Source: Lysobacterales bacterium
Lineage (GTDB): Bacteria; Pseudomonadota; Gammaproteobacteria; Xanthomonadales; Ahniellaceae
Length of the DNA: 64,000 bases
Assembly (NCBI GenBank): GCA_016182785.1
Contig: JACPFU010000022.1
Location: forward strand, 1-64,000
Direction of reading: 5' to 3'
In this document: positions 1 through 64,000 of the stretch, one piece after another
How the letters are laid out: each line of letters begins with the position of its first letter
Position numbering within the stretch: the stretch's first letter is position 1
The notes under the pieces: generated by a model
The model's input: the letters and a program-made list of their open reading frames with translations, nothing else
What the model was told of the DNA's origin: nothing
Database searches by the model: none
Translations under genes and position numbers: made by a program

Positions 1-13
1 TACGGCGATCGCT

Positions 14-1441
14 TCACCCGAGCACTCGCGTAAGATGACCATTGCCTCCGCGCGCGTGCAACCCGATCGCGAGATCGACTCGCTCAGCGCCGCGGGGGAT
101 TTTCAGGAACGCCTCACACACAAAATTTCTGACAGCCCCACCCGCCGATATCTCAGCGGCATTGACCAATCCGGCGACTGTCACCGGCGTCGCGTGCAGG
201 GCGACCGAGACATCGCCAAGTTGTCCGTAGGCATTGTTGCCCCAGCACCCGACAGTGCCGTCTGTGAGCCGCGCACAAGCATGGTAGAAACCACTTGCGA
301 CCTCAGCGACATGGGCCATGCCGCTCACTGTCACCGGCATCGGGCGGTTCGTACCCACGGCATTGCCAAGCTCGCCGTCAACGTTGCTGCCCCAGCACCA
401 TACAGAGGCATCCGTGAGCCGCGCGCAGGTGTGACCGAATCCCGCCGCGATCTCTGCCGCGTTTGACAGCCCGGCGACGCCCACGGGCGTCGAACTCGGT
501 GTCATTGTGCCGTTGCCAAGTTGTCCCGCGACATTTTGGCCCCAGCACACCACCGTGGCATCGGTTAGGCGCGCGCAACTGTGATAGGAGCCAACCGCAA
601 CTTCCACAGCTGCGGTGAGCCCAATGACCGACACCGGCGCGGCGCTCATCCCAGTCGCGCCATTTCCGATCTGACCATGGCCACCCGAACCCCAGCACTT
701 CATCGTGGCATCCGTGAGCCGCGCGCACACGTGGTAGAAGCCCGCGCCGATTTCCGCGACGTTGGCCAGACCGATGACTGCCACCGGCAACGTGCTCTGT
801 GTCGTCGTGCCGTTTCCGAGTTGACCGTGCGAGTTCGCACCCCAGCAGCGCGCGCTGCCATCCGTCAGCCGCACGCAGCTGTGGTGATACCCCGCCGCCA
901 TCTCCGCGACGCTCGTCAAACCACCCACCGGCTCTGCGGTCGTGCTATCCGCAGTTGTGCCGTTGCCGAGTTGCCCATGATTGTTCATGCCCCAGCACTT
1001 CATCGTGGCATCCATGAGGCGCGCGCAGGTATGGTTGGAACCTCCCGCGATTTCCACGACGTTGGCCAGACCAGTGACCACCACCGGAGTCGAACTCTGC
1101 GTCGTTGTGCCGTTACCGAGTTGGCCTTCGCTGTTGCGCCCCCAGCAGCGTACCGTGGCATCGGTGAGCAGCGCGCAGGTGTGGTAGGACCCAGCCGTGA
1201 TTTCGGCTACGTTGGTCAAGCCGCTGACCGAAACCGGCGTTCTGCTCGAGATGACTGTGCCGTTTCCGAGTTGGCCATTCTCGTTCCGTCCCCAGCAATG
1301 CACGGTGCCACCATCGGTACGCGCACAGCTGTGAGAACTACCATTCGCCAACGTATCGAATTGCGCTCGCACCAGATTCGGCGCGACCAAAACGAGCGAA
1401 AAGACAATCAAGAGAAGGATGCGTTGCGGAAGTATCGGCAT
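14..1441 (-). CDS. Secreted RCC1-repeat protein
   Basis: The 475-residue product starts with a signal peptide (residues 1-26, hydrophobic core ILLLIVFSLVLVA, cleavage after VRA). Eight RCC1-type units of about 50 residues follow. Each has an H-x-C-A/V turn and a CWGxNxxGQLGNGT turn, so each unit holds two cysteines, which suggests disulfide-stabilised blades of a beta-propeller outside the cytoplasm. RCC1 propellers usually have seven blades; the eighth could begin another. A ninth unit starts (AEISAG) but then gives way to about 38 residues with no RCC1 character before the stop. The start is supported by GGAG eight bases upstream. A -10-like TAGGCT lies on the minus strand near 1487. Bacterial RCC1 proteins of this kind are mostly uncharacterised; binding or adhesion is only an inference. 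It is related to the larger protein at 3028-6591. Confidence 0.8.
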   Translation of the reverse strand: MPILPQRILLLIVFSLVLVAPNLVRAQFDTLANGSSHSCARTDGGTVHCWGRNENGQLGNGTVISSRTPVSVSGLTNVAEITAGSYHTCALLTDATVRCWGRNSEGQLGNGTTTQSSTPVVVTGLANVVEIAGGSNHTCARLMDATMKCWGMNNHGQLGNGTTADSTTAEPVGGLTSVAEMAAGYHHSCVRLTDGSARCWGANSHGQLGNGTTTQSTLPVAVIGLANVAEIGAGFYHVCARLTDATMKCWGSGGHGQIGNGATGMSAAPVSVIGLTAAVEVAVGSYHSCARLTDATVVCWGQNVAGQLGNGTMTPSSTPVGVAGLSNAAEIAAGFGHTCARLTDASVWCWGSNVDGELGNAVGTNRPMPVTVSGMAHVAEVASGFYHACARLTDGTVGCWGNNAYGQLGDVSVALHATPVTVAGLVNAAEISAGGAVRNFVCEAFLKIPRGAERVDLAIGLHARGGNGHLTRVLG

Positions 1442-1723
1442 TCAGTGACTCCACTTTCCGAATGTTCGGGCAAGCCGGGTTGCGTAGCCTACGTGCGGAT
1501 GCCAGCGGCGTCACCTTTCGGAACAGATTCAGGGTGCAAAAAGCGGGCGTGTCTGACTTGGATCAGGAGCCCAGAATCGAGGGGCTTCTGCTGCATCATC
1601 CCGGTCGTCGCCACGGATCCTGATGGCACGCGCGTGTTCGAGGCCGACATCACGATGTGGGTCACACCGCGCAAGCGGTGAGCGGCGACGTGCACTTGGG
1701 AGCGGGCTGAGATTGGAAATGCT

Positions 1724-2941
1724 TCACGCCTTTCGGTGGCTCTGGAGCAGACCCCGCATGGCGTCCGAGACCGCGAACTGGTCCGGGGTGTAGCCGCGTT
1801 CGGTTTCGGCGTTAGGGTTGGCGCCGGCGTCGAGCAGCAGCCGTGCGGCAGAGAGGCGGTCGTGGCGGGCGGCGAAGTTGAGCGGGGTGTTGCCGTCGCC
1901 GTCGCTGGCTTCGAGGTTGGCGCCTCGGGCGATCAGTGCGCGCACCAGGGCGTCGTCGGGGCAGTGGCGCATGGCGGCGTGCAGCATCGAGACTTCCGGG
2001 CAGGTGCCGTTGGCGTCGGCGCCCTCGGCGAGCAGCCACAGCGCCGCAGCGGCGTGACCGTTGCGGATGGCGCCGGCGAGTGCGGTGCTGCGATACCAGC
2101 CGCTGCCGAAGACGCGCAGCGGGCTGGCCCGGTCCGCCTCGACCAGGCGACGCATCGCGGCCACGTCGCCGAGGCTCGCGGCGCAGAGCAGGTCATGCGC
2201 GGCGCCCAGTTGCAGCAGCAGTTGCACCGTCGCCGCGTGTCCGTGGAAGGCCGCCACATCGACCACCGGTTCGCCCGGCGCGGTGCGCGCGGTGGCCACC
2301 GCTTGCGCACCGATCTGGTCCGCGAACAGGGACAGCACCGCATCGAGACCGCCGCGCGCGGCTGCGGTCACGGCGTTGTCGCCTTGCACGCCATGCTGCA
2401 GCGGATCGACACCGACCACGATCAGATCACGCAGCAGCCGCAAGCGCGCCGCTGCCTCGCGCGACGGCCAGTGTTCACCGCATCCGCGCACGAACAGCAG
2501 CACCACGTTGCTGCCCTCCTGATCGCGCGCCGCGACCGCGGCGCCGCGTGCGAGCATGGCATCGAGGCCGGCGACGCAGGCGTTGAACGTGGCCGTCATC
2601 AGCGGCGTCTGGCCGGCGTCGTTGCGCGCATCGATGTCGGCGCCGCGACGGATCACTTCATCGAGCAGTCCATGCACGGCCGGATAGGGCGCCATGCAAT
2701 GCAGCAGCGTCTGCCCGATCGGGCCGATATCGCGCACGTTGGCCCCGCTCGCGAGCAGCACTTGCAATGCATCGGCATGCTCGAAGCGCGCCGCCAGGTG
2801 CGCGGCCGGTTCGCCGTAGCTGTCGTAGCAATCGGGCGAGACGCCCTGCTGCAGGCACTCGCGCAACACCGCGACCTTGCCGCTGACCGCCGCCGACAGC
2901 AGCCGCTGCTCCGCCGGCGATGGCGCACGCGTCGGCCTCAT
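1724..2941 (-). CDS. Ankyrin-repeat protein
   Basis: The product has 405 residues and many ankyrin units, recognisable by GxTxLHxA-like turns and 'LLxxGAdxn' ends (for example LLASGANVRD, VIRRGADIDARN, LIARGANLEASD, LLLDAGANPNAE). No signal peptide or membrane segment is seen, so it is probably cytoplasmic and acts through protein-protein binding. The ATG at 2941 was chosen because AGGTGG lies just upstream and because the reading frame further upstream runs into the 3' end of the neighbouring RCC1 gene. The gap to that gene is 86 bases on the same strand, so co-transcription is possible. Nothing in the sequence names a partner. The ankyrin assignment is firm; the role is unknown. Confidence 0.82.
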   Translation of the reverse strand: MRPTRAPSPAEQRLLSAAVSGKVAVLRECLQQGVSPDCYDSYGEPAAHLAARFEHADALQVLLASGANVRDIGPIGQTLLHCMAPYPAVHGLLDEVIRRGADIDARNDAGQTPLMTATFNACVAGLDAMLARGAAVAARDQEGSNVVLLFVRGCGEHWPSREAAARLRLLRDLIVVGVDPLQHGVQGDNAVTAAARGGLDAVLSLFADQIGAQAVATARTAPGEPVVDVAAFHGHAATVQLLLQLGAAHDLLCAASLGDVAAMRRLVEADRASPLRVFGSGWYRSTALAGAIRNGHAAAALWLLAEGADANGTCPEVSMLHAAMRHCPDDALVRALIARGANLEASDGDGNTPLNFAARHDRLSAARLLLDAGANPNAETERGYTPDQFAVSDAMRGLLQSHRKA

Positions 2942-3027
2942 CGATGCCACCTCACGACGCTGCCGGCCATGCCCGCCTCCCCGCGCGATGGCACAAGCGT
3001 AGCGCGACCCGCAGCGACGCGGACCAC

Positions 3028-6000
3028 CTACTCCCGCATCGCCTCCATCGCCCCCGGCACCGTCAGCGGCGGCGCGGCGGTCTCGAAGCCATCGAGGAAC
3101 AGGCCGATGCCGACGATCGGGTCCTGATCGGTGGCGGTGTCGTTGGCGGTGTCGAGTGCGGTGATGCCGATCGGCAAGGCTACGCTGGCGCTGTTGGTGA
3201 CGAACGCGCCGATGCTGCCATCGACTTCGGCGGTCACATCGAAGCGCAGGTACTGGCCGACGCCGAGGTTGATCGGCGTGTTCAAGTCGCCGCTGCCGCT
3301 CGCGGGCACCGGGCAGGTGGCGGTGGAACTGGCCGGCACGCATTGCCAGGACCCGTTGATCAGCGTGGCGGGCAGCGTGTCGGTGAGCGTTGCGCCGGCC
3401 ACCGCATTCGGTCCGGCATTGGCGACGACGATGGCGTAGGTCACGGTCTCGCCATCGAGCAATCCGACGCGGTGGTTGTCCTTGGCGACTTGCAGGTCGG
3501 CACCGGGCGTGACCGCGATCGTGAACTGCTGACTGCTGGAGGTGTCGATGCCAGCGTTCGCGCTGCCGCCGTTGTCGCGCACGCGCGCAGTGATGATCGC
3601 GCTGCCGCCGATGCCGCTCAGCGTGTAGTTCAACGTGCCGTTGTTCGCGATGTCGACGCTGCCGCCGGCGAGCACGCCGTCGGGGTCGGTGACGCTGTCG
3701 ATCAGAAAATCATCGACTGCCTGCGCGGTGTCCTCGTCCGCCGGACCGAAGTCCACGCTCGCGAATGCGGGCACGCTCTGCACGCCGCTGGTTGCGGCCG
3801 AATGCGTCGCGAGCGTGCCGAGTGTCAGCGCCGGTGCGTCGTTCACCGCGGTCACATTCACCTGGAACGTCTGCTGCGAACTCGCGCCGATCGGATCGGT
3901 GATCGCGAGCGTCACGGTGACGACACCGTTCTGCTGCGCCAGCGGCGCGAACGAGACGACACGCTCGCCGGCGCTCGAACCCGCGGCGACCGAGGGATGC
4001 GGCAGCACGCCGGTGTTGCCGGAAGTCGCGGTCACGCTCAATGCAGACGCGGCGGATTCCAGGTCGGAGACGTTGATGGTCACGCTCGCGACACCGGAAT
4101 CCTCCAAGACCGACTGCGCCGCGATCGAGGCGATCACCGGCGCGTCGTTGGCGAAGCTCGCAGTGACGCTGATCGGACCGGTGACGTTCGCATCGGTGCG
4201 CGGGTTGGCGGTCGAGGCATCGCTCCATTGCACGAAGTGGTAGCCGGCGTCGGGCACTGCATTCACGGCGGCAGCATCGCTGCCGTGCACCACCGTCTGC
4301 GCAGCGGAGCCGCTGATCGAACCGTTGGGGCCGGCGGCGTAGGCCAGCGCGTAGGTGGTGAGGAAGGGAGAGCCGAGGACTCGCTGCGGCAGCGCGTAGC
4401 GGCTGTCGCGCCCTCCCGCGCCGAGTTGGTTGTCGTAGTTGTCGCCCCAGCACTTGACCGAACCGCCTGCCAGCAGCGCGCAGGTATGGTTCATGCCTGC
4501 GGTCAATGCCACGGCGCCGCCGAGGCCAACGACCGCGACCGCAGTGCTGCTGGTCGTGGTCGTGCCGTCGCCGAGCTGGCCGCTGGCATTGTTGCCCCAG
4601 CACCGAACCGCACCGCCCGCCACCACGGCGCAAGTGTGGTAGCCCCCTGCAGCCAGCGCGGTGGCTCCGCTGATGCCGGTGACCGGAACCGGGACGCTGC
4701 TGTTCGTGGTCGTGCCGTTGCCGAGTTGGCCGAAGTACCCATTGCCGCCCCAGCAGCGAACCGCGCCACCGGCCACCAGAGCGCAGGTATGTTGCTGTCC
4801 CGCCGCCAGCGCAGTTGCGCCGCTGATCCCGCTGACCGATACCGCCGTGGTGCTGGTCGTGGTCGAACCGTCACCGAGCTGCCCGTATCCATTGTAGCCC
4901 CAGCAGCGAACCGCACCGCCGGTCACGACGACGCAACTATGGTAGGAGCCCGAAGCCACTGCCGTCGCGTCACCGATGCCGTTGACCGCGACCGCAGTGC
5001 TGCTGTTCACCGCGGTGCCATTGCCGAGCTGACCGCTGCCGTTGTAACCCCAACATTGGAGCGTGCCGCCAGCCATCCGCGCACAGACATGCTCTTCGCC
5101 TGCCGCCAGTTCGTTGGCGTCGCTGACACCAGTGACCGGCACTGGAACATCGCTGCTCGTGGTCGTGCCGTTGCCGAGTTGGCCGCTGCTGTTGAAGCCC
5201 CAGCACCGAACTGCACCGAGGCCCACCACGGAGCACGAGAAGTAGCCCCCGGCTGCCGACGCCGTCGCGCCGCCGATCCCGCTGGCAGTGACGGGTGTGC
5301 TGCTGTGCGCGATCGTGCCGTTGCCGAGCTGGCCTAAGCCGTTGGGCCCCCAGCACTGGACGGCACCGCCGGCCAGTGTCGCGCAGGTGTGGTAGATCCC
5401 CGCGGCCAGTGTGGTTGCGCTGTTGATGTCGTCGACATCCCACGGGACGGGGCTGGCGTTGATCCTGCCGGTTCCGAGATGGCCCAGGTTGTTTCGACCC
5501 CAGCAACGGACCGCACCGTCTCCGACCATCGCGCAGGTGTGATAGCCACCGGCCGCCAGTGCGACGACGCCGGCGATACCGAGGACATCGACCGCGGTGT
5601 TGGTGCCGACGACCGTGCCATTTCCGACCTGACCCCAATCGTTGTAGCCCCAGCACTTGATCGCATTGCCAGACACGACCACGCAGGTATGGTGGAACCC
5701 GGACGTCAGTGCCACGGCGCCGCTGATGCCCGAGACATCGACTGCGGTGGTGCTGTTCGTGAACAGACCGTTGCCGAGTTGTCCCTCGGCATTGCGACCC
5801 CAGCACTTGATCGCGCCACCGGCGACCGTCGCGCAGACGTGGAAGAAGCCGGCCGCTACCGAGTTGGCACCGCTGAGGCCACTGACCGTGACCGCGGTGC
5901 TGCTGTTCGCGGTCGTGCCGTTGCCGAGCTGGCCTTCGTTGTTGTAGCCCCAGCACCGCACGGTGCCGCTCCCCGCCGCGCAGCTGTGGTAACCGCCGGC

Positions 6001-6591
6001 CGCAAGCGCCGTGGCGCCGCTGATGCCGGTGACACCGACTGGCGTCGTCGCCTGTGTCGTCGTGCCATCGCCGAGTTGGCCGAAGTCGTTGCGCCCCCAA
6101 CACTGGACCGCGCCACCGGCCACCAGGGCGCAGGTGTGGAAGGCGCCAGCTGCCACTGCCGTTGCCCCGCTGATCCCGGATACCGCAACCGGGGTGGTGC
6201 TGCTCGTGGTCGTGCCGTTGCCGAGCTGGCCTTCGCCGTTGTAGCCCCAGCAGCGCACCGCGCCGCCGGCAACGATCGCGCAGGTGTGGGAGTAGCCGGC
6301 AGTCAGCGCCGTCGCTCCGGCGAGTCCGCTGACCGCGACGGCGCTGCTTCTGGGAGTGAACGTGCCATCGCCGAGTTGCCCGGAGCCGTTGGCGCCCCAG
6401 CATCGCACGGCACCCCCGCTGGCCAGGACGCAGGAATGCTGTTCACCCGTCGCGATCACACCGGAGCCCAGGGACTCGGGTTGCAGGGGCGCCCCCCTGC
6501 CACCGGCATCCGCCGAGGCTGCACCTGCAAGGAGCAGGACCAGCCAGCCGCAGACCAGCGTCGCCGCGCGCATGCCGCTTCGTGTTCGCAT
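3028..6591 (-). CDS. Large secreted RCC1 double-propeller protein with Ig-like and DUF11-like C-terminus
   Basis: The product has 1187 residues. In order: a signal peptide (about 1-27); fourteen RCC1 units (about 40-735), each with a CWGxN..GQLG turn, i.e. enough for two seven-bladed propellers; an InlB/List-type B-repeat (about 750-815, AAGPNGS and GYHFVQWSD); two Ig/cadherin-like stretches (about 815-1025, each opening NDAP); a DUF11-like domain (about 1030-1150, VTYAIVVANAGPN); and a short tail with LFLDGFE. The ATG at 6591 has AGGGAGAA upstream and begins the signal peptide; more upstream starts would prepend non-homologous sequence. The domain order fits a surface-exposed or secreted protein. 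The C-terminal half closely matches that of the protein at 46731-50888. A LuxR-type regulator gene is divergent, 159 bases away. The function is unknown; surface adhesion is only inferred. Confidence 0.85.
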   Translation of the reverse strand: MRTRSGMRAATLVCGWLVLLLAGAASADAGGRGAPLQPESLGSGVIATGEQHSCVLASGGAVRCWGANGSGQLGDGTFTPRSSAVAVSGLAGATALTAGYSHTCAIVAGGAVRCWGYNGEGQLGNGTTTSSTTPVAVSGISGATAVAAGAFHTCALVAGGAVQCWGRNDFGQLGDGTTTQATTPVGVTGISGATALAAGGYHSCAAGSGTVRCWGYNNEGQLGNGTTANSSTAVTVSGLSGANSVAAGFFHVCATVAGGAIKCWGRNAEGQLGNGLFTNSTTAVDVSGISGAVALTSGFHHTCVVVSGNAIKCWGYNDWGQVGNGTVVGTNTAVDVLGIAGVVALAAGGYHTCAMVGDGAVRCWGRNNLGHLGTGRINASPVPWDVDDINSATTLAAGIYHTCATLAGGAVQCWGPNGLGQLGNGTIAHSSTPVTASGIGGATASAAGGYFSCSVVGLGAVRCWGFNSSGQLGNGTTTSSDVPVPVTGVSDANELAAGEEHVCARMAGGTLQCWGYNGSGQLGNGTAVNSSTAVAVNGIGDATAVASGSYHSCVVVTGGAVRCWGYNGYGQLGDGSTTTSTTAVSVSGISGATALAAGQQHTCALVAGGAVRCWGGNGYFGQLGNGTTTNSSVPVPVTGISGATALAAGGYHTCAVVAGGAVRCWGNNASGQLGDGTTTTSSTAVAVVGLGGAVALTAGMNHTCALLAGGSVKCWGDNYDNQLGAGGRDSRYALPQRVLGSPFLTTYALAYAAGPNGSISGSAAQTVVHGSDAAAVNAVPDAGYHFVQWSDASTANPRTDANVTGPISVTASFANDAPVIASIAAQSVLEDSGVASVTINVSDLESAASALSVTATSGNTGVLPHPSVAAGSSAGERVVSFAPLAQQNGVVTVTLAITDPIGASSQQTFQVNVTAVNDAPALTLGTLATHSAATSGVQSVPAFASVDFGPADEDTAQAVDDFLIDSVTDPDGVLAGGSVDIANNGTLNYTLSGIGGSAIITARVRDNGGSANAGIDTSSSQQFTIAVTPGADLQVAKDNHRVGLLDGETVTYAIVVANAGPNAVAGATLTDTLPATLINGSWQCVPASSTATCPVPASGSGDLNTPINLGVGQYLRFDVTAEVDGSIGAFVTNSASVALPIGITALDTANDTATDQDPIVGIGLFLDGFETAAPPLTVPGAMEAMRE

Positions 6592-6750
6592 GACTTCTCC
6601 CTGATTGCCCCCGAGGAAACGCGCAGGCGCGGCGTGGCGCCCACGGCTGTGCGGAGCATGCCGGGTGCGCGCGGGCCTGTCTTCACCCACCTGGGTGAAC
6701 GCGGTAGCTTTCCGGCAGGCGGCGATGGCTTCCGGGGAACGGGGACGGGC

Positions 6751-7881
6751 ATGCGCAAGAGCGGCAGCGGGCTGGATGTGCCGAACCTGGTCTCGGGCTG
6801 GTTGCCGCTGCTGTATCGCGCGGTGGTCGATGACCTGGCACTGCGCGAGTTGCTGCAGCGCGTCGGCGCCAGCATCGGTGCCGAGTGGGCGGTGGTGCTC
6901 GCGCATCCGCACGACGGCTCCGCACCGCACCTGTTCACTGCCCACGGCCTGCCCGAGGTCGCGCTGCGCGACTACACCGACTACTTCCACCGCCTGGAGC
7001 CCTGGCAGGGCTATGCGGCGCGCGCAGGCATCGGCGTCGGCACGCCGGCGCTGTTCGAGGACATGGTCAGTGTCGGCGAGTTCCGCCGCACCGAGTACTA
7101 CCAGGACTTCTGGCGACCGCACGCCGACCTGATGCACACCACCGGCAGTCTGTTCGCGATCGACGCGGAACGCTACGGCCATGTCGCGTTCCCGCGGGCG
7201 CGCCGGTTCGGGGCGTACCCGACCGCGGTCAAGGACCTGCTCGCGGCGCTGAATCCGCACCTGGGTGCGGCACTGCGCGCGCGTTTCGAGCTGGACCGCC
7301 AGCGACTGCGCGACCGCTTGCTGGCGCGCGCGTTCGACGCCGTGCCCGAGCCGATGTTCCTGATCGACAGCAACGGCTGCGTCGAGATCGCCAACCCCGC
7401 GGCGGAGGCGTGGCTGCTCGGCCATCGCCACCTGCGACTGGTCGGCAAGCGTCTGGCCTGCCGCGAACCCCAGGCACAGCGCGCGCTGTCGGCGTTGCAA
7501 CAGCCGCCTGCGCTTGGCCATGGGCTCGCGGCGCGCACCGCCGCGTTCGCGGTCGGCGGCGAACTGTGCCAATGGGTGCTGACACCGCTGGTCTACGACA
7601 GCAGCCCCGCCGCCACCCGTGCCTGCCACGGCCACGTGCTGCAGGTGAGCTTCCCGCAACGACGGCACGAGCAACTGGTCGAGCGCTGGGCCGAAGCCAA
7701 GAGCCTGTCGTTGCGCGAGCAGCAGGTGTGCCTGGACCTATTGCGCGGGCAACGCCCGCGCGAGATCGCCACGGACCACGGCCTCGCCATCGAGACCATC
7801 CGCTCGCAGATCAAGAGCCTGTTCCTGAAGCTCGGCGTCCACAGCCAGGCCGAGTTGCAGCTGCTGGTGCGGCGCGGTTGA
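6751..7881 (+). CDS. LuxR-family transcriptional regulator
   Basis: The product has 376 residues. The C-terminal 65 residues carry a LuxR-type helix-turn-helix (LSLREQQVCLDLLRGQ, then AIETIRSQIKSLFLKLGV), the DNA-binding domain of this family. The N-terminal 300 residues resemble the PAS/GAF-like sensor part seen in solitary LuxR regulators; a PAS-like core (PMFLIDSNGCVEIANPAAEAW) sits near residue 205. There is no phospho-acceptor receiver domain and no clear autoinducer-binding domain. The ATG at 6751 is preceded by GGGGACGGG, a weak ribosome site; an in-frame ATG at 6658 is an alternative. The gene is divergent from the large RCC1 protein gene and may control it, which is inference from position only. 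Confidence 0.8.
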   Translation: MRKSGSGLDVPNLVSGWLPLLYRAVVDDLALRELLQRVGASIGAEWAVVLAHPHDGSAPHLFTAHGLPEVALRDYTDYFHRLEPWQGYAARAGIGVGTPALFEDMVSVGEFRRTEYYQDFWRPHADLMHTTGSLFAIDAERYGHVAFPRARRFGAYPTAVKDLLAALNPHLGAALRARFELDRQRLRDRLLARAFDAVPEPMFLIDSNGCVEIANPAAEAWLLGHRHLRLVGKRLACREPQAQRALSALQQPPALGHGLAARTAAFAVGGELCQWVLTPLVYDSSPAATRACHGHVLQVSFPQRRHEQLVERWAEAKSLSLREQQVCLDLLRGQRPREIATDHGLAIETIRSQIKSLFLKLGVHSQAELQLLVRRG

Positions 7882-7939
7882 GCGAAACGGCCTGGCTGAG
7901 CGCCTCTTGCGCTAGCCTGCAGAACAGTTCGGAGGTGAC

Positions 7940-10141
7940 ATGGGCGCGACATCCACCTGGCGGCTCGCGGTGCAGGGCATGAGCTGCGCTTCCTGCGTGG
8001 GCCGCGTCGAGCGCGCGCTGTTGCGGGTGCCGGGGGTGGTGGCGGCGAGCGTGAACCTGGCGACCGAGACGGCGCAGGTGCAAGCCGATGCCGCGGTGAC
8101 GGTCGAGGCGCTGCTGGCGGCGGTGGTCGAGGCCGGTTATGCCGCGACCGTACCCGCCGCGAGCGAGCCCGCGGACGCGGACCGCTTCGATACCCGCGAC
8201 GCCAACGAACTGCGCCACCTGTGGTTCGCGGTGTTGCTGTCGGCACCGCTGGCCCTGCCGATGCTCGGGCTGCTGTGGGGTCAGCACTGGGTGTTGCCGG
8301 CGTGGCTGCAGTGGCTGCTGGCAACGCCGGTGCAGTTCTGGCTGGGCGCGCGTTTCTATCGCGCCGGGTGGGCGGCGCTGCGCAGCGGTTCCGGCAACAT
8401 GGACCTGCTGGTCGCGCTCGGCACCACGGCCGCCTATGGGCTCAGTGTGTGGCAGTGGTCGGCCGGGCACGCGCACGGCGACGCGCCGCACCTGTACTTC
8501 GAGGCATCGGCGGTGGTGATCACGCTGATCCTGCTCGGCAAGTGGCTGGAAGCGCGTGCGAAACGCCAGACCACCGCAGCGATCCGCGCGCTGCAGGCGC
8601 TGCGGCCGCTCACCGCGCGGGTGCTGCGCGATGGCTTCGAGCAGGATCTGCCGATCGCGGCGCTGCGGCTCGGTGACCGCGTCGTGGTCCTGCCCGGGGA
8701 ACGCATCGCGGTCGATGGCCTGGTGCTCGAGGGCGAGAGCCAGGTCGATGAGTCGCTGCTTACCGGCGAGTCGATGCCGGTGCCGAAGCAGGTCGGCGAA
8801 CGCGTCACCGGCGGCGCGATGAATGGCGAGGGTCGGCTGCTGGTCGAGACCCGCGCGCTTGGCGCCGAGACTGCATTGGCGCGCATCATCCGGCTGGTCG
8901 AGGACGCGCAGGCGAAGAAGGCGCCGATCCAGCAACTGGTCGATCGCGTCAGTGCGGTGTTCGTGCCGGTGGTGGTGGTGATCGCCATCGCCACCCTGCT
9001 GTTCTGGGGACTCGCGCACGGCGACTGGCCGACCGCGGTACTGAATGCGGTCGCGGTACTGGTGATCGCCTGCCCGTGCGCGCTCGGGTTGGCGACGCCG
9101 ACCGCGATCATGGCCGGGACCGGCGTCGCCGCGCGTGCCGGGATTCTGATCCGCGACGTCGAGGCGCTGGAGCGCGCCTGCGCGCTCGGCGTGGTGGCAT
9201 TCGACAAGACCGGCACGCTGACCGAAGGCCAGCCGCGCCTGCTCGCGCTGCACGCGGTTTCCGGCGACGCGGCGGCGGCACTCGCGCTGGCTGCGGCGCT
9301 GCAGTCGGGCAGCGAACATCCGCTGGCGCGCGCGGTGCTGGTCGCGGCGCGCGAGCGCGGCGTCGCCATCAGCGCTGCGTCCGCAGTTCGCGCCGTCGCC
9401 GGCCAGGGCGTGCGCGGGCATGTGGGCGATCGCGAATGGCTGCTCGGCAACACGCGTCTGCTGCAGGCGGCAGGACTCGACCCGGGACCGCTGCAGGCAC
9501 CGGCCGAAGCCGAGGCGGCGCAAGGTCGCAGCCTGGCCTGGCTCGGCTCGCCCGCAGCCGGCGTGGTCGCGCTGTTCGCATTCGGCGACCGCATCCGCCC
9601 GCAGTCGCGCGCGGCGATCGCCCTGCTCGCGGCGCGCGGCCTGCGCACGGTGCTGATTTCGGGCGACCACCGCGGCGCGGCATTGGCACTGGCGCGCGAG
9701 GCCGGAATCGCCGAGGCCGACGTGCACGCCGAGGTCGCACCGGGCGACAAGGCGGCACTGCTCGAAGGCTTGCGCCAGCACGGGCGCGTGGCGATGGTCG
9801 GCGACGGCATCAACGACGCGCCGGCGCTGGCCGCCGCCGACGTCGGCATCGCCATGGGCAGCGGCACCGACGTCGCCATGCAGACCGCGGCGATCACGCT
9901 GATGCGCCCCGATCCGCGCCTGGTCGTCGATGCCATCGCGATCTCGCGCCGCACCACGCGCAAGATCCGCCAGAACCTGTTCTGGGCGTTCGTCTACAAC
10001 ATCGTCGGCATCCCGCTCGCCGCCGCCGGCCTGCTCGACCCGGTCATCGCCGGCGCCGCGATGGCGTTCTCCAGCGTCAGCGTCGTCGCCAACACCCTGC
10101 TGCTGCGCCGCTGGCGCTCGACCACACTGACGCAACCGTAG
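7940..10141 (+). CDS. copA: Copper-exporting P-type ATPase
   Basis: The 733-residue P1B-type ATPase pumps Cu(I) out of the cytoplasm across the inner membrane. It has one N-terminal heavy-metal domain with GMSCASC (Cys16, Cys19), eight predicted membrane helices, the actuator TGES motif, the transmembrane CPC metal site (about residues 378-380), the phosphorylated Asp422 in DKTGTLT, the HPLA nucleotide motif and the [10 protein letters not shown] hinge near residue 621. The CPC motif and single CxxC domain fit copper (or silver) rather than zinc/cadmium. The length is normal for CopA with one metal domain. The start has GGAGGTGA upstream, and a TAGCCT -10-like box lies near 7912. No CueR-type regulator or copper chaperone gene lies next to it. 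Confidence 0.93.
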
Positions 10142-10184
10142 CTCGCACTTCGCCACGCTCCAGCGGTCACCTCGATGAAGGTAG

Positions 10185-10216
10185 GTCGGCTCAAGCCGCG
10201 CAGCGGCGGAGCCGAC
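10185..10216. repeat. Stem-loop repeat downstream of copA
   Basis: An 8-bp outer stem (GTCGGCTC at 10185-10192 with GAGCCGAC at 10209-10216) encloses a 5-bp inner stem (GCCGC with GCGGC). It lies 43 bases after the copA stop codon and is preceded by GTAG, like the other intergenic repeats in this window. It could end copA transcription, but no T-run follows. A REP-type element is the other reading. Confidence 0.45.
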
Positions 10217-10238
10217 GCAGGCCTCGCGAAAAGCCCCT

Positions 10239-10280
10239 CATCCGGCGCTGCGCGCCACCTTCTCCCGAGGGGGAGAAGGC
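10239..10280. repeat. Intergenic repeat with 9-bp hairpin
   Basis: The segment has a perfect hairpin, CCTTCTCCC (10258-10266) with GGGAGAAGG (10271-10279) and a 4-base loop, preceded by a CCTCATCCGGCGC lead-in. Short intergenic elements of this general look (CCTCATCC...CTTCTCCC...GGGAGAAGG) are common in GC-rich proteobacterial genomes. This is recognition by eye, not a search. It sits between copA and the DUF433 gene. Confidence 0.45.
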
Positions 10281-10310
10281 AGAGCACGATCGCGCCCGAC
10301 GCGTCGCTGC

Positions 10311-10316
10311 TAGCAT
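10311..10316 (+). promoter_or_regulatory. -10-like box TAGCAT for a possibly leaderless transcript
   Basis: TAGCAT ends seven bases before the ATG of the DUF433 gene, and no Shine-Dalgarno sequence fits between them. Transcription from here would start at or next to the start codon. No convincing -35 box is seen. Confidence 0.35.
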
Positions 10317-10323
10317 CCCCGTC

Positions 10324-10545
10324 ATGATCGATTGGTCCACCTGCCCGGAAGTCGAACGCGACGCGGCACGCCTCGGCGGCGCCTGGACGTTTCGCGGCAC
10401 CCGGGTGCCGGTGTCGGCGCTGTTCGAGAATCTCGAAGAGGGCGCGCGTGTGCAGGACTTCATCGCGTGGTTTCCGGGCGTTTCGCCCGATCAGGTGCGC
10501 GCGGTGCTGGAACACGCCGCACGCAGCGCGCTGGCCGCGGCCTGA
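10324..10545 (+). CDS. DUF433-family antitoxin
   Basis: The 73-residue product fits the DUF433 family: a short winged-helix-like protein with GTRVPVSALFENLEEG, then VQDFIAWFPGVSPDQVRAVLEHA. DUF433 proteins are commonly the upstream (antitoxin) half of pairs with DUF5615 PIN-like proteins. That arrangement is present here: the TGA stop overlaps the ATG of the next gene (TGATG). It has no ribosome site but a -10-like box seven bases upstream, so it may be leaderless. The family call is strong. The antitoxin activity is inferred from family and pairing, and its partner appears broken. Confidence 0.8.
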   Translation: MIDWSTCPEVERDAARLGGAWTFRGTRVPVSALFENLEEGARVQDFIAWFPGVSPDQVRAVLEHAARSALAAA

Positions 10546-10688
10546 TGCGCATCCTGTTCGACCAGGGCACACCCGTGCCGCTGCGCGATGCCTTGATCGG
10601 TCACGAAGTCATCAGCGCCTGCGAAGCGGGATGGGCGACGCTGCGCAACGGCGAACCGCTGCACGCGCGGCGCCCAACTCGAAGTTGA
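10545..10688 (+). pseudogene. Truncated DUF5615 PIN-like toxin remnant
   Basis: This 47-residue frame overlaps the end of the DUF433 gene by one base. It begins MRILFDQGTPVPLRDALIGH and continues to EAGWATLRNGEPL, matching the conserved N-terminal third of DUF5615 PIN-like proteins, whose first Asp (here Asp6) is part of the acidic nuclease site. Family members usually have about 110-120 residues with later acidic residues. Here the frame leaves the family pattern after about residue 40 and stops. I could not find the missing part in the other frames before the next gene, so a deletion is more likely than one frameshift. The product is very likely inactive. Confidence 0.7.
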
Positions 10689-10722
10689 GTTCGACCCGTG
10701 ATCCATCCGCCACGCGCCGTAC

Positions 10723-11265
10723 CTAGAACCGATACGACAACCCGATCGTGAAGATCGCATCGCCCCAGCCGTCCTGGCCAGGTTGGCCGGTGTCGTTGAG
10801 GTCGTAGCGGAAGCGCAGGTCGCCGCGCAGCAGCAGCTTGCCGTTCTCGGACAGTCCCCAGGAACCGCCGGTGCCGACCTGCATCATCGCGTCGCGGCCT
10901 TCGGTGATGCCGCTCGGAGCGTCGAACTCGGAGATGCCGATGCCGACCAGGATGTAGGGGTCCCACAGCGGTTCGCGGTTCACTTCGAGGTAGTTGACCG
11001 CGAAGGTGGTGTGGCTGAGGCCATAGTCCATCGAGAAGTCGAGCTGGTCGGCGCCGTACTCGAGCTCGATCACGCGCTTGTCGTCGAGCGTGCGCGACAG
11101 CGTCAGCACTTCGGCCGAGCCGTCGAGCCGAAACGAGTTGTCGGTGATCATGCCGCCGACGCGCGCGCCGAATTCCCATTGCGCATCGCCCGTCGCGCGC
11201 GCTGCGGCATTGCCCGCGATTACCAGCGCGAGCACGACCAGCCAGAGTCGAACCATCTGCTTCAT
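10723..11265 (-). CDS. Outer-membrane beta-barrel protein
   Basis: The 180-residue product has a signal peptide (about 1-22, VRLWLVVLALVIAG ending AAA). Alternating amphipathic strands follow, ending in the terminal aromatic GLSYRF typical of outer-membrane barrels. The size suggests an eight-stranded barrel, as in small OmpA/OmpX/OmpW-like proteins, but no family signature is certain. The ATG at 11265 overlaps the stop of the upstream transporter gene as ATGA, so the two are probably translationally coupled; AGGGAT lies upstream. Its function is unknown. Confidence 0.75.
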   Translation of the reverse strand: MKQMVRLWLVVLALVIAGNAAARATGDAQWEFGARVGGMITDNSFRLDGSAEVLTLSRTLDDKRVIELEYGADQLDFSMDYGLSHTTFAVNYLEVNREPLWDPYILVGIGISEFDAPSGITEGRDAMMQVGTGGSWGLSENGKLLLRGDLRFRYDLNDTGQPGQDGWGDAIFTIGLSYRF

Positions 11266-12503
11266 TCCGGATCCCTGCGTTGTTCCGATGATCGCACCGC
11301 GCGCCAACTGAACCACATCGTCGCCAGCGACGCGATCCCGGCCATCGCCGCAAATGCCGGCACGCCGAAGCCGATGCGGCGCAGGCCGAGCATGGCGAAG
11401 CTGGTCACGACGTCACCGGCGCGCCACACCGCGGTGTCGATGAATGCCTTGGACTTGTAGCGCAACTCGCGCGGCACGCGGGTGTACAGGCTGTCGCGCG
11501 CCGGCTGCACCAGACCGTAGCCGCCGGCGCGCGAGATCACCATCGCCAGCATGGTCGTCTCCGCACCCGGCAGCCAACCGACCGCAGCCAGCACCACGAT
11601 GTTCATCGCCGCCGCGAACAGCAGCACCGCAAGCGGCCCGAACCGGCTCATCAGCAGCGGCGCGAGCAACAGCTGGAAGGCCATCTGCAACCCGTTCGCG
11701 GCCTGGTCGATGCCGGCGAAATACTCGGTGCGCGCGACCGCATTGGTCAGGGTGTCGCGCGCGATGTCGGAGTTCAGCGCGTAGAGCATGGTACCGATGA
11801 CGTCGGAGAGCAGCATCAGGATCGCCATCGCGCGCAGGAACGGATCGCGCAGCACCTGCATCGCGCCCGACCACAGGCCACCGCCGATCGGCTGCTCGGC
11901 GATGCGCGCGTCGCGCCGGCCGTGCTGCTTCGCCCAATGGGTCAGGGCCAGCACGCAGAGCAGCGCCGCGCACAGCGACAGCGCCGACATCCACATCAGG
12001 CCGGCGACGCCGACCTGTCCGACCAGTTCCTTCGCCACCGTCGGCCCGGCGATCGCGCCGATGGTGCCGCCGATGCCGATCGGCCCGAACAGTCGCCGCG
12101 CCTGTTCGTCGGTGAACAGATCGGCCATGAAGCTCCAGAACACCGCGACCACGAACAGGTTGAACACGCTGACCCAGATGTAGAACCCGGCGGCGAGCAC
12201 GGTGCCGGGCGCCTCGGTGCGCAACAGCGGCGAGAACGCGACCATGCCGATCGCGAAGAAGGCGTAGGTCACCGGGATGAACACCCGGCGCGGATGGCGC
12301 GCGACGATGGCGCCGTAGAACGGCGTCAGCACCAAGGTGGCGAGGAAGGTGCCGGTCCACAACCACGGCAGCGCGTCGGAGCCTCCGGCGGCGGCACCCA
12401 GCTGCTCGCGCACCGGACGAATCAGATAGTAGGAACCGAGCACGAAGAAGAAATACAGCGCCGCGATCGCCGCCGCCTGCACCTCGCGCAAGGCACCCGA
12501 CAT
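11262..12503 (-). CDS. MFS-type transporter, NTP/NDP-exchange-like
   Basis: From the ATG at 12503 the product has 413 residues with about twelve membrane helices. The opening (AALYFFFVLGSYYLIRPVRE) and FxxWSFMADLFT in the middle resemble the ATP/ADP-translocase-like branch of the major facilitator superfamily found in free-living proteobacteria. There the substrate is not known and need not be nucleotides. The start is uncertain: GTG at 12545 would add 14 residues, and the frame stays open to 12623, overlapping the divergent MOSC gene. The C-terminal stop overlaps the ATG of the barrel protein gene downstream, which suggests an inner/outer membrane pair. The membrane-transporter call is firm; the substrate is unknown. 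Confidence 0.75.
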   Translation of the reverse strand: MSGALREVQAAAIAALYFFFVLGSYYLIRPVREQLGAAAGGSDALPWLWTGTFLATLVLTPFYGAIVARHPRRVFIPVTYAFFAIGMVAFSPLLRTEAPGTVLAAGFYIWVSVFNLFVVAVFWSFMADLFTDEQARRLFGPIGIGGTIGAIAGPTVAKELVGQVGVAGLMWMSALSLCAALLCVLALTHWAKQHGRRDARIAEQPIGGGLWSGAMQVLRDPFLRAMAILMLLSDVIGTMLYALNSDIARDTLTNAVARTEYFAGIDQAANGLQMAFQLLLAPLLMSRFGPLAVLLFAAAMNIVVLAAVGWLPGAETTMLAMVISRAGGYGLVQPARDSLYTRVPRELRYKSKAFIDTAVWRAGDVVTSFAMLGLRRIGFGVPAFAAMAGIASLATMWFSWRAVRSSEQRRDPE

Positions 12504-12598
12504 CCGCGACGCCTGCGCCGCTTGCACCTGCTGCGATTGCGCCACGAGGGAACCCGAAGATCGAACCGGGACGCAGTGTAGCGGCCCCGGCTTGCACG

Positions 12599-12604
12599 TA
12601 CACT
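12599..12604 (+). promoter_or_regulatory. -10-like box TACACT for a possibly leaderless transcript
   Basis: TACACT is followed by six bases and then the ATG of the MOSC gene. No ribosome site lies in that interval, so the transcript may start at the ATG. No -35 box is clear. Confidence 0.4.
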
Positions 12605-12610
12605 CCGGGC

Positions 12611-13408
12611 ATGAAGCTCGCATCGATCCATGTCTACCCGGTCAAGTCCATGCGCGGCCTCGCGCTCGCCGAAGCCAGCGTCGAAACGCGCGGTCTGCAG
12701 CACGACCGCCGCTGGATGCTGGTCGATGGCAAGGCCCGCTTCATCACCGCGCGCCAGCATCCGCTGCTGCTGCGCTTCGCGGCAGAGACGATCCGCGACG
12801 GCCTGGTGCTGTTCGCGCCCGACGGCAGCGCGCGCGCCGTGGCCGAACCGCCCGGCAGCGCGCCGACGCTTGCGGTCGGCATCTGGAAATCGCAGAGCCC
12901 GGCACGGCTCGCCGACGCCGCAACCAACGAGTGGTTGTCGCACCATCTCGGATTCGCGGTGCGGCTGGTGCACATGGCGGAAGACTGCGTGCGCGCAGTG
13001 GCCGGCGAATGGTCCGAGCCCGGCGACATCGTCAGCTTCGCCGACGGCTTTCCGCTGCTGCTGATCGGCAGCGCCTCGCTCGACCTGCTGAACTCGAAGC
13101 TGGCGCAGCCGGTGACGATGACCCACTTCCGCCCGAGCATCGTGGTGCAGACGCGCGAAGCGCATGTCGAGGACCGCTGGCGCCGCATCCGCATCGGCGC
13201 CGCCGAGTTCGCCGTGGTCAAGCCCTGCACGCGCTGCATCCTCACCACCATCGACCCGGAAACCGCGATCGCGGCCGCGGACGGCGAACCGCTGGTGACG
13301 CTGCGCAGCTATCGGCGCGAAGCCATCGGCATCACCTTCGGCCAGAACCTGCTGGTGCGCGCGACCGCCACCATCACCGCCGGCATGGCGGTCGAGGTGA
13401 TCGAATGA
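12611..13408 (+). CDS. MOSC domain protein (YcbX-like)
   Basis: The 265-residue product has an N-terminal MOSC beta-barrel (opening IHVYPVKSMRG, then LQHDRRWML) and a C-terminal MOSC domain with FAVVKPCTRCILTTID, where the first cysteine matches the conserved sulfur/molybdenum-handling Cys of the family. MOSC proteins such as YcbX and mARC transfer or use the molybdenum cofactor, for example in reducing N-hydroxylated compounds. No ferredoxin domain is attached, unlike full-length YcbX, so an external electron donor would be needed. It is divergent from the transporter gene with about 65 bases between them. The substrate is unknown. Confidence 0.85.
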   Translation: MKLASIHVYPVKSMRGLALAEASVETRGLQHDRRWMLVDGKARFITARQHPLLLRFAAETIRDGLVLFAPDGSARAVAEPPGSAPTLAVGIWKSQSPARLADAATNEWLSHHLGFAVRLVHMAEDCVRAVAGEWSEPGDIVSFADGFPLLLIGSASLDLLNSKLAQPVTMTHFRPSIVVQTREAHVEDRWRRIRIGAAEFAVVKPCTRCILTTIDPETAIAAADGEPLVTLRSYRREAIGITFGQNLLVRATATITAGMAVEVIE

Positions 13409-13462
13409 TCCGGCGCCAGCCACCGCACTGGCGCGTCCGCTGAGCGCAAGGGGAAGCGGCGC

Positions 13463-15043
13463 GTGAGCTACGACTACCTCATCATCGGTGCTGGTTCCGC
13501 GGGTTGCGTGCTCGCCAACCGTCTCTCGGCAAATCCGGCCACGCGCGTGCTGCTGCTCGAAGCCGGCCCGCGCGACTGGAACCCGCTGATCCACATGCCC
13601 GCGGGTTTCTCGAAGCTGATCTCGCGCAAGGGCTTGAACTGGGACTACAGCACCGAACCCGAGCCGCAACTCGACCAGCGCCGCCTGTGGTGGCCGCGCG
13701 GCAAGGTGCTCGGCGGTTCCAGCTCGATCAACGCCATGTGCTACATCCGCGGCCATGCGCGCGACTACGACGACTGGGCGGCACTCGGTGCGCCCGGCTG
13801 GGACTGGCAATCGGTGCTGCCGTACTTCAAGCGTGCCGAGCACAACGCGCGCGGCGCCGACGCGTTCCATGGCGACCAGGGGCCGCTTTGGGTCAGCGAC
13901 CTGCGTCATCACAATCCGCTGTCGTCGGTCCTGCTTGATGCCGCGGTCGAACTCGGCTTCGAGCGCAATGCCGACTTCAACGGCGCGCGCATGGAGGGCT
14001 TCGGCTTCTATCAGGTGACGCAGCAGGACGGCCGCCGCTGCAGCAGCGCCGCCGCCTACCTGACTGCCGCGCGCGAGCGCGACAACCTGGTCGTGCATAC
14101 CCACGCCCGCGTCGAGCGCGTGCTGATCGAACGTGGTCGCGCCGTCGCCGTCGAATACCGCCACCGCGGCGAGCGCGTGCGCGTCGAGGCCGCGCGCGAG
14201 ATCCTGCTCGCCGGCGGCGCGGTCAACTCGCCGCAACTGCTGCTGCTCTCCGGCATCGGCGCCGCCGACGATCTGCGCCGGCACGGCATCGAACCGAAGC
14301 ATGACCTGCCCGGGGTCGGGCGCGACCTGCACGACCACCTCGATGCCTGCACCATCTTCCGCTGCCTGCAGCCGCTCAGCTACGACCACGCCAACGAACT
14401 TTGGATCGGCCTGCAGTACGCCTTTTCGCGCAAGGGACCGGGCTCCTCGAACATCGCCGAAGCCGGCGGCTTCGTGCGCTCGCGACTGGCACCGGATGAA
14501 CGCCCCGACCTGCAGTTCCACTTCGTGCCGGCGATCCTCGACGACCACGGCCGCAAGCGCCATCCCGGCCACGGCATGACGCTGCACGCCTGCCATCTGC
14601 AGCCGCGCTCGCGCGGACGCATCGAACTCGCCAGCGCCGACCCGCTGGCGCCGCCGCGCATCTTCGCCAATTACCTCGGCGACGCCGACGGCTTTGATCG
14701 TCGCGTGCTGGTCGAGGCGATACGCCTGTCGCGACGGCTATTCCAGGCGCGCGCCTTCGACGCCCATCGCGGCGCCGAGATGTTCCCTGGCGACAGCGAC
14801 GATTCCGAAGCCGCGATCAGCGCCTTCCTCCGCCGCAAGTCGGAGACCGTGTACCACCCGGTCGGCAGCTGCCGCATGGGCAGCGACGCGCTCGCGGTGG
14901 TCGACCCGAACCTGCGTGTGCATGGCATCGAAGGCCTGCGCGTGGTCGATGCCTCGGTGATGCCGAAGATCGTCAGCGGCAACACCAACGCCCCGACGAT
15001 CATGATCGCCGAGCGCGCCAGCGACCTGATCCTCGCGGGTTGA
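13463..15043 (+). CDS. GMC-family FAD oxidoreductase (choline/alcohol dehydrogenase-like)
   Basis: The 526-residue flavoprotein has the N-terminal dinucleotide motif GAGSAGCVLANRLS (about 8-21), the GMC signature GKVLGGSSSINAM near residue 90, and the C-terminal HPVGSCRMG holding the catalytic His, followed by NTNAPTIMIAERASD. The family oxidises primary alcohols, BetA-type choline dehydrogenase being one member. The absence of betB, betI or a choline transporter nearby argues against a betaine pathway, so an alcohol of unknown identity is the safer reading. It has a GTG start with AAGGGGAAG upstream. Its TGA abuts the stop of the convergent M48 gene with no base between. Confidence 0.88.
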   Translation: MSYDYLIIGAGSAGCVLANRLSANPATRVLLLEAGPRDWNPLIHMPAGFSKLISRKGLNWDYSTEPEPQLDQRRLWWPRGKVLGGSSSINAMCYIRGHARDYDDWAALGAPGWDWQSVLPYFKRAEHNARGADAFHGDQGPLWVSDLRHHNPLSSVLLDAAVELGFERNADFNGARMEGFGFYQVTQQDGRRCSSAAAYLTAARERDNLVVHTHARVERVLIERGRAVAVEYRHRGERVRVEAAREILLAGGAVNSPQLLLLSGIGAADDLRRHGIEPKHDLPGVGRDLHDHLDACTIFRCLQPLSYDHANELWIGLQYAFSRKGPGSSNIAEAGGFVRSRLAPDERPDLQFHFVPAILDDHGRKRHPGHGMTLHACHLQPRSRGRIELASADPLAPPRIFANYLGDADGFDRRVLVEAIRLSRRLFQARAFDAHRGAEMFPGDSDDSEAAISAFLRRKSETVYHPVGSCRMGSDALAVVDPNLRVHGIEGLRVVDASVMPKIVSGNTNAPTIMIAERASDLILAG

Positions 15044-17014
15044 TCAGCGCGAGAGCAGCGGCGGCAGCGGGCAATGCAGCGCGGCGCAGGCGACGCGCAG
15101 CAGTTCCGACTCGGCGACGGTGATGCGGCCGTCATGGCTGATGCTGGTCACCATCGCCTCGATCAGCAGCTGCTTGCCGGAGGCATCGAGCTGGTCGAGC
15201 GTGGACAACGCCGGCACCAGCGACTGGTGCCAGTCGCCACCATCCGGCATGGTCACGCCGCGCTGGCCAAACAGCATCTGCATGCCGGCCTGGAAACCGC
15301 GCTGCGCCTCCACCGGCCGGTCGTGGCCGGCTTGGGCGAGCACCGCGAACAGCTTCGCCGCCTCGGGCTCGCACTGCACCAGCTTGCGCCGGCCGATCAC
15401 GCGCGCGCGCGCCGGGTCGAGCGCCTCGATGACCTGGATCGCGAGCAGCCGCGCCAGGCAGAACTCGAACAACCCCTGCTGGCCGTCGGCATGGATCAGC
15501 CGATCGATGGTCTCCAGGAATGCGTTCAACCATGGCCGCGGATGTCGGCGCAACGCCGGGAAGGCGATCGCCGCGAGCGGCATGCGCTGCATCGGGTGCA
15601 AGGCGTCCACCGCCTCGCGCAGCAGGCGCGTCTCCGCCTCGGCCGCGGCGCCGGCATGCGCCACCACGATCTGCATCTGCTGCGCGCGGATCGTCGCGTC
15701 GCCGTCGAGCAGCAGGGCGTAGATCACGCGGTCCGCGGTCTGTTGCGCACGCGCCGCTTCGAGCAGCAGCGGCGGGATGCGCTGCTGGATGCTGTCGGCG
15801 GTGGCGTAGTCGTCCTGGTGCGGCGCGCCGACCTGGTTCGACACCACGCCCGGCTGCACCGCCAGATCGGTGCGCATATCCGGCAGCGGCGGCAACGGCG
15901 GCGGCTCTGCCGGCGCGCCCTTCGGCGCCAGGCCGAGCCCGCGGTCGAGCCCGAGTTCGGCATCGAGCGCGAGCACGTCGAGCGGCTGCGACCACTGCTT
16001 CGCGATCGCGGCGAACTGCTCCGGCTTGAACTGCTTGTCCAGGCGCTGGATGCGGTCGAGCAGCGGCGGGTGGGTCGCGAACATCGAGGAGAAGTTCATG
16101 CCCGAGCCAAACAGCATGTGGCTGACTTCCTCGACCTCGGCGTTGTCGATCTTCGACCCCGCGGGCAAGCCGCCGACCTTCTTCAGCGCCCCGGCCAGGC
16201 CCTCCGTCTGGCGCGTGAACTGCACCGCCGAGGCGTCGGCGAGGTACTCGCGCGAACGCGACACGCCGGCCTTGATCCAGCGCCCGAAGAACACGCCGAC
16301 GTAACCGATGATCATCACCGCCAACGCGATCAGGAAGATCGGCACCGTGCCCTTGCTGTCGCGCGCGTGGCGCATGCCCTCGAGCAGCTTGCGTCCGGCG
16401 ATGCCGATCACGAGGATGCCAAACAGCAGCCCCATCAGCCGGATGTTCAGGCGCATGTCGCCGTTCAAGATGTGGCTGAACTCGTGCGCGATCACGCCTT
16501 GCAGCTCGTCGCGCTTGAGCTTGTCGAGCGCGCCGCGGGTCACCGCGATCGCGGCGTCCGCCGGGGTGTAGCCGGCCGCGAAGGCGTTGATGCCCTGCTC
16601 CTGTTCGAGCACGTAGATCTCCGGCACCGGCACCCCGGAGGCGATCGCGATTTCCTCGACCACGTTGCGCAGGCGCCGGTAGTGCGCGTTGCCCGGGTCG
16701 GTCGAGACCAGCGTGCCGCCGAGCGACTGCGCCACCTTGCCGCCGCCGGCACGCAGGCTGCCGATCTTGAACAGCGAGGCAATCGCGATCACCGCGACCA
16801 CCGCGACGCTCGACAGCAGCAGCGTCCCGGTGTGGCGCGCGATGATCTCGCCACTCGACAGGTTCGCCGCGTAGGCTTCGTCGGCATTCGCCAGCATCGC
16901 CGCCACCACCACCAGGTCGATCGCGGCGACGATCGCGAGCACCGCGAGCACGAACAGCAGCAGCAGCCGCTTCGACTGCCGCCGCGCCTGGTGCTGGAGC
17001 TCGAAGAAGTTCAT
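15044..17014 (-). CDS. M48-family membrane metalloprotease with C-terminal extension
   Basis: The 656-residue product has two N-terminal membrane helices (about 18-38 and 60-82), the zinc motif HEFSH near residue 177, two further helices (about 195-250), and a conserved downstream Glu region (SREYLADASAV), all as in HtpX-type M48 proteases that cleave membrane proteins. HtpX itself has about 290 residues; the extra 300 C-terminal residues are Ala/Leu-rich, probably helical and cytoplasmic, and of unknown role. The gene follows lemA on the same strand, and lemA next to an M48 protease is a recurrent pairing. The likely job is membrane protein quality control. Confidence 0.85.
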   Translation of the reverse strand: MNFFELQHQARRQSKRLLLLFVLAVLAIVAAIDLVVVAAMLANADEAYAANLSSGEIIARHTGTLLLSSVAVVAVIAIASLFKIGSLRAGGGKVAQSLGGTLVSTDPGNAHYRRLRNVVEEIAIASGVPVPEIYVLEQEQGINAFAAGYTPADAAIAVTRGALDKLKRDELQGVIAHEFSHILNGDMRLNIRLMGLLFGILVIGIAGRKLLEGMRHARDSKGTVPIFLIALAVMIIGYVGVFFGRWIKAGVSRSREYLADASAVQFTRQTEGLAGALKKVGGLPAGSKIDNAEVEEVSHMLFGSGMNFSSMFATHPPLLDRIQRLDKQFKPEQFAAIAKQWSQPLDVLALDAELGLDRGLGLAPKGAPAEPPPLPPLPDMRTDLAVQPGVVSNQVGAPHQDDYATADSIQQRIPPLLLEAARAQQTADRVIYALLLDGDATIRAQQMQIVVAHAGAAAEAETRLLREAVDALHPMQRMPLAAIAFPALRRHPRPWLNAFLETIDRLIHADGQQGLFEFCLARLLAIQVIEALDPARARVIGRRKLVQCEPEAAKLFAVLAQAGHDRPVEAQRGFQAGMQMLFGQRGVTMPDGGDWHQSLVPALSTLDQLDASGKQLLIEAMVTSISHDGRITVAESELLRVACAALHCPLPPLLSR

Positions 17015-17053
17015 CGCTCCGCCCCGTGCCGGTCGCAGGACGCGTGCGCGATA

Positions 17054-17107
17054 CCCGCCGTCGGCGGGTTCGAGTGCACGGGCTTCGACCAGCTCAGCCC
17101 GAACGGG
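17054..17107. repeat. Intergenic hairpin and GAGCTGGTCGAA-type repeat
   Basis: CCCGCC-GTC-GGCGGG forms a short hairpin at 17054-17068. It is followed by a segment whose complement reads CGTTCGGGCTGAGCTGGTCG (17087-17106). Elements of the form CGTTCG..CTGAGC..GTCGAAG are frequent intergenic repeats in GC-rich bacteria. The block lies between lemA and the M48 gene, so it may lower read-through or stabilise the lemA message. Confidence 0.35.
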
Positions 17108-17155
17108 GCATCGCGGCCATCAGCGGCCGCAGCTCGACCTTGCACGGCACAACGC

Positions 17156-17746
17156 TCAGTCGAACTTCACCTTGACCGCTTCGCGCTTGACCGGGTCCTC
17201 GATCTGCAGCAGCGCGGCTTCCTTGAAGTTGAACATGCCGGCGATGATGTTGTTCGGGAACACGTCGCGGCTGACGTTGTAGCCCATCACCGAGTCGTTG
17301 AAGGCCTGGCGCGCGAACGCGACCTTGTTCTCGGTCGAGGTCAGCTCCTCGCTCACCTGCATCATGTTCTGGTTGGCCTTCAGGTCCGGGTAGGCCTCGA
17401 CCGTCACCATCAGCCGGCTCAACGCGCCGGCCAGCTGGCCCTCGGACGCCGCCAGGTTCTGCATCGCCGTGGCGTCGCCGGGGTGTGCCTGCGCCGCCTT
17501 GAGGCCGTTGACCGCGGCGTTGCGCGCAGCAACCACGGCTTCGAGGGTTCCGGCCTCGTGCTTCATGTAGGCCTTGGCGGTCTCGACCAGGTTCGGGATC
17601 AGGTCGTAGCGGCGGGTCAGCTGCACGTCGATCTGGGCGAACGCATTCTCGTAGCCGCGACGCGCGCGGATCAGCCCGTTGTAGATGCCGATCACCCAGA
17701 ACGCCAGTACCGCAACGATCACCAAAAGGACCAGCAAACCGATCAT
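17156..17746 (-). CDS. lemA: LemA family protein
   Basis: The 196-residue product starts with one membrane helix (about 2-22) and continues as a helical bundle with the LemA signatures YNGLIRARRGYENAFAQIDVQL, RRYDLIPNLVETAKAY and YNVSRDVFPNNIIAGMFNF. LemA proteins are membrane-anchored with an exposed helical domain; their biochemical role is not settled. The ATG at 17746 has GGAGGGCAGG upstream. The downstream M48 protease gene completes a common lemA/HtpX-like pair. Confidence 0.92.
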   Translation of the reverse strand: MIGLLVLLVIVAVLAFWVIGIYNGLIRARRGYENAFAQIDVQLTRRYDLIPNLVETAKAYMKHEAGTLEAVVAARNAAVNGLKAAQAHPGDATAMQNLAASEGQLAGALSRLMVTVEAYPDLKANQNMMQVSEELTSTENKVAFARQAFNDSVMGYNVSRDVFPNNIIAGMFNFKEAALLQIEDPVKREAVKVKFD

Positions 17747-17799
17747 TGTCCTGCCCTCCGCCTGTGATGGAACGGGCCGCGTTGCGCTGCACTGCTTGC

Positions 17800-17805
17800 T
17801 AGAAT
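17800..17805 (+). promoter_or_regulatory. -10 box TAGAAT for the serine hydrolase gene
   Basis: TAGAAT lies 23 bases before the ATG at 17829 in the 82-base gap between divergent genes. No good -35 is spaced correctly, so this is a candidate only. Confidence 0.4.
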
Positions 17806-17828
17806 CGCGGCGACCGCACGAGCATAAC

Positions 17829-19058
17829 ATGGCCGTTTCACGTTCCTTTGCAACCCTCGCCGCCACCGTCAGCCTGCTGCTTGCGGCTGCGACCGGTGGC
17901 GCCGCCGACCTGTCCAAGGCGCAGCGCGACGCTGCGATCGTGGCCGAGTTCGAGCGGCTGAGCGACGCCGTCATGCGCACCGGACAGACGCCAGCGCTGG
18001 CGGCGGTGGTGGTGCGCGACGGTGCCATCGTCAGCGTGCGCGGCCTTGGCGTCTCGGAGAACGGCAAGCGCAGCGTGGTCGGTCCCGACACCGTGTTCCG
18101 GCTGGCGTCACTGTCGAAGTCGTTTGCCGCATCGCTCGCGGCGTTGCTGGTCAACGAGCGTGCGCTGCAATGGGAGAACCGCGTCCAGGACCTGGTGCCG
18201 GCGCTGGTGCTCAAGGACATCGAAGGCGCCGGACGACTGCGCATCGACGACCTGCTCAGCCATCGCGTCGGTCTGCCGCACAACACGCTCGACCGCGCGC
18301 TCGAAGCCGACTCGCCGTATCCGCTGCTGGTCGAGCAGCTCGACGAAGTCACGCCGGTCTGTTCGGTCGGCAGTTGCTACAGCTACCAGAACATCGCATT
18401 CAGCCTGATCGGCGACGTCACCTTCGCCGTCACCGGCGACTTCTTCACGCACCAGGTCGAGCAGCGCATCTTTCATCCGCTCGGCATGGAAACCGCGACC
18501 TACGGCCGCGACGCGCTCGAGGCCAGCGGCGACTGGGCACGACCGCACGTCAAGCGCACCGGCCGCTGGCAGGCGGTGTACCCGAAGCTCACCTACTACC
18601 GCATTCCGCCGGCGGCCGGCGTCAACGCCAGCGCGCGCGACCTCGGCCACTGGATGCTCGCCCACCTCGGGCACGCGCCGGAGGTACTTGATCGCGAGTT
18701 GCTCGACGTGCTGCACGCGCCGCAGATCGACACTCCGGGCGAGGTGCTCGGCTCGCCCTGGCGGCGCCAGCGCGTGCGCAGCGCGTCCTACGCGCTCGGC
18801 TGGCGCGTGTTCGACTACAGCGGCCACCGCATGATCTTCCACGCCGGTGCGGTGCAGGGCTACCGCGCGGCCTTGGCAATGCTGCCCGACCACGATTTCG
18901 GCGTGGCGCTGCTGTGGAACAGCGAGTCGGCGGTGCCGGCCGGCCTGCTGCCGACCATCGTCGATCGCGAACTCGAACTGCCCGCGCGCGACTGGCTGCA
19001 ACTGGACCGACTGCTGCCGCGCCGCGTCGCGCGCGCCAAGCGCAGCGCCTCCCCCTGA
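17829..19058 (+). CDS. Exported serine hydrolase of the class C beta-lactamase fold
   Basis: The 409-residue product has a signal peptide (about 1-25). It carries the penicillin-binding/esterase triad of this fold: Ser94-x-x-Lys97 (SLSK), Tyr186-x-Asn188 (YQN) and a third box HAG (FHAGAVQGYR) replacing KTG. HAG in this position is common in esterase- or peptidase-like members such as EstB-type enzymes and D-aminopeptidases, so it is more likely a periplasmic esterase/peptidase than a true beta-lactamase. The GOLPH3-family gene follows after 12 bases. Confidence 0.85.
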   Translation: MAVSRSFATLAATVSLLLAAATGGAADLSKAQRDAAIVAEFERLSDAVMRTGQTPALAAVVVRDGAIVSVRGLGVSENGKRSVVGPDTVFRLASLSKSFAASLAALLVNERALQWENRVQDLVPALVLKDIEGAGRLRIDDLLSHRVGLPHNTLDRALEADSPYPLLVEQLDEVTPVCSVGSCYSYQNIAFSLIGDVTFAVTGDFFTHQVEQRIFHPLGMETATYGRDALEASGDWARPHVKRTGRWQAVYPKLTYYRIPPAAGVNASARDLGHWMLAHLGHAPEVLDRELLDVLHAPQIDTPGEVLGSPWRRQRVRSASYALGWRVFDYSGHRMIFHAGAVQGYRAALAMLPDHDFGVALLWNSESAVPAGLLPTIVDRELELPARDWLQLDRLLPRRVARAKRSASP

Positions 19059-19070
19059 GCACCCGCGGCA

Positions 19071-19679
19071 ATGATCCTCGCCGAACGGCTGTGTCTGCTG
19101 GTGCTCGATCCCGAGCGCGGCCGCGACCGTGCCTCGACCGACACGCAACGCCTGCATCGCGCGATCTCCGGGCTGGTGCTGGTGGATCTGATGCTCGGCG
19201 GACGCATCCGCATCGACGCCACGCAGGTGCATGCCGGTGACGCCCTGCCCGCCGCGCATCCGGTGCTGGCCGAAGCGGCCAAGCTGCTCGCGACCGCGCG
19301 ACCGACCCTGCCGCTGGCGACGGCATCGCAGCTGCTGCAGCGCCACGCCCGCAGCTGGCAGCGGCGCATGCTCAAGTCGCTCGCAGCGCGCGACGTGCTC
19401 GAACTGCACATCCCGTTCCCGTTCCTGCGCCAGTACCGCCTGCGTTCGCGCCAGGCGTGGAACGAGTCGCTGGCGCTGCTGCAGTCCGCACGCACCGGGG
19501 CCGCGGCCGATCCGGCGGCGCTGGCGCTGGCGCTGGCGACCGAACTCAGCGGCGTGTTGGCCGACCTGATGCCGACCGAAGCCAGCCGACCGCTGCTCGC
19601 CGCGCTGGCCGGACTCGGCGACATCGCCGCGCACAGCGAGCGCCACGCCGCGCTGCTGCAACTGCTGCGCGGCGACTGA
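19071..19679 (+). CDS. GOLPH3/GPP34-family protein
   Basis: The 202-residue product begins ILAERLCLLVLDPERGR and has the helical layout of the GPP34 family: a short N-terminal helix, RAISGLVLVDLMLGGRI, a central variable part and a final LATELSGVLADLMP. In eukaryotes GOLPH3 binds PI4P and retains glycosyltransferases in the Golgi; the function of the bacterial proteins is unknown. No signal peptide is seen. No ribosome site is evident, and the start is 12 bases after the serine hydrolase stop, so translation may depend on the upstream gene. The family call rests on pattern recognition. Confidence 0.7.
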   Translation: MILAERLCLLVLDPERGRDRASTDTQRLHRAISGLVLVDLMLGGRIRIDATQVHAGDALPAAHPVLAEAAKLLATARPTLPLATASQLLQRHARSWQRRMLKSLAARDVLELHIPFPFLRQYRLRSRQAWNESLALLQSARTGAAADPAALALALATELSGVLADLMPTEASRPLLAALAGLGDIAAHSERHAALLQLLRGD

Positions 19680-19730
19680 AACGAAGGCGGCGCCCGCAGG
19701 CGCCGCATTCACTCCGCTTCGTTGCGGACG

Positions 19731-20699
19731 CTACTTCGCGCTGAGCGCGAACTCGATGCGCCGTGTCAACGTGCGCTGCACCGGCTTGCCGTTCTCCAGC
19801 GCCGGTTCGTACTTCCACTGCGAGACCGCGCGCACCGCGTCGCGATCGAACACGCCGCGTGGCTGCGCGCGCGCGACATTGACGTCGGTGACATCGCCAT
19901 TCGCCGCTACCGTGAACGAGACCTCGACCCAGCCTTCCTGGCGGCGGCGCGCGGCGGCAGCCGGATACACCGGGCGCACCTGGCGCACCAGCACCGGATC
20001 ACGCGACTGCGCCACCGGTTGCGCTGGCGCCGTGGTCACCGGTGCCGGTTCGACCGGCTTCGGCTCGACCGGCTTCGGTTCGGCGGCGACCGGACGCGTC
20101 GGCTGCGCCGGTGCCGCGGCTGCCGGCGCGGGTGCGGCTGCGGCCTGTGCCGCCTGTGCGCGCTGCTGCTCGGCGGCGGCTTCCTGGGCCAGGCGGCGCT
20201 CTTCCTCGCGCTGCATCTGCGTGCGCGCCGCGTTGAGTTTGGATTTCAGCGTCGACACCGTGTACGAGCCCGGACTGGCCTGGTCCAGCAGGGCGACGAT
20301 GCGCCCCGCTTCGGGCAGGTTGCGGTTGACGATTTCGCGTTCGGCATTGCCGGCAGCGAGCGGGAACAGATCGACCAGCGCCTGGGTCGCGCTGACGTTG
20401 TTCGCATCCTTGGCCAGCACCTGCAGATAGAACTCGACGGCGTTGTTGCCAGCCGGCGCGACCAGCCGTTCTTCGTTGACCGCGCGTGTCGCCATGCCGA
20501 GCAGGTCGGCGGCGGAGAGTTCCGCTGCCACCGGTGCGGCCACCTGCGGCGAAGCCCCCGCCGCGGGTTGCGCGCCGGCTGCCGGCTTCGCGGCCTCTTC
20601 CTTCTTGCCGCAGGCGGAGATCGCCAGCACCGAGCAAAGTGCCAGGGCGACGACGCTCTTCCAGTTCTTGTCGCGGAGGGTTCGGATCTCGATCGGCAT
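19731..20699 (-). CDS. TonB-like C-terminal domain lipoprotein
   Basis: The 322-residue product has an N-terminal lipoprotein-type signal with the lipobox ISAC (Cys30). It continues with a helical region containing a coiled stretch (QMQREEERRLAQEAAAEQ), a Pro/Ala-rich spacer with EPKPVEPKPVEPAP, and a C-terminal TonB domain (VRPVYPAAAARRRQEGWVEV, then DAVRAVSQWKYEPALENGKP). TonB-like proteins carry energy from ExbB/ExbD to outer-membrane receptors. Here the lipobox instead of a plain membrane helix, and the lack of exbBD nearby, leave open whether it works as a true TonB. A CRP-type palindrome lies 55-70 bases upstream of the start. Confidence 0.8.
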   Translation of the reverse strand: MPIEIRTLRDKNWKSVVALALCSVLAISACGKKEEAAKPAAGAQPAAGASPQVAAPVAAELSAADLLGMATRAVNEERLVAPAGNNAVEFYLQVLAKDANNVSATQALVDLFPLAAGNAEREIVNRNLPEAGRIVALLDQASPGSYTVSTLKSKLNAARTQMQREEERRLAQEAAAEQQRAQAAQAAAAPAPAAAAPAQPTRPVAAEPKPVEPKPVEPAPVTTAPAQPVAQSRDPVLVRQVRPVYPAAAARRRQEGWVEVSFTVAANGDVTDVNVARAQPRGVFDRDAVRAVSQWKYEPALENGKPVQRTLTRRIEFALSAK

Positions 20700-20753
20700 T
20701 TCACGTCCTCGCTGATTCTTGGCCAGACTGCACGCCGCTGCCGGGGCGACAGC

Positions 20754-20769
20754 CGTGACCGGGGTCACG
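20754..20769. promoter_or_regulatory. CRP/Clp-like operator CGTGA-N6-TCACG
   Basis: This is a perfect 16-bp dyad (CGTGACCGGGGTCACG) with the GTGA-N6-TCAC core of CRP-family sites. On the minus strand it follows a TACAAG -10-like box, so it would cover the transcription start of the TonB-like gene. CRP-family proteins at that position usually repress. Clp is the Xanthomonas member with this specificity. Confidence 0.5.
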
Positions 20770-20979
20770 ATGCGTCTTGTACCGCAATTCGCACGGACGT
20801 TCACGCGAACGACACGCCGGTGCGGGCTGGCAGCCACCTTACAGCATGGCGCAGGCCGCGCAAACGCCAGCGCTGCGCCCGTTCGGGCCAGGTCGCCGCA
20901 ATGCAAAGGATGGTTTCGGAGATTGGCCGAGGGGCCATGTCATCGGAAGCGCTGCGCTTCCGGCCTTGCGGTCCAAAGT

Positions 20980-21012
20980 GACCATCGCACGCCGGGCGGT
21001 CGTGCGATGGTC
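20980..21012 (-). terminator. Strong hairpin after the H1-like gene
   Basis: GACCATCGCACG (20980-20991) pairs perfectly with CGTGCGATGGTC (21001-21012) around a 9-base loop, 30 bases after the stop codon on the minus strand. No clear U-tract follows, so termination or 3'-end protection are both possible. Confidence 0.5.
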
Positions 21013-21041
21013 TGACCCGGATAAAGCGTTACAGCCTTGCC

Positions 21042-21260
21042 TTACTTCTTCGCAGCGGCCTTCTTGGCCGGAGCTTTCTTCGCAGCCTTCTTGGCCGGAG
21101 CTTTCTTGGCAGCGGCCTTCTTCGCCGGAGCCTTCTTGGCAGCGGCCTTCTTGGCCGGAGCCTTCTTCGCCGCCGGCTTCTTGGCCGCGGCTTTCTTCGC
21201 TGCAGGTTTGGCGGCGGCTTTCACCGTGCCGGTCTTCTTCTTGGTAGTTGCTGCTTTCAT
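21042..21260 (-). CDS. Histone H1-like Lys/Ala-rich protein
   Basis: The 72-residue product consists almost wholly of Lys, Ala and Pro: repeats of the type KKAPAKKAAA after a short MKAATTKKKTGTVKAAAK start. This matches the C-terminal-tail type of bacterial H1-like proteins (HC2/AlgP-like), which bind DNA without specificity and condense it. GAGGAG lies upstream of the ATG. The repeat is also present at DNA level (minus-strand units of about 24-30 bases), so copy number could vary between strains. The function is inferred from composition. Confidence 0.75.
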   Translation of the reverse strand: MKAATTKKKTGTVKAAAKPAAKKAAAKKPAAKKAPAKKAAAKKAPAKKAAAKKAPAKKAAKKAPAKKAAAKK

Positions 21261-21697
21261 TGTAGTGCTCCTCTTGGTTTTGGCAGTGGTCGCCCGGTTG
21301 AAAACCGATCAAGCGCCGCGTGCGCGGACTGCCGACACGCACACACGGGTGGAGGGAACGACACGACGCATCGTCGGGAGCATCAGTGGATTTGCGTCGT
21401 AATCGCGGAAGGAGGATTGCATGCTGGAGAGGCGGGAGACCGTTCGCGACATCTGCGAGGAGTTCGTTGCGGTCGGCGTCTCGATGTTTTTTTCGCCACT
21501 CATTTCCGAAGCATGCTTGTCACGCTGCGGCAAAACTAATTGCACGCGCGTTGACTGTCAACACGTTTTGTGCGCGCGCGAATTCATCGCACGACGAACC
21601 GCTCGCGCGAAGCATCGCGAATGATGCGTGCGCGCTGTCGCGATACACGCACTGCGCATGCGCGAAGCACGAGCACGCGGCGCGCTCGACGACGCGC
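21261..21697. other. Intergenic region with lower GC content
   Basis: About 440 bases without a supportable gene; short open frames here lack ribosome sites and family features. It contains a candidate minus-strand promoter at 21533-21561, poly-T/A stretches near 21489, and a CGCG-rich stretch from 21570 to 21700. The long distance to the H1-like gene implies a leader of about 265 bases or an unrecognised small RNA. Confidence 0.5.
21533..21561 (-). promoter_or_regulatory. Promoter with perfect -35 box inside a palindrome
   Basis: On the minus strand TTGACA (21561-21556) is followed by a 17-base spacer and TAGTTT (21538-21533). The -35 box forms half of the dyad GTTGACTGTCAAC (21550-21562), so a regulator could occlude it. 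It points toward the H1-like gene about 270 bases away. Confidence 0.45.
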
Positions 21698-21730
21698 AAA
21701 AAAAGAACCGGCTGCTTGCGCAACCGGTTC
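21698..21730 (-). terminator. Rho-independent terminator of gcvH
   Basis: GAACCGG (21705-21711) pairs with CCGGTTC (21724-21730). On the minus strand the stem is followed at once by seven U residues (poly-A at 21698-21704). It lies 20 bases after the gcvH stop. Confidence 0.85.
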
Positions 21731-21750
21731 GGCAACATCGACCACGAGGT

Positions 21751-22146
21751 TCAATGCTCTTCGTTCTCGATCATCTCGGCGTAGTCGTCGGGACCGAGCA
21801 GCGCCTCGAACTCGCTGCTGTCGCTTGGCTTGAGCACGAACAGCCAGCCCTCGCCGTAGGCATCGCCGTTGATCGTCTCGGGCGCATCGACCAGCTTCTC
21901 GTTGACCGCGACGACGGTGCCCGACACCGGGCTGTAGACATCCGATGCCGCCTTCACCGACTCGACCACCGCGGCGCCGTTTCCAGCGGTGAGTTCATCG
22001 CCGAGCGCCGGAAGCTCGACGTAGACCAGGTCACCGAGTGCCGCCTGCGCGTGATCGGAGATGCCCACGGTGATGTGGCCGTTGTCCTCGATGCGCGCCC
22101 ACTCGTGGCTCTTCAGGAATTTCAGGTCGCCGGGAATTTCGCTCAT
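21751..22146 (-). CDS. gcvH: Glycine cleavage system H protein
   Basis: The 131-residue lipoyl carrier of the glycine cleavage complex shuttles the aminomethyl group from GcvP to GcvT and passes electrons to lipoamide dehydrogenase. The lipoyl site is Lys65 in [25 protein letters not shown] and [20 protein letters not shown] are standard GcvH signatures, and the length is normal. The start has AGGACCGAG upstream. It follows gcvT after 52 bases and ends at a clear terminator. No gcvP is in the window. Confidence 0.97.
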
Positions 22147-22198
22147 GACTCGGTCCTCGTGGTCGGTGATGACGGATGGTGGATTGCAGCTTGCAGCT

Positions 22199-23290
<1,092 letters not shown>

Positions 23291-23332
23291 GGGCACTCCG
23301 CGCCTCCGGTCGAGGGCGCGGAGCATAACGAC

Positions 23333-23764
23333 TCAGCCGCCGGTTTTCTCGACGACCAGAATCAAGCCATCGCTTCGACAGACTCGAACGCGCGTTCCAG
23401 CGGCCAGGTCCGGGCCTTCGACGGTCCACAGCGCATCGCCGATCTTGAGCTTGCCGCGGCCGAGCTCGATCGGGCCGTCGAGCACGAACTCGCGCCCGAC
23501 CAGCTGGTCGGCCTTGCGGTTCAGCAGCGGCTGGTCGCTCGGCGTTTCATGGCTGCGGAACCAGCGCCAGTACACCGCCACCGAAGCGATCGACGACACG
23601 CCGAACACCGCGATCTGCCCGAGCAGCGGCAAGTCCGGGAACATCCAGACCACGACGCCGACCACGAACGCGGCAATGCCGAACCAGAGGATGCTCGCTC
23701 CGGGGATGATCGTCTCCATCGCGAGCAACGCGAGCGCGATCGCCCACCACGTGTAGACACCCAT
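23333..23764 (-). CDS. NfeD-family membrane protein
   Basis: The 143-residue product has two to three closely spaced membrane helices (about 5-65) and a C-terminal OB-fold (about 85-140: GREFVLDGPIELGRGKLKIGDALW), the short form of NfeD. NfeD proteins are partners of SPFH/stomatin proteins and sit with them in membrane microdomains. The ATG lies one base after the stop of the SPFH gene, with GGGAG in the end of that gene as ribosome site, so the pair is certainly one operon. Confidence 0.9.
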   Translation of the reverse strand: MGVYTWWAIALALLAMETIIPGASILWFGIAAFVVGVVVWMFPDLPLLGQIAVFGVSSIASVAVYWRWFRSHETPSDQPLLNRKADQLVGREFVLDGPIELGRGKLKIGDALWTVEGPDLAAGTRVRVCRSDGLILVVEKTGG

Positions 23765-23765
23765 C

Positions 23766-24707
23766 TCAGGCTCCCGGCATCTTCGGCGGCTTGAGCGCGG
23801 TCGCCTTGTCGAGCGCTCCCTTCGACAACTCGGCGATGCCGGCAATCGAGCCGAGCAGGCCAGTGGTCTCCAGCGGCATCATCAGCACCTTCTGGTTCGG
23901 CGAGGTGGCCAGCGCCTTCAGCGCCTCGACGTACTTCTGCGCGATGAAATAGTTGATCGCCTGCACGTCGCCGCGTTCGATCGCCTGGCTCACCATCATC
24001 GTCGCCTTGGCTTCGGCCTCGGCCAGGCGCTCGCGCGCTTCGGCGTCCTTGAACGCCGCCTCGCGTCGACCTTCGGCTTCGAGCACCGCCGACTGCTTTT
24101 CGCCCTCGGCGCGCAGGATCTCGGACTGGCGCGAACCCTCGGCTTCGAGGATCTGCGCGCGCTTCTCGCGCTCGGCTTTCATCTGGCGGGCCATCGAGTC
24201 GACCAGGTCGCGCGGCGGCTGGATGTCCTTGAGCTCGATGCGGTTGACCTTGAGACCCCAGGGATGGGTGGCCTCGTCGACCACGCGCAGCAGCTTGGTG
24301 TTGATCTCGTCGCGCTTGGACAACGACTCGTCAAGGTCCATCGAACCGATCGCGGTACGGATGTTGGTCATCACCAGGGCGATGATCGCCTGCTCCAGGT
24401 TCGACACCTCGTAGGCGGCCTTGGCGGCATCGAGCACCTGGTAGAAGACCACGCCGTCGACCTTCACCACGGCGTTGTCCTTGGTGATGACTTCCTGCGA
24501 GGGAACGTCGAGCACCTGTTCCATCATGTTGATCTTGCGGCCGACATTGAACACGTACGGGATGATGATGCCGATGCCCGGGGTCTGCGTGTGCGTGTAC
24601 TTGCGGAAGCGCTCGATGGTGAACTCGAATCCTTGCGGCACCATCACCACGCCCTTCCACAGCGTGAAGATGATGAAGGCAAGCAGAAACAGGACGATCG
24701 GTTCCAT
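23766..24707 (-). CDS. SPFH/Band 7 protein (stomatin/QmcA-like)
   Basis: The 313-residue product has one N-terminal helix (about 1-21), an SPFH domain ([56 protein letters not shown]), and a coiled coil with repeated 'ILxAEGxxQSxxL' units (about 190-250) that drives oligomerisation. Such proteins form inner-membrane rings or scaffolds and regulate membrane proteases. Paired with NfeD it is the classical slipin/NfeD module. The start has GGGAGAAC upstream and a TATACT -10 box about 30 bases away. Confidence 0.92.
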
Positions 24708-24732
24708 GGCGTTCTCCCGGGTTGAAGGCGCG

Positions 24733-24738
24733 AGTATA
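24733..24738 (-). promoter_or_regulatory. -10 box TATACT of the SPFH-NfeD-gcvTH run
   Basis: TATACT on the minus strand lies 25 bases before the SPFH start codon. The -35 is not clear. A TATCAT box (24776-24781) faces the other way for the FadL-type gene. Confidence 0.45.
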
Positions 24739-24835
24739 GGCATCCGCCGCGCCGTGCGCAGGGGGCAGATGGCGCTATCATCCGGCCGCTCGCCCCGAGC
24801 GATCCTTCCTATCCAGAACGAGAGGAGAAAACCCA

Positions 24836-26107
24836 ATGAAGAAGCTGCTTCCCCTGGCAATCGGCGCCGCATTGCTGGCCGCCGCATCCAGCGCCTTCGC
24901 CATCACCGACGAAGAAGGCAACGCCTCGCTGCAGTTCAATTTCTCGGCGCCCGGCGCGCGCTCGCTGGCAATGGGCGGCGCGTTCATCGGCCTGGCCGAC
25001 GACGCCACCGCCGCGTTCTCGAACCCGGCCGGCCTGGTGCAGCTCGCGGCCCCGGAAGTCTCGCTCGAATTCCGTGCGAACGACTTCAGCACCGAATACG
25101 CGCACAGCGGAACGTTCACCGCCGACCCGTTCAGCACTGCCGGGGTGAACTACCGCGAGGCCGACAGCGACACGCGCAGCCCATCGTTCCTGTCCGTGGT
25201 GCTGCCGCAGGAAGACTGGGCGGTCGCGTTCTACCGCCATGAGTTCCTGAACTACGAAACCGCGTTCCGTACCGAGGCCATCAGCTCGATCTACCCGTTT
25301 GATGCCGCGATCGACGTTTCGATCTACAGCTACGGCCTGTCCGGCGCGTTCAAGCTCAACGACCGCTGGTCGTTCGGCGCCAGCCTCAATGCCTACCAGA
25401 TGGACCTGGACTCGAACACGCGGCGCTTCACCACGGTCGCCGACACGCTGGTGCGCTACTCGACCCAGCAGCATGGCGACGACGGCGCATTCGGCTTCGG
25501 ACTCGGTGCCCAGTACCACATCAACGACCAGTGGCAGGCGGGTCTGGTGTACCGGCGCGCGCCGAAGTTCAAGTACACCGCGAGCATCGTTCCGGGTACG
25601 CAGACCTTCCCGCGCCTGGACAAGCAGGCTTACCTCGACACCCCGGACCTGCTCGGGCTCGGGCTGGTCTATCGTCCGACCGATGCGTTCACGCTGGCGT
25701 TCGACGTCTCGCACGTGCAGTACTCGCAGCTGACCGACGACGTGATCTCGAACTTCAACCTCAACGACGACACCGCGGCCGGACGTGCGGCGCTCGAGCC
25801 GTTGCTGACCAAGGACGATTACGAGATCCGCCTCGGCGCGGAATACACCTTCACCGAGATGGAAGTGCCGCTGTCGCTGCGCGCCGGCGTCTGGCGCGAC
25901 CCGGAGCACACCGTGCGCTTCAACGGCCTGCCGAATCCCGCGTTCGGCGATGCGGTCGCCAACGCCGTGCTGTTCTCGCACGGTGACGACGAGATGCACG
26001 CTTCGCTCGGTTTCGGCTGGGCGTTCGAGAAGTTCCAGCTCGACGCGGCGTTCGATACTTCCGAGCGCAACCAGACCTTGTCGATCTCGGGCGTGCTGCG
26101 CTTCTGA
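24836..26107 (+). CDS. FadL/OmpP1-type outer-membrane channel
   Basis: The 423-residue product has a signal peptide (about 1-22, ending SAFA). Next comes the FadL-like plug start ([28 protein letters not shown]) with the characteristic NPAG turn, followed by a long barrel of alternating strands ending in ISGVLRF, with a C-terminal Phe for outer-membrane assembly. FadL proteins take up long-chain fatty acids or other hydrophobic molecules. The ribosome site GAGAGGAG precedes the ATG. A hairpin terminator follows directly. The substrate cannot be told from sequence. Confidence 0.9.
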
Positions 26108-26131
26108 TTCATCCGCAAGCCACCGTTCCAC

Positions 26132-26166
26132 CAGAACGCCGCGCCCCGCGCGGCGTTCTGCTTTCT
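26132..26166. terminator. Terminator between convergent genes
   Basis: CAGAACGCCGCG (26132-26143) pairs with CGCGGCGTTCTG (26149-26160) around a 5-base loop, followed by CTTTCT. It serves the FadL-type gene and probably the convergent gene, whose stop is at 26165. Confidence 0.75.
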
Positions 26167-27010
26167 AGCGCACGCTGGCGTAGTAGGCGCGGAATCGCGG
26201 CGAGTAAAACCCGGCGTCCACCGTGATCGCCGGTTGCGCGCTGCGTGCGCTGCGGATCTCCTGCTCGGCCCGGGCACGATGCGCGGCAGCGTTCGCGGCT
26301 TCGATCTCGGACAAGGCATGGAACGAGGCCGCGCGCACCAGATGCAGGTGCGCAAGCGCCTTGCCCTGCACGCCGGAGACCGACCCGGCGACAACGCTGC
26401 GATAGCGCCCGGACAGCCAGCCGCGCAGTGCCGCGTCGAGCGCGGGCGGCGGCGCCGACGTCGCAACCGGCGCGGCGGCAGTCGTCGTCGCGGGGCCGGG
26501 CGTGGCGGTGGTCGGTGACTTGGGCGGGAGCGTGACCGGAGGCGTTGCGGCCGGCGGCGTGCTGCTCGTGGTCGCAGGCGGGACAGTGGTGCTCGATGCG
26601 GTCGTCGCCGGCGGCTTCGGCGGCGCCGTCGCGGCCAGCTTGCGGTCGCAGTCGCTGCGCGCGGCATCGGCGACGCCCTTGAACTCGGGCAATTGCGCGA
26701 TCACCGTCGCGGCCGCACCATCGCCGAACCAGCGCAGCGCGGTGGCGCAATCGTTCTGCCGATAGGCGGCGAGGCCGAGGTAGTACTGCGGCACGTACGG
26801 CGCGAATCGCTGCCCGTACAGCTTGACCCGCGCCTTCGGATTCGGGTTGCCGGCCAGCGCCTCCTGCATGGCGCTCTCGACTGCGCTCCAGTCCTGCTTC
26901 TCGGCCGCCTCCTGGCCGCGCGCATACGCCTTGTAATCGGCCAGCGCCATCGCCGGGATCAACAGGGCGCCGCCGATCAGGGCGGCCAGGATTCGCTCAG
27001 AGGCCGGCAC
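26165..27010 (-). CDS. Exported protein with TPR-like and Pro/Thr-rich regions, kinase companion
   Basis: The 281-residue product starts at a GTG that lies inside the last codons of the kinase gene (14-base overlap), giving a clean signal peptide (about 1-24, ILAALIGGALLIPAMALA). Residues 25-105 look like TPR-type helices (YKAYARGQEAAEKQDWSAVE; YYLGLAAYRQNDCATALRWF). A Pro/Thr/Ala-rich linker follows (about 115-185), then a second helical part. No family is recognised. The overlap with a Ser/Thr kinase gene suggests translational coupling and a shared pathway. The Thr-rich linker lies outside the cytoplasm, so it is unlikely to be the kinase's substrate. Confidence 0.7.
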   Translation of the reverse strand: MPASERILAALIGGALLIPAMALADYKAYARGQEAAEKQDWSAVESAMQEALAGNPNPKARVKLYGQRFAPYVPQYYLGLAAYRQNDCATALRWFGDGAAATVIAQLPEFKGVADAARSDCDRKLAATAPPKPPATTASSTTVPPATTSSTPPAATPPVTLPPKSPTTATPGPATTTAAAPVATSAPPPALDAALRGWLSGRYRSVVAGSVSGVQGKALAHLHLVRAASFHALSEIEAANAAAHRARAEQEIRSARSAQPAITVDAGFYSPRFRAYYASVR

Positions 27011-30000
27011 GACGCAGGTACTCCTGTTCGTCCAAGGCGGCGAAGGCCGCCGAACCGGTGGTTTCGCTCTTTGCCTTGACCGTCGCCTGGGCGTTGCTGC
27101 GCGCCCCGGACGGATGCCGGAAGCTGATGCGGTAGACGCCGGCGGGCACCTGCAGCCGCATCGGGGTGGCACGGTCGGCGGGCAGCTCGATCGCGACCTT
27201 GCGCTGCACGTCGGTCACCGACTCCACCTCGCCCCAGGGCAACGCCAGCAGCACCAGGTCACCGGCCGTGGCCGCGAGCCGCGCCCGGTTCTCGTCGGCC
27301 AGTCGCGTGCGCGCCGCCTGCACCGAGGTCGCGACCGCGGGCGCTTCGTCGGCGAACGAGCGGCGGTAGCGCTGCAGCAGCGCGTCGACCTGGTCGAGTG
27401 CGCCGGCATCGGTCGCCGATTCGGCCGCCTCGCGCAGCGCATCCAGCAGACGCTGGCGCGCGGTCTGCGCATCGACGTCACGCGCGTTGGCCTTGACCAG
27501 GGTGGCGGCGTCGGTCAACGCCGTCTCGAACGCCTTGACGTCGAGCGGCCGCTGCGCTGCCGCGGCCAGGATGTGGTCCAGCTTCTCGCGCCGCGCCTGC
27601 GCCGCCGCGTCCGCCGCCTGCTGGCGCTTCAGGTCCGCGACCAGCGCGTACACGTCGGCGTCCTCGGGGAAGCGCTGGCGCGCCTGGTTCGCGAGTTCGA
27701 GTGCGGCCGGGATGCGCTGCTCCTGCGCCAGCGCACGCGCCGCGTCGATGGCGGTGCGTGCGAGACCGTCGCGCATGCGCAGCGCCTCGGCGTTGCGCGG
27801 ATCGAGCTTGAGCAGTTCCGCCAGCGAGTCGGCGGCATTCTGTCCCGGCGGCGCGAAGATCCTGCGCTCGGCCAGCGCCTGTTGCGCCTGCCCCAGCAAC
27901 CCGGCCACGCGACGCTGCTCGGCGCTCAGGCGGCCCTCGACATCACGCTTGAATGCGGCCGCCTCGGTCGACGCCGGCTGCACGCGCAGCGCCAGCTCGA
28001 CGTGCGCGAGCGATGTCGATGCATCGCCCGCAGCCATCGCTGCGCGCGCGTCGGCAATCAGCGCCGCGGCCAGCGCAGCACTGCGCGATTCCGCCGCGGC
28101 CGCGTCGAGTTGCCGCAATGCCGCCAGCGACTCCAGCGCGTTGTCACCCGAGGGTTCGGCGTAGCGCCGCGCCCGCACTTGCAGGTCGAACTGGTTCTGC
28201 AGGCCCGCGACCTGGGCGCTGCGCTCGGCCGCGGTGCGTGCCGCGGCGATGTCGTCGCGCAGCTTGCGCCAGGCCGGATCATTGCCGAGCGTTGCGGCGT
28301 AGCCATCGAGCAGCGACTGCGCGCGCCCCAGATCGCCACCGGCGAGCGCGTCGCGGCTCGGCGCCAGCAATCTCGCCAGCAGACTCGCCTGCGCGGCCCC
28401 GACTGCGGGATCGGCCGGCGCCAGTTGCGCCGCTTGGCGCAGCAAGGCGTAGGCGCCGCCGCCGCCCAGATCGCGTCCCGCAGCCGCGGCTTCCGCGGCC
28501 TTCGCCAGCAGCTCGCGCGCCTGCGCCGCGCGCTCGCTGCCGGCGCGGGCATCGGCGATGGCGCTACGCAGGCTCGCGATCTCGGCGTCCTCGGGCGCCA
28601 GCGACTCGGCGAACCCGAGCGCCCCTTCGGCGTCGAGGTACTCGCCGCGCGCGCTGCGCGCCTTGGCCTCCGCCTTCAGCGCGGCGAGCAGCGCCTGTGC
28701 CCGGCGGCGCGTGCCGGAATAGTCCGGAGCGCGCTCCTGCACCACCTTGAGGGTGTCGAATGCATTGTCGGCACCGGCGGCGACGGTCAGCTTGCCGTCG
28801 CCGATATGGCGATCGACGATCACCAGGCGCGCGTCGATCTCGCCGCGGATGCGCGGATCGATCTCGTCACCGGGCGCGCGCAGCACCCACCACGCCGCCA
28901 CCGCAACCAGCAGCACGACCACCGCGCCGATGCCGAGCCAGAGGCCGCCGCGACGCGGTGCCGCCGCCGCTGGCATTGCCGGATGCAAGGTCGGATTCGA
29001 GATGCGCGTCGCTGCCCCGGCTTCGGCAGCGCCTCGCGCCACCTGGGTCGGCAACGCCCGCGCAGGCGCCGGCAGCTGCCGCTTCGACGGCACGCCCTGC
29101 TGCACCGGATCGAGCGCGGTCGAGGAACTCACCGAGAAGCCGAGCGCACGCAGCTGCTCGGAGGAACTCTGGTTCGGATCCGCCTGCAGCCGCTCCCACA
29201 GACGGTCGTTGTTGACCACGACCGACTTCAGCGCCTTGGTGAATTCCTTCAGGTTGGCGAAGCGTTCGTCGCGGCTCTTCGCCAGCATGCGATCGAGCAC
29301 CACCTGGAACTCGCCGAACTGCGGCGGCAGCGGCGGCAGCGGGCTGGTCAGGTGCGCCATCAGCACCGCGATTGGCGTCTCGCCCTGGAACGGCGCGTGT
29401 CCGGTGAGCAGCTCGTAGAACATCACGCCGAGGCTGTACAGGTCGGAACGACCGTCGACATCGAGGCCGTTGATCTGTTCCGGGCTCATGTAGGTCGGAG
29501 TGCCGACCAGCATGCCGGTCTGCGTCAGGCGCGTCTGCGAGGCATCCTGCTGCTTGGCGATGCCGAAGTCGGTCAGCACCGGCGTCAGCTCGTCGCGGAA
29601 CATGATGTTCGCCGGCTTCAGGTCGCGGTGGATCACGCCGTGGTCGTGCGCGAACTGCAGCGCCCCGGCAATCTGCACCACGATCGCCACCGCTTCGGCG
29701 AGCGACAGGCCGCTGCGCATCTTCTCGTGCAGGGTGCCGCCTTCCAGGTACTCCATCGAGATGTAGGTGGCGACGTCGCTCTTGACGATGTCGTACACGG
29801 CGACGATGTTCCGGTGCGGCAGCTTGGCCAGGGTGCGGCCTTCGACCAGGAAGCGGCGCTCGAACTTCTCGGCGTCGTCGATGTTGCGCCGCATGACCTT
29901 GATCGCGACCTTGCGCTCGAGCGAGCTCTGGATCGCCAGGTACACGGTCGCCATGCCACCCACGCCGAGTTCACGGATCAGCTCGAAGCCGGGAATGTTG

Positions 30001-30020
30001 AAGGCGGGCGTGGCGCTCAT
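26997..30020 (-). CDS. Membrane-anchored Ser/Thr protein kinase (Hanks type)
   Basis: The 1007-residue product has an N-terminal kinase domain with all catalytic elements: glycine loop GVGGMATV (19-26), Lys41 (VAIKVM), a helix-C Glu about 60, HRDLKPAN (131-138), DFG (151-153) and SPE (179-181). A linker and one membrane helix (about 358-380) follow, then about 620 residues of Ala/Arg/Leu-rich helices with periodic 'ALxLDPxNxEA' units (TPR-like). These would lie in the periplasm and may sense a ligand or protein. A short C-terminal beta-rich piece (about 925-1000) resembles PEGA-like domains. The gene overlaps the exported-protein gene downstream. A promoter with TTGGCG-N16-TATGAT lies 27-54 bases upstream of the start codon. 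The substrates are unknown. Confidence 0.9.
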   Translation of the reverse strand: MSATPAFNIPGFELIRELGVGGMATVYLAIQSSLERKVAIKVMRRNIDDAEKFERRFLVEGRTLAKLPHRNIVAVYDIVKSDVATYISMEYLEGGTLHEKMRSGLSLAEAVAIVVQIAGALQFAHDHGVIHRDLKPANIMFRDELTPVLTDFGIAKQQDASQTRLTQTGMLVGTPTYMSPEQINGLDVDGRSDLYSLGVMFYELLTGHAPFQGETPIAVLMAHLTSPLPPLPPQFGEFQVVLDRMLAKSRDERFANLKEFTKALKSVVVNNDRLWERLQADPNQSSSEQLRALGFSVSSSTALDPVQQGVPSKRQLPAPARALPTQVARGAAEAGAATRISNPTLHPAMPAAAAPRRGGLWLGIGAVVVLLVAVAAWWVLRAPGDEIDPRIRGEIDARLVIVDRHIGDGKLTVAAGADNAFDTLKVVQERAPDYSGTRRRAQALLAALKAEAKARSARGEYLDAEGALGFAESLAPEDAEIASLRSAIADARAGSERAAQARELLAKAAEAAAAGRDLGGGGAYALLRQAAQLAPADPAVGAAQASLLARLLAPSRDALAGGDLGRAQSLLDGYAATLGNDPAWRKLRDDIAAARTAAERSAQVAGLQNQFDLQVRARRYAEPSGDNALESLAALRQLDAAAAESRSAALAAALIADARAAMAAGDASTSLAHVELALRVQPASTEAAAFKRDVEGRLSAEQRRVAGLLGQAQQALAERRIFAPPGQNAADSLAELLKLDPRNAEALRMRDGLARTAIDAARALAQEQRIPAALELANQARQRFPEDADVYALVADLKRQQAADAAAQARREKLDHILAAAAQRPLDVKAFETALTDAATLVKANARDVDAQTARQRLLDALREAAESATDAGALDQVDALLQRYRRSFADEAPAVATSVQAARTRLADENRARLAATAGDLVLLALPWGEVESVTDVQRKVAIELPADRATPMRLQVPAGVYRISFRHPSGARSNAQATVKAKSETTGSAAFAALDEQEYLRRAGL

Positions 30021-30046
30021 CGGGGCACGTGTGAGGATCGCGCCGG

Positions 30047-30074
30047 ATCATAACATCGCCCCCGCGGGCGCCAA
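30047..30074 (-). promoter_or_regulatory. Candidate promoter of the kinase operon
   Basis: On the minus strand TTGGCG (30074-30069), a 16-base spacer and TATGAT (30052-30047) lie just upstream of the kinase start, giving a leader of about 20 bases. Confidence 0.45.
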
Positions 30075-30189
30075 GGTTGACGATTGCGAGGGTGATTGCC
30101 GGGGCCGAAACCGGATTACACTCGGCGCCGAGGCGTCGCAGGACGGTTACGCGGCTCCCGGCCATTGCCCCAACCACTGGAGGTTCCAC

Positions 30190-30978
30190 ATGCACAAGAA
30201 ATCGCTGTTTGCCCTGGCCTTGCTCGCCGCGCTGCCGTTGTCGGTCATGGCGCAGGACGAGGAAGCCGAGGAAAGCTCGGGCCCGCTGACCTTCAGTGCG
30301 TCGGCGACGCTGACCAGCGACTATGTCTGGCGCGGCGTATCGCAGTCGCAGGAGGACTTCGCGCTGCAGGGCGAGCTCGCCTTCGAGCACGAGTCCGGCC
30401 TCTATGGCGGCGTCTGGGGTTCGAGCGTCGACTTCACCCCCGACGACACCGGCTGGATGGACGAGGACGATGCCAAGCTCGAGCTCGACACCTACATCGG
30501 CTACGCCTGGGACTTCAACGACAGCCTCGCCGGCGACATCCAGCTGATCCGCTACATCTATCCCGGCACCGCCGAGGGTATCGACTACGACTACAACGAA
30601 CTGGTCGGGTCGCTGACCTTCAACGAGATGATCACCGCGACGGTGGGCTACACCAACGACGTGTTCAACCTCGACGACGACGGTGTCTACTTCGGCCTGT
30701 CCGGCAGCTACGGCCTGCCGTGGTGGGACCTGACCCTGGATGGCGAAGTCGGCCATTTCAGCGTCGGCAGCGGCTGGCCGGAGTTCAATGACGAAGGCGA
30801 GCAGACCGGCGCGCACGACATCGACTACATGCACTACGGCGTGTCGTTGACCAAGGAGTTCGGGCCGGTCAGCACCACGCTCGGCTGGGCCGACAGCGAC
30901 AGCGAAGCCGAGGCCTTCTGGGCGGAAACCGCCGACCAGCGCGTGTACTTCTCGATCACGATCGCGACCGACCTCTGA
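30190..30978 (+). CDS. TorF-family putative porin
   Basis: The 262-residue product has a signal peptide (about 1-21, ending VMA) and the opening typical of the TIGR02001 'TorF family' proteins: SASATLTSDYVWRGVSQSQ, with FALQGELAFEHESGLYGGVWGS shortly after. The rest is a beta-barrel rich in Asp/Glu and aromatic residues, ending SITIATDL. The family is thought to form outer-membrane channels, with substrates unknown. GGAGG lies upstream of the ATG, and a TACACT -10-like box lies near 30117. A strong terminator follows. Confidence 0.88.
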   Translation: MHKKSLFALALLAALPLSVMAQDEEAEESSGPLTFSASATLTSDYVWRGVSQSQEDFALQGELAFEHESGLYGGVWGSSVDFTPDDTGWMDEDDAKLELDTYIGYAWDFNDSLAGDIQLIRYIYPGTAEGIDYDYNELVGSLTFNEMITATVGYTNDVFNLDDDGVYFGLSGSYGLPWWDLTLDGEVGHFSVGSGWPEFNDEGEQTGAHDIDYMHYGVSLTKEFGPVSTTLGWADSDSEAEAFWAETADQRVYFSITIATDL

Positions 30979-30997
30979 TCGTTCCAGCCCCACCCCG

Positions 30998-31030
30998 AAA
31001 ACGCCGCGGCTGGTCCGCGGCGTTTTTTTT
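30998..31030 (+). terminator. Rho-independent terminator of the TorF gene
   Basis: AACGCCGCGG (31000-31009) pairs with CCGCGGCGTT (31015-31024), followed by an unbroken T-run to 31030. It cleanly separates the porin gene from the sigma-factor operon. Confidence 0.9.
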
Positions 31031-31075
31031 CGCCCGGCTTGCGACCCTTTCCGGCCCCGGCGCATCCTAGGTTCC

Positions 31076-31627
31076 GTGAGCAGCCATTTCGCCATCGACG
31101 TACCGGCCAGCCTGATCGAACGCGGCGCGCGCGGCGACATGCGCGCGTTCGAGCAGATCTACCGCCTGTTCGAGCGACCGGTGTACACGCTGGCGTTGCG
31201 GCTGCTCGGCGACGCCGACGAGGCCGAGGAGATCCTGCACGACGCCATGCTGCAGCTGTTTCGCAAGCTCGGCCAGTTCCGCGGCGACGCGCCGTTCTGG
31301 GGCTGGCTGCGCCAGATCGCGGTGAACGAGGCGCTGATGCGCCTGCGTCGGCGCGGCGTGGTCGAAACCGTCGACGAGATGCCCGAACCGGCCGACGACG
31401 CGGCCGCCCCGCCGGAGCACCAGCGCGACCTGGAACGCGCGCTCGCCAGGCTGCCGGAGATCACCCGCAGCGTGGTCTGGCTGTACCACGTGGAAGGCTA
31501 TTCGCACGAGGAGATCGCGACCAGTTTCGGCAAGTCGGTGAGCTTCTCGAAATCGCAACTCGCGCGCGGCACGCGCCGGCTGCGCGACTACTACGACGCG
31601 CCACAGGCGCAGGTGGCTTATGCCTGA
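31076..31627 (+). CDS. ECF-type RNA polymerase sigma factor
   Basis: The 183-residue sigma-70-family factor has region 2 (about 20-90: DMRAFEQIYRLFERPVYTLALRLLGDADEAEEILHDAMLQL, then FRGDAPFWGWLRQIAVNEAL) and region 4 (about 125-175: ALARLPEITRSVVWLYHVEGYSHEEIATSFGKSVSFSKSQLARG), with an acidic linker between. It lacks regions 1 and 3, as in ECF factors of the RpoE type. It starts at GTG, with little ribosome-site signal. The putative anti-sigma gene starts eight bases before its end, so the two are translationally linked, the usual layout for a sigma factor and its inhibitor. Confidence 0.92.
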   Translation: MSSHFAIDVPASLIERGARGDMRAFEQIYRLFERPVYTLALRLLGDADEAEEILHDAMLQLFRKLGQFRGDAPFWGWLRQIAVNEALMRLRRRGVVETVDEMPEPADDAAAPPEHQRDLERALARLPEITRSVVWLYHVEGYSHEEIATSFGKSVSFSKSQLARGTRRLRDYYDAPQAQVAYA

Positions 31628-32192
31628 TGATCGTTTCGTCTCCGACCCCGGCCGCGATGACATCGTGCTCGCGGCAGCCCTGCGCGCACTGCCGCTGCAA
31701 GCGCCGCGCGCGGGTGGCTTCGCCGCGCTGAGCCGCGAGTTGGCACTGGCGACACCGCGAGCGGAGCGCTCTGCCGGCGCCCGCCGCAGTGCCACTGCAT
31801 GGCTGGCATTGGCCGCGACCGTGTTCGCCGCGATCGTCGGCGTGCGCGCGCTGCGTCCGGAACCCGCGGTCACCGTGCGCGAAGCCAACGCCAGCACGCG
31901 GGAACTGATCGAACAATCACAGCAGCTCGACGCCATCCTGGCCGCACTCGATGCGCGCAGCGTGCCAATCGATGCCGCCAGCGCGATGGCAAGCGTCGAG
32001 CTCGAAAACCTGATCGGACTGACCGATCTGCAGTTGAACGCGACCAGCCGCGACGACGAGGCCGAAGCCTTGTGGTCGCGCCGCGTGGAACTGATGACCC
32101 GACTCGCGGCGACGCGCTCCAGCGCACGCTTCGACGCCCTCTCCGACAACGGTGGCGCGTACCTGCAGGACGCGAACTACCGCATCGACTGA
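31620..32192 (+). CDS. Single-pass membrane protein, putative anti-sigma factor
   Basis: The 190-residue product has a cytoplasmic N-terminal part of about 58 residues, one membrane helix (about 59-79: TAWLALAATVFAAIVGVRAL) and an outer part of about 110 residues with helical character (REANASTRELIEQSQQLDAILAAL). Topology, size and overlap with the sigma gene fit an anti-sigma factor that holds the ECF factor at the membrane. The zinc-binding HxxxCxxC motif of many anti-sigma factors is absent, and I see no match to RseA. The function is inferred mainly from gene order. AGGTGG lies upstream of the ATG. Confidence 0.65.
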   Translation: MPDDRFVSDPGRDDIVLAAALRALPLQAPRAGGFAALSRELALATPRAERSAGARRSATAWLALAATVFAAIVGVRALRPEPAVTVREANASTRELIEQSQQLDAILAALDARSVPIDAASAMASVELENLIGLTDLQLNATSRDDEAEALWSRRVELMTRLAATRSSARFDALSDNGGAYLQDANYRID

Positions 32193-32215
32193 CCGCAACC
32201 CGCAAGGAGAATCCA

Positions 32216-33304
32216 ATGAAGATCAAACCCACACTGCTCGCCGCCGCGCTGATGATCGCGTGCGCCGGAGCCTTCGGTGCTGAACCCAACGAGGCCGAAC
32301 GCGCGAATGCACGCAAGGAACTCGAAGCCGCGCGCAGCGAACTGCGCGAACTGACGCGACGCATCGCCGACCTGTCGATGCAGCTCGGCGACCATGGCCC
32401 GCGCGCCTTCGCCTTCGAGTTCGCCGGCGAACCGCGCCGCGCCCTGATCGGCGTGGTGCTGGAGCCGGATGCAAATGGCGCGCGCATCGCCGCGGTCACC
32501 CCCGGCAGTCCGGCGGCGAAAGCCGGTCTGAAGCCAGGTGATCTGATTGTCGCGATCAACGGCAAGCCCACCGGCAAGAGCCGCGCCGCGGTAGACGCGG
32601 TGCGCGAAACCATCGGCGCGCTCGAAGCCGGCACCGAAGTGACGGTGCGCTACCAGCGCGAGGGCAAGACCGTGGACGCGAAGATGGTCGCCGAGCGACG
32701 CGAACCCGGCGACTGGCTCGGCATGCTCGACCTGCCGCCGGGCCACGCCCCGCACGCGCCCATGCACGGCGATCCGGAGCGCATCGAGCGCGACATCCAG
32801 ATCATCATGAAGGATGGCGAGAAGATCGTGCGCGAGATGCATCAGGGCGGCCACGGCCCGATGCGCGAGCACCTGCGCTTTCTCGCCGGCGGACTGGATC
32901 TGAACCTGACCAGCCTCAATGCCGAGCTCGGCAAGTACTTCGGCGCCAGTGCCGGCGTGCTGGTACTGGAGAACGAAGGCGACAAGCTGCCGCAGCTGAA
33001 GGCCGGCGACGTGATCCAGGTGATCGACGGCCAGCCCGCGGACAGCGTGCCCGGTGCGATGCGCCTGCTGACCGCGAAGGAGCCCGGGCAGATGCTGAAC
33101 GTGGAAGTGCTGCGCGAGCGCAAGAAGCTGGTGTTGGCGATCCCGGCACCCGAGCGCGACGACCTGTTCTTCCGCATGCATGCACCGCCCGCTCCGCCGG
33201 CACCACCCGCTCCTCCGGCGGCACCGACGGCACCGGGAGCGCCCACGGCGCCGCCCGCCCCGCCGGCACCACCGGTGGCTCCGGTGGCGATGCTCGAAGC
33301 CTGA
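32216..33304 (+). CDS. Exported double-PDZ protein with proline-rich tail
   Basis: The 362-residue product has a signal peptide (about 1-22), a short coiled coil (ERANARKELEAARSELREL), a first PDZ domain (about 78-160: GSPAAKAGLKPGDLIVAING), a charged spacer, a second PDZ-like domain (about 240-310: LPQLKAGDVIQVIDGQPADS) and a Pro/Ala-rich tail (about 322-362, APPAPP repeats). There is no trypsin or other protease domain, so unlike DegS/DegP it can only bind C-termini or unfolded segments. It has AAGGAG as ribosome site and follows the putative anti-sigma gene by 23 bases. A role in sensing envelope proteins for the sigma system is inferred. Confidence 0.82.
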   Translation: MKIKPTLLAAALMIACAGAFGAEPNEAERANARKELEAARSELRELTRRIADLSMQLGDHGPRAFAFEFAGEPRRALIGVVLEPDANGARIAAVTPGSPAAKAGLKPGDLIVAINGKPTGKSRAAVDAVRETIGALEAGTEVTVRYQREGKTVDAKMVAERREPGDWLGMLDLPPGHAPHAPMHGDPERIERDIQIIMKDGEKIVREMHQGGHGPMREHLRFLAGGLDLNLTSLNAELGKYFGASAGVLVLENEGDKLPQLKAGDVIQVIDGQPADSVPGAMRLLTAKEPGQMLNVEVLRERKKLVLAIPAPERDDLFFRMHAPPAPPAPPAPPAAPTAPGAPTAPPAPPAPPVAPVAMLEA

Positions 33305-33305
33305 T

Positions 33306-34280
33306 TCAGTCCGAAGCGAAACACGCCTCGATGCGCGCCACGGTGGCCGCATCGAGGCGTGCGCACAGGTCCAGTGCGGCGAAGTTCGCTTCGAGCTGGG
33401 TCGGCTTCGAGGCACCGAGAATCACCGTGGTGACCTGCGGATTGCGCAGGCACCACGCGATCGCCAGCGTCGCCGGCGCCGCACCGAGCGCATCCGCCAG
33501 CGCGCTGAAACGAAGCAGGCTCTGCTGCACCGTATCGCGCCGCGCCAGCACCAGCTTGCGCAGCCATTCGTAGCCTTCGGCGTTGAGGCGCGAATCGTCG
33601 GGCACGCCCTGCGCGTACTTGCCGCTGAGCAGGCCCGAAGCGAGCGGCGACCACACCGTCGCACCCAGGCCGTGCTCGCGAAACAGCGGCGGATATTCGT
33701 GCTCGACCCGCGCCCGCTCCAACAGGTTGTATTGCGGCTGCTCCATCTGCGGCGCGATCAGGCCGTTGCCGCGCGCGAACGCGATTGCCTCCAGCACCAA
33801 CGCCGCCGGCCACTCGCTGGTGCCCCAGTACAGCACCTTGCCCTGGCGAATCAGCAGGTCCATGGTGGTCACGATCTCGGCGATCGGCACTTCCGGGTCG
33901 GGCCGATGACAGAAATACAAATCCAGGTAATCGAGACGCATGCGCGCCAGCGCCTGGTCACAGGCATCGCGCAGGTGCTTGCGCGAGAGCCCGCGCTGCG
34001 TCGGCCGCGGCGCATCGACCGCGCCGAAGAAGGCCTTGCTCGACACGCAGAACGAATCGCGCGGCAAGCGTAGATCCACCAGCACGTCGCCGAGGATGCG
34101 TTCGGACTCGCCGTTCGCATAGGTCTCGGCATTGTCGAAGAAATTCACGCCACGATCGTGGCACTGCGCCACCAACTCGCGCGCCTCGCCACGCCCGAGC
34201 TGATTGGCGAAGGTGACCCAGGTGCCGTAGGACAGCACCGACAATTGCAGCCCCGAGCTGCCGAGACGCCGGTATTGCAT
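33306..34280 (-). CDS. Aldo/keto reductase (AKR6/YghZ-like)
   Basis: The 324-residue product starts MQYRRLGSSGLQLSVLSYGTWVTFANQ, typical of the AKR6 group (Kv-channel beta-subunit-like and YghZ). The catalytic tetrad is visible: Asp and Tyr in FFDNAETYANGE, Lys in VSSKAFF and His in LYFCHRPD. The C-terminal NADPH-binding part has VILGASKPTQLEAN. Family members reduce aldehydes such as methylglyoxal with NADPH. GAGGAG lies upstream of the ATG. The gene ends one base from the stop of the convergent PDZ gene. Confidence 0.9.
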   Translation of the reverse strand: MQYRRLGSSGLQLSVLSYGTWVTFANQLGRGEARELVAQCHDRGVNFFDNAETYANGESERILGDVLVDLRLPRDSFCVSSKAFFGAVDAPRPTQRGLSRKHLRDACDQALARMRLDYLDLYFCHRPDPEVPIAEIVTTMDLLIRQGKVLYWGTSEWPAALVLEAIAFARGNGLIAPQMEQPQYNLLERARVEHEYPPLFREHGLGATVWSPLASGLLSGKYAQGVPDDSRLNAEGYEWLRKLVLARRDTVQQSLLRFSALADALGAAPATLAIAWCLRNPQVTTVILGASKPTQLEANFAALDLCARLDAATVARIEACFASD

Positions 34281-34336
34281 GCCGCACACTCCTCGTGGAA
34301 AGTTCGGCATTCCAGCATGAGCGCGCGGGAGAACCA

Positions 34337-34534
34337 ATGAAACGGCAATGGTGGCTGTCGCTGATCGCCCTGATCGTCGGCGTCCTGCTGGGCATGGCCT
34401 GGCAGCGCCGCATCGCTGCGGCCACGCCGCCACTGGCCCCGGCAGCGAGCTCGATCGAAATGAGCACTGCGCTCGCGCCCGGCTTTGCTGCCGGCGAACC
34501 GAACTGCCCACCCGCCAAACCTGCAACCGAGTGA
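34337..34534 (+). CDS. Small single-pass membrane protein
   Basis: This 65-residue frame has a good ribosome site (GGGAGAA, six bases before the ATG). It encodes MKRQWW, a membrane helix (LSLIALIVGVLLGMAW), an Arg-Arg stop-transfer, and a Pro/Ala-rich exposed tail. It lies alone between the aldo/keto reductase gene (divergent) and the nucleoside transporter gene (75 bases downstream). The translation signals and helix support a real gene; no family is recognised. Confidence 0.5.
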   Translation: MKRQWWLSLIALIVGVLLGMAWQRRIAAATPPLAPAASSIEMSTALAPGFAAGEPNCPPAKPATE

Positions 34535-34608
34535 TGGTGCCACGGCGGTTGCGGCTGCAGGTCGCGACCGGCTAGCCTGCGGTGGTCATTGCACCTGGGG
34601 AGTGAATC

Positions 34609-35892
34609 GTGGTTTCCAGCGTTCTGTTCGGCCTGTTCGGGCTGCTCTGCCTGATCGGTATCGCCTGGCTGTTCTCGAACAACAAGAGTCGCGTCAACTG
34701 GACGCTGGTCGCGACTGGCGTCGCGTTGCAGATCGCCTTCGCCACCCTGGTGCTGCTGGTGCCCGGCGGCAAGGACGCGTTCCAGTGGTTGAGCGACGTG
34801 TTCGTGGAGGTGCTCGGCTTCGTCGCTGCGGGGTCGAACTTCGTCTTCGGCGGTTTGATGGACATTCCGAAGTACGGCTTCATCTTCGCCTTCCAGGTGC
34901 TGCCGACGATCATTTTCTTCGCCGCGTTGATGAGCGTGCTCTATCACCTCGGCGTGATGCAGGCGGTGGTGCGGGTGATGGCACTGGCGATCACCAAGGT
35001 GATGAAGGTCTCCGGCGCCGAGACCACCAGCGTCTGCGCCAGCGTGTTCATCGGCCAGACCGAGGCGCCGCTGACGGTGCGCCCGTACATCGCCAAGATG
35101 ACCGAGTCGGAACTGCTGACGATGATGATCGGCGGCATGGCGCACATCGCCGGCGGCGTGCTCGCCGCCTACGTGCTGATGCTCGGCGGTCCCGACCTGG
35201 CGGCCCAGGGCTTCTACGCCAAGCACCTGCTCGCGGCCTCGATCATGGCGGCGCCGGCAACGCTGGTCATCGCCAAGATCCTGGTGCCCGAGGTCGGCGA
35301 ACCGCTGACCCGCGGCACCGTGCGCATGGAAGTCGAGAAGACCACCAGCAACATCATCGACGCCGCCGCCGCCGGTGCCGGCGACGGCCTGAAGCTGGCG
35401 CTCAACATCGGCGCGATGCTGCTCGCCTTCATCGCGCTGATCGCGATGGTCAATGCGCCGCTGACCTGGCTCGGTGACGTCACCGGCGTCGCCGCGCAGC
35501 TTGGCAAGCCGACCGACCTCGCCAACCTGTTCGGCTACCTCCTCTCGCCGATCGCCTGGCTGATCGGCGTGCCCTGGAGCGACGCCAACACCGTCGGCTC
35601 GCTGATCGGGCAGAAGGTGGTGATCAACGAATTCGTCGCCTACCTGCAGCTTGCGGAAATCCTGAAGCCGGGCGGCGTGGAATTGACCAAGCAGGGTGCG
35701 CTCGTGGCCACCTATGCACTGTGCGGCTTCGCCAATTTCTCCTCGATCGCGATCCAGATCGGCGGCATCGGCGGCCTGGCGCCGGAACGGCGCAGCGACC
35801 TGGCGCGACTTGGCCTGCGTGCCGTGCTCGGCGGTTCGATCGCGACCTTCATGACCGCGACCATCGCCGGCGTGCTGTCGCAGTTCGGTTGA
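34609..35892 (+). CDS. Concentrative nucleoside transporter (NupC/CNT family)
   Basis: The 427-residue product has about ten membrane helices. The CNT signatures are present: FVFGGLMDIPKYGFIFAFQVLPTIIFFAALMSVLYHLGVMQ, GAETTSVCASVFIGQTEAPLTVRPYI, and FVAYLQL with ALCGFANFSSIAIQIGGIGGLAP. These form the nucleoside- and cation-binding core. The family imports nucleosides with H+ or Na+. It starts at GTG with GGGGAG upstream. The ribokinase gene begins ten bases after its stop, linking import with use of ribose. Confidence 0.93.
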   Translation: MVSSVLFGLFGLLCLIGIAWLFSNNKSRVNWTLVATGVALQIAFATLVLLVPGGKDAFQWLSDVFVEVLGFVAAGSNFVFGGLMDIPKYGFIFAFQVLPTIIFFAALMSVLYHLGVMQAVVRVMALAITKVMKVSGAETTSVCASVFIGQTEAPLTVRPYIAKMTESELLTMMIGGMAHIAGGVLAAYVLMLGGPDLAAQGFYAKHLLAASIMAAPATLVIAKILVPEVGEPLTRGTVRMEVEKTTSNIIDAAAAGAGDGLKLALNIGAMLLAFIALIAMVNAPLTWLGDVTGVAAQLGKPTDLANLFGYLLSPIAWLIGVPWSDANTVGSLIGQKVVINEFVAYLQLAEILKPGGVELTKQGALVATYALCGFANFSSIAIQIGGIGGLAPERRSDLARLGLRAVLGGSIATFMTATIAGVLSQFG

Positions 35893-35902
35893 GGCGACGT
35901 CG

Positions 35903-36868
35903 ATGCGGTCCGTGGTCGTCGTCGGCTCGTACAACCAGGACCACGTCTGGGTCGGTGAAGAACTGCCTGCGTCCGGCGCCACCCGCAGTGGCCGCTACCT
36001 GAGCGGCCCCGGCGGCAAGGGCTTCAACCAGGCGGTGGCCAGCGCGCGCAGCGGTGCCGGCACCACCTTTCTGGTCGCGCTCGGCGATGACCTCGCCGCG
36101 CAGCACGCGCGCGCGCTCGCCACCGGCTGCGGCATCGACCTGGTCGACGAAGTGCACGACGGCATCGCCACCGGTTCCGCCGGCATCTTCGTCGACGCCC
36201 GCGGTCGCAACGCCATCGTCGTCGCGCCCGGCGCCAATGCCGCGTTCTCGACTGCATTCGTCGAGCGCGAAGCACAACGCATCCGCAACGCCGCGGTGGT
36301 GCTGGCACAACTCGAAGTGGACCGCGACGCGGTGTTCCGCGCGCTGTCGATCGCACGCGAGGCCGGGCGCCGCACCCTGCTCAACCCGGCACCGGCGGAC
36401 GCAGTGGTCGACGAACTGCTGCTCGAACTGGCTGACCTCGCCACCCCGAACGAAACCGAGTTTGCCGCGCTGTGCCAGCACGTGCTCGGCGAACGCGTGC
36501 GCGCCGACGACATCGCCTCGACCCCGAGCAGCGAACTGCACGCGCTGTGCCGGCGGCTGCACAAGGGCAGCGTCGCGATCACGCTCGGCTCCGCCGGCTG
36601 CTTCATCTCGCACGCCGACGCGGCCGCGTTCAACGACACCGCCGCCAGCTATCGCGTGGCCGCGATCAAGGCCAACGCCATCGACACCACCGGCGCCGGC
36701 GATGCCTTCAACGGCGCGCTCGCCGCCGAACTCGCACGCGATCCGCAACAACCGCTCGCCCAGGCCCTGCGCTACGCCAGCAGCTACGCCGGCCTCGCCA
36801 CCGAACGCCGCGGCGCCGCGCTCGCCATGCCCACCCGCGCCGACGTCGAGCAACGCCTCGCCGGCTGA
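35903..36868 (+). CDS. rbsK: Ribokinase (PfkB family)
   Basis: The 321-residue sugar kinase has an N-terminal VVVVGSYNQDHVW, the PfkB first signature with GPGGKGFNQAVASARSG, and the C-terminal second signature DTTGAGDAFNGAL, whose Asp is the catalytic base. NPAPA and TPNETE are typical of ribokinase rather than other PfkB members. It would phosphorylate ribose to ribose 5-phosphate. GAGG lies upstream, and the gene is in an operon with the nucleoside transporter. A nucleoside hydrolase or phosphorylase to release ribose is not in the window. Confidence 0.88.
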   Translation: MRSVVVVGSYNQDHVWVGEELPASGATRSGRYLSGPGGKGFNQAVASARSGAGTTFLVALGDDLAAQHARALATGCGIDLVDEVHDGIATGSAGIFVDARGRNAIVVAPGANAAFSTAFVEREAQRIRNAAVVLAQLEVDRDAVFRALSIAREAGRRTLLNPAPADAVVDELLLELADLATPNETEFAALCQHVLGERVRADDIASTPSSELHALCRRLHKGSVAITLGSAGCFISHADAAAFNDTAASYRVAAIKANAIDTTGAGDAFNGALAAELARDPQQPLAQALRYASSYAGLATERRGAALAMPTRADVEQRLAG

Positions 36869-37032
36869 GCTGTTGCGCTCCCGCAACAGCACTTGCGTGA
36901 CATTTCGGAACCATCGTCGCCGCGCGGGGTTAACTTGCTCCGCATACGCAGCGTGACCACCCCGGCCGCGCGGCGCGCAGGACCGATCGGGCACAGACCC
37001 GACGGCGATGAAGACGCAACGGAGTGAACACC

Positions 37033-39969
37033 ATGAACAAGACCAAGAAGCACAGCCTCGCCCTGCTGCTCGGCCTGCTTGCCACCGGAGCCAACCGCAG
37101 CGATGCAGCGGAATGGACCACCACCGCCGACATCTATGAAAGTGAAACCGCAGCGCAACGCAGCGGAGGTGAACCGACCACCACGGAAGATGCGATCTGG
37201 CTCGGACCCTCCCGCGCCCTCGATCCAATCACGGGCGCAGACATTTCGCCCTACTCGATCCCCGAGAAGATCGATCTCGTGGGCAACATGAACGGGGTCA
37301 GCTCCCGGCGCGGCAAGATCTGGCAGTCGAGCTACCCCATCGGCTTCTTCGGCCACGACAAGGACGCGGCAGGGGGGTTCTGGGACGCCACCCGTGCCGT
37401 CCATCTTGCTGCCGACGGGGCCCAGTACAGGAGCTGGAACGGCGCCAGCCTGGGGCATCCCGATATGGACGTCGTCCGCGTGCAGCCGCGCATGCTGGAG
37501 CGCGGCGCCATCGTCCTGCTGACCAACGCCACCCGTGCTATCGCCGTGCAGCTCGACCCGCTGCGTGGCGTGATTCGCGAGTTCACAGTCCCGGCCTGCA
37601 GCGATAACGCGGCCGAAGACCGCCACGGCGGGCTCTACGCACTATGCGGGGCGCCGAGCCCGCTCGCCACCGGCACGCTCCATCACGTGTCTGGAACGAG
37701 CGGCGGCACTTGGTCGCGCCAGGTGATGCATGCGTTCCTGTCACGCGACGGAATCAGCGCCGATGGTGGAGTGCTCGTGCTTGAGCCGCAACCTTCCGCA
37801 CCGAGGATGCAGTCGATCGACATCGGAGGTCGCATCCGGTTCTCGCGACCGGAGCGTTCGGGTGTCGCCGTGCGAGACGGCTTCTGGTTCCACGACGCCG
37901 AACTGGGCAAGTTCACGCATGTCAGTTCTGATGGCAGCTTGGTCGCGCAAGTGACCGATGCTCGTGCCACCGCCTACGCCGCCCATCCCGGTGGCACGCT
38001 GATCCTCGCCTACCCTGCCGGACCATCTGAGCCGCCCGGATTCGCTGGGTACCGCATCCACTCCGGCAACGGCATGCCGCTGCGCGATCTGCCCGGCACG
38101 GAATTGCCGACCTCCACACGCACACGAATTGCAGTCTCCTCCCTAGCCGGTTCTGCCTCCGCGCATTACGACGATGGTGTCGAGGCCCTCGACAGTAACG
38201 GACAACCTTTGGCGCCAAGGCTCAATGTCCCGCAGGGTCGCGCGGACCGGGTTCTGGCGGACTCCAACAACATCTGCGCGGAATACACAAGGCTGGATCT
38301 TGTGAGCGTCGAGCTTGTGCGCTGCTATTCCCGCAGGAGCGGAACGACCGAGGACGTCACCGGGGGACGTCTGCTGCACCTGGACGGTACGCTGGTGACG
38401 GATGATGGCAGCGCACTTGAAGTCTGGGATTCGGGGTTAACCCTGATCAACCGCATCAGTCTCGCTGACGCGCTCGACTACCACCTGCATCCGACCCAAG
38501 GCATCGCTGTCCTGCGTTCGGTCGATGGCGGCAAACGACTGCTGCGCTACCGACTGGACGGCAGCCTGATGTTTGATGTTGCAGCGCCGATCACGGCCGG
38601 CGAGGCCATTGTCGGTGTCGGCAGCGACGGCAGCACCGTGGTGGCCGAACCTTCCTCTCCGGCAACGGTGTTGCACTACAGCCAGGAGGGTACGCTGCTG
38701 GCGCAACGCGACGTGGTGCTTCCCGTCGCCGCGTTCAGCATCATCGCTGTGGATGGATCAACGCATGGCGTGCAAGTGCTGGCGGCCGGCACCACCCAGT
38801 CGGGCCTGCGCGACGCGCAACTGCTCCTGCTCGACCGCGGTCTGGAGTTGCGTGGCCAACACGACTTCCGCAGCCCCGACACGACAAGTCTCCCGGGTCC
38901 GCGCCTCTGGCCGGCGCGCCTCGGAGCGGCACGACTCGGCTACGAGGCGGCATTCGGGCTGGTGACGCTGCAGTACCAGCCGGACCAAGCGGTGGCGATG
39001 GAGAGGAAGGTGCTTCCGATCAGCGGCACGATGAACCGCTTCAATATCGACCCCGACGGCACCGTCCGGGCCATGACGGCGGATGATTCGTTGGGGCGCG
39101 ACGTGTTGCGCATCTCGCGCCCGACACCGGGCAGCTTCACCGGCCCGATCCGCCAGTCGGCACTGACCGGCGCCTGGTTCAATCCGGCTTCCACCGGCCA
39201 AGGTCTGCTGCTGCAACTGCTGAACGGCAACGTGCTGTTCGGCGCCTGGCACACGTATGCGCCCGAGGGCGGCAATGCGTTGTCGAAGCAGCAGTGGTTC
39301 ACCGTTTCCGGGGAGGTGACGAACCAGCGCGGACGCATCACCGTGCCGATCTACCGCAACGGCAATGGCCGTTTCGACACCGACGGCACCACGCCGGCCG
39401 AAGCGGTCGGCAGCGCCGAACTGGTGTTCACCAGTTGCGACCAGATGGAGTTCTGGTATCGCATCGGCGAGGACACGGGGGCTTTCCCCCTGCAGCGGCT
39501 GACGCCGCGCACACAGGCCTGCGATGACGGCAGCGCCACGCAACCACCACTCGACGCGCCGAAGGGTCTCGCCATTGATGGTGCCTGGTACGTGCCCGCG
39601 CAGAGTGGACAGGGCCTGACCTTCAACACCACCGGAGCGCGCTTCGGCGGCTTCCTCGCCGGCTGGTTCACCTACGACACCGCGACCGGCATCGACGACG
39701 AAGCGGCCCAGCACTGGTTCACGCTGCAAGGCGCAACGCCGGAGCACTACGGCGAATCGGTGACGGCACAGATCCACCGCACCATCGGTGGCTCGCGTGC
39801 TGGCGAACCGACGCGCAACACGCACGCGGTTGGCCAAGCCACGCTCACCGTGCACGACTGCGCGCACGCGACACTGAGCTACGTCTTCGACGACAGCGTG
39901 ATCGCCGGAAGCTTCGCCAACCTGCACCGCGACGTGCCGCTAGTGCGGCTGGGTGCCTGCACGCAGTGA
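37033..39969 (+). CDS. Large secreted protein with duplicated C-terminal domain
   Basis: The 978-residue product has a signal peptide (about 1-24). Next is a long region (about 40-700) rich in short beta motifs (SSDGSLVAQVTD, DGGKRLLRYRLDGSL, GSDGSTVVAEP) that looks like a beta-propeller. The C-terminus holds two copies of one domain, at about 712-825 and 849-975. Each opens with GAW(F/Y)xPAxxGQGL, continues with a G-W-(H/F)TY turn and a QxWFT strand, and ends with a Cys-containing strand before a hydrophobic FPLQRL/VPLVRL. Similar domains occur in secreted proteins of Xanthomonadales but have no settled function. The ATG at 37033 is preferred over GTG at 37024 because GGAG is eight bases upstream of it. 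A terminator hairpin follows. Confidence 0.75.
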   Translation: MNKTKKHSLALLLGLLATGANRSDAAEWTTTADIYESETAAQRSGGEPTTTEDAIWLGPSRALDPITGADISPYSIPEKIDLVGNMNGVSSRRGKIWQSSYPIGFFGHDKDAAGGFWDATRAVHLAADGAQYRSWNGASLGHPDMDVVRVQPRMLERGAIVLLTNATRAIAVQLDPLRGVIREFTVPACSDNAAEDRHGGLYALCGAPSPLATGTLHHVSGTSGGTWSRQVMHAFLSRDGISADGGVLVLEPQPSAPRMQSIDIGGRIRFSRPERSGVAVRDGFWFHDAELGKFTHVSSDGSLVAQVTDARATAYAAHPGGTLILAYPAGPSEPPGFAGYRIHSGNGMPLRDLPGTELPTSTRTRIAVSSLAGSASAHYDDGVEALDSNGQPLAPRLNVPQGRADRVLADSNNICAEYTRLDLVSVELVRCYSRRSGTTEDVTGGRLLHLDGTLVTDDGSALEVWDSGLTLINRISLADALDYHLHPTQGIAVLRSVDGGKRLLRYRLDGSLMFDVAAPITAGEAIVGVGSDGSTVVAEPSSPATVLHYSQEGTLLAQRDVVLPVAAFSIIAVDGSTHGVQVLAAGTTQSGLRDAQLLLLDRGLELRGQHDFRSPDTTSLPGPRLWPARLGAARLGYEAAFGLVTLQYQPDQAVAMERKVLPISGTMNRFNIDPDGTVRAMTADDSLGRDVLRISRPTPGSFTGPIRQSALTGAWFNPASTGQGLLLQLLNGNVLFGAWHTYAPEGGNALSKQQWFTVSGEVTNQRGRITVPIYRNGNGRFDTDGTTPAEAVGSAELVFTSCDQMEFWYRIGEDTGAFPLQRLTPRTQACDDGSATQPPLDAPKGLAIDGAWYVPAQSGQGLTFNTTGARFGGFLAGWFTYDTATGIDDEAAQHWFTLQGATPEHYGESVTAQIHRTIGGSRAGEPTRNTHAVGQATLTVHDCAHATLSYVFDDSVIAGSFANLHRDVPLVRLGACTQ

Positions 39970-39977
39970 GGGCAGCG

Positions 39978-40008
39978 CTCCCGGCCCGCCGACCGCGCGG
40001 GCCGGGAG
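39978..40008. terminator. 12-bp hairpin between convergent genes
   Basis: CTCCCGGCCCGC (39978-39989) pairs perfectly with GCGGGCCGGGAG (39997-40008) around a 7-base loop, nine bases after the stop of the upstream gene and four before the stop of the convergent one. The T-run is weak; it probably ends both transcripts. Confidence 0.65.
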
Positions 40009-40011
40009 TGT

Positions 40012-40761
40012 TCAGGGTTTGAGGTGAGCCGCGAGCAGCCGCGACCAGCTGCGATCGATGCGCGCGTACTCGGCGGCGCAACGCTTGGCGCGTTCCGCGG
40101 GCAGGTGGCCGTCTTCGACCAGGTTGCCGTAGGCGTCGGGGTCGCTGCCGTAGACCCAGCAGATCATGTTGTAGAAGCGCTGCTGGTCGAGCGAGTGTTC
40201 GTCGGCGAACGAGCCTTCGTCGACCGCGTCTTCGGCTTCGGCGGCTGCGTAGAAGCCGACCGCGGCATCAAGCACCGCCTTGTCGCCTTCCTCGCCATCG
40301 ACCAGCACCCACACCGAGAGCTGGTCCACCGCATCTTCCTCGCGGCCGGTCACCGGCACGTCGAGCACGTCGACCAGCGCGTGCCCGACTTCGTGGAAGA
40401 ACACGAACAGGAACGCACCGGCAACGGCATCATCGAGTTCGTCCTCGGTGTCGTAGGCGGCGGCCATGTTCTCGTAGTACGACTCGATCAGCTCGTAGCA
40501 GACCGCGACCTCGCGCCGCTTCGGATCGTAGAACGCATTCGGTTCGCCGCACTCGGAAAAGCGCAGACCGAGCGTGTCGTCGAGCACGATCACCTGGTTC
40601 AGCTCGGCAGCCATCTGCTGCAGCAGACCGGAGCGGTCGATCTCGGCCGCGAGCTCGCGATAGGCTTCGCTCTTGACCTGGCTCTTGCGCACCACGAAAC
40701 CCTTGGCCGTGCAGGTGCCGACAGCAAGAACCAGCAGAATGGACAGCAACAGACGTTTCAT
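40012..40761 (-). CDS. DUF4344-type exported metallopeptidase
   Basis: The 249-residue product has a signal peptide (about 1-19). A zinc motif HEVGH sits near residue 121 within FVFFHEVGHALVDVLDVPVTGREEDAVDQ, with a downstream Glu-Glu-Asp as likely third ligand, and the domain ends with a Cys-containing helix (FYNMICWVYGSDP). This pattern is that of DUF4344 proteins, predicted zinc metallopeptidases of unknown substrate. Its location would be periplasmic or lipid-free secreted. GGGGAAGG lies upstream of the ATG. It is divergent from dusB with about 60 bases between. Confidence 0.85.
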   Translation of the reverse strand: MKRLLLSILLVLAVGTCTAKGFVVRKSQVKSEAYRELAAEIDRSGLLQQMAAELNQVIVLDDTLGLRFSECGEPNAFYDPKRREVAVCYELIESYYENMAAAYDTEDELDDAVAGAFLFVFFHEVGHALVDVLDVPVTGREEDAVDQLSVWVLVDGEEGDKAVLDAAVGFYAAAEAEDAVDEGSFADEHSLDQQRFYNMICWVYGSDPDAYGNLVEDGHLPAERAKRCAAEYARIDRSWSRLLAAHLKP

Positions 40762-40810
40762 CGACCTTCCCCCACGGCGATGGCGAAGGCTAGAGCGCGC
40801 CACCGACCAC

Positions 40811-40816
40811 TACAAT
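40811..40816 (+). promoter_or_regulatory. -10 box TACAAT for a possibly leaderless dusB transcript
   Basis: TACAAT is followed by six bases and then the dusB ATG at 40823. No ribosome site is present, so transcription would start at the ATG. Confidence 0.5.
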
Positions 40817-40822
40817 CCAGCC

Positions 40823-41812
40823 ATGCACATTGGCCCGCACGCCATCACCCCGAACCTGATCCTCGCGCCGATGGCGGGCGTGACCGACAAGCCGTTCCGG
40901 CAATTGTGCAAGCGCCTCGGTGCTGGCCTGGCGGTGTCGGAGATGACCATTGCCGACCCCAAGCTCTGGCACACGCGCAAGTCGCGACTGCGCATGGACC
41001 ACGCCGACGAACCGGCGCCGATCGCGGTACAGATCGCCGGCTACGACCCGCAGATGCTGGCCGATGCGGCGCGCTTCAACGTCGACCACGGCGCCGAGAT
41101 CATCGACATCAACATGGGCTGCCCGGCCAAGAAGGTCTGCAGTGTCTGGTCGGGCTCGGCCCTGCTGCAGGACGAGGCCTTGGTCGCGCGCATCTGCAGC
41201 GCAGTCGCGTCAGCGGTGAACGTGCCCGTGACCCTGAAGATCCGCACCGGCTGGGCGCGCGCGCATCGCAACGGCGTGGCGATCGCCAAGATCGCGGAGG
41301 CCAGCGGCATCGCCGCACTCGCCGTGCACGGCCGCACCCGCGAAGACCTGTACCGGGGTGAGGCCGAATACGACACCATCCGCGCGATCAAGCAGGCGGT
41401 GTCGATCCCGGTCTCGGCCAATGGCGACATCGACTCGCCCGAAAAGGCAAAGCAGGTGCTCGACTTCACCGGCTGCGATGGCCTGCTGATCGGCCGCGCC
41501 GCCCAGGGCCGGCCGTGGATCTTCCGCGAGATCGCGCATTACCTCGCGGCCGGTGAACTGCTGCCCGAACCGACGCCGACGGAAGTGCGCGACGTGCTGC
41601 TCGGCCACCTCGACCAGCTGCACGCGTTCTACGGCGAACTGCAGGGCGTACGCATCGCGCGCAAGCATCTCGGTTGGTACGCGCGCAACCGCGCCGAACA
41701 CGAGGCCTTCCGCCAAGTCGTGGTGCGCGCCGAGACCGCGGCCGAACAGCGCCGCCTGACCGCGGAATATTTCGACCGCGTCGCCGAGGCGAACCTCCCG
41801 CAGGCTGCCTGA
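40823..41812 (+). CDS. dusB: tRNA-dihydrouridine synthase B
   Basis: The 329-residue FMN enzyme reduces specific uridines in the tRNA D-loop. It starts MHIGPHAITPNLILAPMAGVTDKPFR, then has DINMGCPAKKVC with the catalytic Cys, KIRTGWARAHRN, HGRTREDLYRG and NGDIDSPEKAKQVL. All are typical of DusB, and the length is normal. In enterobacteria dusB precedes fis; here no fis follows, and an inverted repeat is downstream instead. There is no ribosome site, but a -10 box sits six bases before the ATG. Confidence 0.95.
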   Translation: MHIGPHAITPNLILAPMAGVTDKPFRQLCKRLGAGLAVSEMTIADPKLWHTRKSRLRMDHADEPAPIAVQIAGYDPQMLADAARFNVDHGAEIIDINMGCPAKKVCSVWSGSALLQDEALVARICSAVASAVNVPVTLKIRTGWARAHRNGVAIAKIAEASGIAALAVHGRTREDLYRGEAEYDTIRAIKQAVSIPVSANGDIDSPEKAKQVLDFTGCDGLLIGRAAQGRPWIFREIAHYLAAGELLPEPTPTEVRDVLLGHLDQLHAFYGELQGVRIARKHLGWYARNRAEHEAFRQVVVRAETAAEQRRLTAEYFDRVAEANLPQAA

Positions 41813-41834
41813 TTTCCCGCGCTCGGCGGGCCAG

Positions 41835-41936
41835 CCGTCTGTAGCAGCGCCGGCCACGGCGCGATGCTCTTCGCGCATCGAATTGTGTTGGTCCGAAAGA
41901 AGAGCATCGCGCCGTGGCCGGCGCTCCTACAGACGG
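41835..41936. repeat. Large inverted repeat (BIME/REP-like)
   Basis: Two 38-base arms (41835-41872 and 41899-41936) are complementary with a single mismatch around a 26-base loop. The arm ends read GTAGCAGCG and, on the other strand, GTAGGAGCG. The right arm contains the TAG stop codon and last codons of the convergent gene at 41927. It lies between convergent genes and could terminate both. It resembles the element at 54184-54308. Confidence 0.8.
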
Positions 41937-42982
41937 CTCTGGTCCTCTTCGACCGCCTCGGCCACCGCGTTGACCGGCTCGAACGCCTGCAGCACCGAGC
42001 GCTGCACGCGCGCGCGCGCCGACTCGTCGATGCGCGGCCGCGGCAGTTGCTCGGCGGGATGGACCGTGGTCCAGCGCAGGCCGTTGTCGCGTGCGATCAG
42101 GAACGAGAAGAAATAGTCCGGCGCCATGCCCATGCGCAGGTCGGTGAGCACCGCGGCACTGGCACGCTGTTCGATGTGGAAGAAGCCGCGGGTGAACCAC
42201 TTCATGCGAACGACGGCCGGCAGTCGCTCGAAGCGTTTCGCAAATTCGCCGTGCCGCGCGTGGAAGCGCAGCGTGATCGGACGATCCGGATAGATCGCGC
42301 TGGCATAGCCCTCGAAGTAGCCGTCATCGCGCATCACCACCACGCGCCATCCGAGCGTGTTGAACGGCGTCGGCACGGTCAGCAGCGGATCGTGCTCGAG
42401 CCCGATGCGTTCGAGCATCGGCCGCAGCGCGTGTTCGACCCGCCACTTCGCGACCCAGGACCAGCCGAGGTAGGCACTCGATAGCAGCAGGCCGATCTGC
42501 ACCGCGCGCAAGGCGGCGGCGCGCTCGCGCCAGCGCCAGGCGCAGACACCGCCGACCAGCAGCGGCAAGGTGTAGAGCGGGTCGATGATGAACACCGTCG
42601 CCCACATCACCGGCTCGTTCGGCAGTGGCCAGAACAGCTGCGTGCCGTACACCGTGTGCGCATCGAGCAGCGGATGCGTGATCAGCGCCAACTGGAAGCC
42701 TGCGAACCAGTGCCAGCGTTCGGCGCCCGTCCACACCCAGCGCCGTTGCGCCAGCCACCACAACAGCCAGCCGAGCAACGGCAACACGAACAGCGAATGA
42801 CTGAAGCTGCGATGCCAGGTCAGAAACTGGACCGGGTCGCGCACGCACAGCAGCGGCAACACGTCCAGGTCCGGCAGCGTGCCGAGCGCGGCGCCCAGCA
42901 CCAGCGCCCGCCGCCGCTCCGCCGCCGGCGCCACCGCCGCGACACAGGCGGCGCCAAGCACGACTTGCGAGAGTGAATCCAT
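41927..42982 (-). CDS. Metal-dependent membrane hydrolase, YdjM-like
   Basis: The 351-residue product has four to five membrane helices in its first half and the YdjM/YfhO-type signature of the LexA-binding, inner-membrane hydrolase family: MDSLSQVVLGAA, LGTLPDLDVLP, and TWHRSFSHSLFVLPLL, with Asp and His residues as presumed metal ligands. The second half is soluble and of unknown role. The ATG is three bases after the stop of the polysaccharide deacetylase gene (AGGG as ribosome site), so they form an operon. Its stop lies inside the right arm of the large inverted repeat. Confidence 0.82.
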   Translation of the reverse strand: MDSLSQVVLGAACVAAVAPAAERRRALVLGAALGTLPDLDVLPLLCVRDPVQFLTWHRSFSHSLFVLPLLGWLLWWLAQRRWVWTGAERWHWFAGFQLALITHPLLDAHTVYGTQLFWPLPNEPVMWATVFIIDPLYTLPLLVGGVCAWRWRERAAALRAVQIGLLLSSAYLGWSWVAKWRVEHALRPMLERIGLEHDPLLTVPTPFNTLGWRVVVMRDDGYFEGYASAIYPDRPITLRFHARHGEFAKRFERLPAVVRMKWFTRGFFHIEQRASAAVLTDLRMGMAPDYFFSFLIARDNGLRWTTVHPAEQLPRPRIDESARARVQRSVLQAFEPVNAVAEAVEEDQSRL

Positions 42983-42987
42983 GCGCC

Positions 42988-43935
42988 CTACTCGCCGTCC
43001 ACACCGGCGAGGTCGAGCACGGGTTGCGGCACCGCGGGTTCGCCTTCGTAGAACACCTTGGGCTTGTGTTCGGCCATGGCCCAGCGGTGCAGCCAGGAGA
43101 TGCCGGCGCGGCCGCGGTAGCCGTCGGCGTGCTGGTAGGCGGGATCGGCGAGCGCGTCTTCGAGGCTGACGAAGTCGTAGCCGCGTCGGCGCAGGCGCTC
43201 GAGCAGGGCCGGCAGCGCGTCGGCATTCAGCGCATTGGCGTGGATCAGCAGCACCTGCGCGATCTCGCGGCCGAACAGGCGCTTGCTTGCCTGCTCGAAG
43301 AACTGGAATTTGGCTTCGAGGTAGTCGATGTACTCGGGGATGAGTGCCTGCGCTTCGTCGTGCTTGCCGGCATTGCGCAGCAACAGATACGCGCGGGCGT
43401 AGATCCACTCGCCGTTGTCGACCGTGACTGGCGCGACGCGGTAGCCGTGTTCGCCGAGGAACGCGTCGAGTCGCGTGCGCAGCGCATCTTCCTGACCGGC
43501 CTGCAGGTAGGGATGGCGGAACCAGCGCGGCGCCTGCCCGAACTCGGCGAGCAGCGGGCGCAACTGGCGCTCACCGTCCAGGATGGAGCGTTCGTAGTCC
43601 GCGATCGCCGTCGCGTGCAGGCCGTTGTGGTTGTAGGTGTGGTTGCCGAGCGCGATGCCGGCCGCGAGCCAGTCGCGCAGCCACTGCAGGCGCGCCGCAG
43701 AGACTGCGCCATCGACCTCGAGCTTGTTCTCGTTGACGAAGCCGATCGCGTTGGTGCCGCGCAGCGCGGCGATGATGCGCGCGTTGCGCGCGGCGAGATC
43801 GGCCTCGCTGCTCAGCGACACTTCCGAAGACGGCAGGTCATCGATGGTGATCGCGACCTGGCGCGGCGACGCGGCCTGCGCGACGGCCAGCAGGAAGGGA
43901 CTCGCAACAAGCAGGAAGCGTCGCAGCATCGGCAT
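42988..43935 (-). CDS. Exported polysaccharide deacetylase (NodB-like)
   Basis: The 315-residue product has a signal peptide (about 1-21). The NodB motifs are present in modified form: ITIDDLPSSE (the first aspartates), GNHTYNH (the metal histidines) and RHPYL (motif 3). Such enzymes remove N-acetyl groups from peptidoglycan or other polysaccharides at the cell envelope. The start is either 43935 or an ATG at 43929; neither has a strong ribosome site. It is followed by the YdjM-like gene with a two-base gap after the stop codon. Confidence 0.85.
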   Translation of the reverse strand: MPMLRRFLLVASPFLLAVAQAASPRQVAITIDDLPSSEVSLSSEADLAARNARIIAALRGTNAIGFVNENKLEVDGAVSAARLQWLRDWLAAGIALGNHTYNHNGLHATAIADYERSILDGERQLRPLLAEFGQAPRWFRHPYLQAGQEDALRTRLDAFLGEHGYRVAPVTVDNGEWIYARAYLLLRNAGKHDEAQALIPEYIDYLEAKFQFFEQASKRLFGREIAQVLLIHANALNADALPALLERLRRRGYDFVSLEDALADPAYQHADGYRGRAGISWLHRWAMAEHKPKVFYEGEPAVPQPVLDLAGVDGE

Positions 43936-44201
43936 CTCGGGAATGAAGCGGCGGCGAGCATGCCACGGCCTGCGCTGAACGGCGATTCAGCTTGCGCCAG
44001 GATCGGCTTTACTTGCGTGCGTGCAACCGCCAGACTGCGCCGCGAAATCACCTGCTGCACGAATTCCCAGTGCTCGTATCACTCCGTCGCATAGCGACTG
44101 AAGTTCGAGAGCCATCGGGCAGCGGACCATCAGCGCGCAAGCGCCCTGTCTCGTAGCGCGGTTCTTGGGAACGCTCCGGGTTTCTGTTCTGGAGCCACAC
44201 C

Positions 44202-45572
44202 ATGTCCTTTGCTTCCCTCGGGCTCACGCCCGCAGTCCTGCGTGCGCTCGTCACGCTCGGCCACGACACCCCGACCCCGATCCAGACCCAGGCGATCCCG
44301 CTGGTGCTGGCCGGCCACGACCTGCTCGCCGCGGCGCAGACCGGTACTGGCAAGACCGGCGGCTTCGCGCTGCCGATCCTCAGCCGACTCTTCCCCGAAG
44401 GCGCCCCGCGCCATGCCGGCCGCGCCCCGCGCGTGCTGGTGCTGACGCCGACGCGTGAACTCGCGGCACAGGTGCACGACAGCTTCAAGCAGTACGGCGC
44501 GCAGGTGCCGCTGCGCTCGGCGACGATCTTCGGCGGCGTTGGCATGCAGCCGCAGGTCGATGCATTGCGGCGTGGCATGGACGTGCTGATCGCGACCCCG
44601 GGTCGCCTGATCGACCACATGGGCCAGCGCACCGTCGACCTGCGTGAAATCGAAGTGCTGGTGCTCGACGAAGCCGACCGCATGCTCGACATGGGCTTCC
44701 TGCCCGCGCTCAAGCGCGTGGTGCAGGCACTGCCGCAGCAGCGCCAGACGCTGATGTTCTCGGCGACGTTCTCCGACGAGATCAAGCAGCTCGCCGGCCA
44801 GTTCCAGCGCAGTCCGAAGGAAGTGTCGGTGGCGCCGCGCAACACCATCGCCGAGACCATCCAGCACATCGTGCATCCGGTCGACGCCAGCCGCAAACGC
44901 AACCTGCTGATCGACTTCATGGCGCAAGACTCGCGCCGCCAGACGCTGGTGTTCGCGCGCACCAAGCACGGTGCCAACAAGCTCGCCGAGTCGCTCGACG
45001 CCGCCGGCTTCCGCTCCGCCGCGATCCACGGCAACAAGAGCCAGGGCGCGCGCACCAAGGCCCTGGCCGACTTCAAGGCCGGCCGCATCACGGTGCTGGT
45101 CGCGACCGACATCGCCGCGCGCGGGCTCGACATCCCGCAGCTGCCGGTGGTGATCAACTTCGACCTGCCGATGGTCGCCGAGGACTACGTGCACCGCATC
45201 GGCCGCACCGGCCGCGCCGGCGAAACCGGCCAGGCGGTGTCGCTGGTCTCGCACGACGAGTCCGGCCTGCTGCACGACATCCAGCGCGCGATCAAGCAGG
45301 AAATCACGATCACGAACTTTGCCGGCTACGCGCCTTCGGGCCCGCTGCGCATCGACGCCGGCGCGCCGCGCCCGATCATGGGCAACCGCGGCGGCCAGCG
45401 TCCGTCGCGTGACGGCCAGCGTCCCGGCGGCAGCAAGGCCGGCGCGCATCGTCCGCACCATGCCAAGCCGGCCAGCACCGGTGCCAAGCCCGGCCAGCGT
45501 CGCAACCAGGGCGGATCCAGCCGTGGCAATGGCGGCGGCGGCAGCCGATCGGGTTGGACGTCGCGGGCCTGA
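44202..45572 (+). CDS. rhlE: DEAD-box RNA helicase, RhlE type
   Basis: The 456-residue product carries all DEAD-box motifs: the Q motif (TPTPIQTQAIPLVLAG), Walker A AQTGTGKT, TPTRELAAQ, DEAD in VLDEADRMLDMGF, SAT in FSATF, and HRIGRTGRAGETG. The C-terminal 75 residues are basic and Gly/Arg/Ser-rich, as in RhlE, and bind RNA without specificity. These helicases act in ribosome assembly and mRNA decay, often in the cold. GGAG lies upstream of the ATG. The 266-base upstream region is shared with the divergent deacetylase gene and has a GCTGAA/TTCAGC hairpin near 43975. Confidence 0.92.
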   Translation: MSFASLGLTPAVLRALVTLGHDTPTPIQTQAIPLVLAGHDLLAAAQTGTGKTGGFALPILSRLFPEGAPRHAGRAPRVLVLTPTRELAAQVHDSFKQYGAQVPLRSATIFGGVGMQPQVDALRRGMDVLIATPGRLIDHMGQRTVDLREIEVLVLDEADRMLDMGFLPALKRVVQALPQQRQTLMFSATFSDEIKQLAGQFQRSPKEVSVAPRNTIAETIQHIVHPVDASRKRNLLIDFMAQDSRRQTLVFARTKHGANKLAESLDAAGFRSAAIHGNKSQGARTKALADFKAGRITVLVATDIAARGLDIPQLPVVINFDLPMVAEDYVHRIGRTGRAGETGQAVSLVSHDESGLLHDIQRAIKQEITITNFAGYAPSGPLRIDAGAPRPIMGNRGGQRPSRDGQRPGGSKAGAHRPHHAKPASTGAKPGQRRNQGGSSRGNGGGGSRSGWTSRA

Positions 45573-45584
45573 TCGGACGAATAG

Positions 45585-45610
45585 GTAGGGGCGGCCCCCC
45601 GTGGCCGCCC
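45585..45610. repeat. Single REP-like hairpin
   Basis: GGGCGGCC (45589-45596) pairs with GGCCGCCC (45603-45610) with a 6-base loop, preceded by GTAG like the other intergenic repeats. It lies 16 bases after the helicase stop and may act as its transcript end. Confidence 0.5.
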
Positions 45611-45676
45611 GGTTCGGGATTCCTCCGGCGCAAATCGTAGCTGCGCACCCGCGCGATTCATGCAACCGGTCGCTGT

Positions 45677-45682
45677 TATCCT
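45677..45682 (+). promoter_or_regulatory. -10 box TATCCT for a possibly leaderless rnt transcript
   Basis: TATCCT is followed by six bases and then the rnt ATG; no ribosome site is present. It shows the same spacing as at dusB and the MOSC gene. Confidence 0.45.
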
Positions 45683-45688
45683 GCAGCC

Positions 45689-46390
45689 ATGCCTCTGACC
45701 AAGTTCAACGCGCGTCTCGCCGAGCGCTTCCGCGGTTTCCTGCCGGTGGTCGTCGATGTCGAGACCGGCGGCTTCGATGCCGAACGTGATGCCCTGCTCG
45801 AGATCGCGGCGGTGCCGATCCTGATGAACGAGAACGGCGAAGTCGTGCGCGGCGAGACCGTGTCGACCCACGTCGTGCCGTTTCCGGGCGCAAACATCGA
45901 CCCGCGTGCGCTCGAGATCACCGGCATCGATCCGACCCATCCGTTCCGCGCCGCGCTCGACGAGAAGCTCGCCCTCGACCACATCTTCCAGCCGCTGCGC
46001 AAGGCGATGAAGGCGACCGACTGCACGCGTGCGGTGCTGGTCGGCCACAACGCGCATTTCGATCTCGGCTTCGTCAACGCCGCGATCCGCCGCACCGGCC
46101 ACAAGCGCAGCCCGTTCCATCCGTTCTCGTGCTTCGACACGGTCACGCTCGGCGGCCTCGCCCTCGGCCAGACCGTGCTCAGCCGCGCGGTGCAGGCCGC
46201 GGGCCTGAGCTGGAACGGCGACGAGGCGCACTCGGCGGTCTACGACGCCGAGACCACCGCCGATCTGTTCTGCCTGATCGTGAACCGCTGGAAGTATTTC
46301 GTCGATGCCGCACCGGACGCGACGCCGATGGCCGCGCAGCCGCCCGACGCCGAAGCCGACATCGCCGCGGCCACGCTCGAAGAGCCTTGA
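45689..46390 (+). CDS. rnt: Ribonuclease T
   Basis: The 233-residue DEDD 3'-5' exonuclease matures the 3' ends of tRNA and other stable RNAs. The match to the family is close: [29 protein letters not shown] (Exo I, Asp and Glu), [15 protein letters not shown] (Exo II), [24 protein letters not shown], and [15 protein letters not shown] (Exo III, His and Asp). Its presence points to a gammaproteobacterium. The last 25 residues are Ala/Asp/Glu-rich and not part of the family core. The transcript may be leaderless. Confidence 0.95.
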
Positions 46391-46436
46391 ACCCGGGACG
46401 CATCGCGCCCAGATTGTCGTCAGCGAGGTGATGCCC

Positions 46437-46718
46437 ATGCCGATCTACGAATACGCCCCGGTCACCCTCGGTTGCTCCGACTGCGCACCGAGCTTCGAGG
46501 TCATGCAGAAAATCGCCGACCCCGAACTCACCCACTGCGAAACCTGCAAGCAGCCGATCCGCCGCGTGATCTCAGCGAGCGCGGTCATCGTCGGCGGTGC
46601 GCATCACCTGCGCGAAAGCCATTTCTCGAAACGCGGCTTCACCCAGTACCGCAAGGTCGAGAAGGGCAAGTACGAGAAGACCGCGGGCGAAGGCCCGGAC
46701 ACGATCGGCGGCGATTGA
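46437..46718 (+). CDS. FmdB-family zinc ribbon protein
   Basis: The 93-residue product starts MPIYEYAP and holds CSDC and CETC as zinc ligands, followed by a charged tail (YRKVEKGKYEKTAGEG). FmdB-type zinc ribbons are putative regulators whose function is not settled. An upstream in-frame ATG at 46431 sits directly on the GAGGTG ribosome site, so 46437 is the better start. It follows rnt after 46 bases and ends 12 bases before the convergent giant gene. Confidence 0.82.
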   Translation: MPIYEYAPVTLGCSDCAPSFEVMQKIADPELTHCETCKQPIRRVISASAVIVGGAHHLRESHFSKRGFTQYRKVEKGKYEKTAGEGPDTIGGD

Positions 46719-46730
46719 AGCGCCAATGCT

Positions 46731-49700
46731 TCAGTGCAGAGAATCCGCCGCAACGGGAACCACCAATTGGCGGGCCGCAGCTCCCTCGAAGCCATCGCTG
46801 AATATGCCCACCGGCACTACAGAATCCCGATCAGAAGCACTGTCGTTTTCAGCCACAAGGGAAGTCACTCCCATCGGCGTGGCGATCGTTGCTGTGGCCG
46901 ATACCGGCACACCGACGCCTGCACCCACGGTGGCCATCAGATCGAAACGCAAGTACTGCCCGACGCCAAGATCGATTAACGCGTCCAGCGCACCGGCGTT
47001 CGCATCCGGCGTGGGACAGGTTGCGGTTGACTGGGCCTGCACACACATCCATCCGATCGCGGGTAGCGACGCCGACATCGCTGTCGTCACCCGTGCTGCT
47101 TCTACCGGATTCGGCCCAGCGTTCGCGACGACCACGGCGTAGACGATCGTTTCGTCCGCCAATACGCCGTTGCGGTGATTGTCGATCGCAACTTCCAGAT
47201 CGGTTCCAGTGCTCACGCCGATCACGGACTGCGCCGGCCCGGAACAATTCACGTGCGGGGCACCGACTGGACCATCGTCACAGGCACGGTAGGTCAGGAC
47301 GGAACTGCCCGTGACACCAGCCGCCGGCGTGAAACTGAGGCTGCCATCGTCCGCGAGCACGGGAGCAATCGCGAATAAGCCGGGATTGTCGACGCCGATC
47401 AGTTCCAGACTGACTTGTTGGTCAGCCTCGTCCACAGCGCTGACCGGGCCGGGCCGAATCGCCGAGATCCAGGATGCGAAGATGCTCGGGCCGGTATCGG
47501 GTGCGACGTAGCGCTCGCGCCCAGGTGCGAACTCCGGCGCATCGTTGACGGGCGACACCGTCACCGTCGCGACTACGGGGCCACCGTATTCGAACTCGGC
47601 ATCGCGCGCACGAACTGCGACCACGTGATCGCCCCCTCGCTCGAATACGCAAGCCAAGCCCAATGGCGAAGTCATCACCACATTGGCCACAAAGCCCGTA
47701 CCGTTGAAATCGCAATCGACTTCGTAAGCAGCGACAGCCTCTGCCGACGACGGCAAGGTCGCGCTTGCGTCAATGGCCATCGACTCACCCTCCACCGCAT
47801 TTGCCGGAATGTCTGCGGACAGGACAGGGACCGAGTCCGCGACGTTGACCTGAACGGACCTTGTGCTGACGGCGCCAGCGCCGTCGATGACGCGCACGGC
47901 CATTGCGTAGATGCCAGGCCCGCTCCAGCTGCACACCGCAGCATTTGACTCCTGCGGACCCAGTTCGAATACGCCATCGCCGCGACAATCGAAGGCATAG
48001 AGCAGCGTCGGCGACTCGACATCGGAGGCGGTGACGGAGATTGTCGCGATCTCATACTCGAACAACGACGACGGCGCGGCCTCCAGCGCCGACACCTGGG
48101 GTGCCTCATTGGCAAACATTGCAGTGACCTGCAACGAAGCAGTGACGTTGGCGTCGACTCGAGGATTGATCGCGCTGCCATCGCTCCATTGCAGGAAGCG
48201 GTAACCCGTTGCAGGCACCGCCGATATCGCTGTGCCCGAGCCAAGATAGGGCACCGACTGACTGGCATTACCGATCAGCGAACCATTGGGGCCCGCCGCG
48301 TATTCCAAGCTGAAATTCTGCGCTGCGGTGGTAAAGGTGACTGTGCACGGAGCCGTTACCGGCGAGGTGGTGAAGATCAGCCCGTTAAGCACTCCGCCGC
48401 AACCCTCGGCAGCGACGAGCGTGCGGCCGGGATCCGGCACGAACTGCAGCAAGACGACATCACCATGGAGCACAGCAGGATTCTGCGGTGTAACGGCACC
48501 GCCGTTATCGACCAGCGTTTCCACCAGGTGGGTGTTGCTGGACACGAACACCGCCCCGGCATCATCCCCCGCATCTGGGTAGTCGGCCAGCATCTGGCCC
48601 GCAATCCAATGGCGGTCATCCATCGCGACCGACGCGCCAAAACTGGCATGCGAATGAATGTCAGATTGCGTCATGCGCCGGTACGACCAGTTGCCCTCGA
48701 GTCGCTCGAAGCTCAGCACAGCCCCCCACGCGGACGACCAGCCTCCCACCACAAGATTGTTGTCATCGAGCGCAACTGATCTTCCGAAACCCTCGACCCA
48801 CAGCGCTGGCGGCGGGCGCAACTTGGAACGATAGCTCCAGGAACCCGCAATAAGTTCAAAGAAGTAGACGGCACCCTCGATGAGGGTCGTCCCGTTGTGC
48901 TGTCCTTTCGCGCCGATCGCAGTCCGATTGCCTTGCAGGGCGAGGTCGGATCCGAAGTTGTCGCCGCTGAATCCGTCGGGTGCCTGCAATCGGGCCTGCT
49001 GAGACCAGGTCGCGCCGTTGAACCGAAACACGAGCACTTCGCCCGGTGCGTTGCCCCGGGGCGATGTGACCATCGAGACATCGCCGTCTACAGCCACCCG
49101 ATCACCGAAGTTCGTGTACGCCCCCGAGGTCGGCAACAAGCGCGCGGTGCGCGTCCATACACCGGCATTTCGCTTGAAAACATAGGCCGCGCCGCTGCTG
49201 CCCCCTGAGCCTGGATCGCCAGGAGACCCAACCACGATGGTGTCGCCGTCCAAGGCAACCGACGTTCCGAAATACAAGGATCCAGCCGCGCTCAGCCGTG
49301 CCTGTTGAATCCACTGGTCTCCGGAACGGACAAATACATACGCAGCACCAGCGTACTGAGCGCCGCTGATGGTCTTGTTCCATGCACCCGCGACGATGGT
49401 GTCGCCCGAAATTGCCACGCTGTGGCCGAGGTAGTCGCTCGGTTGACCGTCGCTGGCGACGAGCTTGGCTTCGACCTGCCATTGGTCGGCAACCCTGCGC
49501 ATCACGGTTACGGACCCCTGTTCGTAACTTGCGACGAGCGAGTCCCGTGATGCGCCGATGACCGCCACATCGCCCTCGATGTCGACATCGGCGCCGAACA
49601 GATCGCGACTCGCGCCGCCGTTACCCAACTTGAGCGTTTCGACCAATGCAAACGAACCCGGACCGGATGCTGCGTAAACCTCGACTTGCCCACGCTGGTG

Positions 49701-50888
49701 TGCCGACCAAGTATCGGCGATGAGTGCTTCGCCGTACTGCAGCGCATTTGCCGCACGCGCAGAAGAAAGCTTCTGCCTCAGGCCCCAGCTGGAGCCACTG
49801 CGTTCGAAAACGTAGCCATTCGCCAAAGCGAGATTCGCATCCATCGCCACAGCGCCGCCGAATCTGGACTGAGCCACGCCATCGAACGCCACCAGTTTGC
49901 CTTGCTGCACCCAACTGTTGCCGGAGCGCACGAATACATAAGACGCCCCCTGATCGATGCGTCCGGACACGTCGACAGCGGGCGCGCCCACCAGGATCGA
50001 GCCCAGGCTTGTGTCGACACTTGCACCAAACTCGCTCCAGGCCTGGCCGTCCGCTGCGGACAACACGGCGCGCTGGACCCAAACACCGGATTGACGCTCG
50101 AACACCACGACCGAGCCCGCACCTTGAGCGGCGCCGATACCACCTGGTGCACCGGCAACCAGCAGTCCGTCGCGCAATGCCACAGACCGGCCGACGCGGG
50201 CGTTCGGCGCCGCGCCGGCATAGTTCACGCGCGCCTGGTGCTGCCAACTGCCGCCTGCAGCAGAGAACACGTCGATCGCCCCTTGGTCGACATTGCCCGT
50301 CACCTCAATGCCGTCGAGTCCGACGGCCAGCACATCTCCGGATAGAGCAACACTTTGCGACACAACACTGCTGCCGTCAGGGGCATTTGCTGGCGACAGA
50401 CTGGACTCCAGTTGCCACTGCCCGGCAGAGCGGCGAAACACGCGCACGATGCTTCGGACCACGAAGCCAGACTGCATTTCATTTTCGAGAACCGCGAGGC
50501 GATCACCCGAGAGTGCGATTCCTGACCCGAGGTACAGACTCGGCTCGATGCGCTGCTGGAGCTGCCAGGTCGACCCGCTCCTGGCGAAGATGAACACCGC
50601 GCCTCGTGGCAAGCCATTTCGGTAGATGCCCGGAGCGGAGACCGCCAAGGTGTCTCCATCCAGCGCCATGGCCGCGCCGAATGCTTCGAACGGCGAACCT
50701 CCGCCAAATCCCTCGATCAAGTCTGGATTGTCGATGCGCGCCGCCGCCCCATAGGCCTTGGCCAGTGATTCAGCGACCACAGCCTGCGCCGCCATCGGCA
50801 GCTCACCGGCGGCGACAACCAAGGACGCGCTGCAGGACGCCAAGAATGCGCAAAGCATCCGAACCAGATACTGACGGCTGAGGTTCAT
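46731..50888 (-). CDS. Giant secreted FG-GAP propeller protein with Ig-like and DUF11-like C-terminus
   Basis: The 1385-residue product has a signal peptide (about 1-27). Fourteen FG-GAP/integrin-alpha-like units follow (about 70-785), each with a 'hxGDxlxVGAPg' turn and a 'GAxYVFxRSGxxWxQQxxL' strand, enough for two seven-bladed propellers. A List/B-repeat region (about 785-925, AAGPNGS and GYRFLQWSD), PKD- or cadherin-like domains (about 925-1220), a DUF11-like domain (about 1225-1340, VVANAGPN, LGVGQYLRFD) and a tail with IFSDGFE follow. The last 500 residues parallel those of the RCC1 protein at 3028-6591. The ATG at 50888 has AAGAGAG upstream and starts the signal peptide. It is likely secreted or surface-bound; its function is unknown. 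Confidence 0.82.
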   Translation of the reverse strand: MNLSRQYLVRMLCAFLASCSASLVVAAGELPMAAQAVVAESLAKAYGAAARIDNPDLIEGFGGGSPFEAFGAAMALDGDTLAVSAPGIYRNGLPRGAVFIFARSGSTWQLQQRIEPSLYLGSGIALSGDRLAVLENEMQSGFVVRSIVRVFRRSAGQWQLESSLSPANAPDGSSVVSQSVALSGDVLAVGLDGIEVTGNVDQGAIDVFSAAGGSWQHQARVNYAGAAPNARVGRSVALRDGLLVAGAPGGIGAAQGAGSVVVFERQSGVWVQRAVLSAADGQAWSEFGASVDTSLGSILVGAPAVDVSGRIDQGASYVFVRSGNSWVQQGKLVAFDGVAQSRFGGAVAMDANLALANGYVFERSGSSWGLRQKLSSARAANALQYGEALIADTWSAHQRGQVEVYAASGPGSFALVETLKLGNGGASRDLFGADVDIEGDVAVIGASRDSLVASYEQGSVTVMRRVADQWQVEAKLVASDGQPSDYLGHSVAISGDTIVAGAWNKTISGAQYAGAAYVFVRSGDQWIQQARLSAAGSLYFGTSVALDGDTIVVGSPGDPGSGGSSGAAYVFKRNAGVWTRTARLLPTSGAYTNFGDRVAVDGDVSMVTSPRGNAPGEVLVFRFNGATWSQQARLQAPDGFSGDNFGSDLALQGNRTAIGAKGQHNGTTLIEGAVYFFELIAGSWSYRSKLRPPPALWVEGFGRSVALDDNNLVVGGWSSAWGAVLSFERLEGNWSYRRMTQSDIHSHASFGASVAMDDRHWIAGQMLADYPDAGDDAGAVFVSSNTHLVETLVDNGGAVTPQNPAVLHGDVVLLQFVPDPGRTLVAAEGCGGVLNGLIFTTSPVTAPCTVTFTTAAQNFSLEYAAGPNGSLIGNASQSVPYLGSGTAISAVPATGYRFLQWSDGSAINPRVDANVTASLQVTAMFANEAPQVSALEAAPSSLFEYEIATISVTASDVESPTLLYAFDCRGDGVFELGPQESNAAVCSWSGPGIYAMAVRVIDGAGAVSTRSVQVNVADSVPVLSADIPANAVEGESMAIDASATLPSSAEAVAAYEVDCDFNGTGFVANVVMTSPLGLACVFERGGDHVVAVRARDAEFEYGGPVVATVTVSPVNDAPEFAPGRERYVAPDTGPSIFASWISAIRPGPVSAVDEADQQVSLELIGVDNPGLFAIAPVLADDGSLSFTPAAGVTGSSVLTYRACDDGPVGAPHVNCSGPAQSVIGVSTGTDLEVAIDNHRNGVLADETIVYAVVVANAGPNPVEAARVTTAMSASLPAIGWMCVQAQSTATCPTPDANAGALDALIDLGVGQYLRFDLMATVGAGVGVPVSATATIATPMGVTSLVAENDSASDRDSVVPVGIFSDGFEGAAARQLVVPVAADSLH

Positions 50889-51003
50889 CAATACTCTCTT
50901 CTTGCGGAGGTCTCCGCGTGTACGCGGAGGGTGGACGTTTCGAGCAGCCATTCTCGCAGGGTCGCGACGACCGGCCCGAACACGATTTCCGGCGACAGCG
51001 GCG

Positions 51004-51030
51004 GCGCGCTCCGCGGCAGCGGAGGCGCGC
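51004..51030. terminator. Imperfect hairpin between the YebC-family and FG-GAP genes
   Basis: GCGCGCTCCGC (51004-51014) pairs with GCGGAG-G-CGCGC (51019-51030) with one bulged base and a 4-base loop. It lies downstream of the YebC-family gene on the minus strand; no U-tract follows, so termination is only possible. Confidence 0.35.
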
Positions 51031-51062
51031 AATCTGGTGGGACGCTCGTGAGCGCTACCGGC

Positions 51063-51755
51063 TCAGGCCAGCCCGGCGTACACCGTCTGCACTTCGTCGT
51101 CGTCGTCGAGCGCGCGCAGGAAGGCTTCGACTTCATCGAGTTCTGCGCCTTCGACGCTGACCGGGTTCTTGGCGCGGTAGCCGAGGTAGGCCTTGAGCAC
51201 TGTGTAGCCGAAGTTCGGCAACGCGCGGCTCACGGCGTCGAGATCGGTCGGGTCGGTGTAGAAGGTGACGCCGTCGTCGATCTCGACATCCTGGGCACCG
51301 GCTTCGATCGCCGCGGTTTCGGCGTCGGCATTCGCGTCGTTCGGCTCGGCCTCGATCATGCCGAGGTGGTCGAAGTCCCAACTCACCGAGCCCAAACCGC
51401 CGAGCTGGCCCTTGCGGAACAACACGCGGATCGCCGAGGCGGCGCGGTTCGGGTTGTCGGTCAGGCACTCGACGATCACCGGCACGCGATGCGGCGCGAA
51501 GCCTTCGTAGGTCAGCTTTTCGTACTGTGCGCCGCCATCCAGCAGACCGGCGCCCTTCTTGATCGCGCGCTCGACGGTCTCGCGCGGCATCGACAGCTTG
51601 CGCGCCTGTTCAACGGCCAGGCGCAAGCGCGAATTCGTCGACGGGTCGGCCCCGGCGCGCGCCGCGACCGAGATTTCGCGGGACAGCTTGGTAAACAGGC
51701 TACCCCTGGCATTCGCGACCAGTTCCTTGCCCTTCTCCTTCCACTTCTTGCCCAT
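51063..51755 (-). CDS. YebC/PmpR-family protein
   Basis: The 230-residue product has the three-domain YebC layout: [48 protein letters not shown] and an acidic C-terminus ([18 protein letters not shown]). YebC-type proteins bind DNA as regulators or, as more recent work on the family suggests, help ribosomes translate proline stretches. The start [11 protein letters not shown] differs from the canonical MAGHSKWANIKHRK, placing this protein in the YeeN-like branch. The ruvC gene often linked to canonical yebC is absent. The start has AGGGTC upstream. Confidence 0.88.
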
Positions 51756-51960
51756 GACCCTGGTTCCGGCAATTTCACAGGGCGCGCATTCTAGTGGCTC
51801 GGCACGCTCCTCGGTCAGCGACCTGGATCAAGAAAGCCTGGAATCGGCATCGCGAGTTCCGGTGCCCCGCCCCGACCACGATTCCGGTCGCCCCGTCCCA
51901 GCCGCACTGGCAGCACGCGCCGATTTGCGTACGCTGCGCGCCTCTTTGCCGGAGATCTCC

Positions 51961-54123
51961 ATGTTCAAGCAATCCCTGATCGTGCTCGCGCTGGCCGCGA
52001 CGCTTGCCGCCTGCGGTGCATCGAAGGAAGCCGGGTCCGATGCGACCGTGGTGGCAGCCACGCAACCCACCCTGCACTACCCGACCGCACGCACGGTCGA
52101 GCAGGTCGACGACTTCCATGGCACGAAGGTGTCCGATCCCTATCGCTGGATGGAAAACCTCGACGACCCCGAACTGCAGCCGTGGATCGCAGCCGAGAAC
52201 CAGCTCGTGGCGGACTTCATCAGCGACGTGCCGAACCGCGAGCAGCTGAAGACGCGCATGACCGCGCTCTGGGACTACGAGCGCTTCGGCACGCCGGAAG
52301 TGCACGGCGGCAAGTATTTCTTCAGCCGCAACGACGGCCTGCAGAACCAGTCGCCGGTGTACGTGCAGGACACGCTCGACGGCGAGCCGCGCCTGCTGAT
52401 CGACCCGAACACGCTCTCCGCCGATGGCACGATCGCGCTCAGCGAATCGGCCGTCAGCCCGGACGGCAAGCTGTATGCGTATTCGCTGTCCGACGGCGGT
52501 TCCGACTGGCGCACGATCAAGGTGCGCAACGTCGAGACCGGGAAAGACCTCGACGACGAAATCCGCTGGGCCAAGTTCACCAACATCGCCTGGACCCAGG
52601 ATTCGGGCGGCATCTTCTACAGCCGCTTCGACGCGCCGGAAGGCGAGGACCCGCTCAAGGCCGTCAACAAGAACCAGAAGCTGTTCCTGCACACGATCGG
52701 CAAGCCGCAAGCCGACGACACGCTGGTCTACGAGCGCCCCGACCAGCCGGACTGGGGCTTCAGCGCGACGGTGTCGGATGACGGCGCGTACCTGATCATC
52801 AACGGCTCGCAGGGCACCGATGTGCGCAATCGCGTGTTCTACAAGGACCTCGCGAAAGCCGACGGCAAGGTCGTGGCGCTGATCGAGGATCTGGTCGCCG
52901 CCTACGACTTCGTCGGCAACGACGGCAGCGTGCTGTACTTCCTCAGCGACGACGGCGCCGAACGCAACCGCCTGCTTGCGATCGACACTGCCCATCCGGG
53001 CAAGGACCACTGGCAGACGGTGATCGCCGAGAACGACGCGCTGCTGCTGCAGGTGTCGCACGTGCACGGCCAGTTCATCGCGAACTACCTGCGCGACGCG
53101 CGCTCGGAAGTGAAGATGTTCGATGCCGCCGGCAAGGAACTGCGCAGCATCGCCCTGCCCGGCCTTGGCACCGCCAACGGCTTCGAGGGTGCGGTCGAGG
53201 ACAACGAGACCTTCTTCGCGTTCGGCAGCTGGGCCGTGCCGGACTCGGTCTATCGCCTCGACGCGACCACCGGCGAGACCACCCTGTTCAAGGCGCCGTC
53301 GGTGAAGTTCGACGTCAACGCCTATGAAACCACGCAGGTGTTCTACCCGAGCAAGGACGGCACCAAGGTGCCGATGTTCATCACCGCGAAGAAGGGCTTC
53401 GTGCGCGATGGCAACAACCCGACCATCCTGTACGGCTACGGCGGCTTCAACATCGCGGTGACGCCGAAGTTCAGCCCGGCCATCATCCAGTGGCTGGACA
53501 TGGGTGGCGTCTATGCGGTCGCGAACCTGCGCGGCGGCTCCGAATACGGCCGCCCCTGGCACGAGGCCGGCATGAAGACGAACAAGCAGAACGTGTTCGA
53601 CGACTTCGCCGCCGGTGCCGAATACCTGATCGCCGACAAGGTGACGCAGCCGGCCAAGCTCGCGATCTCCGGTCGCAGCAATGGCGGCCTGCTGGTCGGC
53701 GCGACCCTGCTGCAGCGCCCGGAACTGTTCGGCGCCGCCCTGCCTGCGGTCGGCGTGCTCGACATGCTGCGCTTCCGCGAGTTCACCATCGGCTGGGCCT
53801 GGGAATCGGACTACGGCACGGTGAAGGACGCCACCGAGTTCAAGGCCATCCATGCCTATTCGCCGCTGCACAACATCAAGCCCGGCGCCAAGTACCCGCC
53901 GACCCTGGTCACGACGGCAGAGCGCGATGATCGCGTGTTCCCGGCGCACAGCTTCAAGTTCGCCGCGGCGATGCAGGCCGCGAACCCGGGCGGCAACCCG
54001 GCCCTGATCCGCATCGAGACGCGCGCGGGTCATGGTGCTGGCAAGCCGACCACGAAGATCATCGAGGAATACGCCGACATCTACGCGTTCTTGGCGAAGA
54101 CGCTGCACATTGAAATTCGGTGA
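51961..54123 (+). CDS. Prolyl oligopeptidase, lipoprotein type
   Basis: The 720-residue S9 peptidase has a lipoprotein signal (lipobox LAAC, Cys18-19 region), so it is probably attached to the periplasmic face. An N-terminal helix (YPTARTVEQVDDFHGTKVSDPYRWMENLDDP), a seven-bladed propeller (about 90-440) and an alpha/beta-hydrolase domain follow. The triad is visible: Ser573 in GRSNGG, Asp656 or Asp657 in ERDDRVFPAHSFKF, and His691 in RAGHGAGKPT. It cleaves short peptides after proline. GGAGATCTCC precedes the ATG. The large inverted repeat follows its stop. Confidence 0.94.
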   Translation: MFKQSLIVLALAATLAACGASKEAGSDATVVAATQPTLHYPTARTVEQVDDFHGTKVSDPYRWMENLDDPELQPWIAAENQLVADFISDVPNREQLKTRMTALWDYERFGTPEVHGGKYFFSRNDGLQNQSPVYVQDTLDGEPRLLIDPNTLSADGTIALSESAVSPDGKLYAYSLSDGGSDWRTIKVRNVETGKDLDDEIRWAKFTNIAWTQDSGGIFYSRFDAPEGEDPLKAVNKNQKLFLHTIGKPQADDTLVYERPDQPDWGFSATVSDDGAYLIINGSQGTDVRNRVFYKDLAKADGKVVALIEDLVAAYDFVGNDGSVLYFLSDDGAERNRLLAIDTAHPGKDHWQTVIAENDALLLQVSHVHGQFIANYLRDARSEVKMFDAAGKELRSIALPGLGTANGFEGAVEDNETFFAFGSWAVPDSVYRLDATTGETTLFKAPSVKFDVNAYETTQVFYPSKDGTKVPMFITAKKGFVRDGNNPTILYGYGGFNIAVTPKFSPAIIQWLDMGGVYAVANLRGGSEYGRPWHEAGMKTNKQNVFDDFAAGAEYLIADKVTQPAKLAISGRSNGGLLVGATLLQRPELFGAALPAVGVLDMLRFREFTIGWAWESDYGTVKDATEFKAIHAYSPLHNIKPGAKYPPTLVTTAERDDRVFPAHSFKFAAAMQAANPGGNPALIRIETRAGHGAGKPTTKIIEEYADIYAFLAKTLHIEIR

Positions 54124-54183
54124 TGCCGGTCGGGCGTCGGCGCACATCGACGCCCGGCAATTCTGTGGTGATCGTGATGGATG

Positions 54184-54308
54184 CGATGTAGGAGCGGCAC
54201 TTTGCCGCGACCGGTGACGCGGACACGCGCGGTCGTTGCGAACACGCCGAATCGCGAACATCGACGGCATTGCGTCAGCGGTCGCGCCAAAGTGGCGCTC
54301 CTACATCG
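54184..54308. repeat. Large inverted repeat pair (BIME-like, GTAGGAGCG type)
   Basis: The arms at 54184-54220 and 54272-54308 are near-perfect inverted copies that begin CGATGTAGGAGCG and end CGCTCCTACATCG. Each arm contains its own small hairpin (GCGGCA..TGCCGC), the arrangement of two REP units in opposite directions. It lies between the convergent prolyl oligopeptidase and MgtE genes. A half unit (GATGTGGGAGCGCCGG) is present near 55387. Confidence 0.8.
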
Positions 54309-54335
54309 CGATTTTCGATTTCATCGCGCGCCCGA

Positions 54336-55340
54336 TCACCCCGGCGCCAGCATCGCCGTCGCGATCGCGAAATAGATCAGCAGCGAGAGCAGGTCCTGGA
54401 TCACGGTGGCGAGCGGGCCGGCGGCGAAGGCGGGGTCGACGTGCAGGCGATGCAGCGCAACCGGCAACGCGAGTGCGACCAGGGTCGCGACCGAGCACGC
54501 GGCAAACAACGACAGCGCGACGATCGCGGCCAGGTCGGCTTCCTGCCAGATGATGCGGACCAGGAGGTAGGCGACGACAGCCGTCGCCAGACCGATCGCG
54601 ACACCGGTCACCGCTTCGCGCGCGAGCATCTGCCGCACCGGGATGCCGAGCGACAGGCCGCGCACGACGACGGTCTCGGTCTGGGTACCGACGGCATCGG
54701 CGAAATAGACGATGCCGGGCACGAACGCCGCGAGCAGCACCATCGACGCCAGCGTGTGCTCGTAGCGACCGACGATGCCGGCCGCGAGCAGTGCGCCGAG
54801 CAGGCCGATGAACAGCCACGGCAGCCGATGCCACAGGCGCTGCGGCAAGGCTTCAACAGTGGCATGGCGCGCCTGCTCGGCGCTCTTGTTGAATCCGCCG
54901 AGGCGCGACAGGTCCTCGTCATGTTCGGCGAGCAGCGCCTGCAGCAGTCGCTGCGGCGGGATCAGCCCGAGGTAGCGACCATCGTCATCGACCACGACCA
55001 GTGCCGACTCGCCGTGTTGCACCGCCTTCCACGTCGCCTGCTCGCGGTCGATGGCATGCGCGACGCAGGGCGGATCGGCGTCCATGATCGCGCTGATCGC
55101 GGTGTGGTTCGGCACGCTGACCACTTCCTCGATCTGCAGCAGACCGACCAGGCGGTGGCGATCACGCGACACCACCGGGATGTCGGAGACGCACTGGTAG
55201 CGCTTGAGGCCGAGTCGCGACTTGAGCTCGGCCACGGTTTCGTCCGGATACGCGAGCGGCACCGCGTTGGTCGCGAGCGATGCCGCCGACTCGAAGCGGG
55301 CATCGACACCAATCGGCGTCTGCGGCAGGGGAATGTTCAT
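54336..55340 (-). CDS. MgtE-type magnesium transporter lacking the N-domain
   Basis: The 334-residue product has a CBS-domain pair (about 35-150: CVSDIPVVSRDRHRLVGLLQIEEVV and SALVVVDDDGRYLGLIPPQ) followed by five membrane helices. Within these are the MgtE core motifs (GIVYFADAVGTQTETVVVRGLSLG, with the channel-lining residues, and VIQDLLSLLIYFAIA). Full-length MgtE has about 450 residues with an N-terminal acidic domain that closes the channel at high magnesium; that domain is absent here, so gating would rest on the CBS pair alone. GGAG lies upstream of the ATG. Another cation cannot be excluded. Confidence 0.85.
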   Translation of the reverse strand: MNIPLPQTPIGVDARFESAASLATNAVPLAYPDETVAELKSRLGLKRYQCVSDIPVVSRDRHRLVGLLQIEEVVSVPNHTAISAIMDADPPCVAHAIDREQATWKAVQHGESALVVVDDDGRYLGLIPPQRLLQALLAEHDEDLSRLGGFNKSAEQARHATVEALPQRLWHRLPWLFIGLLGALLAAGIVGRYEHTLASMVLLAAFVPGIVYFADAVGTQTETVVVRGLSLGIPVRQMLAREAVTGVAIGLATAVVAYLLVRIIWQEADLAAIVALSLFAACSVATLVALALPVALHRLHVDPAFAAGPLATVIQDLLSLLIYFAIATAMLAPG

Positions 55341-55401
55341 ACCGGCTCCGGAACCGTCATGCCGCGATGATGCCGCATGCGAAGCGATGTGGGAGCGCCG
55401 G

Positions 55402-57327
<1,926 letters not shown>

Positions 57328-57329
57328 CG

Positions 57330-57857
57330 TTACATCCGGATCGGTGCCGGCACCGGGCAGGCGGCGGCACGGGTGCGCGCGGCCGCGGCACCGGCACTGT
57401 CCTTCGCCTCCTGACGGGCTGCGGCCACGGTCAGCCAGTTGCGCACGCACAGGTCGCCGAGCTTGGGTCCGATCGCCTCGGACTTCTGCGCGTGCGCGAT
57501 CGCATCGGCGAAGCGGTGCTCGGCGAGCGCGATCTCGGCGCGCCACTGCCACAGCGCCGGGTCCTCGGGCACGATCGCAAGCGCGGCATGGAGCGTGGCC
57601 TCGGCCTCGTCGAACCGCTTCGCGGCCTCGGCCGCCTGCGCCTTTGCGCGCAGGTCGGCGACCGCGGCTTCCTGCAGCGGAATCACCTCGATGTGCGAGG
57701 GCAGCTTGCGCGCCTCGGCGCGGATCTCGGCGACCCAGTCGCGCGCCGGCGGCGCCGCTTTCGCAACCGGTTTCGGCGGCGGCGTGGTGGCGCAGGCAGC
57801 GAGCAGCAGCAGGGCCAGGAAGGCGGGCGCACGGCGGAGTTCAGGGCACATCGTCAT
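57330..57857 (-). CDS. TPR-containing lipoprotein
   Basis: The 175-residue product begins with a lipoprotein signal (LLLLAACA, lipobox Cys about residue 21), a Pro-rich spacer, and helices with TPR-like spacing (AKRFDEAEATLHAALAIVPEDPALWQWRAEIALAEHRFADAIAHAQKS). The start is uncertain (ATG at 57857, 57851 or 57872); all overlap the 3' end of the PBP1B gene. Overlap with a PBP1B gene suggests a role next to peptidoglycan synthesis, like the LpoB activator, but there is no LpoB similarity. This is inference from gene order. Confidence 0.75.
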   Translation of the reverse strand: MTMCPELRRAPAFLALLLLAACATTPPPKPVAKAAPPARDWVAEIRAEARKLPSHIEVIPLQEAAVADLRAKAQAAEAAKRFDEAEATLHAALAIVPEDPALWQWRAEIALAEHRFADAIAHAQKSEAIGPKLGDLCVRNWLTVAAARQEAKDSAGAAAARTRAAACPVPAPIRM

Positions 57858-60177
57858 CGTTCCAGGGTTCATTCACCGGGGGCGGATCGCGATCGGTGAA
57901 GCGATTGCGAAACCAGTCATCCAGGGTCCAGCGGTCGCAGTCCATGTACTCGGTGGGCTCGAAGCCGCGAATGAAGGGCAGCGCACGCGCGCCCTCGCAT
58001 TCGGCGCTGGTCGCGCGCTGCGTCTGCGGGTCGATCCAGCGCACCACCGGATTGTGCCCGAGGTCGAGCTGCAATGGCTCGCTCGGCAGCTTCTCGAACA
58101 GCGCCGCCCACACCCGCATCGCACCGGTGGCACCGTAGAGCCCGGCGCGCTGGTTGTCGTCGCGGCCGAGCCAGACCACCGCCAGATGGCCGCCGGTGAA
58201 GCCGGCGTACCAGGAATCGCGCAGGTCATCCGAGGTGCCGGTCTTGCCGGCGACATTGAGGTCGCCCAGGCCGAGCCCGACCAATGCCGCGCCGGTGCCG
58301 CTGCGGCTGCCCTCCTGCATCGCGAAACTGACCAGGCGTGCCGCCTCGACCAGCTCGCCGGCGCCCTGCGGCGCGCGGTAGCGCGAGATCGCGCGGCCGT
58401 TGCGGTCGATCACCGCGGTGACCGAGGACAGCGGCAGCAGGTGCCCGTCGGCAGCCAGGTACTGATACGCCTGCGCCACCTGCAGCGGCGTCAGCTCGGT
58501 GGCGCCGAGCAGCAGCGAGGGATGCGGCGAGACATCGGCACCCGGGATCAGCGCTTCAAGCAGGCGCTCGACCTTCTGCACGCCGACTTCCAGCCCGAGC
58601 CGCACCGTGGCCAGGTTGTAGGAACGCGCGAGCGCGTCGATCAGCGCCACTTCGCCATGCTCGAGATTGTCCGAGTTGCGCGGCTGCCAGGTCTGGCCGT
58701 TGCGCTGGCGCAGCGCGATCGCGGTGTCTTGCAACGGACTCGGCAACGACCAGCGTTCCGGCTGCGCCAGCGCCACCAGGTACACGAACGGCTTGACCAG
58801 CGAACCGATCGGACGCGCCGCCATCGCCGCGCGATTGAACCCCTGCTGCTGCGCGTCGCGCCCGCCGACCACGGCTTCGATCGCGCCACTGGCCGCGCGC
58901 GTCACCACCATCGCCGCCTGCAGCCCGCTGCTGTCTTTCGCCAGGGTCTTGATCTTCTCGCTCACGGCGCGCTCGGCGTACTGCTGCGTCGAGGGCGCGA
59001 GCGTGGTGTGGATGGCCAGGCCCTCGCTGGCGAGCGCGCCGGCGTCGTAGTCGCGCGCGATCTGCGCGCGCACCAGCTCGATGAATCCCGGATAGCGGTT
59101 GCGTGCGATCGCGCCGCTGGCGGTCACGTTCAACGCCATGCGCTGCTGGCCCTTGGCTTCGAGTGCGCTGAGCAAGCCCGCCTGCTGCATTTCGCGCAGC
59201 ACCAGGTTGCGGCGCTTGAGCGCGTTCGCCGGCGCGCGCCGCGGGTCGAACAGCGACGGTCCCTGGATCATGCCGACCAGCAACGCCATCTCGTGCGGCG
59301 CCAGCGTCTCCAGCTCGCGTCCGAAGTAGAACTCGGAGGCGGCACCGACGCCATGCACCGACTGCGAACCGTGCTGCCCGAGATAGACGTCGTTCAAATA
59401 GGCTTCGAGGATCGCCTGCTTGCCAAAGCGCGCCTCGATCAGCAGTGCCAGGCAGATCTCGTTGAACTTGCGCACGAACTTCTTGCGTCGGTCGAGGAAC
59501 TGGTTGCGCACCAGCTGCTGCGTCAGGGTCGAGCCGCCCTGCGACAACTCGCCCGACTTCACGTTGACGAAAATCGCCCGCGCCATGCCCCAGGGGTCGA
59601 TGCCGTGGTGGCTGGCGAAGTCCTTGTCCTCGACCGCGAGCAAGGTGCGCAGGAACAGTGGCGGCACCTCGTTCAACTTGACCAGCCGCCGCTCCTGGCG
59701 CGCCTTGCCGTACAAGGTGGCGATGCGCGCGGGATCGAGCTGCACGACTTCGAGCGCGCGCTTCGCGGCGACGTCTTCGAGCTTGCCGACGCGCCCGTTG
59801 GCAAGCGCCACGCGGATGCGCCGCGACGGCTGCGCACCGCTGCCATCGACGAAGGCGCGGGTCTGGATCAGGAAACGCGCGCCGTCGCGCACATAGCTGC
59901 CGGGTTGCAGCGCGTCGGTGCTCTCGCTGTAGCGCGCCGCCTGCAATTCCAGCAGCAGGGTCTCGGCGTCCATGGCGCGGCCCGGTCGCAACTCCAGCGC
60001 GCGTGCATAGACGCGGCTCGGGGTGTCGAAATGCAGGCCCTCGAAGCCGGCACGCACCAGGCGGTCGAGGTACCACAGGTAGGGGCCGAGGAATCCGATC
60101 GCGAGGCCGAGACCGAGCCAGATCGGCACCCGGAACCAGCGGTAGAACCGGCGCGACAGATCGAGGAAACGGGCCAA
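57841..60177 (-). CDS. mrcB: Penicillin-binding protein 1B
   Basis: The 778-residue bifunctional peptidoglycan synthase has a short cytoplasmic start, a membrane helix (about 13-33), a UB2H-like region, a GT51 glycosyltransferase domain (EDKDFASHHGID with catalytic Glu about 180, GGSTLTQQLVRN, LIEARFGKQAILEAYLNDVYLGQ) and a transpeptidase domain (SLVKP with Ser about 458, SYN, KTGTSDD about 644). No ATG or GTG fits; the best start is a TTG at 60177 just before the helix, with no clear ribosome site. A TAGACT -10-like box lies about 30 bases upstream. The lipoprotein gene overlaps its end. Confidence 0.9.
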   Translation of the reverse strand: MARFLDLSRRFYRWFRVPIWLGLGLAIGFLGPYLWYLDRLVRAGFEGLHFDTPSRVYARALELRPGRAMDAETLLLELQAARYSESTDALQPGSYVRDGARFLIQTRAFVDGSGAQPSRRIRVALANGRVGKLEDVAAKRALEVVQLDPARIATLYGKARQERRLVKLNEVPPLFLRTLLAVEDKDFASHHGIDPWGMARAIFVNVKSGELSQGGSTLTQQLVRNQFLDRRKKFVRKFNEICLALLIEARFGKQAILEAYLNDVYLGQHGSQSVHGVGAASEFYFGRELETLAPHEMALLVGMIQGPSLFDPRRAPANALKRRNLVLREMQQAGLLSALEAKGQQRMALNVTASGAIARNRYPGFIELVRAQIARDYDAGALASEGLAIHTTLAPSTQQYAERAVSEKIKTLAKDSSGLQAAMVVTRAASGAIEAVVGGRDAQQQGFNRAAMAARPIGSLVKPFVYLVALAQPERWSLPSPLQDTAIALRQRNGQTWQPRNSDNLEHGEVALIDALARSYNLATVRLGLEVGVQKVERLLEALIPGADVSPHPSLLLGATELTPLQVAQAYQYLAADGHLLPLSSVTAVIDRNGRAISRYRAPQGAGELVEAARLVSFAMQEGSRSGTGAALVGLGLGDLNVAGKTGTSDDLRDSWYAGFTGGHLAVVWLGRDDNQRAGLYGATGAMRVWAALFEKLPSEPLQLDLGHNPVVRWIDPQTQRATSAECEGARALPFIRGFEPTEYMDCDRWTLDDWFRNRFTDRDPPPVNEPWNDDDVP

Positions 60178-60257
60178 GTGGATACCGTGTGGACAGGGGC
60201 GCGCCAGTCTAACGGAGCGGTTTTCGCGCTCGCATGGCGGGCCGCGGGCGATTCCGC

Positions 60258-60263
60258 GATAAT
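60258..60263 (+). promoter_or_regulatory. -10 box GATAAT for the glycosyltransferase gene
   Basis: GATAAT (in GCGATAATTC) lies 43 bases before the GTG at 60307. No clear -35 is visible. The 129-base region is shared with the divergent PBP1B gene. Confidence 0.35.
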
Positions 60264-60306
60264 TCAGCCTCAGCGCACCATTCCAGAGTGCGCGGCGCCC
60301 AAATCC

Positions 60307-63300
60307 GTGACTCCAGCCCGCCCGCTTTGCGTGGCCGTGCTCGGCCAGCCTGCAGAGGCCTGGCTCGGCAGCCTGCTCGCGCAGCTTCCTCCCGACATCG
60401 AACTGGTCGTGCTCGACGCGCAGGCCGCGGTCGCCGACACCTGCGATGCCGGGCAGACGACGCTGCGCATCGTTGCCAATGCCCCGCTGCCACCCTTTGC
60501 GATACGCCGACTGCTCGACGCCGCAACCGCCGCCACCGGCTTCGACCTGATCGTCGCCGCCGATATCGCCGAGCCGGCGCTGAACCCGCTGCCCGAGGCG
60601 CAGGACTTCGCCGGCGATGCCATCGCGCTCGATGCCGCGTTGTGGCTGCTTGGGCAACGCTGCGTGCGCCCCTGCGATTCTGCGCACGCGACGCTGGCCT
60701 GGGTCGGCCCCGAGGCCGCCGAACGCACCCGTCGCGGCCAGGCGCTGCGCAGCGGCGTGCTCGACAGCCTGTTCGTCGCCGCTGCCGGCGCCACGCTGCG
60801 AGGCGCATCGGCGCCCGCAGACCGTCGCCATGCGCGCGCCGAGACCGCACTCGCCGAGTTGCGCGCACGCATCGCGCAGGCGCCGGCGCTGCCGAGCTGC
60901 TGGCCCGGCATCGACGGCAAGCCGGTGCTGCTGCACGTGCTGCACGGCTGGGGCGGCGGCGTCGAACGCTTCGCGCGCGACCTTGCCGATGGCGATCGCC
61001 AGCGCAGCCACCTGGCCCTGGTCGCGCGCGGCCAGTTCGGGCGGCGCTGCTACGGCGAGGCGCTGGAACTGGTGCTGTTGCGCGACGACCGCATGCACCT
61101 GCTGGCCCGACACGAACTGGCGGCGCCGATCGCCGACTCCGCGCTCGATCACGCGCAGTGGCGCGAGGTGTTCGCGCAGGTCTGCGCCGCGTTCGGCGTC
61201 GGCCAGGTGATCGTGTCCTCGCTGATCGGCCACGCGCTCGACGCGCTCGACAGCGGCCTGCCGACCGAGCTCGTCTGCCACGACTACTACCCGCTGTGGC
61301 CGGTGCTGCATGCCGACTTCGGCGATGGCGACGCGCGCTTCGACTCCGGTGCGCTGACCGATGCATTGCGCCGCGCACGCGACGCCGAGTTTCCGTTCGG
61401 AACCCGCGACCCACGCCACTGGACGCTGCTGCGCCAGCGCTTCGTCGAGCTGGTGCGGACGCGCTCCATTCCGCTGGTCGCGCCCTCGCAGGGCGTGCGC
61501 GCGAACTGGCTGCGCATCGCGTCGGAACTCGCCACTGCACGCTTCGAGGTGATCGGCCATGGCCTGCGCGGTTTCGCGGGCGGCGTGCTGCCGAAGCCAC
61601 CGCTGCGCGAACGACTGCGACTGGTCGTGCTCGGGCGCCTGAACGGCGGCAAGGGCCAGCACCTGCTGCGCGCCGCGCTCGACGCCGGACTGCGCGAGCA
61701 CGCCGAGCTGTTCCTGGTCGGCTGCGGCCACAGCGGCCACGAGTTCTTCGGCGAACGCGACGTGCACGTGCTGCTCGACTACGCGCGCGACGAACTGCCG
61801 CAGCTGCTCGCGCGCATTGCGCCAGACGCGGCACTGCTGCCGGCGACGGTGGCCGAGAGTTTCAGCTACACGCTGAGCGAACTGCGCGCCCTCGGCGTGC
61901 CGGTGATCGCCACCCGCCTCGGCGCCTTCGCCGAGCGCATCGAACACGAACGCGACGGGCTGCTGGTTGCGCCCGACGCGCAGGCGATCGTGGCGCTGGC
62001 CGCCGAACTGCACGACGACCCCGGTGCGCTGGCCGCGGTGCGCGAGCATCTGGCCGGCGCATCCGCCGCGATGTCCATCGCGGATATGGCCAGCGCGCAT
62101 CGCGCGCTGCTCGCGCCCGGCAGCGGCGCAGCGCACTGGCGCGTCGCGCTGGAATCGACCACCGCGACACTGGCCGCGCGCGCGCTCGATGCCGAACGCG
62201 AGCGCGACGCACTGCGTTGCAGCGACACCGAGAAGGACCGCGAGCTGCTGGCCCGTGCCGAGTGGGCGCAGGACATCGAGCGCCAGCGGCAACGCGCGGC
62301 GACCCGGCACGCTGCCATCGCCAGCGAACTGCACGGCCAGATCGCCACGCTGCAACACGAATTCGAGGAACGCAGCGCGTGGGCACTGCGACTCGATGCC
62401 GAGACCACGCGACTCGGCGGCGAACTGGCAACGGCGCACGATCGCAACGCGCAGACACAACAGGAATGGTCGCAGGCGGCGGCACATTTCCATCGCGAGA
62501 TCGCACGCCTCGAAGGCGAGAAGTCGGAACTGCTGAACAGCCTGAGCTGGCGCCTGACCCGACCCCTGCGCTTCGTGCGCCGCAGCCTCGGCAACGCCCG
62601 CGTACGCCTTGGCTATCTGGCGCGACGCGCACTCGGGCTGCCGCCGCGGCTGTTGCGCAGCCTGCGCACGCGCGGCCTCAAGGGCACCCTCGAGCGCGCC
62701 CGCAACAGTGCAGGCGAAGTCGCCGCGTTGCCCACCCCGGAACTGCTCGCCGCACCCGCCGCCGGCAGCAGCTTCGTCGCCTTCGCCCTACCGCGCGCAT
62801 CGGCACCGCGCGCCAGCATCATCATCCCGGTCTACAACAAGTGGTCCTACACCGAGGCCTGCCTGCGTTCGCTGGCCAAGGAAACGCAACAGTCCAGCTT
62901 CGAGGTCATCGTCGTCGATGACGGCTCCTCGGACGAGACCGCGGAGCGGCTGGCGCAGATCGAGGGCATCGTCGCGCATCGCAACGCGCAGAACCTCGGC
63001 TTCGTCGGTTCCTGCAATGCCGGTGCCGCGCTCGCGCAAGGCGAGTACCTGGTGTTCCTGAACAACGACACCCAGGTCGCGCCGCACTGGCTCGATGCAT
63101 TGCTCGACACCTTCGATCGGCACCCGCGCGTCGGCCTCGCCGGCGCCAAGCTGGTGTATCCGGACGGGCGCCTGCAGGAGGCCGGTGGCATCGTCTTCAG
63201 CGATGGCTCGGGCTGGAACTACGGACGCTTCGGCGACCCGCGCGATCCCGCCTACAACCACGTGCGCGAGGTCGACTACTGCTCCGGCGCGGCGATCGCG

Positions 63301-64000
63301 ATCCCGCGTGCGCTGTTTGCGCAGCTCGGCGGCTTCGACACGCGCTATGCACCGGCCTACTACGAAGACACCGACCTCGCCTTCCAGGTGCGTGAAGCCG
63401 GGTTGCGCGTGCTCTACCAGCCAGCCTCGACCGTGTTCCATTTCGAGGGCATCACCGCCGGCACCGACACCGCCAGCGGCATCAAACAGTACCAGGTGCT
63501 GAACCAGAGCAAGTTCGTCGAGCGCTGGGCGCTGGCGCTCGCACGCCAGCCCAAGCCCGGCACGCCGATCGTGCTGGCGCGCGAACATCGCGTTGCCCAG
63601 CGCGTGCTGATCGTGGATGCGACCACGCCGCACCCGGACGAGGACTCCGGCTCGGTGCGCATGGTCAACCTGATGCAACTGCTCACCGCGCTCGGGCACA
63701 AGGTCAGCTTCTTCGCCGAGAACCGCGCCTGCGACGGCCGCTACAGCGAGGCGCTGCAACAACTCGGCGTCGAAGTGCATTACCACCCGTGGATGCCGGA
63801 GCCGACGCGCTGGCTGCGCGAGAATGGCGCCCACCTCGATGCGGTGATCCTGAGCCGGCATTACGTCGCCACGCCGCTGGTCGAAGCGGTGCGCCACCAC
63901 GCGCCGCGCGCGCGGCTGGTGTTCGACACGGTTGACTTGCATTACCTGCGCGAGGAACGCGAAGCCGCGCTCGCCGACCGCGAGGACCTGCGCCGGCGGG
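60307..64000 (+). CDS. Multidomain glycosyltransferase (GT4-like, coiled coil, GT2, second GT4-like), partial
   Basis: The open frame runs from a GTG at 60307 to the window edge (at least 1231 residues). Residues about 200-590 look like a GT4-type transferase (LLHVLHGWGGGVERFARDL, LVVLGRLNGGKGQHLL, PATVAESFSYTLSELRALGVPVIAT). Residues about 635-750 are a coiled coil ending SLSWRLTRPLR, a motif common in polysaccharide-synthesis fusions. Residues about 835-1060 are a GT2 domain (SIIIPVYN, VVDDGSSDET, GFVGSCNAG, LNNDT, YYEDTDLAFQVREAG). From about 1100 a further GT4-like domain begins (VLIVDATTPHPDEDSGSVRMVNL). Such proteins assemble O-antigen or other surface polysaccharides in the cytoplasm. 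No ribosome site is seen at the GTG. Confidence 0.85.
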   Translation, partial: MTPARPLCVAVLGQPAEAWLGSLLAQLPPDIELVVLDAQAAVADTCDAGQTTLRIVANAPLPPFAIRRLLDAATAATGFDLIVAADIAEPALNPLPEAQDFAGDAIALDAALWLLGQRCVRPCDSAHATLAWVGPEAAERTRRGQALRSGVLDSLFVAAAGATLRGASAPADRRHARAETALAELRARIAQAPALPSCWPGIDGKPVLLHVLHGWGGGVERFARDLADGDRQRSHLALVARGQFGRRCYGEALELVLLRDDRMHLLARHELAAPIADSALDHAQWREVFAQVCAAFGVGQVIVSSLIGHALDALDSGLPTELVCHDYYPLWPVLHADFGDGDARFDSGALTDALRRARDAEFPFGTRDPRHWTLLRQRFVELVRTRSIPLVAPSQGVRANWLRIASELATARFEVIGHGLRGFAGGVLPKPPLRERLRLVVLGRLNGGKGQHLLRAALDAGLREHAELFLVGCGHSGHEFFGERDVHVLLDYARDELPQLLARIAPDAALLPATVAESFSYTLSELRALGVPVIATRLGAFAERIEHERDGLLVAPDAQAIVALAAELHDDPGALAAVREHLAGASAAMSIADMASAHRALLAPGSGAAHWRVALESTTATLAARALDAERERDALRCSDTEKDRELLARAEWAQDIERQRQRAATRHAAIASELHGQIATLQHEFEERSAWALRLDAETTRLGGELATAHDRNAQTQQEWSQAAAHFHREIARLEGEKSELLNSLSWRLTRPLRFVRRSLGNARVRLGYLARRALGLPPRLLRSLRTRGLKGTLERARNSAGEVAALPTPELLAAPAAGSSFVAFALPRASAPRASIIIPVYNKWSYTEACLRSLAKETQQSSFEVIVVDDGSSDETAERLAQIEGIVAHRNAQNLGFVGSCNAGAALAQGEYLVFLNNDTQVAPHWLDALLDTFDRHPRVGLAGAKLVYPDGRLQEAGGIVFSDGSGWNYGRFGDPRDPAYNHVREVDYCSGAAIAIPRALFAQLGGFDTRYAPAYYEDTDLAFQVREAGLRVLYQPASTVFHFEGITAGTDTASGIKQYQVLNQSKFVERWALALARQPKPGTPIVLAREHRVAQRVLIVDATTPHPDEDSGSVRMVNLMQLLTALGHKVSFFAENRACDGRYSEALQQLGVEVHYHPWMPEPTRWLRENGAHLDAVILSRHYVATPLVEAVRHHAPRARLVFDTVDLHYLREEREAALADREDLRRR

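Follow-up and report, generated by a model that had tools for sequence, protein, structure and literature searches.

To our knowledge, the ECF envelope-stress pathways described so far use a protease's PDZ domain to read protein C-termini. The locus studied here, which lies in a window of 64,000 nucleotides (the whole stretch of DNA that was analysed), raises the question of how an ECF sigma factor could be controlled when the PDZ protein encoded next to it carries no protease domain. A sequence-only reading of this DNA had proposed that a sigma factor, a membrane anti-sigma factor without a zinc site and a double-PDZ protein are encoded in one operon and constitute a self-contained system that signals by binding alone.

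We verified the three genes by ORF and Pfam analysis; they and all further features of the operon given below lie on the + strand. The first gene (31076-31627, GTG start) encodes a sigma factor of 183 aa, identified with Pfam and NCBIfam. The second (31620-32192) encodes a membrane anti-sigma factor of 190 aa, assigned from its ORF, Pfam, AlphaFold2 and NCBIfam searches on its orthologs, with an inferred topology, and the third (32216-33304) a secreted double-PDZ protein of 362 aa, characterized with Pfam, AlphaFold2 and Foldseek. The anti-sigma ORF overlaps the sigma ORF by 8 bases, and the PDZ ORF begins 23 bases past the anti-sigma stop. Together with the Pfam assignments and a gene order kept in 119 of 134 loci, this arrangement bears out the proposal of a single operon. 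No same-strand fourth gene was conserved among the ORF clusters up- and downstream across loci; the flanking clusters that are shared were mostly on the opposite strand or in shadow frames, each of them limited to some lineages.

The sigma factor scored above the Pfam cut-offs for Sigma70_r2 (52.9 bits) and Sigma70_r4_2 (49.1 bits). It holds regions 2 and 4 only, as expected of an ECF sigma factor, a class of ∼180 aa. In NCBIfam, it reached 82.4 bits against the sigma70-ECF superfamily model (cut-off 42.9) and remained under every equivalog cut-off shown; in particular, it is no RpoE equivalog (TIGR02939, 72.7 bits versus a cut-off of 236.15). One of the numbered ECF groups may already include it, as the 2021 ECF classification lies outside the literature searched. 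The idea that the operon is the organism's sigmaE system was rejected, as a separate RseA/RseB/DegP locus exists at C33:138042-140954. A related sigma/anti-sigma pair of the same order, which has no PDZ neighbour in the 30 best-scoring of its 55 listed matches and gives matches in 53 of the 151 genomes of the order, served as a control. The region-4 signature SFSKSQ[LVI][AS]R was found in 91 of the 119 sigma orthologs versus none of the 30 best-scoring of 55 listed PDZ-less relatives.

The sequence-only reading had called for a search for the three-gene set in other Xanthomonadales. The set is present there and well beyond: the 119 loci with sigma, anti-sigma and PDZ genes in this order belong to Xanthomonadales, other Gammaproteobacteria, Gemmatimonadota and Acidobacteriota. 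Among the remaining 15 loci, 14 reach the end of a contig or locus, and in one (L171) sigma and PDZ share one stop-to-stop frame. The full set occurs in 27 of 29 Gemmatimonadota-titled loci and in 6 of 9 titled Acidobacteriota or Thermoanaerobaculaceae. The view of a self-contained set with a protease-free third protein is thus borne out, and far outside the lineage in which it was noticed. Ten loci were removed by hand before counting as belonging to the same genomes as others, and G008 contributes two contigs to the 134 loci. Three loci with a doubtful frame (L079, L089 and L093) were excluded from the HMMs and from alignments A1 and A2; L103 was further left out of A2 (the PDZ alignment) and L075, L077 and L105 out of A1.

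With the anti-sigma factor as query, matches were obtained in 23 of 61 relatives, and a class-wide profile search of 369 genomes gave an anti-sigma match in 20. Some match to the PDZ protein was present in 150 of 151 genomes of the order, although the weaker matches were mostly to ordinary PDZ proteins. In 51 of 54 stretches fetched, a sigma ORF adjoins the PDZ ORF on the same strand; the exceptions are L083 and L108, which lack the sigma gene at a contig end, and L107, which holds the start of the PDZ gene only. Beyond the order, sigma and PDZ genes also adjoin each other at nine loci (L119-L127). When named genomes were scanned with 12 of the 46 rows of the PDZ alignment, a subset that biases the scan to PDZ proteins with LGxYFG in PDZ2, 80 loci were recovered, among them Rudaea, Dokdonella, Gemmatimonadota and Acidobacteriota. 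In some genera of the order, most genomes lack the trio (e.g. g18, as judged from weak PDZ matches only).

The anti-sigma factor matches no Pfam family. In the AlphaFold2 model, two short N-terminal helices (10-22 and 33-44) are followed by a hydrophobic helix (60-77), a confident three-helix bundle (91-112, 119-141 and 145-177; pLDDT mostly 89-98 over the block) and a flexible tail. The bundle is predicted to be periplasmic and the two short helices cytoplasmic. Near-invariant bundle residues across the orthologs are E104, D136, L139, W152 and R155. The NCBIfam model 'antisigma' (NF052375) was matched by 11 of 44 orthologs (best 5.4e-05) and PRK13920 'putative anti-sigmaE protein' by 3 of 44; RseA_N was found neither in the window protein, which is without any Pfam match, nor in any of the 44 orthologs. 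Foldseek gave no fold relative at E <= 0.001, and the VIA-align Z values were no higher than helical bundles reach on their own. We claim no fold relation; the match of the periplasmic bundle to NccX (Z 7.0) is likewise of a size to be expected from any helical bundle.

The description of the anti-sigma factor as zinc-less is correct for the window protein, which has neither Cys nor His and lacks the class I zinc-binding (ZASD) motif HxxxCxxC. The motif is present in 40 of 119 relatives, namely all 27 from Gemmatimonadota, all 6 from Acidobacteriota, L177 and six other loci, so that 33 of 33 Gemmatimonadota/Acidobacteriota triads keep it and its absence looks derived. In the zinc-bearing relatives it precedes a shared LP-x3-P-x3-W segment, and the membrane helix and periplasmic bundle are likewise common to both; the window protein and its Xanthomonadales orthologs begin later. 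Pfam zf-HC2 fell below its cut-off in two of the four zinc-bearing relatives examined. The two helices preceding the membrane helix in the model of the anti-sigma factor alone might correspond to the sigma-wrapping two-helix domain of class II (CnrY-like) anti-sigma factors. The zinc-bearing relatives argue for descent from class I, with the zinc part likely lost in the Xanthomonadales branch.

The third protein begins with a signal peptide (by eye), followed by a helix, two PDZ domains and a Pro/Ala-rich end. Pfam assigned PDZ_2 to two stretches (84.6 bits), and the AlphaFold2 model contains two PDZ domains. As the sequence-only reading had stated, there is no protease domain: Pfam found none, and the GNSGG motif was absent from all 119 PDZ ORFs. 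The degP model gave 65 bits against a cut-off of 416.2, with only the PDZ part matched, and Foldseek groups the protein with DegQ, DegP and DegS, including the DegS-YQF peptide complex. PDZ1 comprises residues 77-156 (32444-32683; PF13180 stretch), with a Phi-G-Phi signature at residues 78-80, which we take from DegS to be the carboxylate-binding loop. This signature is kept in 119 of 119 proteins as counted from the alignment column, a stricter hand-written pattern matching only 27. PDZ2 (residues 229-310, 32900-33145, delimited from the AlphaFold2 model) bears the signature LG-x-YFG-x3-GVLVL, and its YF regular expression was recovered in 115 of 119. In one gammaproteobacterial genus (L125-L127), the third gene encodes a short single-PDZ protein that keeps the PDZ1 loop, which points, as a weak argument, to PDZ1 as the reader of C-termini. 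A scan for PDZ positions varying with the type of anti-sigma tail returned many positions at similar z and no prominent groove position, as shared ancestry would produce. The Pro/Ala-rich end (33182-33286, defined by composition) is lineage specific. A Pro-rich end (>=25% P in the last 70 aa) was found in only 43 of 119 PDZ ORFs, so the suggestion that such a tail reaches through the peptidoglycan is not supported as a general feature, and the tail was dropped as an essential part of the system.

What the PDZ protein might bind is suggested by the other end of the anti-sigma factor. At 85 of 119 loci the anti-sigma factor ends in L, I, V, F, M, Y or W; at 24 more, one of these residues precedes a terminal N, D or Q. 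Counting both types, 109 of 119 tails resemble PDZ ligands, as against 0.239 of 866 background C-termini from long ORFs of the same DNA; this background is a mechanical ORF set with some spurious members, and because related species share ancestry in their tails, a binomial value overstates the difference. All 6 Acidobacteriota tails fit, as do 26 of the 27 from Gemmatimonadota and 76 of the 85 in the rest of the set (Proteobacteria). Against a tail-ligand model, 10 of the 119 tails fall outside both types, some of these ending in W-x-N, SQRR, YQP or VWR, and 31 tails end in N, D or Q, an unusual end for a PDZ ligand.

Gemmatimonadota have YVGL or near variants, one Xanthomonadales family has RMASL, and the genus of the window has YRID (in the window, NYRID at 32175-32189). 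The three species of this genus share all four C-terminal residues, although their anti-sigma factors as a whole are 61-64% identical; all 119 proteins differ from each other over their last 120 residues. The linker from bundle to tail ranges from 16 to 39 residues (109 anti-sigma factors measured). Among 833 pairs with equal linker length, which are non-independent, the last four residues were 0.54 identical versus 0.37 for the preceding linker, with some length classes reversed (e.g. class 26, tail 0.03 and linker 0.25). In the PDZ-less control family, none of the 30 best-scoring of 55 listed matches has such a tail, their last residues being G (19), S (6), A (3), P (1) and T (1). One PDZ-less pair occurs in the window's own genome (L294, G000:C30:104957-105433), where the anti-sigma factor ends in KALSA. 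The tail, found in 109 of 119 cases with the PDZ gene and in 0 of these 30 without it, and the PDZ gene therefore go together. These comparisons make the anti-sigma factor's own C-terminus the best-supported candidate ligand, C-termini of outer-membrane proteins being at most competitors, and we consider it likely that the PDZ protein binds this tail.

We then considered how the operon itself may be transcribed. A motif of the type TGCGAC-N16-GCATC lies upstream of the sigma gene in 107 of 118 loci, with a spacing of exactly 16 in 104, whereas block-shuffled controls gave a mean of 3.24 and a maximum of 9 of 118. Position weights show a T-run after the first box. The predicted ECF promoter of the window operon, recognized from this conserved motif, is TGCGACC-CTTT-N11-GCATCCT (31040-31068). 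Its -10 element GCATC ends 9 bases ahead of the GTG start, and in 98 of the 107 loci the second box ends at most 15 bases before the first in-frame start codon. Given this proximity and the general spacing between -10 and +1, by which transcription starts are placed, the transcript probably has little or no leader. From the position and conservation of the promoter, the sigma factor very probably drives its own operon. In the genome of the window, the operon is the only perfect match to the long promoter pattern. Across nine genomes, the operon's own site was recovered in all nine and only five other sites had at most one mismatch; with up to two mismatches there were 36 sites versus 19 for the reversed pattern, that is about one further site per genome, and targets beyond the operon are therefore possible. 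By this measure the regulon would be small. Near-consensus sites were seen in front of or near genes for a MacB-like ABC transporter, a response regulator and two secreted proteins (names by eye), and candidate further targets in other genomes are L237 (G003:C9:185001), L250 (G149:C2:3909328), L243 and L246.

A mechanism can be proposed that would join these elements into a three-gene, self-regulating envelope-stress module; taken as a whole, we regard it as evenly poised between right and wrong. The anti-sigma factor would span the inner membrane, hold the ECF sigma factor with its short cytoplasmic part and present, through its periplasmic three-helix domain, a flexible tail whose C-terminus is hydrophobic. 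In the periplasm, the PDZ protein would bind this tail, most likely via PDZ1, and the complex would be kept off. Upon envelope misfolding, exposed C-termini would compete for the PDZ domains and free the tail, whereupon the anti-sigma factor would release the sigma factor or be degraded. The sigma factor would then transcribe mainly its own operon from the TGCGAC-N16-GCATC promoter, and the additional PDZ protein and anti-sigma factor would restore the off state, so that the PDZ protein would be sensor and main product at once. The steps are not equally secure. That tail binding corresponds to the off state rather than the on state is slightly favoured, and competition by the C-termini of misfolded proteins as the signal is conceivable, with the balance leaning somewhat against it.

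The part played by proteolysis bears directly on this mechanism. The sequence-only reading had envisaged signalling by binding alone, which may or may not hold: the window's genome encodes RseP (314 bits, C33:235939-237258) and HtrA/DegP-type proteases, two HtrA proteins scoring above the Do-family cut-off, and release of the sigma factor may be proteolytic. These enzymes would equally serve a variant in which an HtrA/DegS- or Prc-like site-1 protease reads hydrophobic C-termini and RseP follows, the PDZ protein being an RseB-like cap that hides the tail. Such a protease would be as well suited to a hydrophobic C-terminal tail as a PDZ protein, and DegS-type PDZ domains do read C-termini according to the passages of PMC8103513 covered here. 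However, no protease gene accompanies the operon, the separate RseA/RseB/DegP locus (G000:C33:138042-140954) indicates that those proteases have another client, and the absence of such tails from the best-scoring 30 of 55 PDZ-less matches ties the tail to the PDZ gene and not to general proteases. We judge this variant rather unlikely.

The same co-occurrence of tail and PDZ gene (109 of 119 versus 0 of 30) weighs against a reading in which the PDZ protein is an effector only, chaperone-like, while the three-helix domain of the anti-sigma factor senses the signal and the tail has some other partner. It would agree with predicted autoregulation, by which the PDZ protein is made when the sigma factor is active, and with the bundle being the best-conserved periplasmic part (pLDDT 89-98, with the near-invariant residues given above); it leaves the constraint on the tail unexplained, and we consider it improbable. 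We find it just as improbable that the sign is opposite, binding of the tail by the PDZ protein pulling on or unfolding the anti-sigma factor and so turning the system on. Sequence does not fix the sign, and an activator combined with autoregulation would make a positive-feedback switch. A constitutive activator encoded with its own anti-sigma factor would nonetheless need a further signal to stay off, and in the best-studied case the last-encoded regulator, RseB, is negative, as stated in the sections of PMC4598750 and PMC8103513 considered. Our preferred reading is that the PDZ protein reads the anti-sigma factor's own tail, with competing exposed C-termini as the most natural candidate signal and the operon itself as the main output; the reading of the tail has good indirect support, whereas the signal and the sign do not.

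Release of RseA by DegS and RseP, the CnrX-CnrY-CnrH system and the anti-sigma classes are described in the available parts of PMC4598750, PMC7406223 and PMC8103513. The trio shares with sigmaE-RseA-RseB of Escherichia coli, with its proteases DegS and RseP, an ECF sigma factor, a single-pass anti-sigma factor, a periplasmic third protein and the reading of C-termini by PDZ domains. In contrast, its PDZ protein has neither a protease nor an RseB domain, its anti-sigma factor is not of the RseA_N type and bears a PDZ-ligand-like tail, and the classical RseA/RseB/DegP pathway is present beside it, elsewhere in the same genome. Like CnrH-CnrY-CnrX, which responds to nickel and cobalt in Cupriavidus, it consists of three genes and has, by prediction, a short two-helix cytoplasmic anti-sigma part, with no sequence relation found between the systems; the periplasmic sensor CnrX is thought to act by conformational change and not by proteolysis (both points from excerpts of PMC4598750 and PMC7406223), whereas the third protein here is a PDZ protein and not a CnrX-like metal sensor. 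In AlgU-MucA of Pseudomonas aeruginosa, with AlgW and MucE, a PDZ domain likewise reads a short hydrophobic C-terminus, but there the PDZ domain is on the protease and the tail on the third protein (PMC8545111, in part), while here the tail is on the anti-sigma factor and the PDZ protein is protease-free. Unlike the window protein, the relatives from Gemmatimonadota and Acidobacteriota carry the HxxxCxxC of zinc-binding class I anti-sigma factors. In the portions covered, PMC7406223 has no mention of PDZ, and the PDZ passages of PMC4598750 and PMC8103513 concern DegS and RseP. In the open-licence literature searched, we found no description of an ECF operon that encodes a PDZ protein without a protease domain.

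Only tentatively do we extend the mechanism to a widespread homeostat, in which the PDZ ligand would be part of the anti-sigma factor itself and a PDZ protein without protease would be sensor, brake and main product, gauging the free periplasmic PDZ capacity in at least three phyla and with no dedicated protease. If true, this would be a different coupling of extra-membrane misfolding to transcription, spread over Proteobacteria, Gemmatimonadota and Acidobacteriota, and would give a function to a protein class annotated merely as 'PDZ domain-containing'. The trio is small, with three genes and one promoter, and could be rebuilt in a laboratory strain.

Some features of the surroundings of the operon were also noted. 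A large Ser/Thr protein kinase ORF of 1007 aa (by eye) lies on the - strand at 26997-30020 of the window, two genes from the sigma operon. Between them is a porin-like gene, the end of which lies just before the operon promoter; a GC-rich inverted repeat followed by a T-run at 31000-31031, by eye a terminator, separates the two. At many other loci (L060, L062, L143-L162 and others), the upstream neighbour of the sigma gene is on the opposite strand and has a start resembling an HlyD/MacA-like membrane-fusion protein (by eye); one such opposite-strand cluster comprises 16 loci.

Follow-up and report, generated by a model that had tools for sequence, protein, structure and literature searches.

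Two genes in the window, the whole 64,000-nucleotide stretch of a Lysobacterales genome analysed here, encode proteins in which unrelated propeller heads are followed by the same succession of C-terminal domains. This raises the question of what the common part is: a stalk on which heads are exchanged, as a preliminary description had proposed, or a trace of something that reaches beyond the two genes. Followed through the genome and its order, the two proteins prove to belong to a genome-wide set whose mark is a short C-terminal tag.

Two propeller proteins with one C-terminal order

The RCC1-propeller gene (3028..6591, minus strand, as are all features below) encodes, from its translation, Pfam and a signal-peptide heuristic, a signal peptide and 14 RCC1 repeats, followed by an InlB-type B-repeat (PF18998, Pfam name Flg_new_2; 4144..4353, 53 bits against a cut-off of 23.6 in the genome search), the Ig-like domain Big_9 (3856..4149; Pfam, residues 1176-1273), a DUF11 domain (PF01345; 3130..3498, 40.2 bits against a cut-off of 24.6 in the six-frame genome search, with a fold predicted by AlphaFold2) and a tail with the motif LFLDGFE (3082..3102), which lies outside the predicted fold and has the stop 17 residues further on. 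The FG-GAP-propeller gene (46731..50888), read by the same means, encodes a signal peptide, 11 FG-GAP_2 repeats, a B-repeat (PF18998; 48108..48311, 33 bits against 23.6 in the genome search), an Ig-like section (47274..48110) with a weak PKD_4 match (residues 975-1064) and then a partial Big_9 (residues 1209-1253; both Pfam), a DUF11 domain (46833..47201) and a tail with the motif IFSDGFE (46785..46805), the stop again lying 17 residues further on. This second DUF11 domain reaches 25.2 bits against the cut-off of 24.6 in the six-frame genome search and just 19.0 bits (E = 0.0019) in the whole-protein Pfam scan, so that its assignment is marginal by model; together with its tail it is 51% identical to the DUF11 and tail of the RCC1 protein.

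Pfam order and BLASTP agree that the C-terminal order is the same, as first reported from the sequence, and every motif then named for it (AAGPNGS, QWSD, NPRxDANVT, DNHR, VVANAGPN and LGVGQYLRFD) is present. The heads are indeed unrelated, with no significant BLASTP alignment between the RCC1 and FG-GAP propellers. DUF11, the InlB B-repeat, Big_9, RCC1 and FG-GAP_2 are all ordinary Pfam building blocks, and the novelty of the two proteins is the tail behind these known domains, not the domains themselves. The last element common to both is GLFLDGFE in the RCC1 protein and GIFSDGFE in the FG-GAP protein. Beyond it, in both window proteins (3031-3081 and 46734-46784) and in relatives from other genomes (G015:C7, G003:4454 and G025), follow 12-20 more residues with a loose 'VP.A...A' pattern, for example LTVPGAMEAM, LVVPVAADSL and FTVPGAAAAL; to judge from these few sequences, the tails of this DUF11 subfamily may include another short element that is conserved.

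The shared stalk is old and modular

Pairwise BLASTP of the two C-termini, the check that the preliminary description had suggested, gave 42% identity over 280 residues (E = 1e-48) for the Ig, DUF11 and tail part and 50% over 101 residues (E = 6e-25) for the B-repeat. The middle Ig sections are unlike each other. At the DNA level the stalks share short blocks of 66-72% identity, and the pairwise comparison found no long near-identical tracts. The genome holds 27 DUF11 matches, 15 matches to the DUF11 and tail of the RCC1 protein used as query, and 5 B-repeats. Further stalk-bearing proteins include a second RCC1 propeller on contig C22 of the same genome and, in related genomes, a delta-60-type propeller, a beta-helix and a five-B-repeat protein (heads named from sequence, not by Pfam scan); with related stalks under other heads, head and stalk combine modularly.

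Stalks were also compared across 10 genomes of the window's family. That each stalk might lie nearer to proteins of other organisms than to its partner, the outcome held from the start to speak against exchange of heads, was found for the RCC1 stalk, which shares 56% identity with a protein from a different genus (G015) against 51% with the FG-GAP stalk. It was not found for the FG-GAP stalk, which still matches the RCC1 stalk best, by the small margin of 153.6 against 149.4 bits for the same G015 protein. In a tree, one clade with support 90/90 takes in the RCC1 and FG-GAP stalks, the protein from G015 and a single row on a long branch. Recent recombination of the stalks is rejected in view of the divergence of their DNA and the cross-genus similarity. 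Of the proposed exchange of heads on a constant stalk, the modular pairing therefore stands, as further heads show; its recency and constancy do not, in view of the divergent DNA, the cross-genus match and the variable middle. These comparisons point to an old DUF11 subfamily with a variable mid-part, mobile in its combinations on an evolutionary time scale, and not to a recent cassette.

It is very improbable that domain shuffling alone, in which heads recombine on an Ig/DUF11 stalk within one genome and carry the tail along, explains the locus. It would produce the same module order on two propellers, and homologous DUF11-plus-tail ends on other heads, both here and in relatives; against it stand the lack of shared DNA tracts, an RCC1 stalk nearer to another genus's protein, a stalk that is not constant, and the many tagged proteins described below, most of which have no DUF11 stalk.

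A seven-residue motif at the C-terminus

The DUF11 proteins of the genome mostly end in [IL]-[FL]-x-[DN]-[GS]-F-E, and a few in an IPTL-CTERM-like segment. The tag can be written [LIV]-F-x-[DN]-[GS]-F-E. A degenerate DNA pattern for this kind of ending, run over the genome with the reversed pattern as control, gave 100 matches against 4, a count that is a lower bound since only GGY or AGY is accepted at the G/S codon. Eighty-two of these matches lie at most 18 residues from an in-frame stop (0-18 residues after the motif), and in 43 proteins FE is the very end; chance is ruled out by the excess over the reversed pattern and by the C-terminal placement. The residue preceding the pattern, which the pattern leaves unspecified, is L, I, V or M in 82/82. 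Across these tagged ends the F and E are strict, and there is little information in the x position, in the residues further upstream or in the DNA on either side. The codons of the tag show synonymous variation at roughly gene-body proportions, which together with the uninformative flanks makes the seven-residue peptide the conserved object; a DNA repeat or a terminator behind the motif is ruled out, as the codons vary and the only DNA that is conserved is that of the motif and stop codon.

As modelled by AlphaFold2, the DUF11 fold of the RCC1 protein mostly has pLDDT above 90, and the tail with the motif, at about 50, lies outside it; the tail is probably a flexible linear element. A second model (DUF7452 plus tail) is of low confidence (pLDDT 63), with the tail again a weak part, and is not relied on. 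Searched against NCBIfam with E values up to 10, ten isolated tails had no match, and no description of the motif was found in open-licence papers, which is weak evidence of absence; the tag is apparently undescribed so far.

Four DUF11 proteins, each on its own contig (L029, L030, L031 and L038, on C10, C30, C20 and C16), have IPTL-CTERM-like ends (IPVPTLSLWA...RR and similar) in place of the tag, and the genome has one exosortase-family match (C32:111509), so that two C-terminal systems may coexist in it.

Carriers of the tag and their likeness to sorted proteins

About 80 proteins of some 87-1559 residues bear the tag. Their Pfam heads comprise peptidases (two M28, M64, M36, M14, S8, M12B and M23), nucleases (endonuclease I and a weak exo/endonuclease-phosphatase), amidase 3, SpoIID, FG-GAP, RCC1, PD40, BNR/sortilin, beta-helix, laminin G, DUF7452, DUF5650 and DUF4832. 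Most of these proteins have no DUF11 stalk. The most system-like feature of the window is not the stalk, as had been supposed, and is instead the LFxDGFE tail: in the broad sense of a C-terminal sorting signal, one terminus is common to many unrelated proteins. The motif stands behind the last Pfam domain of its carriers, with the exception of two proteins with an internal motif. These two are paralogues (L076 and L077; G000:C4:31448 and 52272) in which GLFADGFE and GVFMDGFE are followed by about 95 FG-GAP-like residues, as if, to go by the sequences, an ancestral tag had been extended by a further domain.

A home-made, permissive signal-peptide heuristic was positive for 60 of 66 tagged and 72 of 144 untagged frames (p = 2e-9), and only this contrast counts because half of the untagged frames are positive as well; the tagged proteins are, by this heuristic, apparently mostly exported. 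Among 80 members searched with NCBIfam, choice-of-anchor Q is the commonest domain (11/80), next to J (2), I (1) and D (1), and M36 carriers match families named for dependence on T9SS, rhombosortase or myxosortase. By analogy, the tagged cargo is of a kind known from other C-terminal sorting systems.

Such systems include GlyGly-CTERM/rhombosortase (PMC3237569), PEP-CTERM/exosortase (PMC1569441) and MYXO-CTERM/myxosortase (PMC11980579), in which, as here, a short C-terminal region occurs on many unrelated proteins, peptidases and surface proteins among them, and is patchy by lineage; their carriers have signal peptides, as those of the tag putatively do. In contrast to the motif, transmembrane helix and basic cluster of these three, the LFxDGFE tag consists of seven residues with neither helix nor cluster, often at the very end, and while each of the three has a paired enzyme (rhombosortase, exosortase and myxosortase, respectively), no partner enzyme is known for the tag. 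Membership in the known tripartite class (LPXTG, PEP-CTERM, GlyGly-CTERM and MYXO-CTERM) is ruled out, no listed tail having a transmembrane segment followed by basic residues and none of the ten isolated tails matching NCBIfam. The numbers differ as well: GlyGly-CTERM was reported on up to 13 proteins per genome (PMC3237569), against about 80 tagged proteins here.

The C-terminal domains of T9SS cargo in Bacteroidota resemble the tag, a putative signal on carriers with predicted signal peptides, in standing at the C-terminus together with a Sec signal peptide and free of a transmembrane anchor, and one tagged M36 peptidase matches the NCBIfam model for T9SS-dependent M36. The T9SS C-terminal domain is, however, a folded domain of about 70-100 residues, as opposed to the seven-residue and probably unfolded tail found here.

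Distribution within and beyond the Lysobacterales

Across 151 genomes of the order Lysobacterales, the pattern anchored to a stop codon occurs 0-59 times per genome (reversed control, 0-3), and in 229 genomes of the other orders of the class there are never more than 3 matches per genome, a background level; the tag is common in Lysobacterales and, within the class, restricted to that order. An exact 21-mer for FADGFE plus stop, scanned over 84,980 species genomes (a set that may lack records of the genome from which the window comes), was found in 13 places, all labelled Lysobacteraceae, Lysobacterales, Xanthomonadales, Dokdonella, Tahibacter or Chiayiivirga, with L, I, V or M before the match in 13/13. 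The tag seems confined to one order, and as the 21-mer is one spelling it may occur elsewhere in others. Within the order its loss is patchy.

This distribution bears on whether the tail might be a general stability element, such as a cap that shields the end from carboxypeptidases in the periplasm or outside the cell, or a last strand that aids folding. A short, near-terminal motif on many beta-rich exported proteins, with a variable number of residues behind it, would suit such a role; the reading is nevertheless improbable, given the strict F and E, the restriction to an order and the patchy loss inside it, which are unlike a generic cap, and a tail that lies outside the predicted DUF11 fold and follows heads of many different folds.

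Co-occurrence with a second type II secretion system

With a single exception, the 151 genomes sampled in Lysobacterales match a general GspD model. The window's genome has two distinct type II secretion systems (T2SS): T2SS-A (locus L230, contig C26, about 190.8-195.4 kb), with a PDZ-containing GspC, GspD and GspE side by side, and T2SS-B (locus L231), which is of a different lineage, has T2SSM_b, and whose GspD is about 24% identical to that of T2SS-A. The 151 genomes were searched with the T2SS-A GspD and the result compared with the presence of at least three tags per genome. At least three tags were found in 59 of 81 T2SS-A-positive and 7 of 70 negative genomes (odds ratio 24, p = 8e-16) and, by genus, in 30 of 33 with and 3 of 31 without T2SS-A (p = 1e-11), p-values that overstate independence because T2SS-A is largely inherited within families; as T2SS-A was picked after GspD scores had hinted at the pattern, the test is also not fully independent of the observation that prompted it. 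The association recurs within families: in f12 (four genera), at least three tags occur in 4/4 with T2SS-A and 0/20 without it, and in f2 in 1/1 with and 0/24 without. The partner factors compared were chosen candidates; exosortase, the control, has an odds ratio of 3.1 with the tag and was set aside as partner for this weak association.

Exceptions exist in both directions. T2SS-A is present in all 24 sampled genomes of family f9, of which just 5 have at least three tags, and in one genome of family f7 (G081) with zero tag matches. Conversely, two genomes that are 97-98% complete (G056 and G096) have 3 and 6 matches and no T2SS-A; five more exceptions are drafts that are fragmented or less complete. 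The one genome in which the general GspD model finds nothing (G019, family f8) is also the only one of 24 sampled f8 genomes with zero tags.

These exceptions would be expected if the tag were read by an order-specific processing or anchoring factor, such as a sortase-like enzyme or a T9SS-like outer-membrane receptor, and T2SS-A tracked it by shared ancestry or delivered part of the cargo. The cargo profile and the choice-of-anchor domains, which are those of variously anchored proteins, point the same way. We consider this reading unlikely, if worth serious attention: the tail has neither the transmembrane helix nor the basic cluster of sortase, exosortase, rhombosortase and myxosortase substrates, and no candidate enzyme was found, exosortase being only weakly associated.

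A putative secretion label

The best explanation is that the tag is what it resembles, a genome-wide C-terminal sorting or secretion label on about 80 proteins with unrelated heads, although its chances appear to us evenly balanced. That T2SS-A is its reader, as co-occurrence across the order suggests, we put forward tentatively and at somewhat less than even chances. Slightly less likely again is the full proposal that LFxDGFE is a portable linear signal of seven residues that destines dozens of folded periplasmic proteins, unrelated to one another, for T2SS-A in Lysobacterales. In the mechanism proposed for the label, a tagged protein (for the window proteins, a propeller head on an Ig/DUF11 stalk with the tag at its end) would be exported by Sec and fold in the periplasm, its exposed flexible tail would be recognised, and the protein would be handed across the outer membrane, most likely by the second, PDZ-type T2SS (GspC-PDZ/GspD/GspE, T2SS-A).

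Partial precedents exist. The PDZ domain of GspC (EpsC) is needed for secretion of VesB, with the information residing in the VesB Ig fold (PMC12369372), and in PelI a 9-residue loop (loop 3) is a signal involving GspC and GspD (PMC7949064). The parallel lies in cargo with an Ig/Fn3-like region and in a short flexible element that GspC/GspD use for selection; T2SS-A likewise has a GspC with PDZ. The VesB and PelI signals, however, are structural and specific to one cargo each, whereas LFxDGFE is one linear motif common to about 80 putative cargoes. A link of GlyGly-CTERM to a T2SS subclass was sought in the study that described that tag, and none was found (PMC3237569).

How T2SS cargo is chosen is a long-standing question, and no universal linear T2SS secretion signal is known (PMC12369372). 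If the proposal holds, cargo choice would become testable through a conserved seven-residue tag that about 80 mostly exported proteins per genome carry and that tracks a single subclass of T2SS across an order. Even with another machine as reader, the tag would predict much of the exported and surface proteome of the order and give a likely destination to many hypothetical proteins.

Variation in GspC and neighbours of the T2SS-A cluster

A PDZ-like C-terminus is present in 31/31 GspC-A proteins examined, those of the tag-poor family f9 included, so that PDZ presence alone is not the discriminator between tag-rich and tag-poor lineages and is ruled out as such. The start of the PDZ (loci L230, L232-L241 and L272-L291) is 'ENGKxVGVRL'-like in several tag-rich families and 'GGGFRVRPGR' in f9, a lineage difference that may reflect phylogeny only. 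M28 peptidases were uninformative as a view on f9 tails, the loci coming mostly from a different, untagged M28 group; one M28 locus, in G011, ends in FADGFE. Beside the T2SS-A cluster of the window's genome (L230:11351-14392, plus strand) lies a gene for a protein that joins a kinase (PF00069) to a WD40-like C-terminus, and kinase-like matches also adjoin the T2SS-A cluster in two other genomes (G031 and G109).
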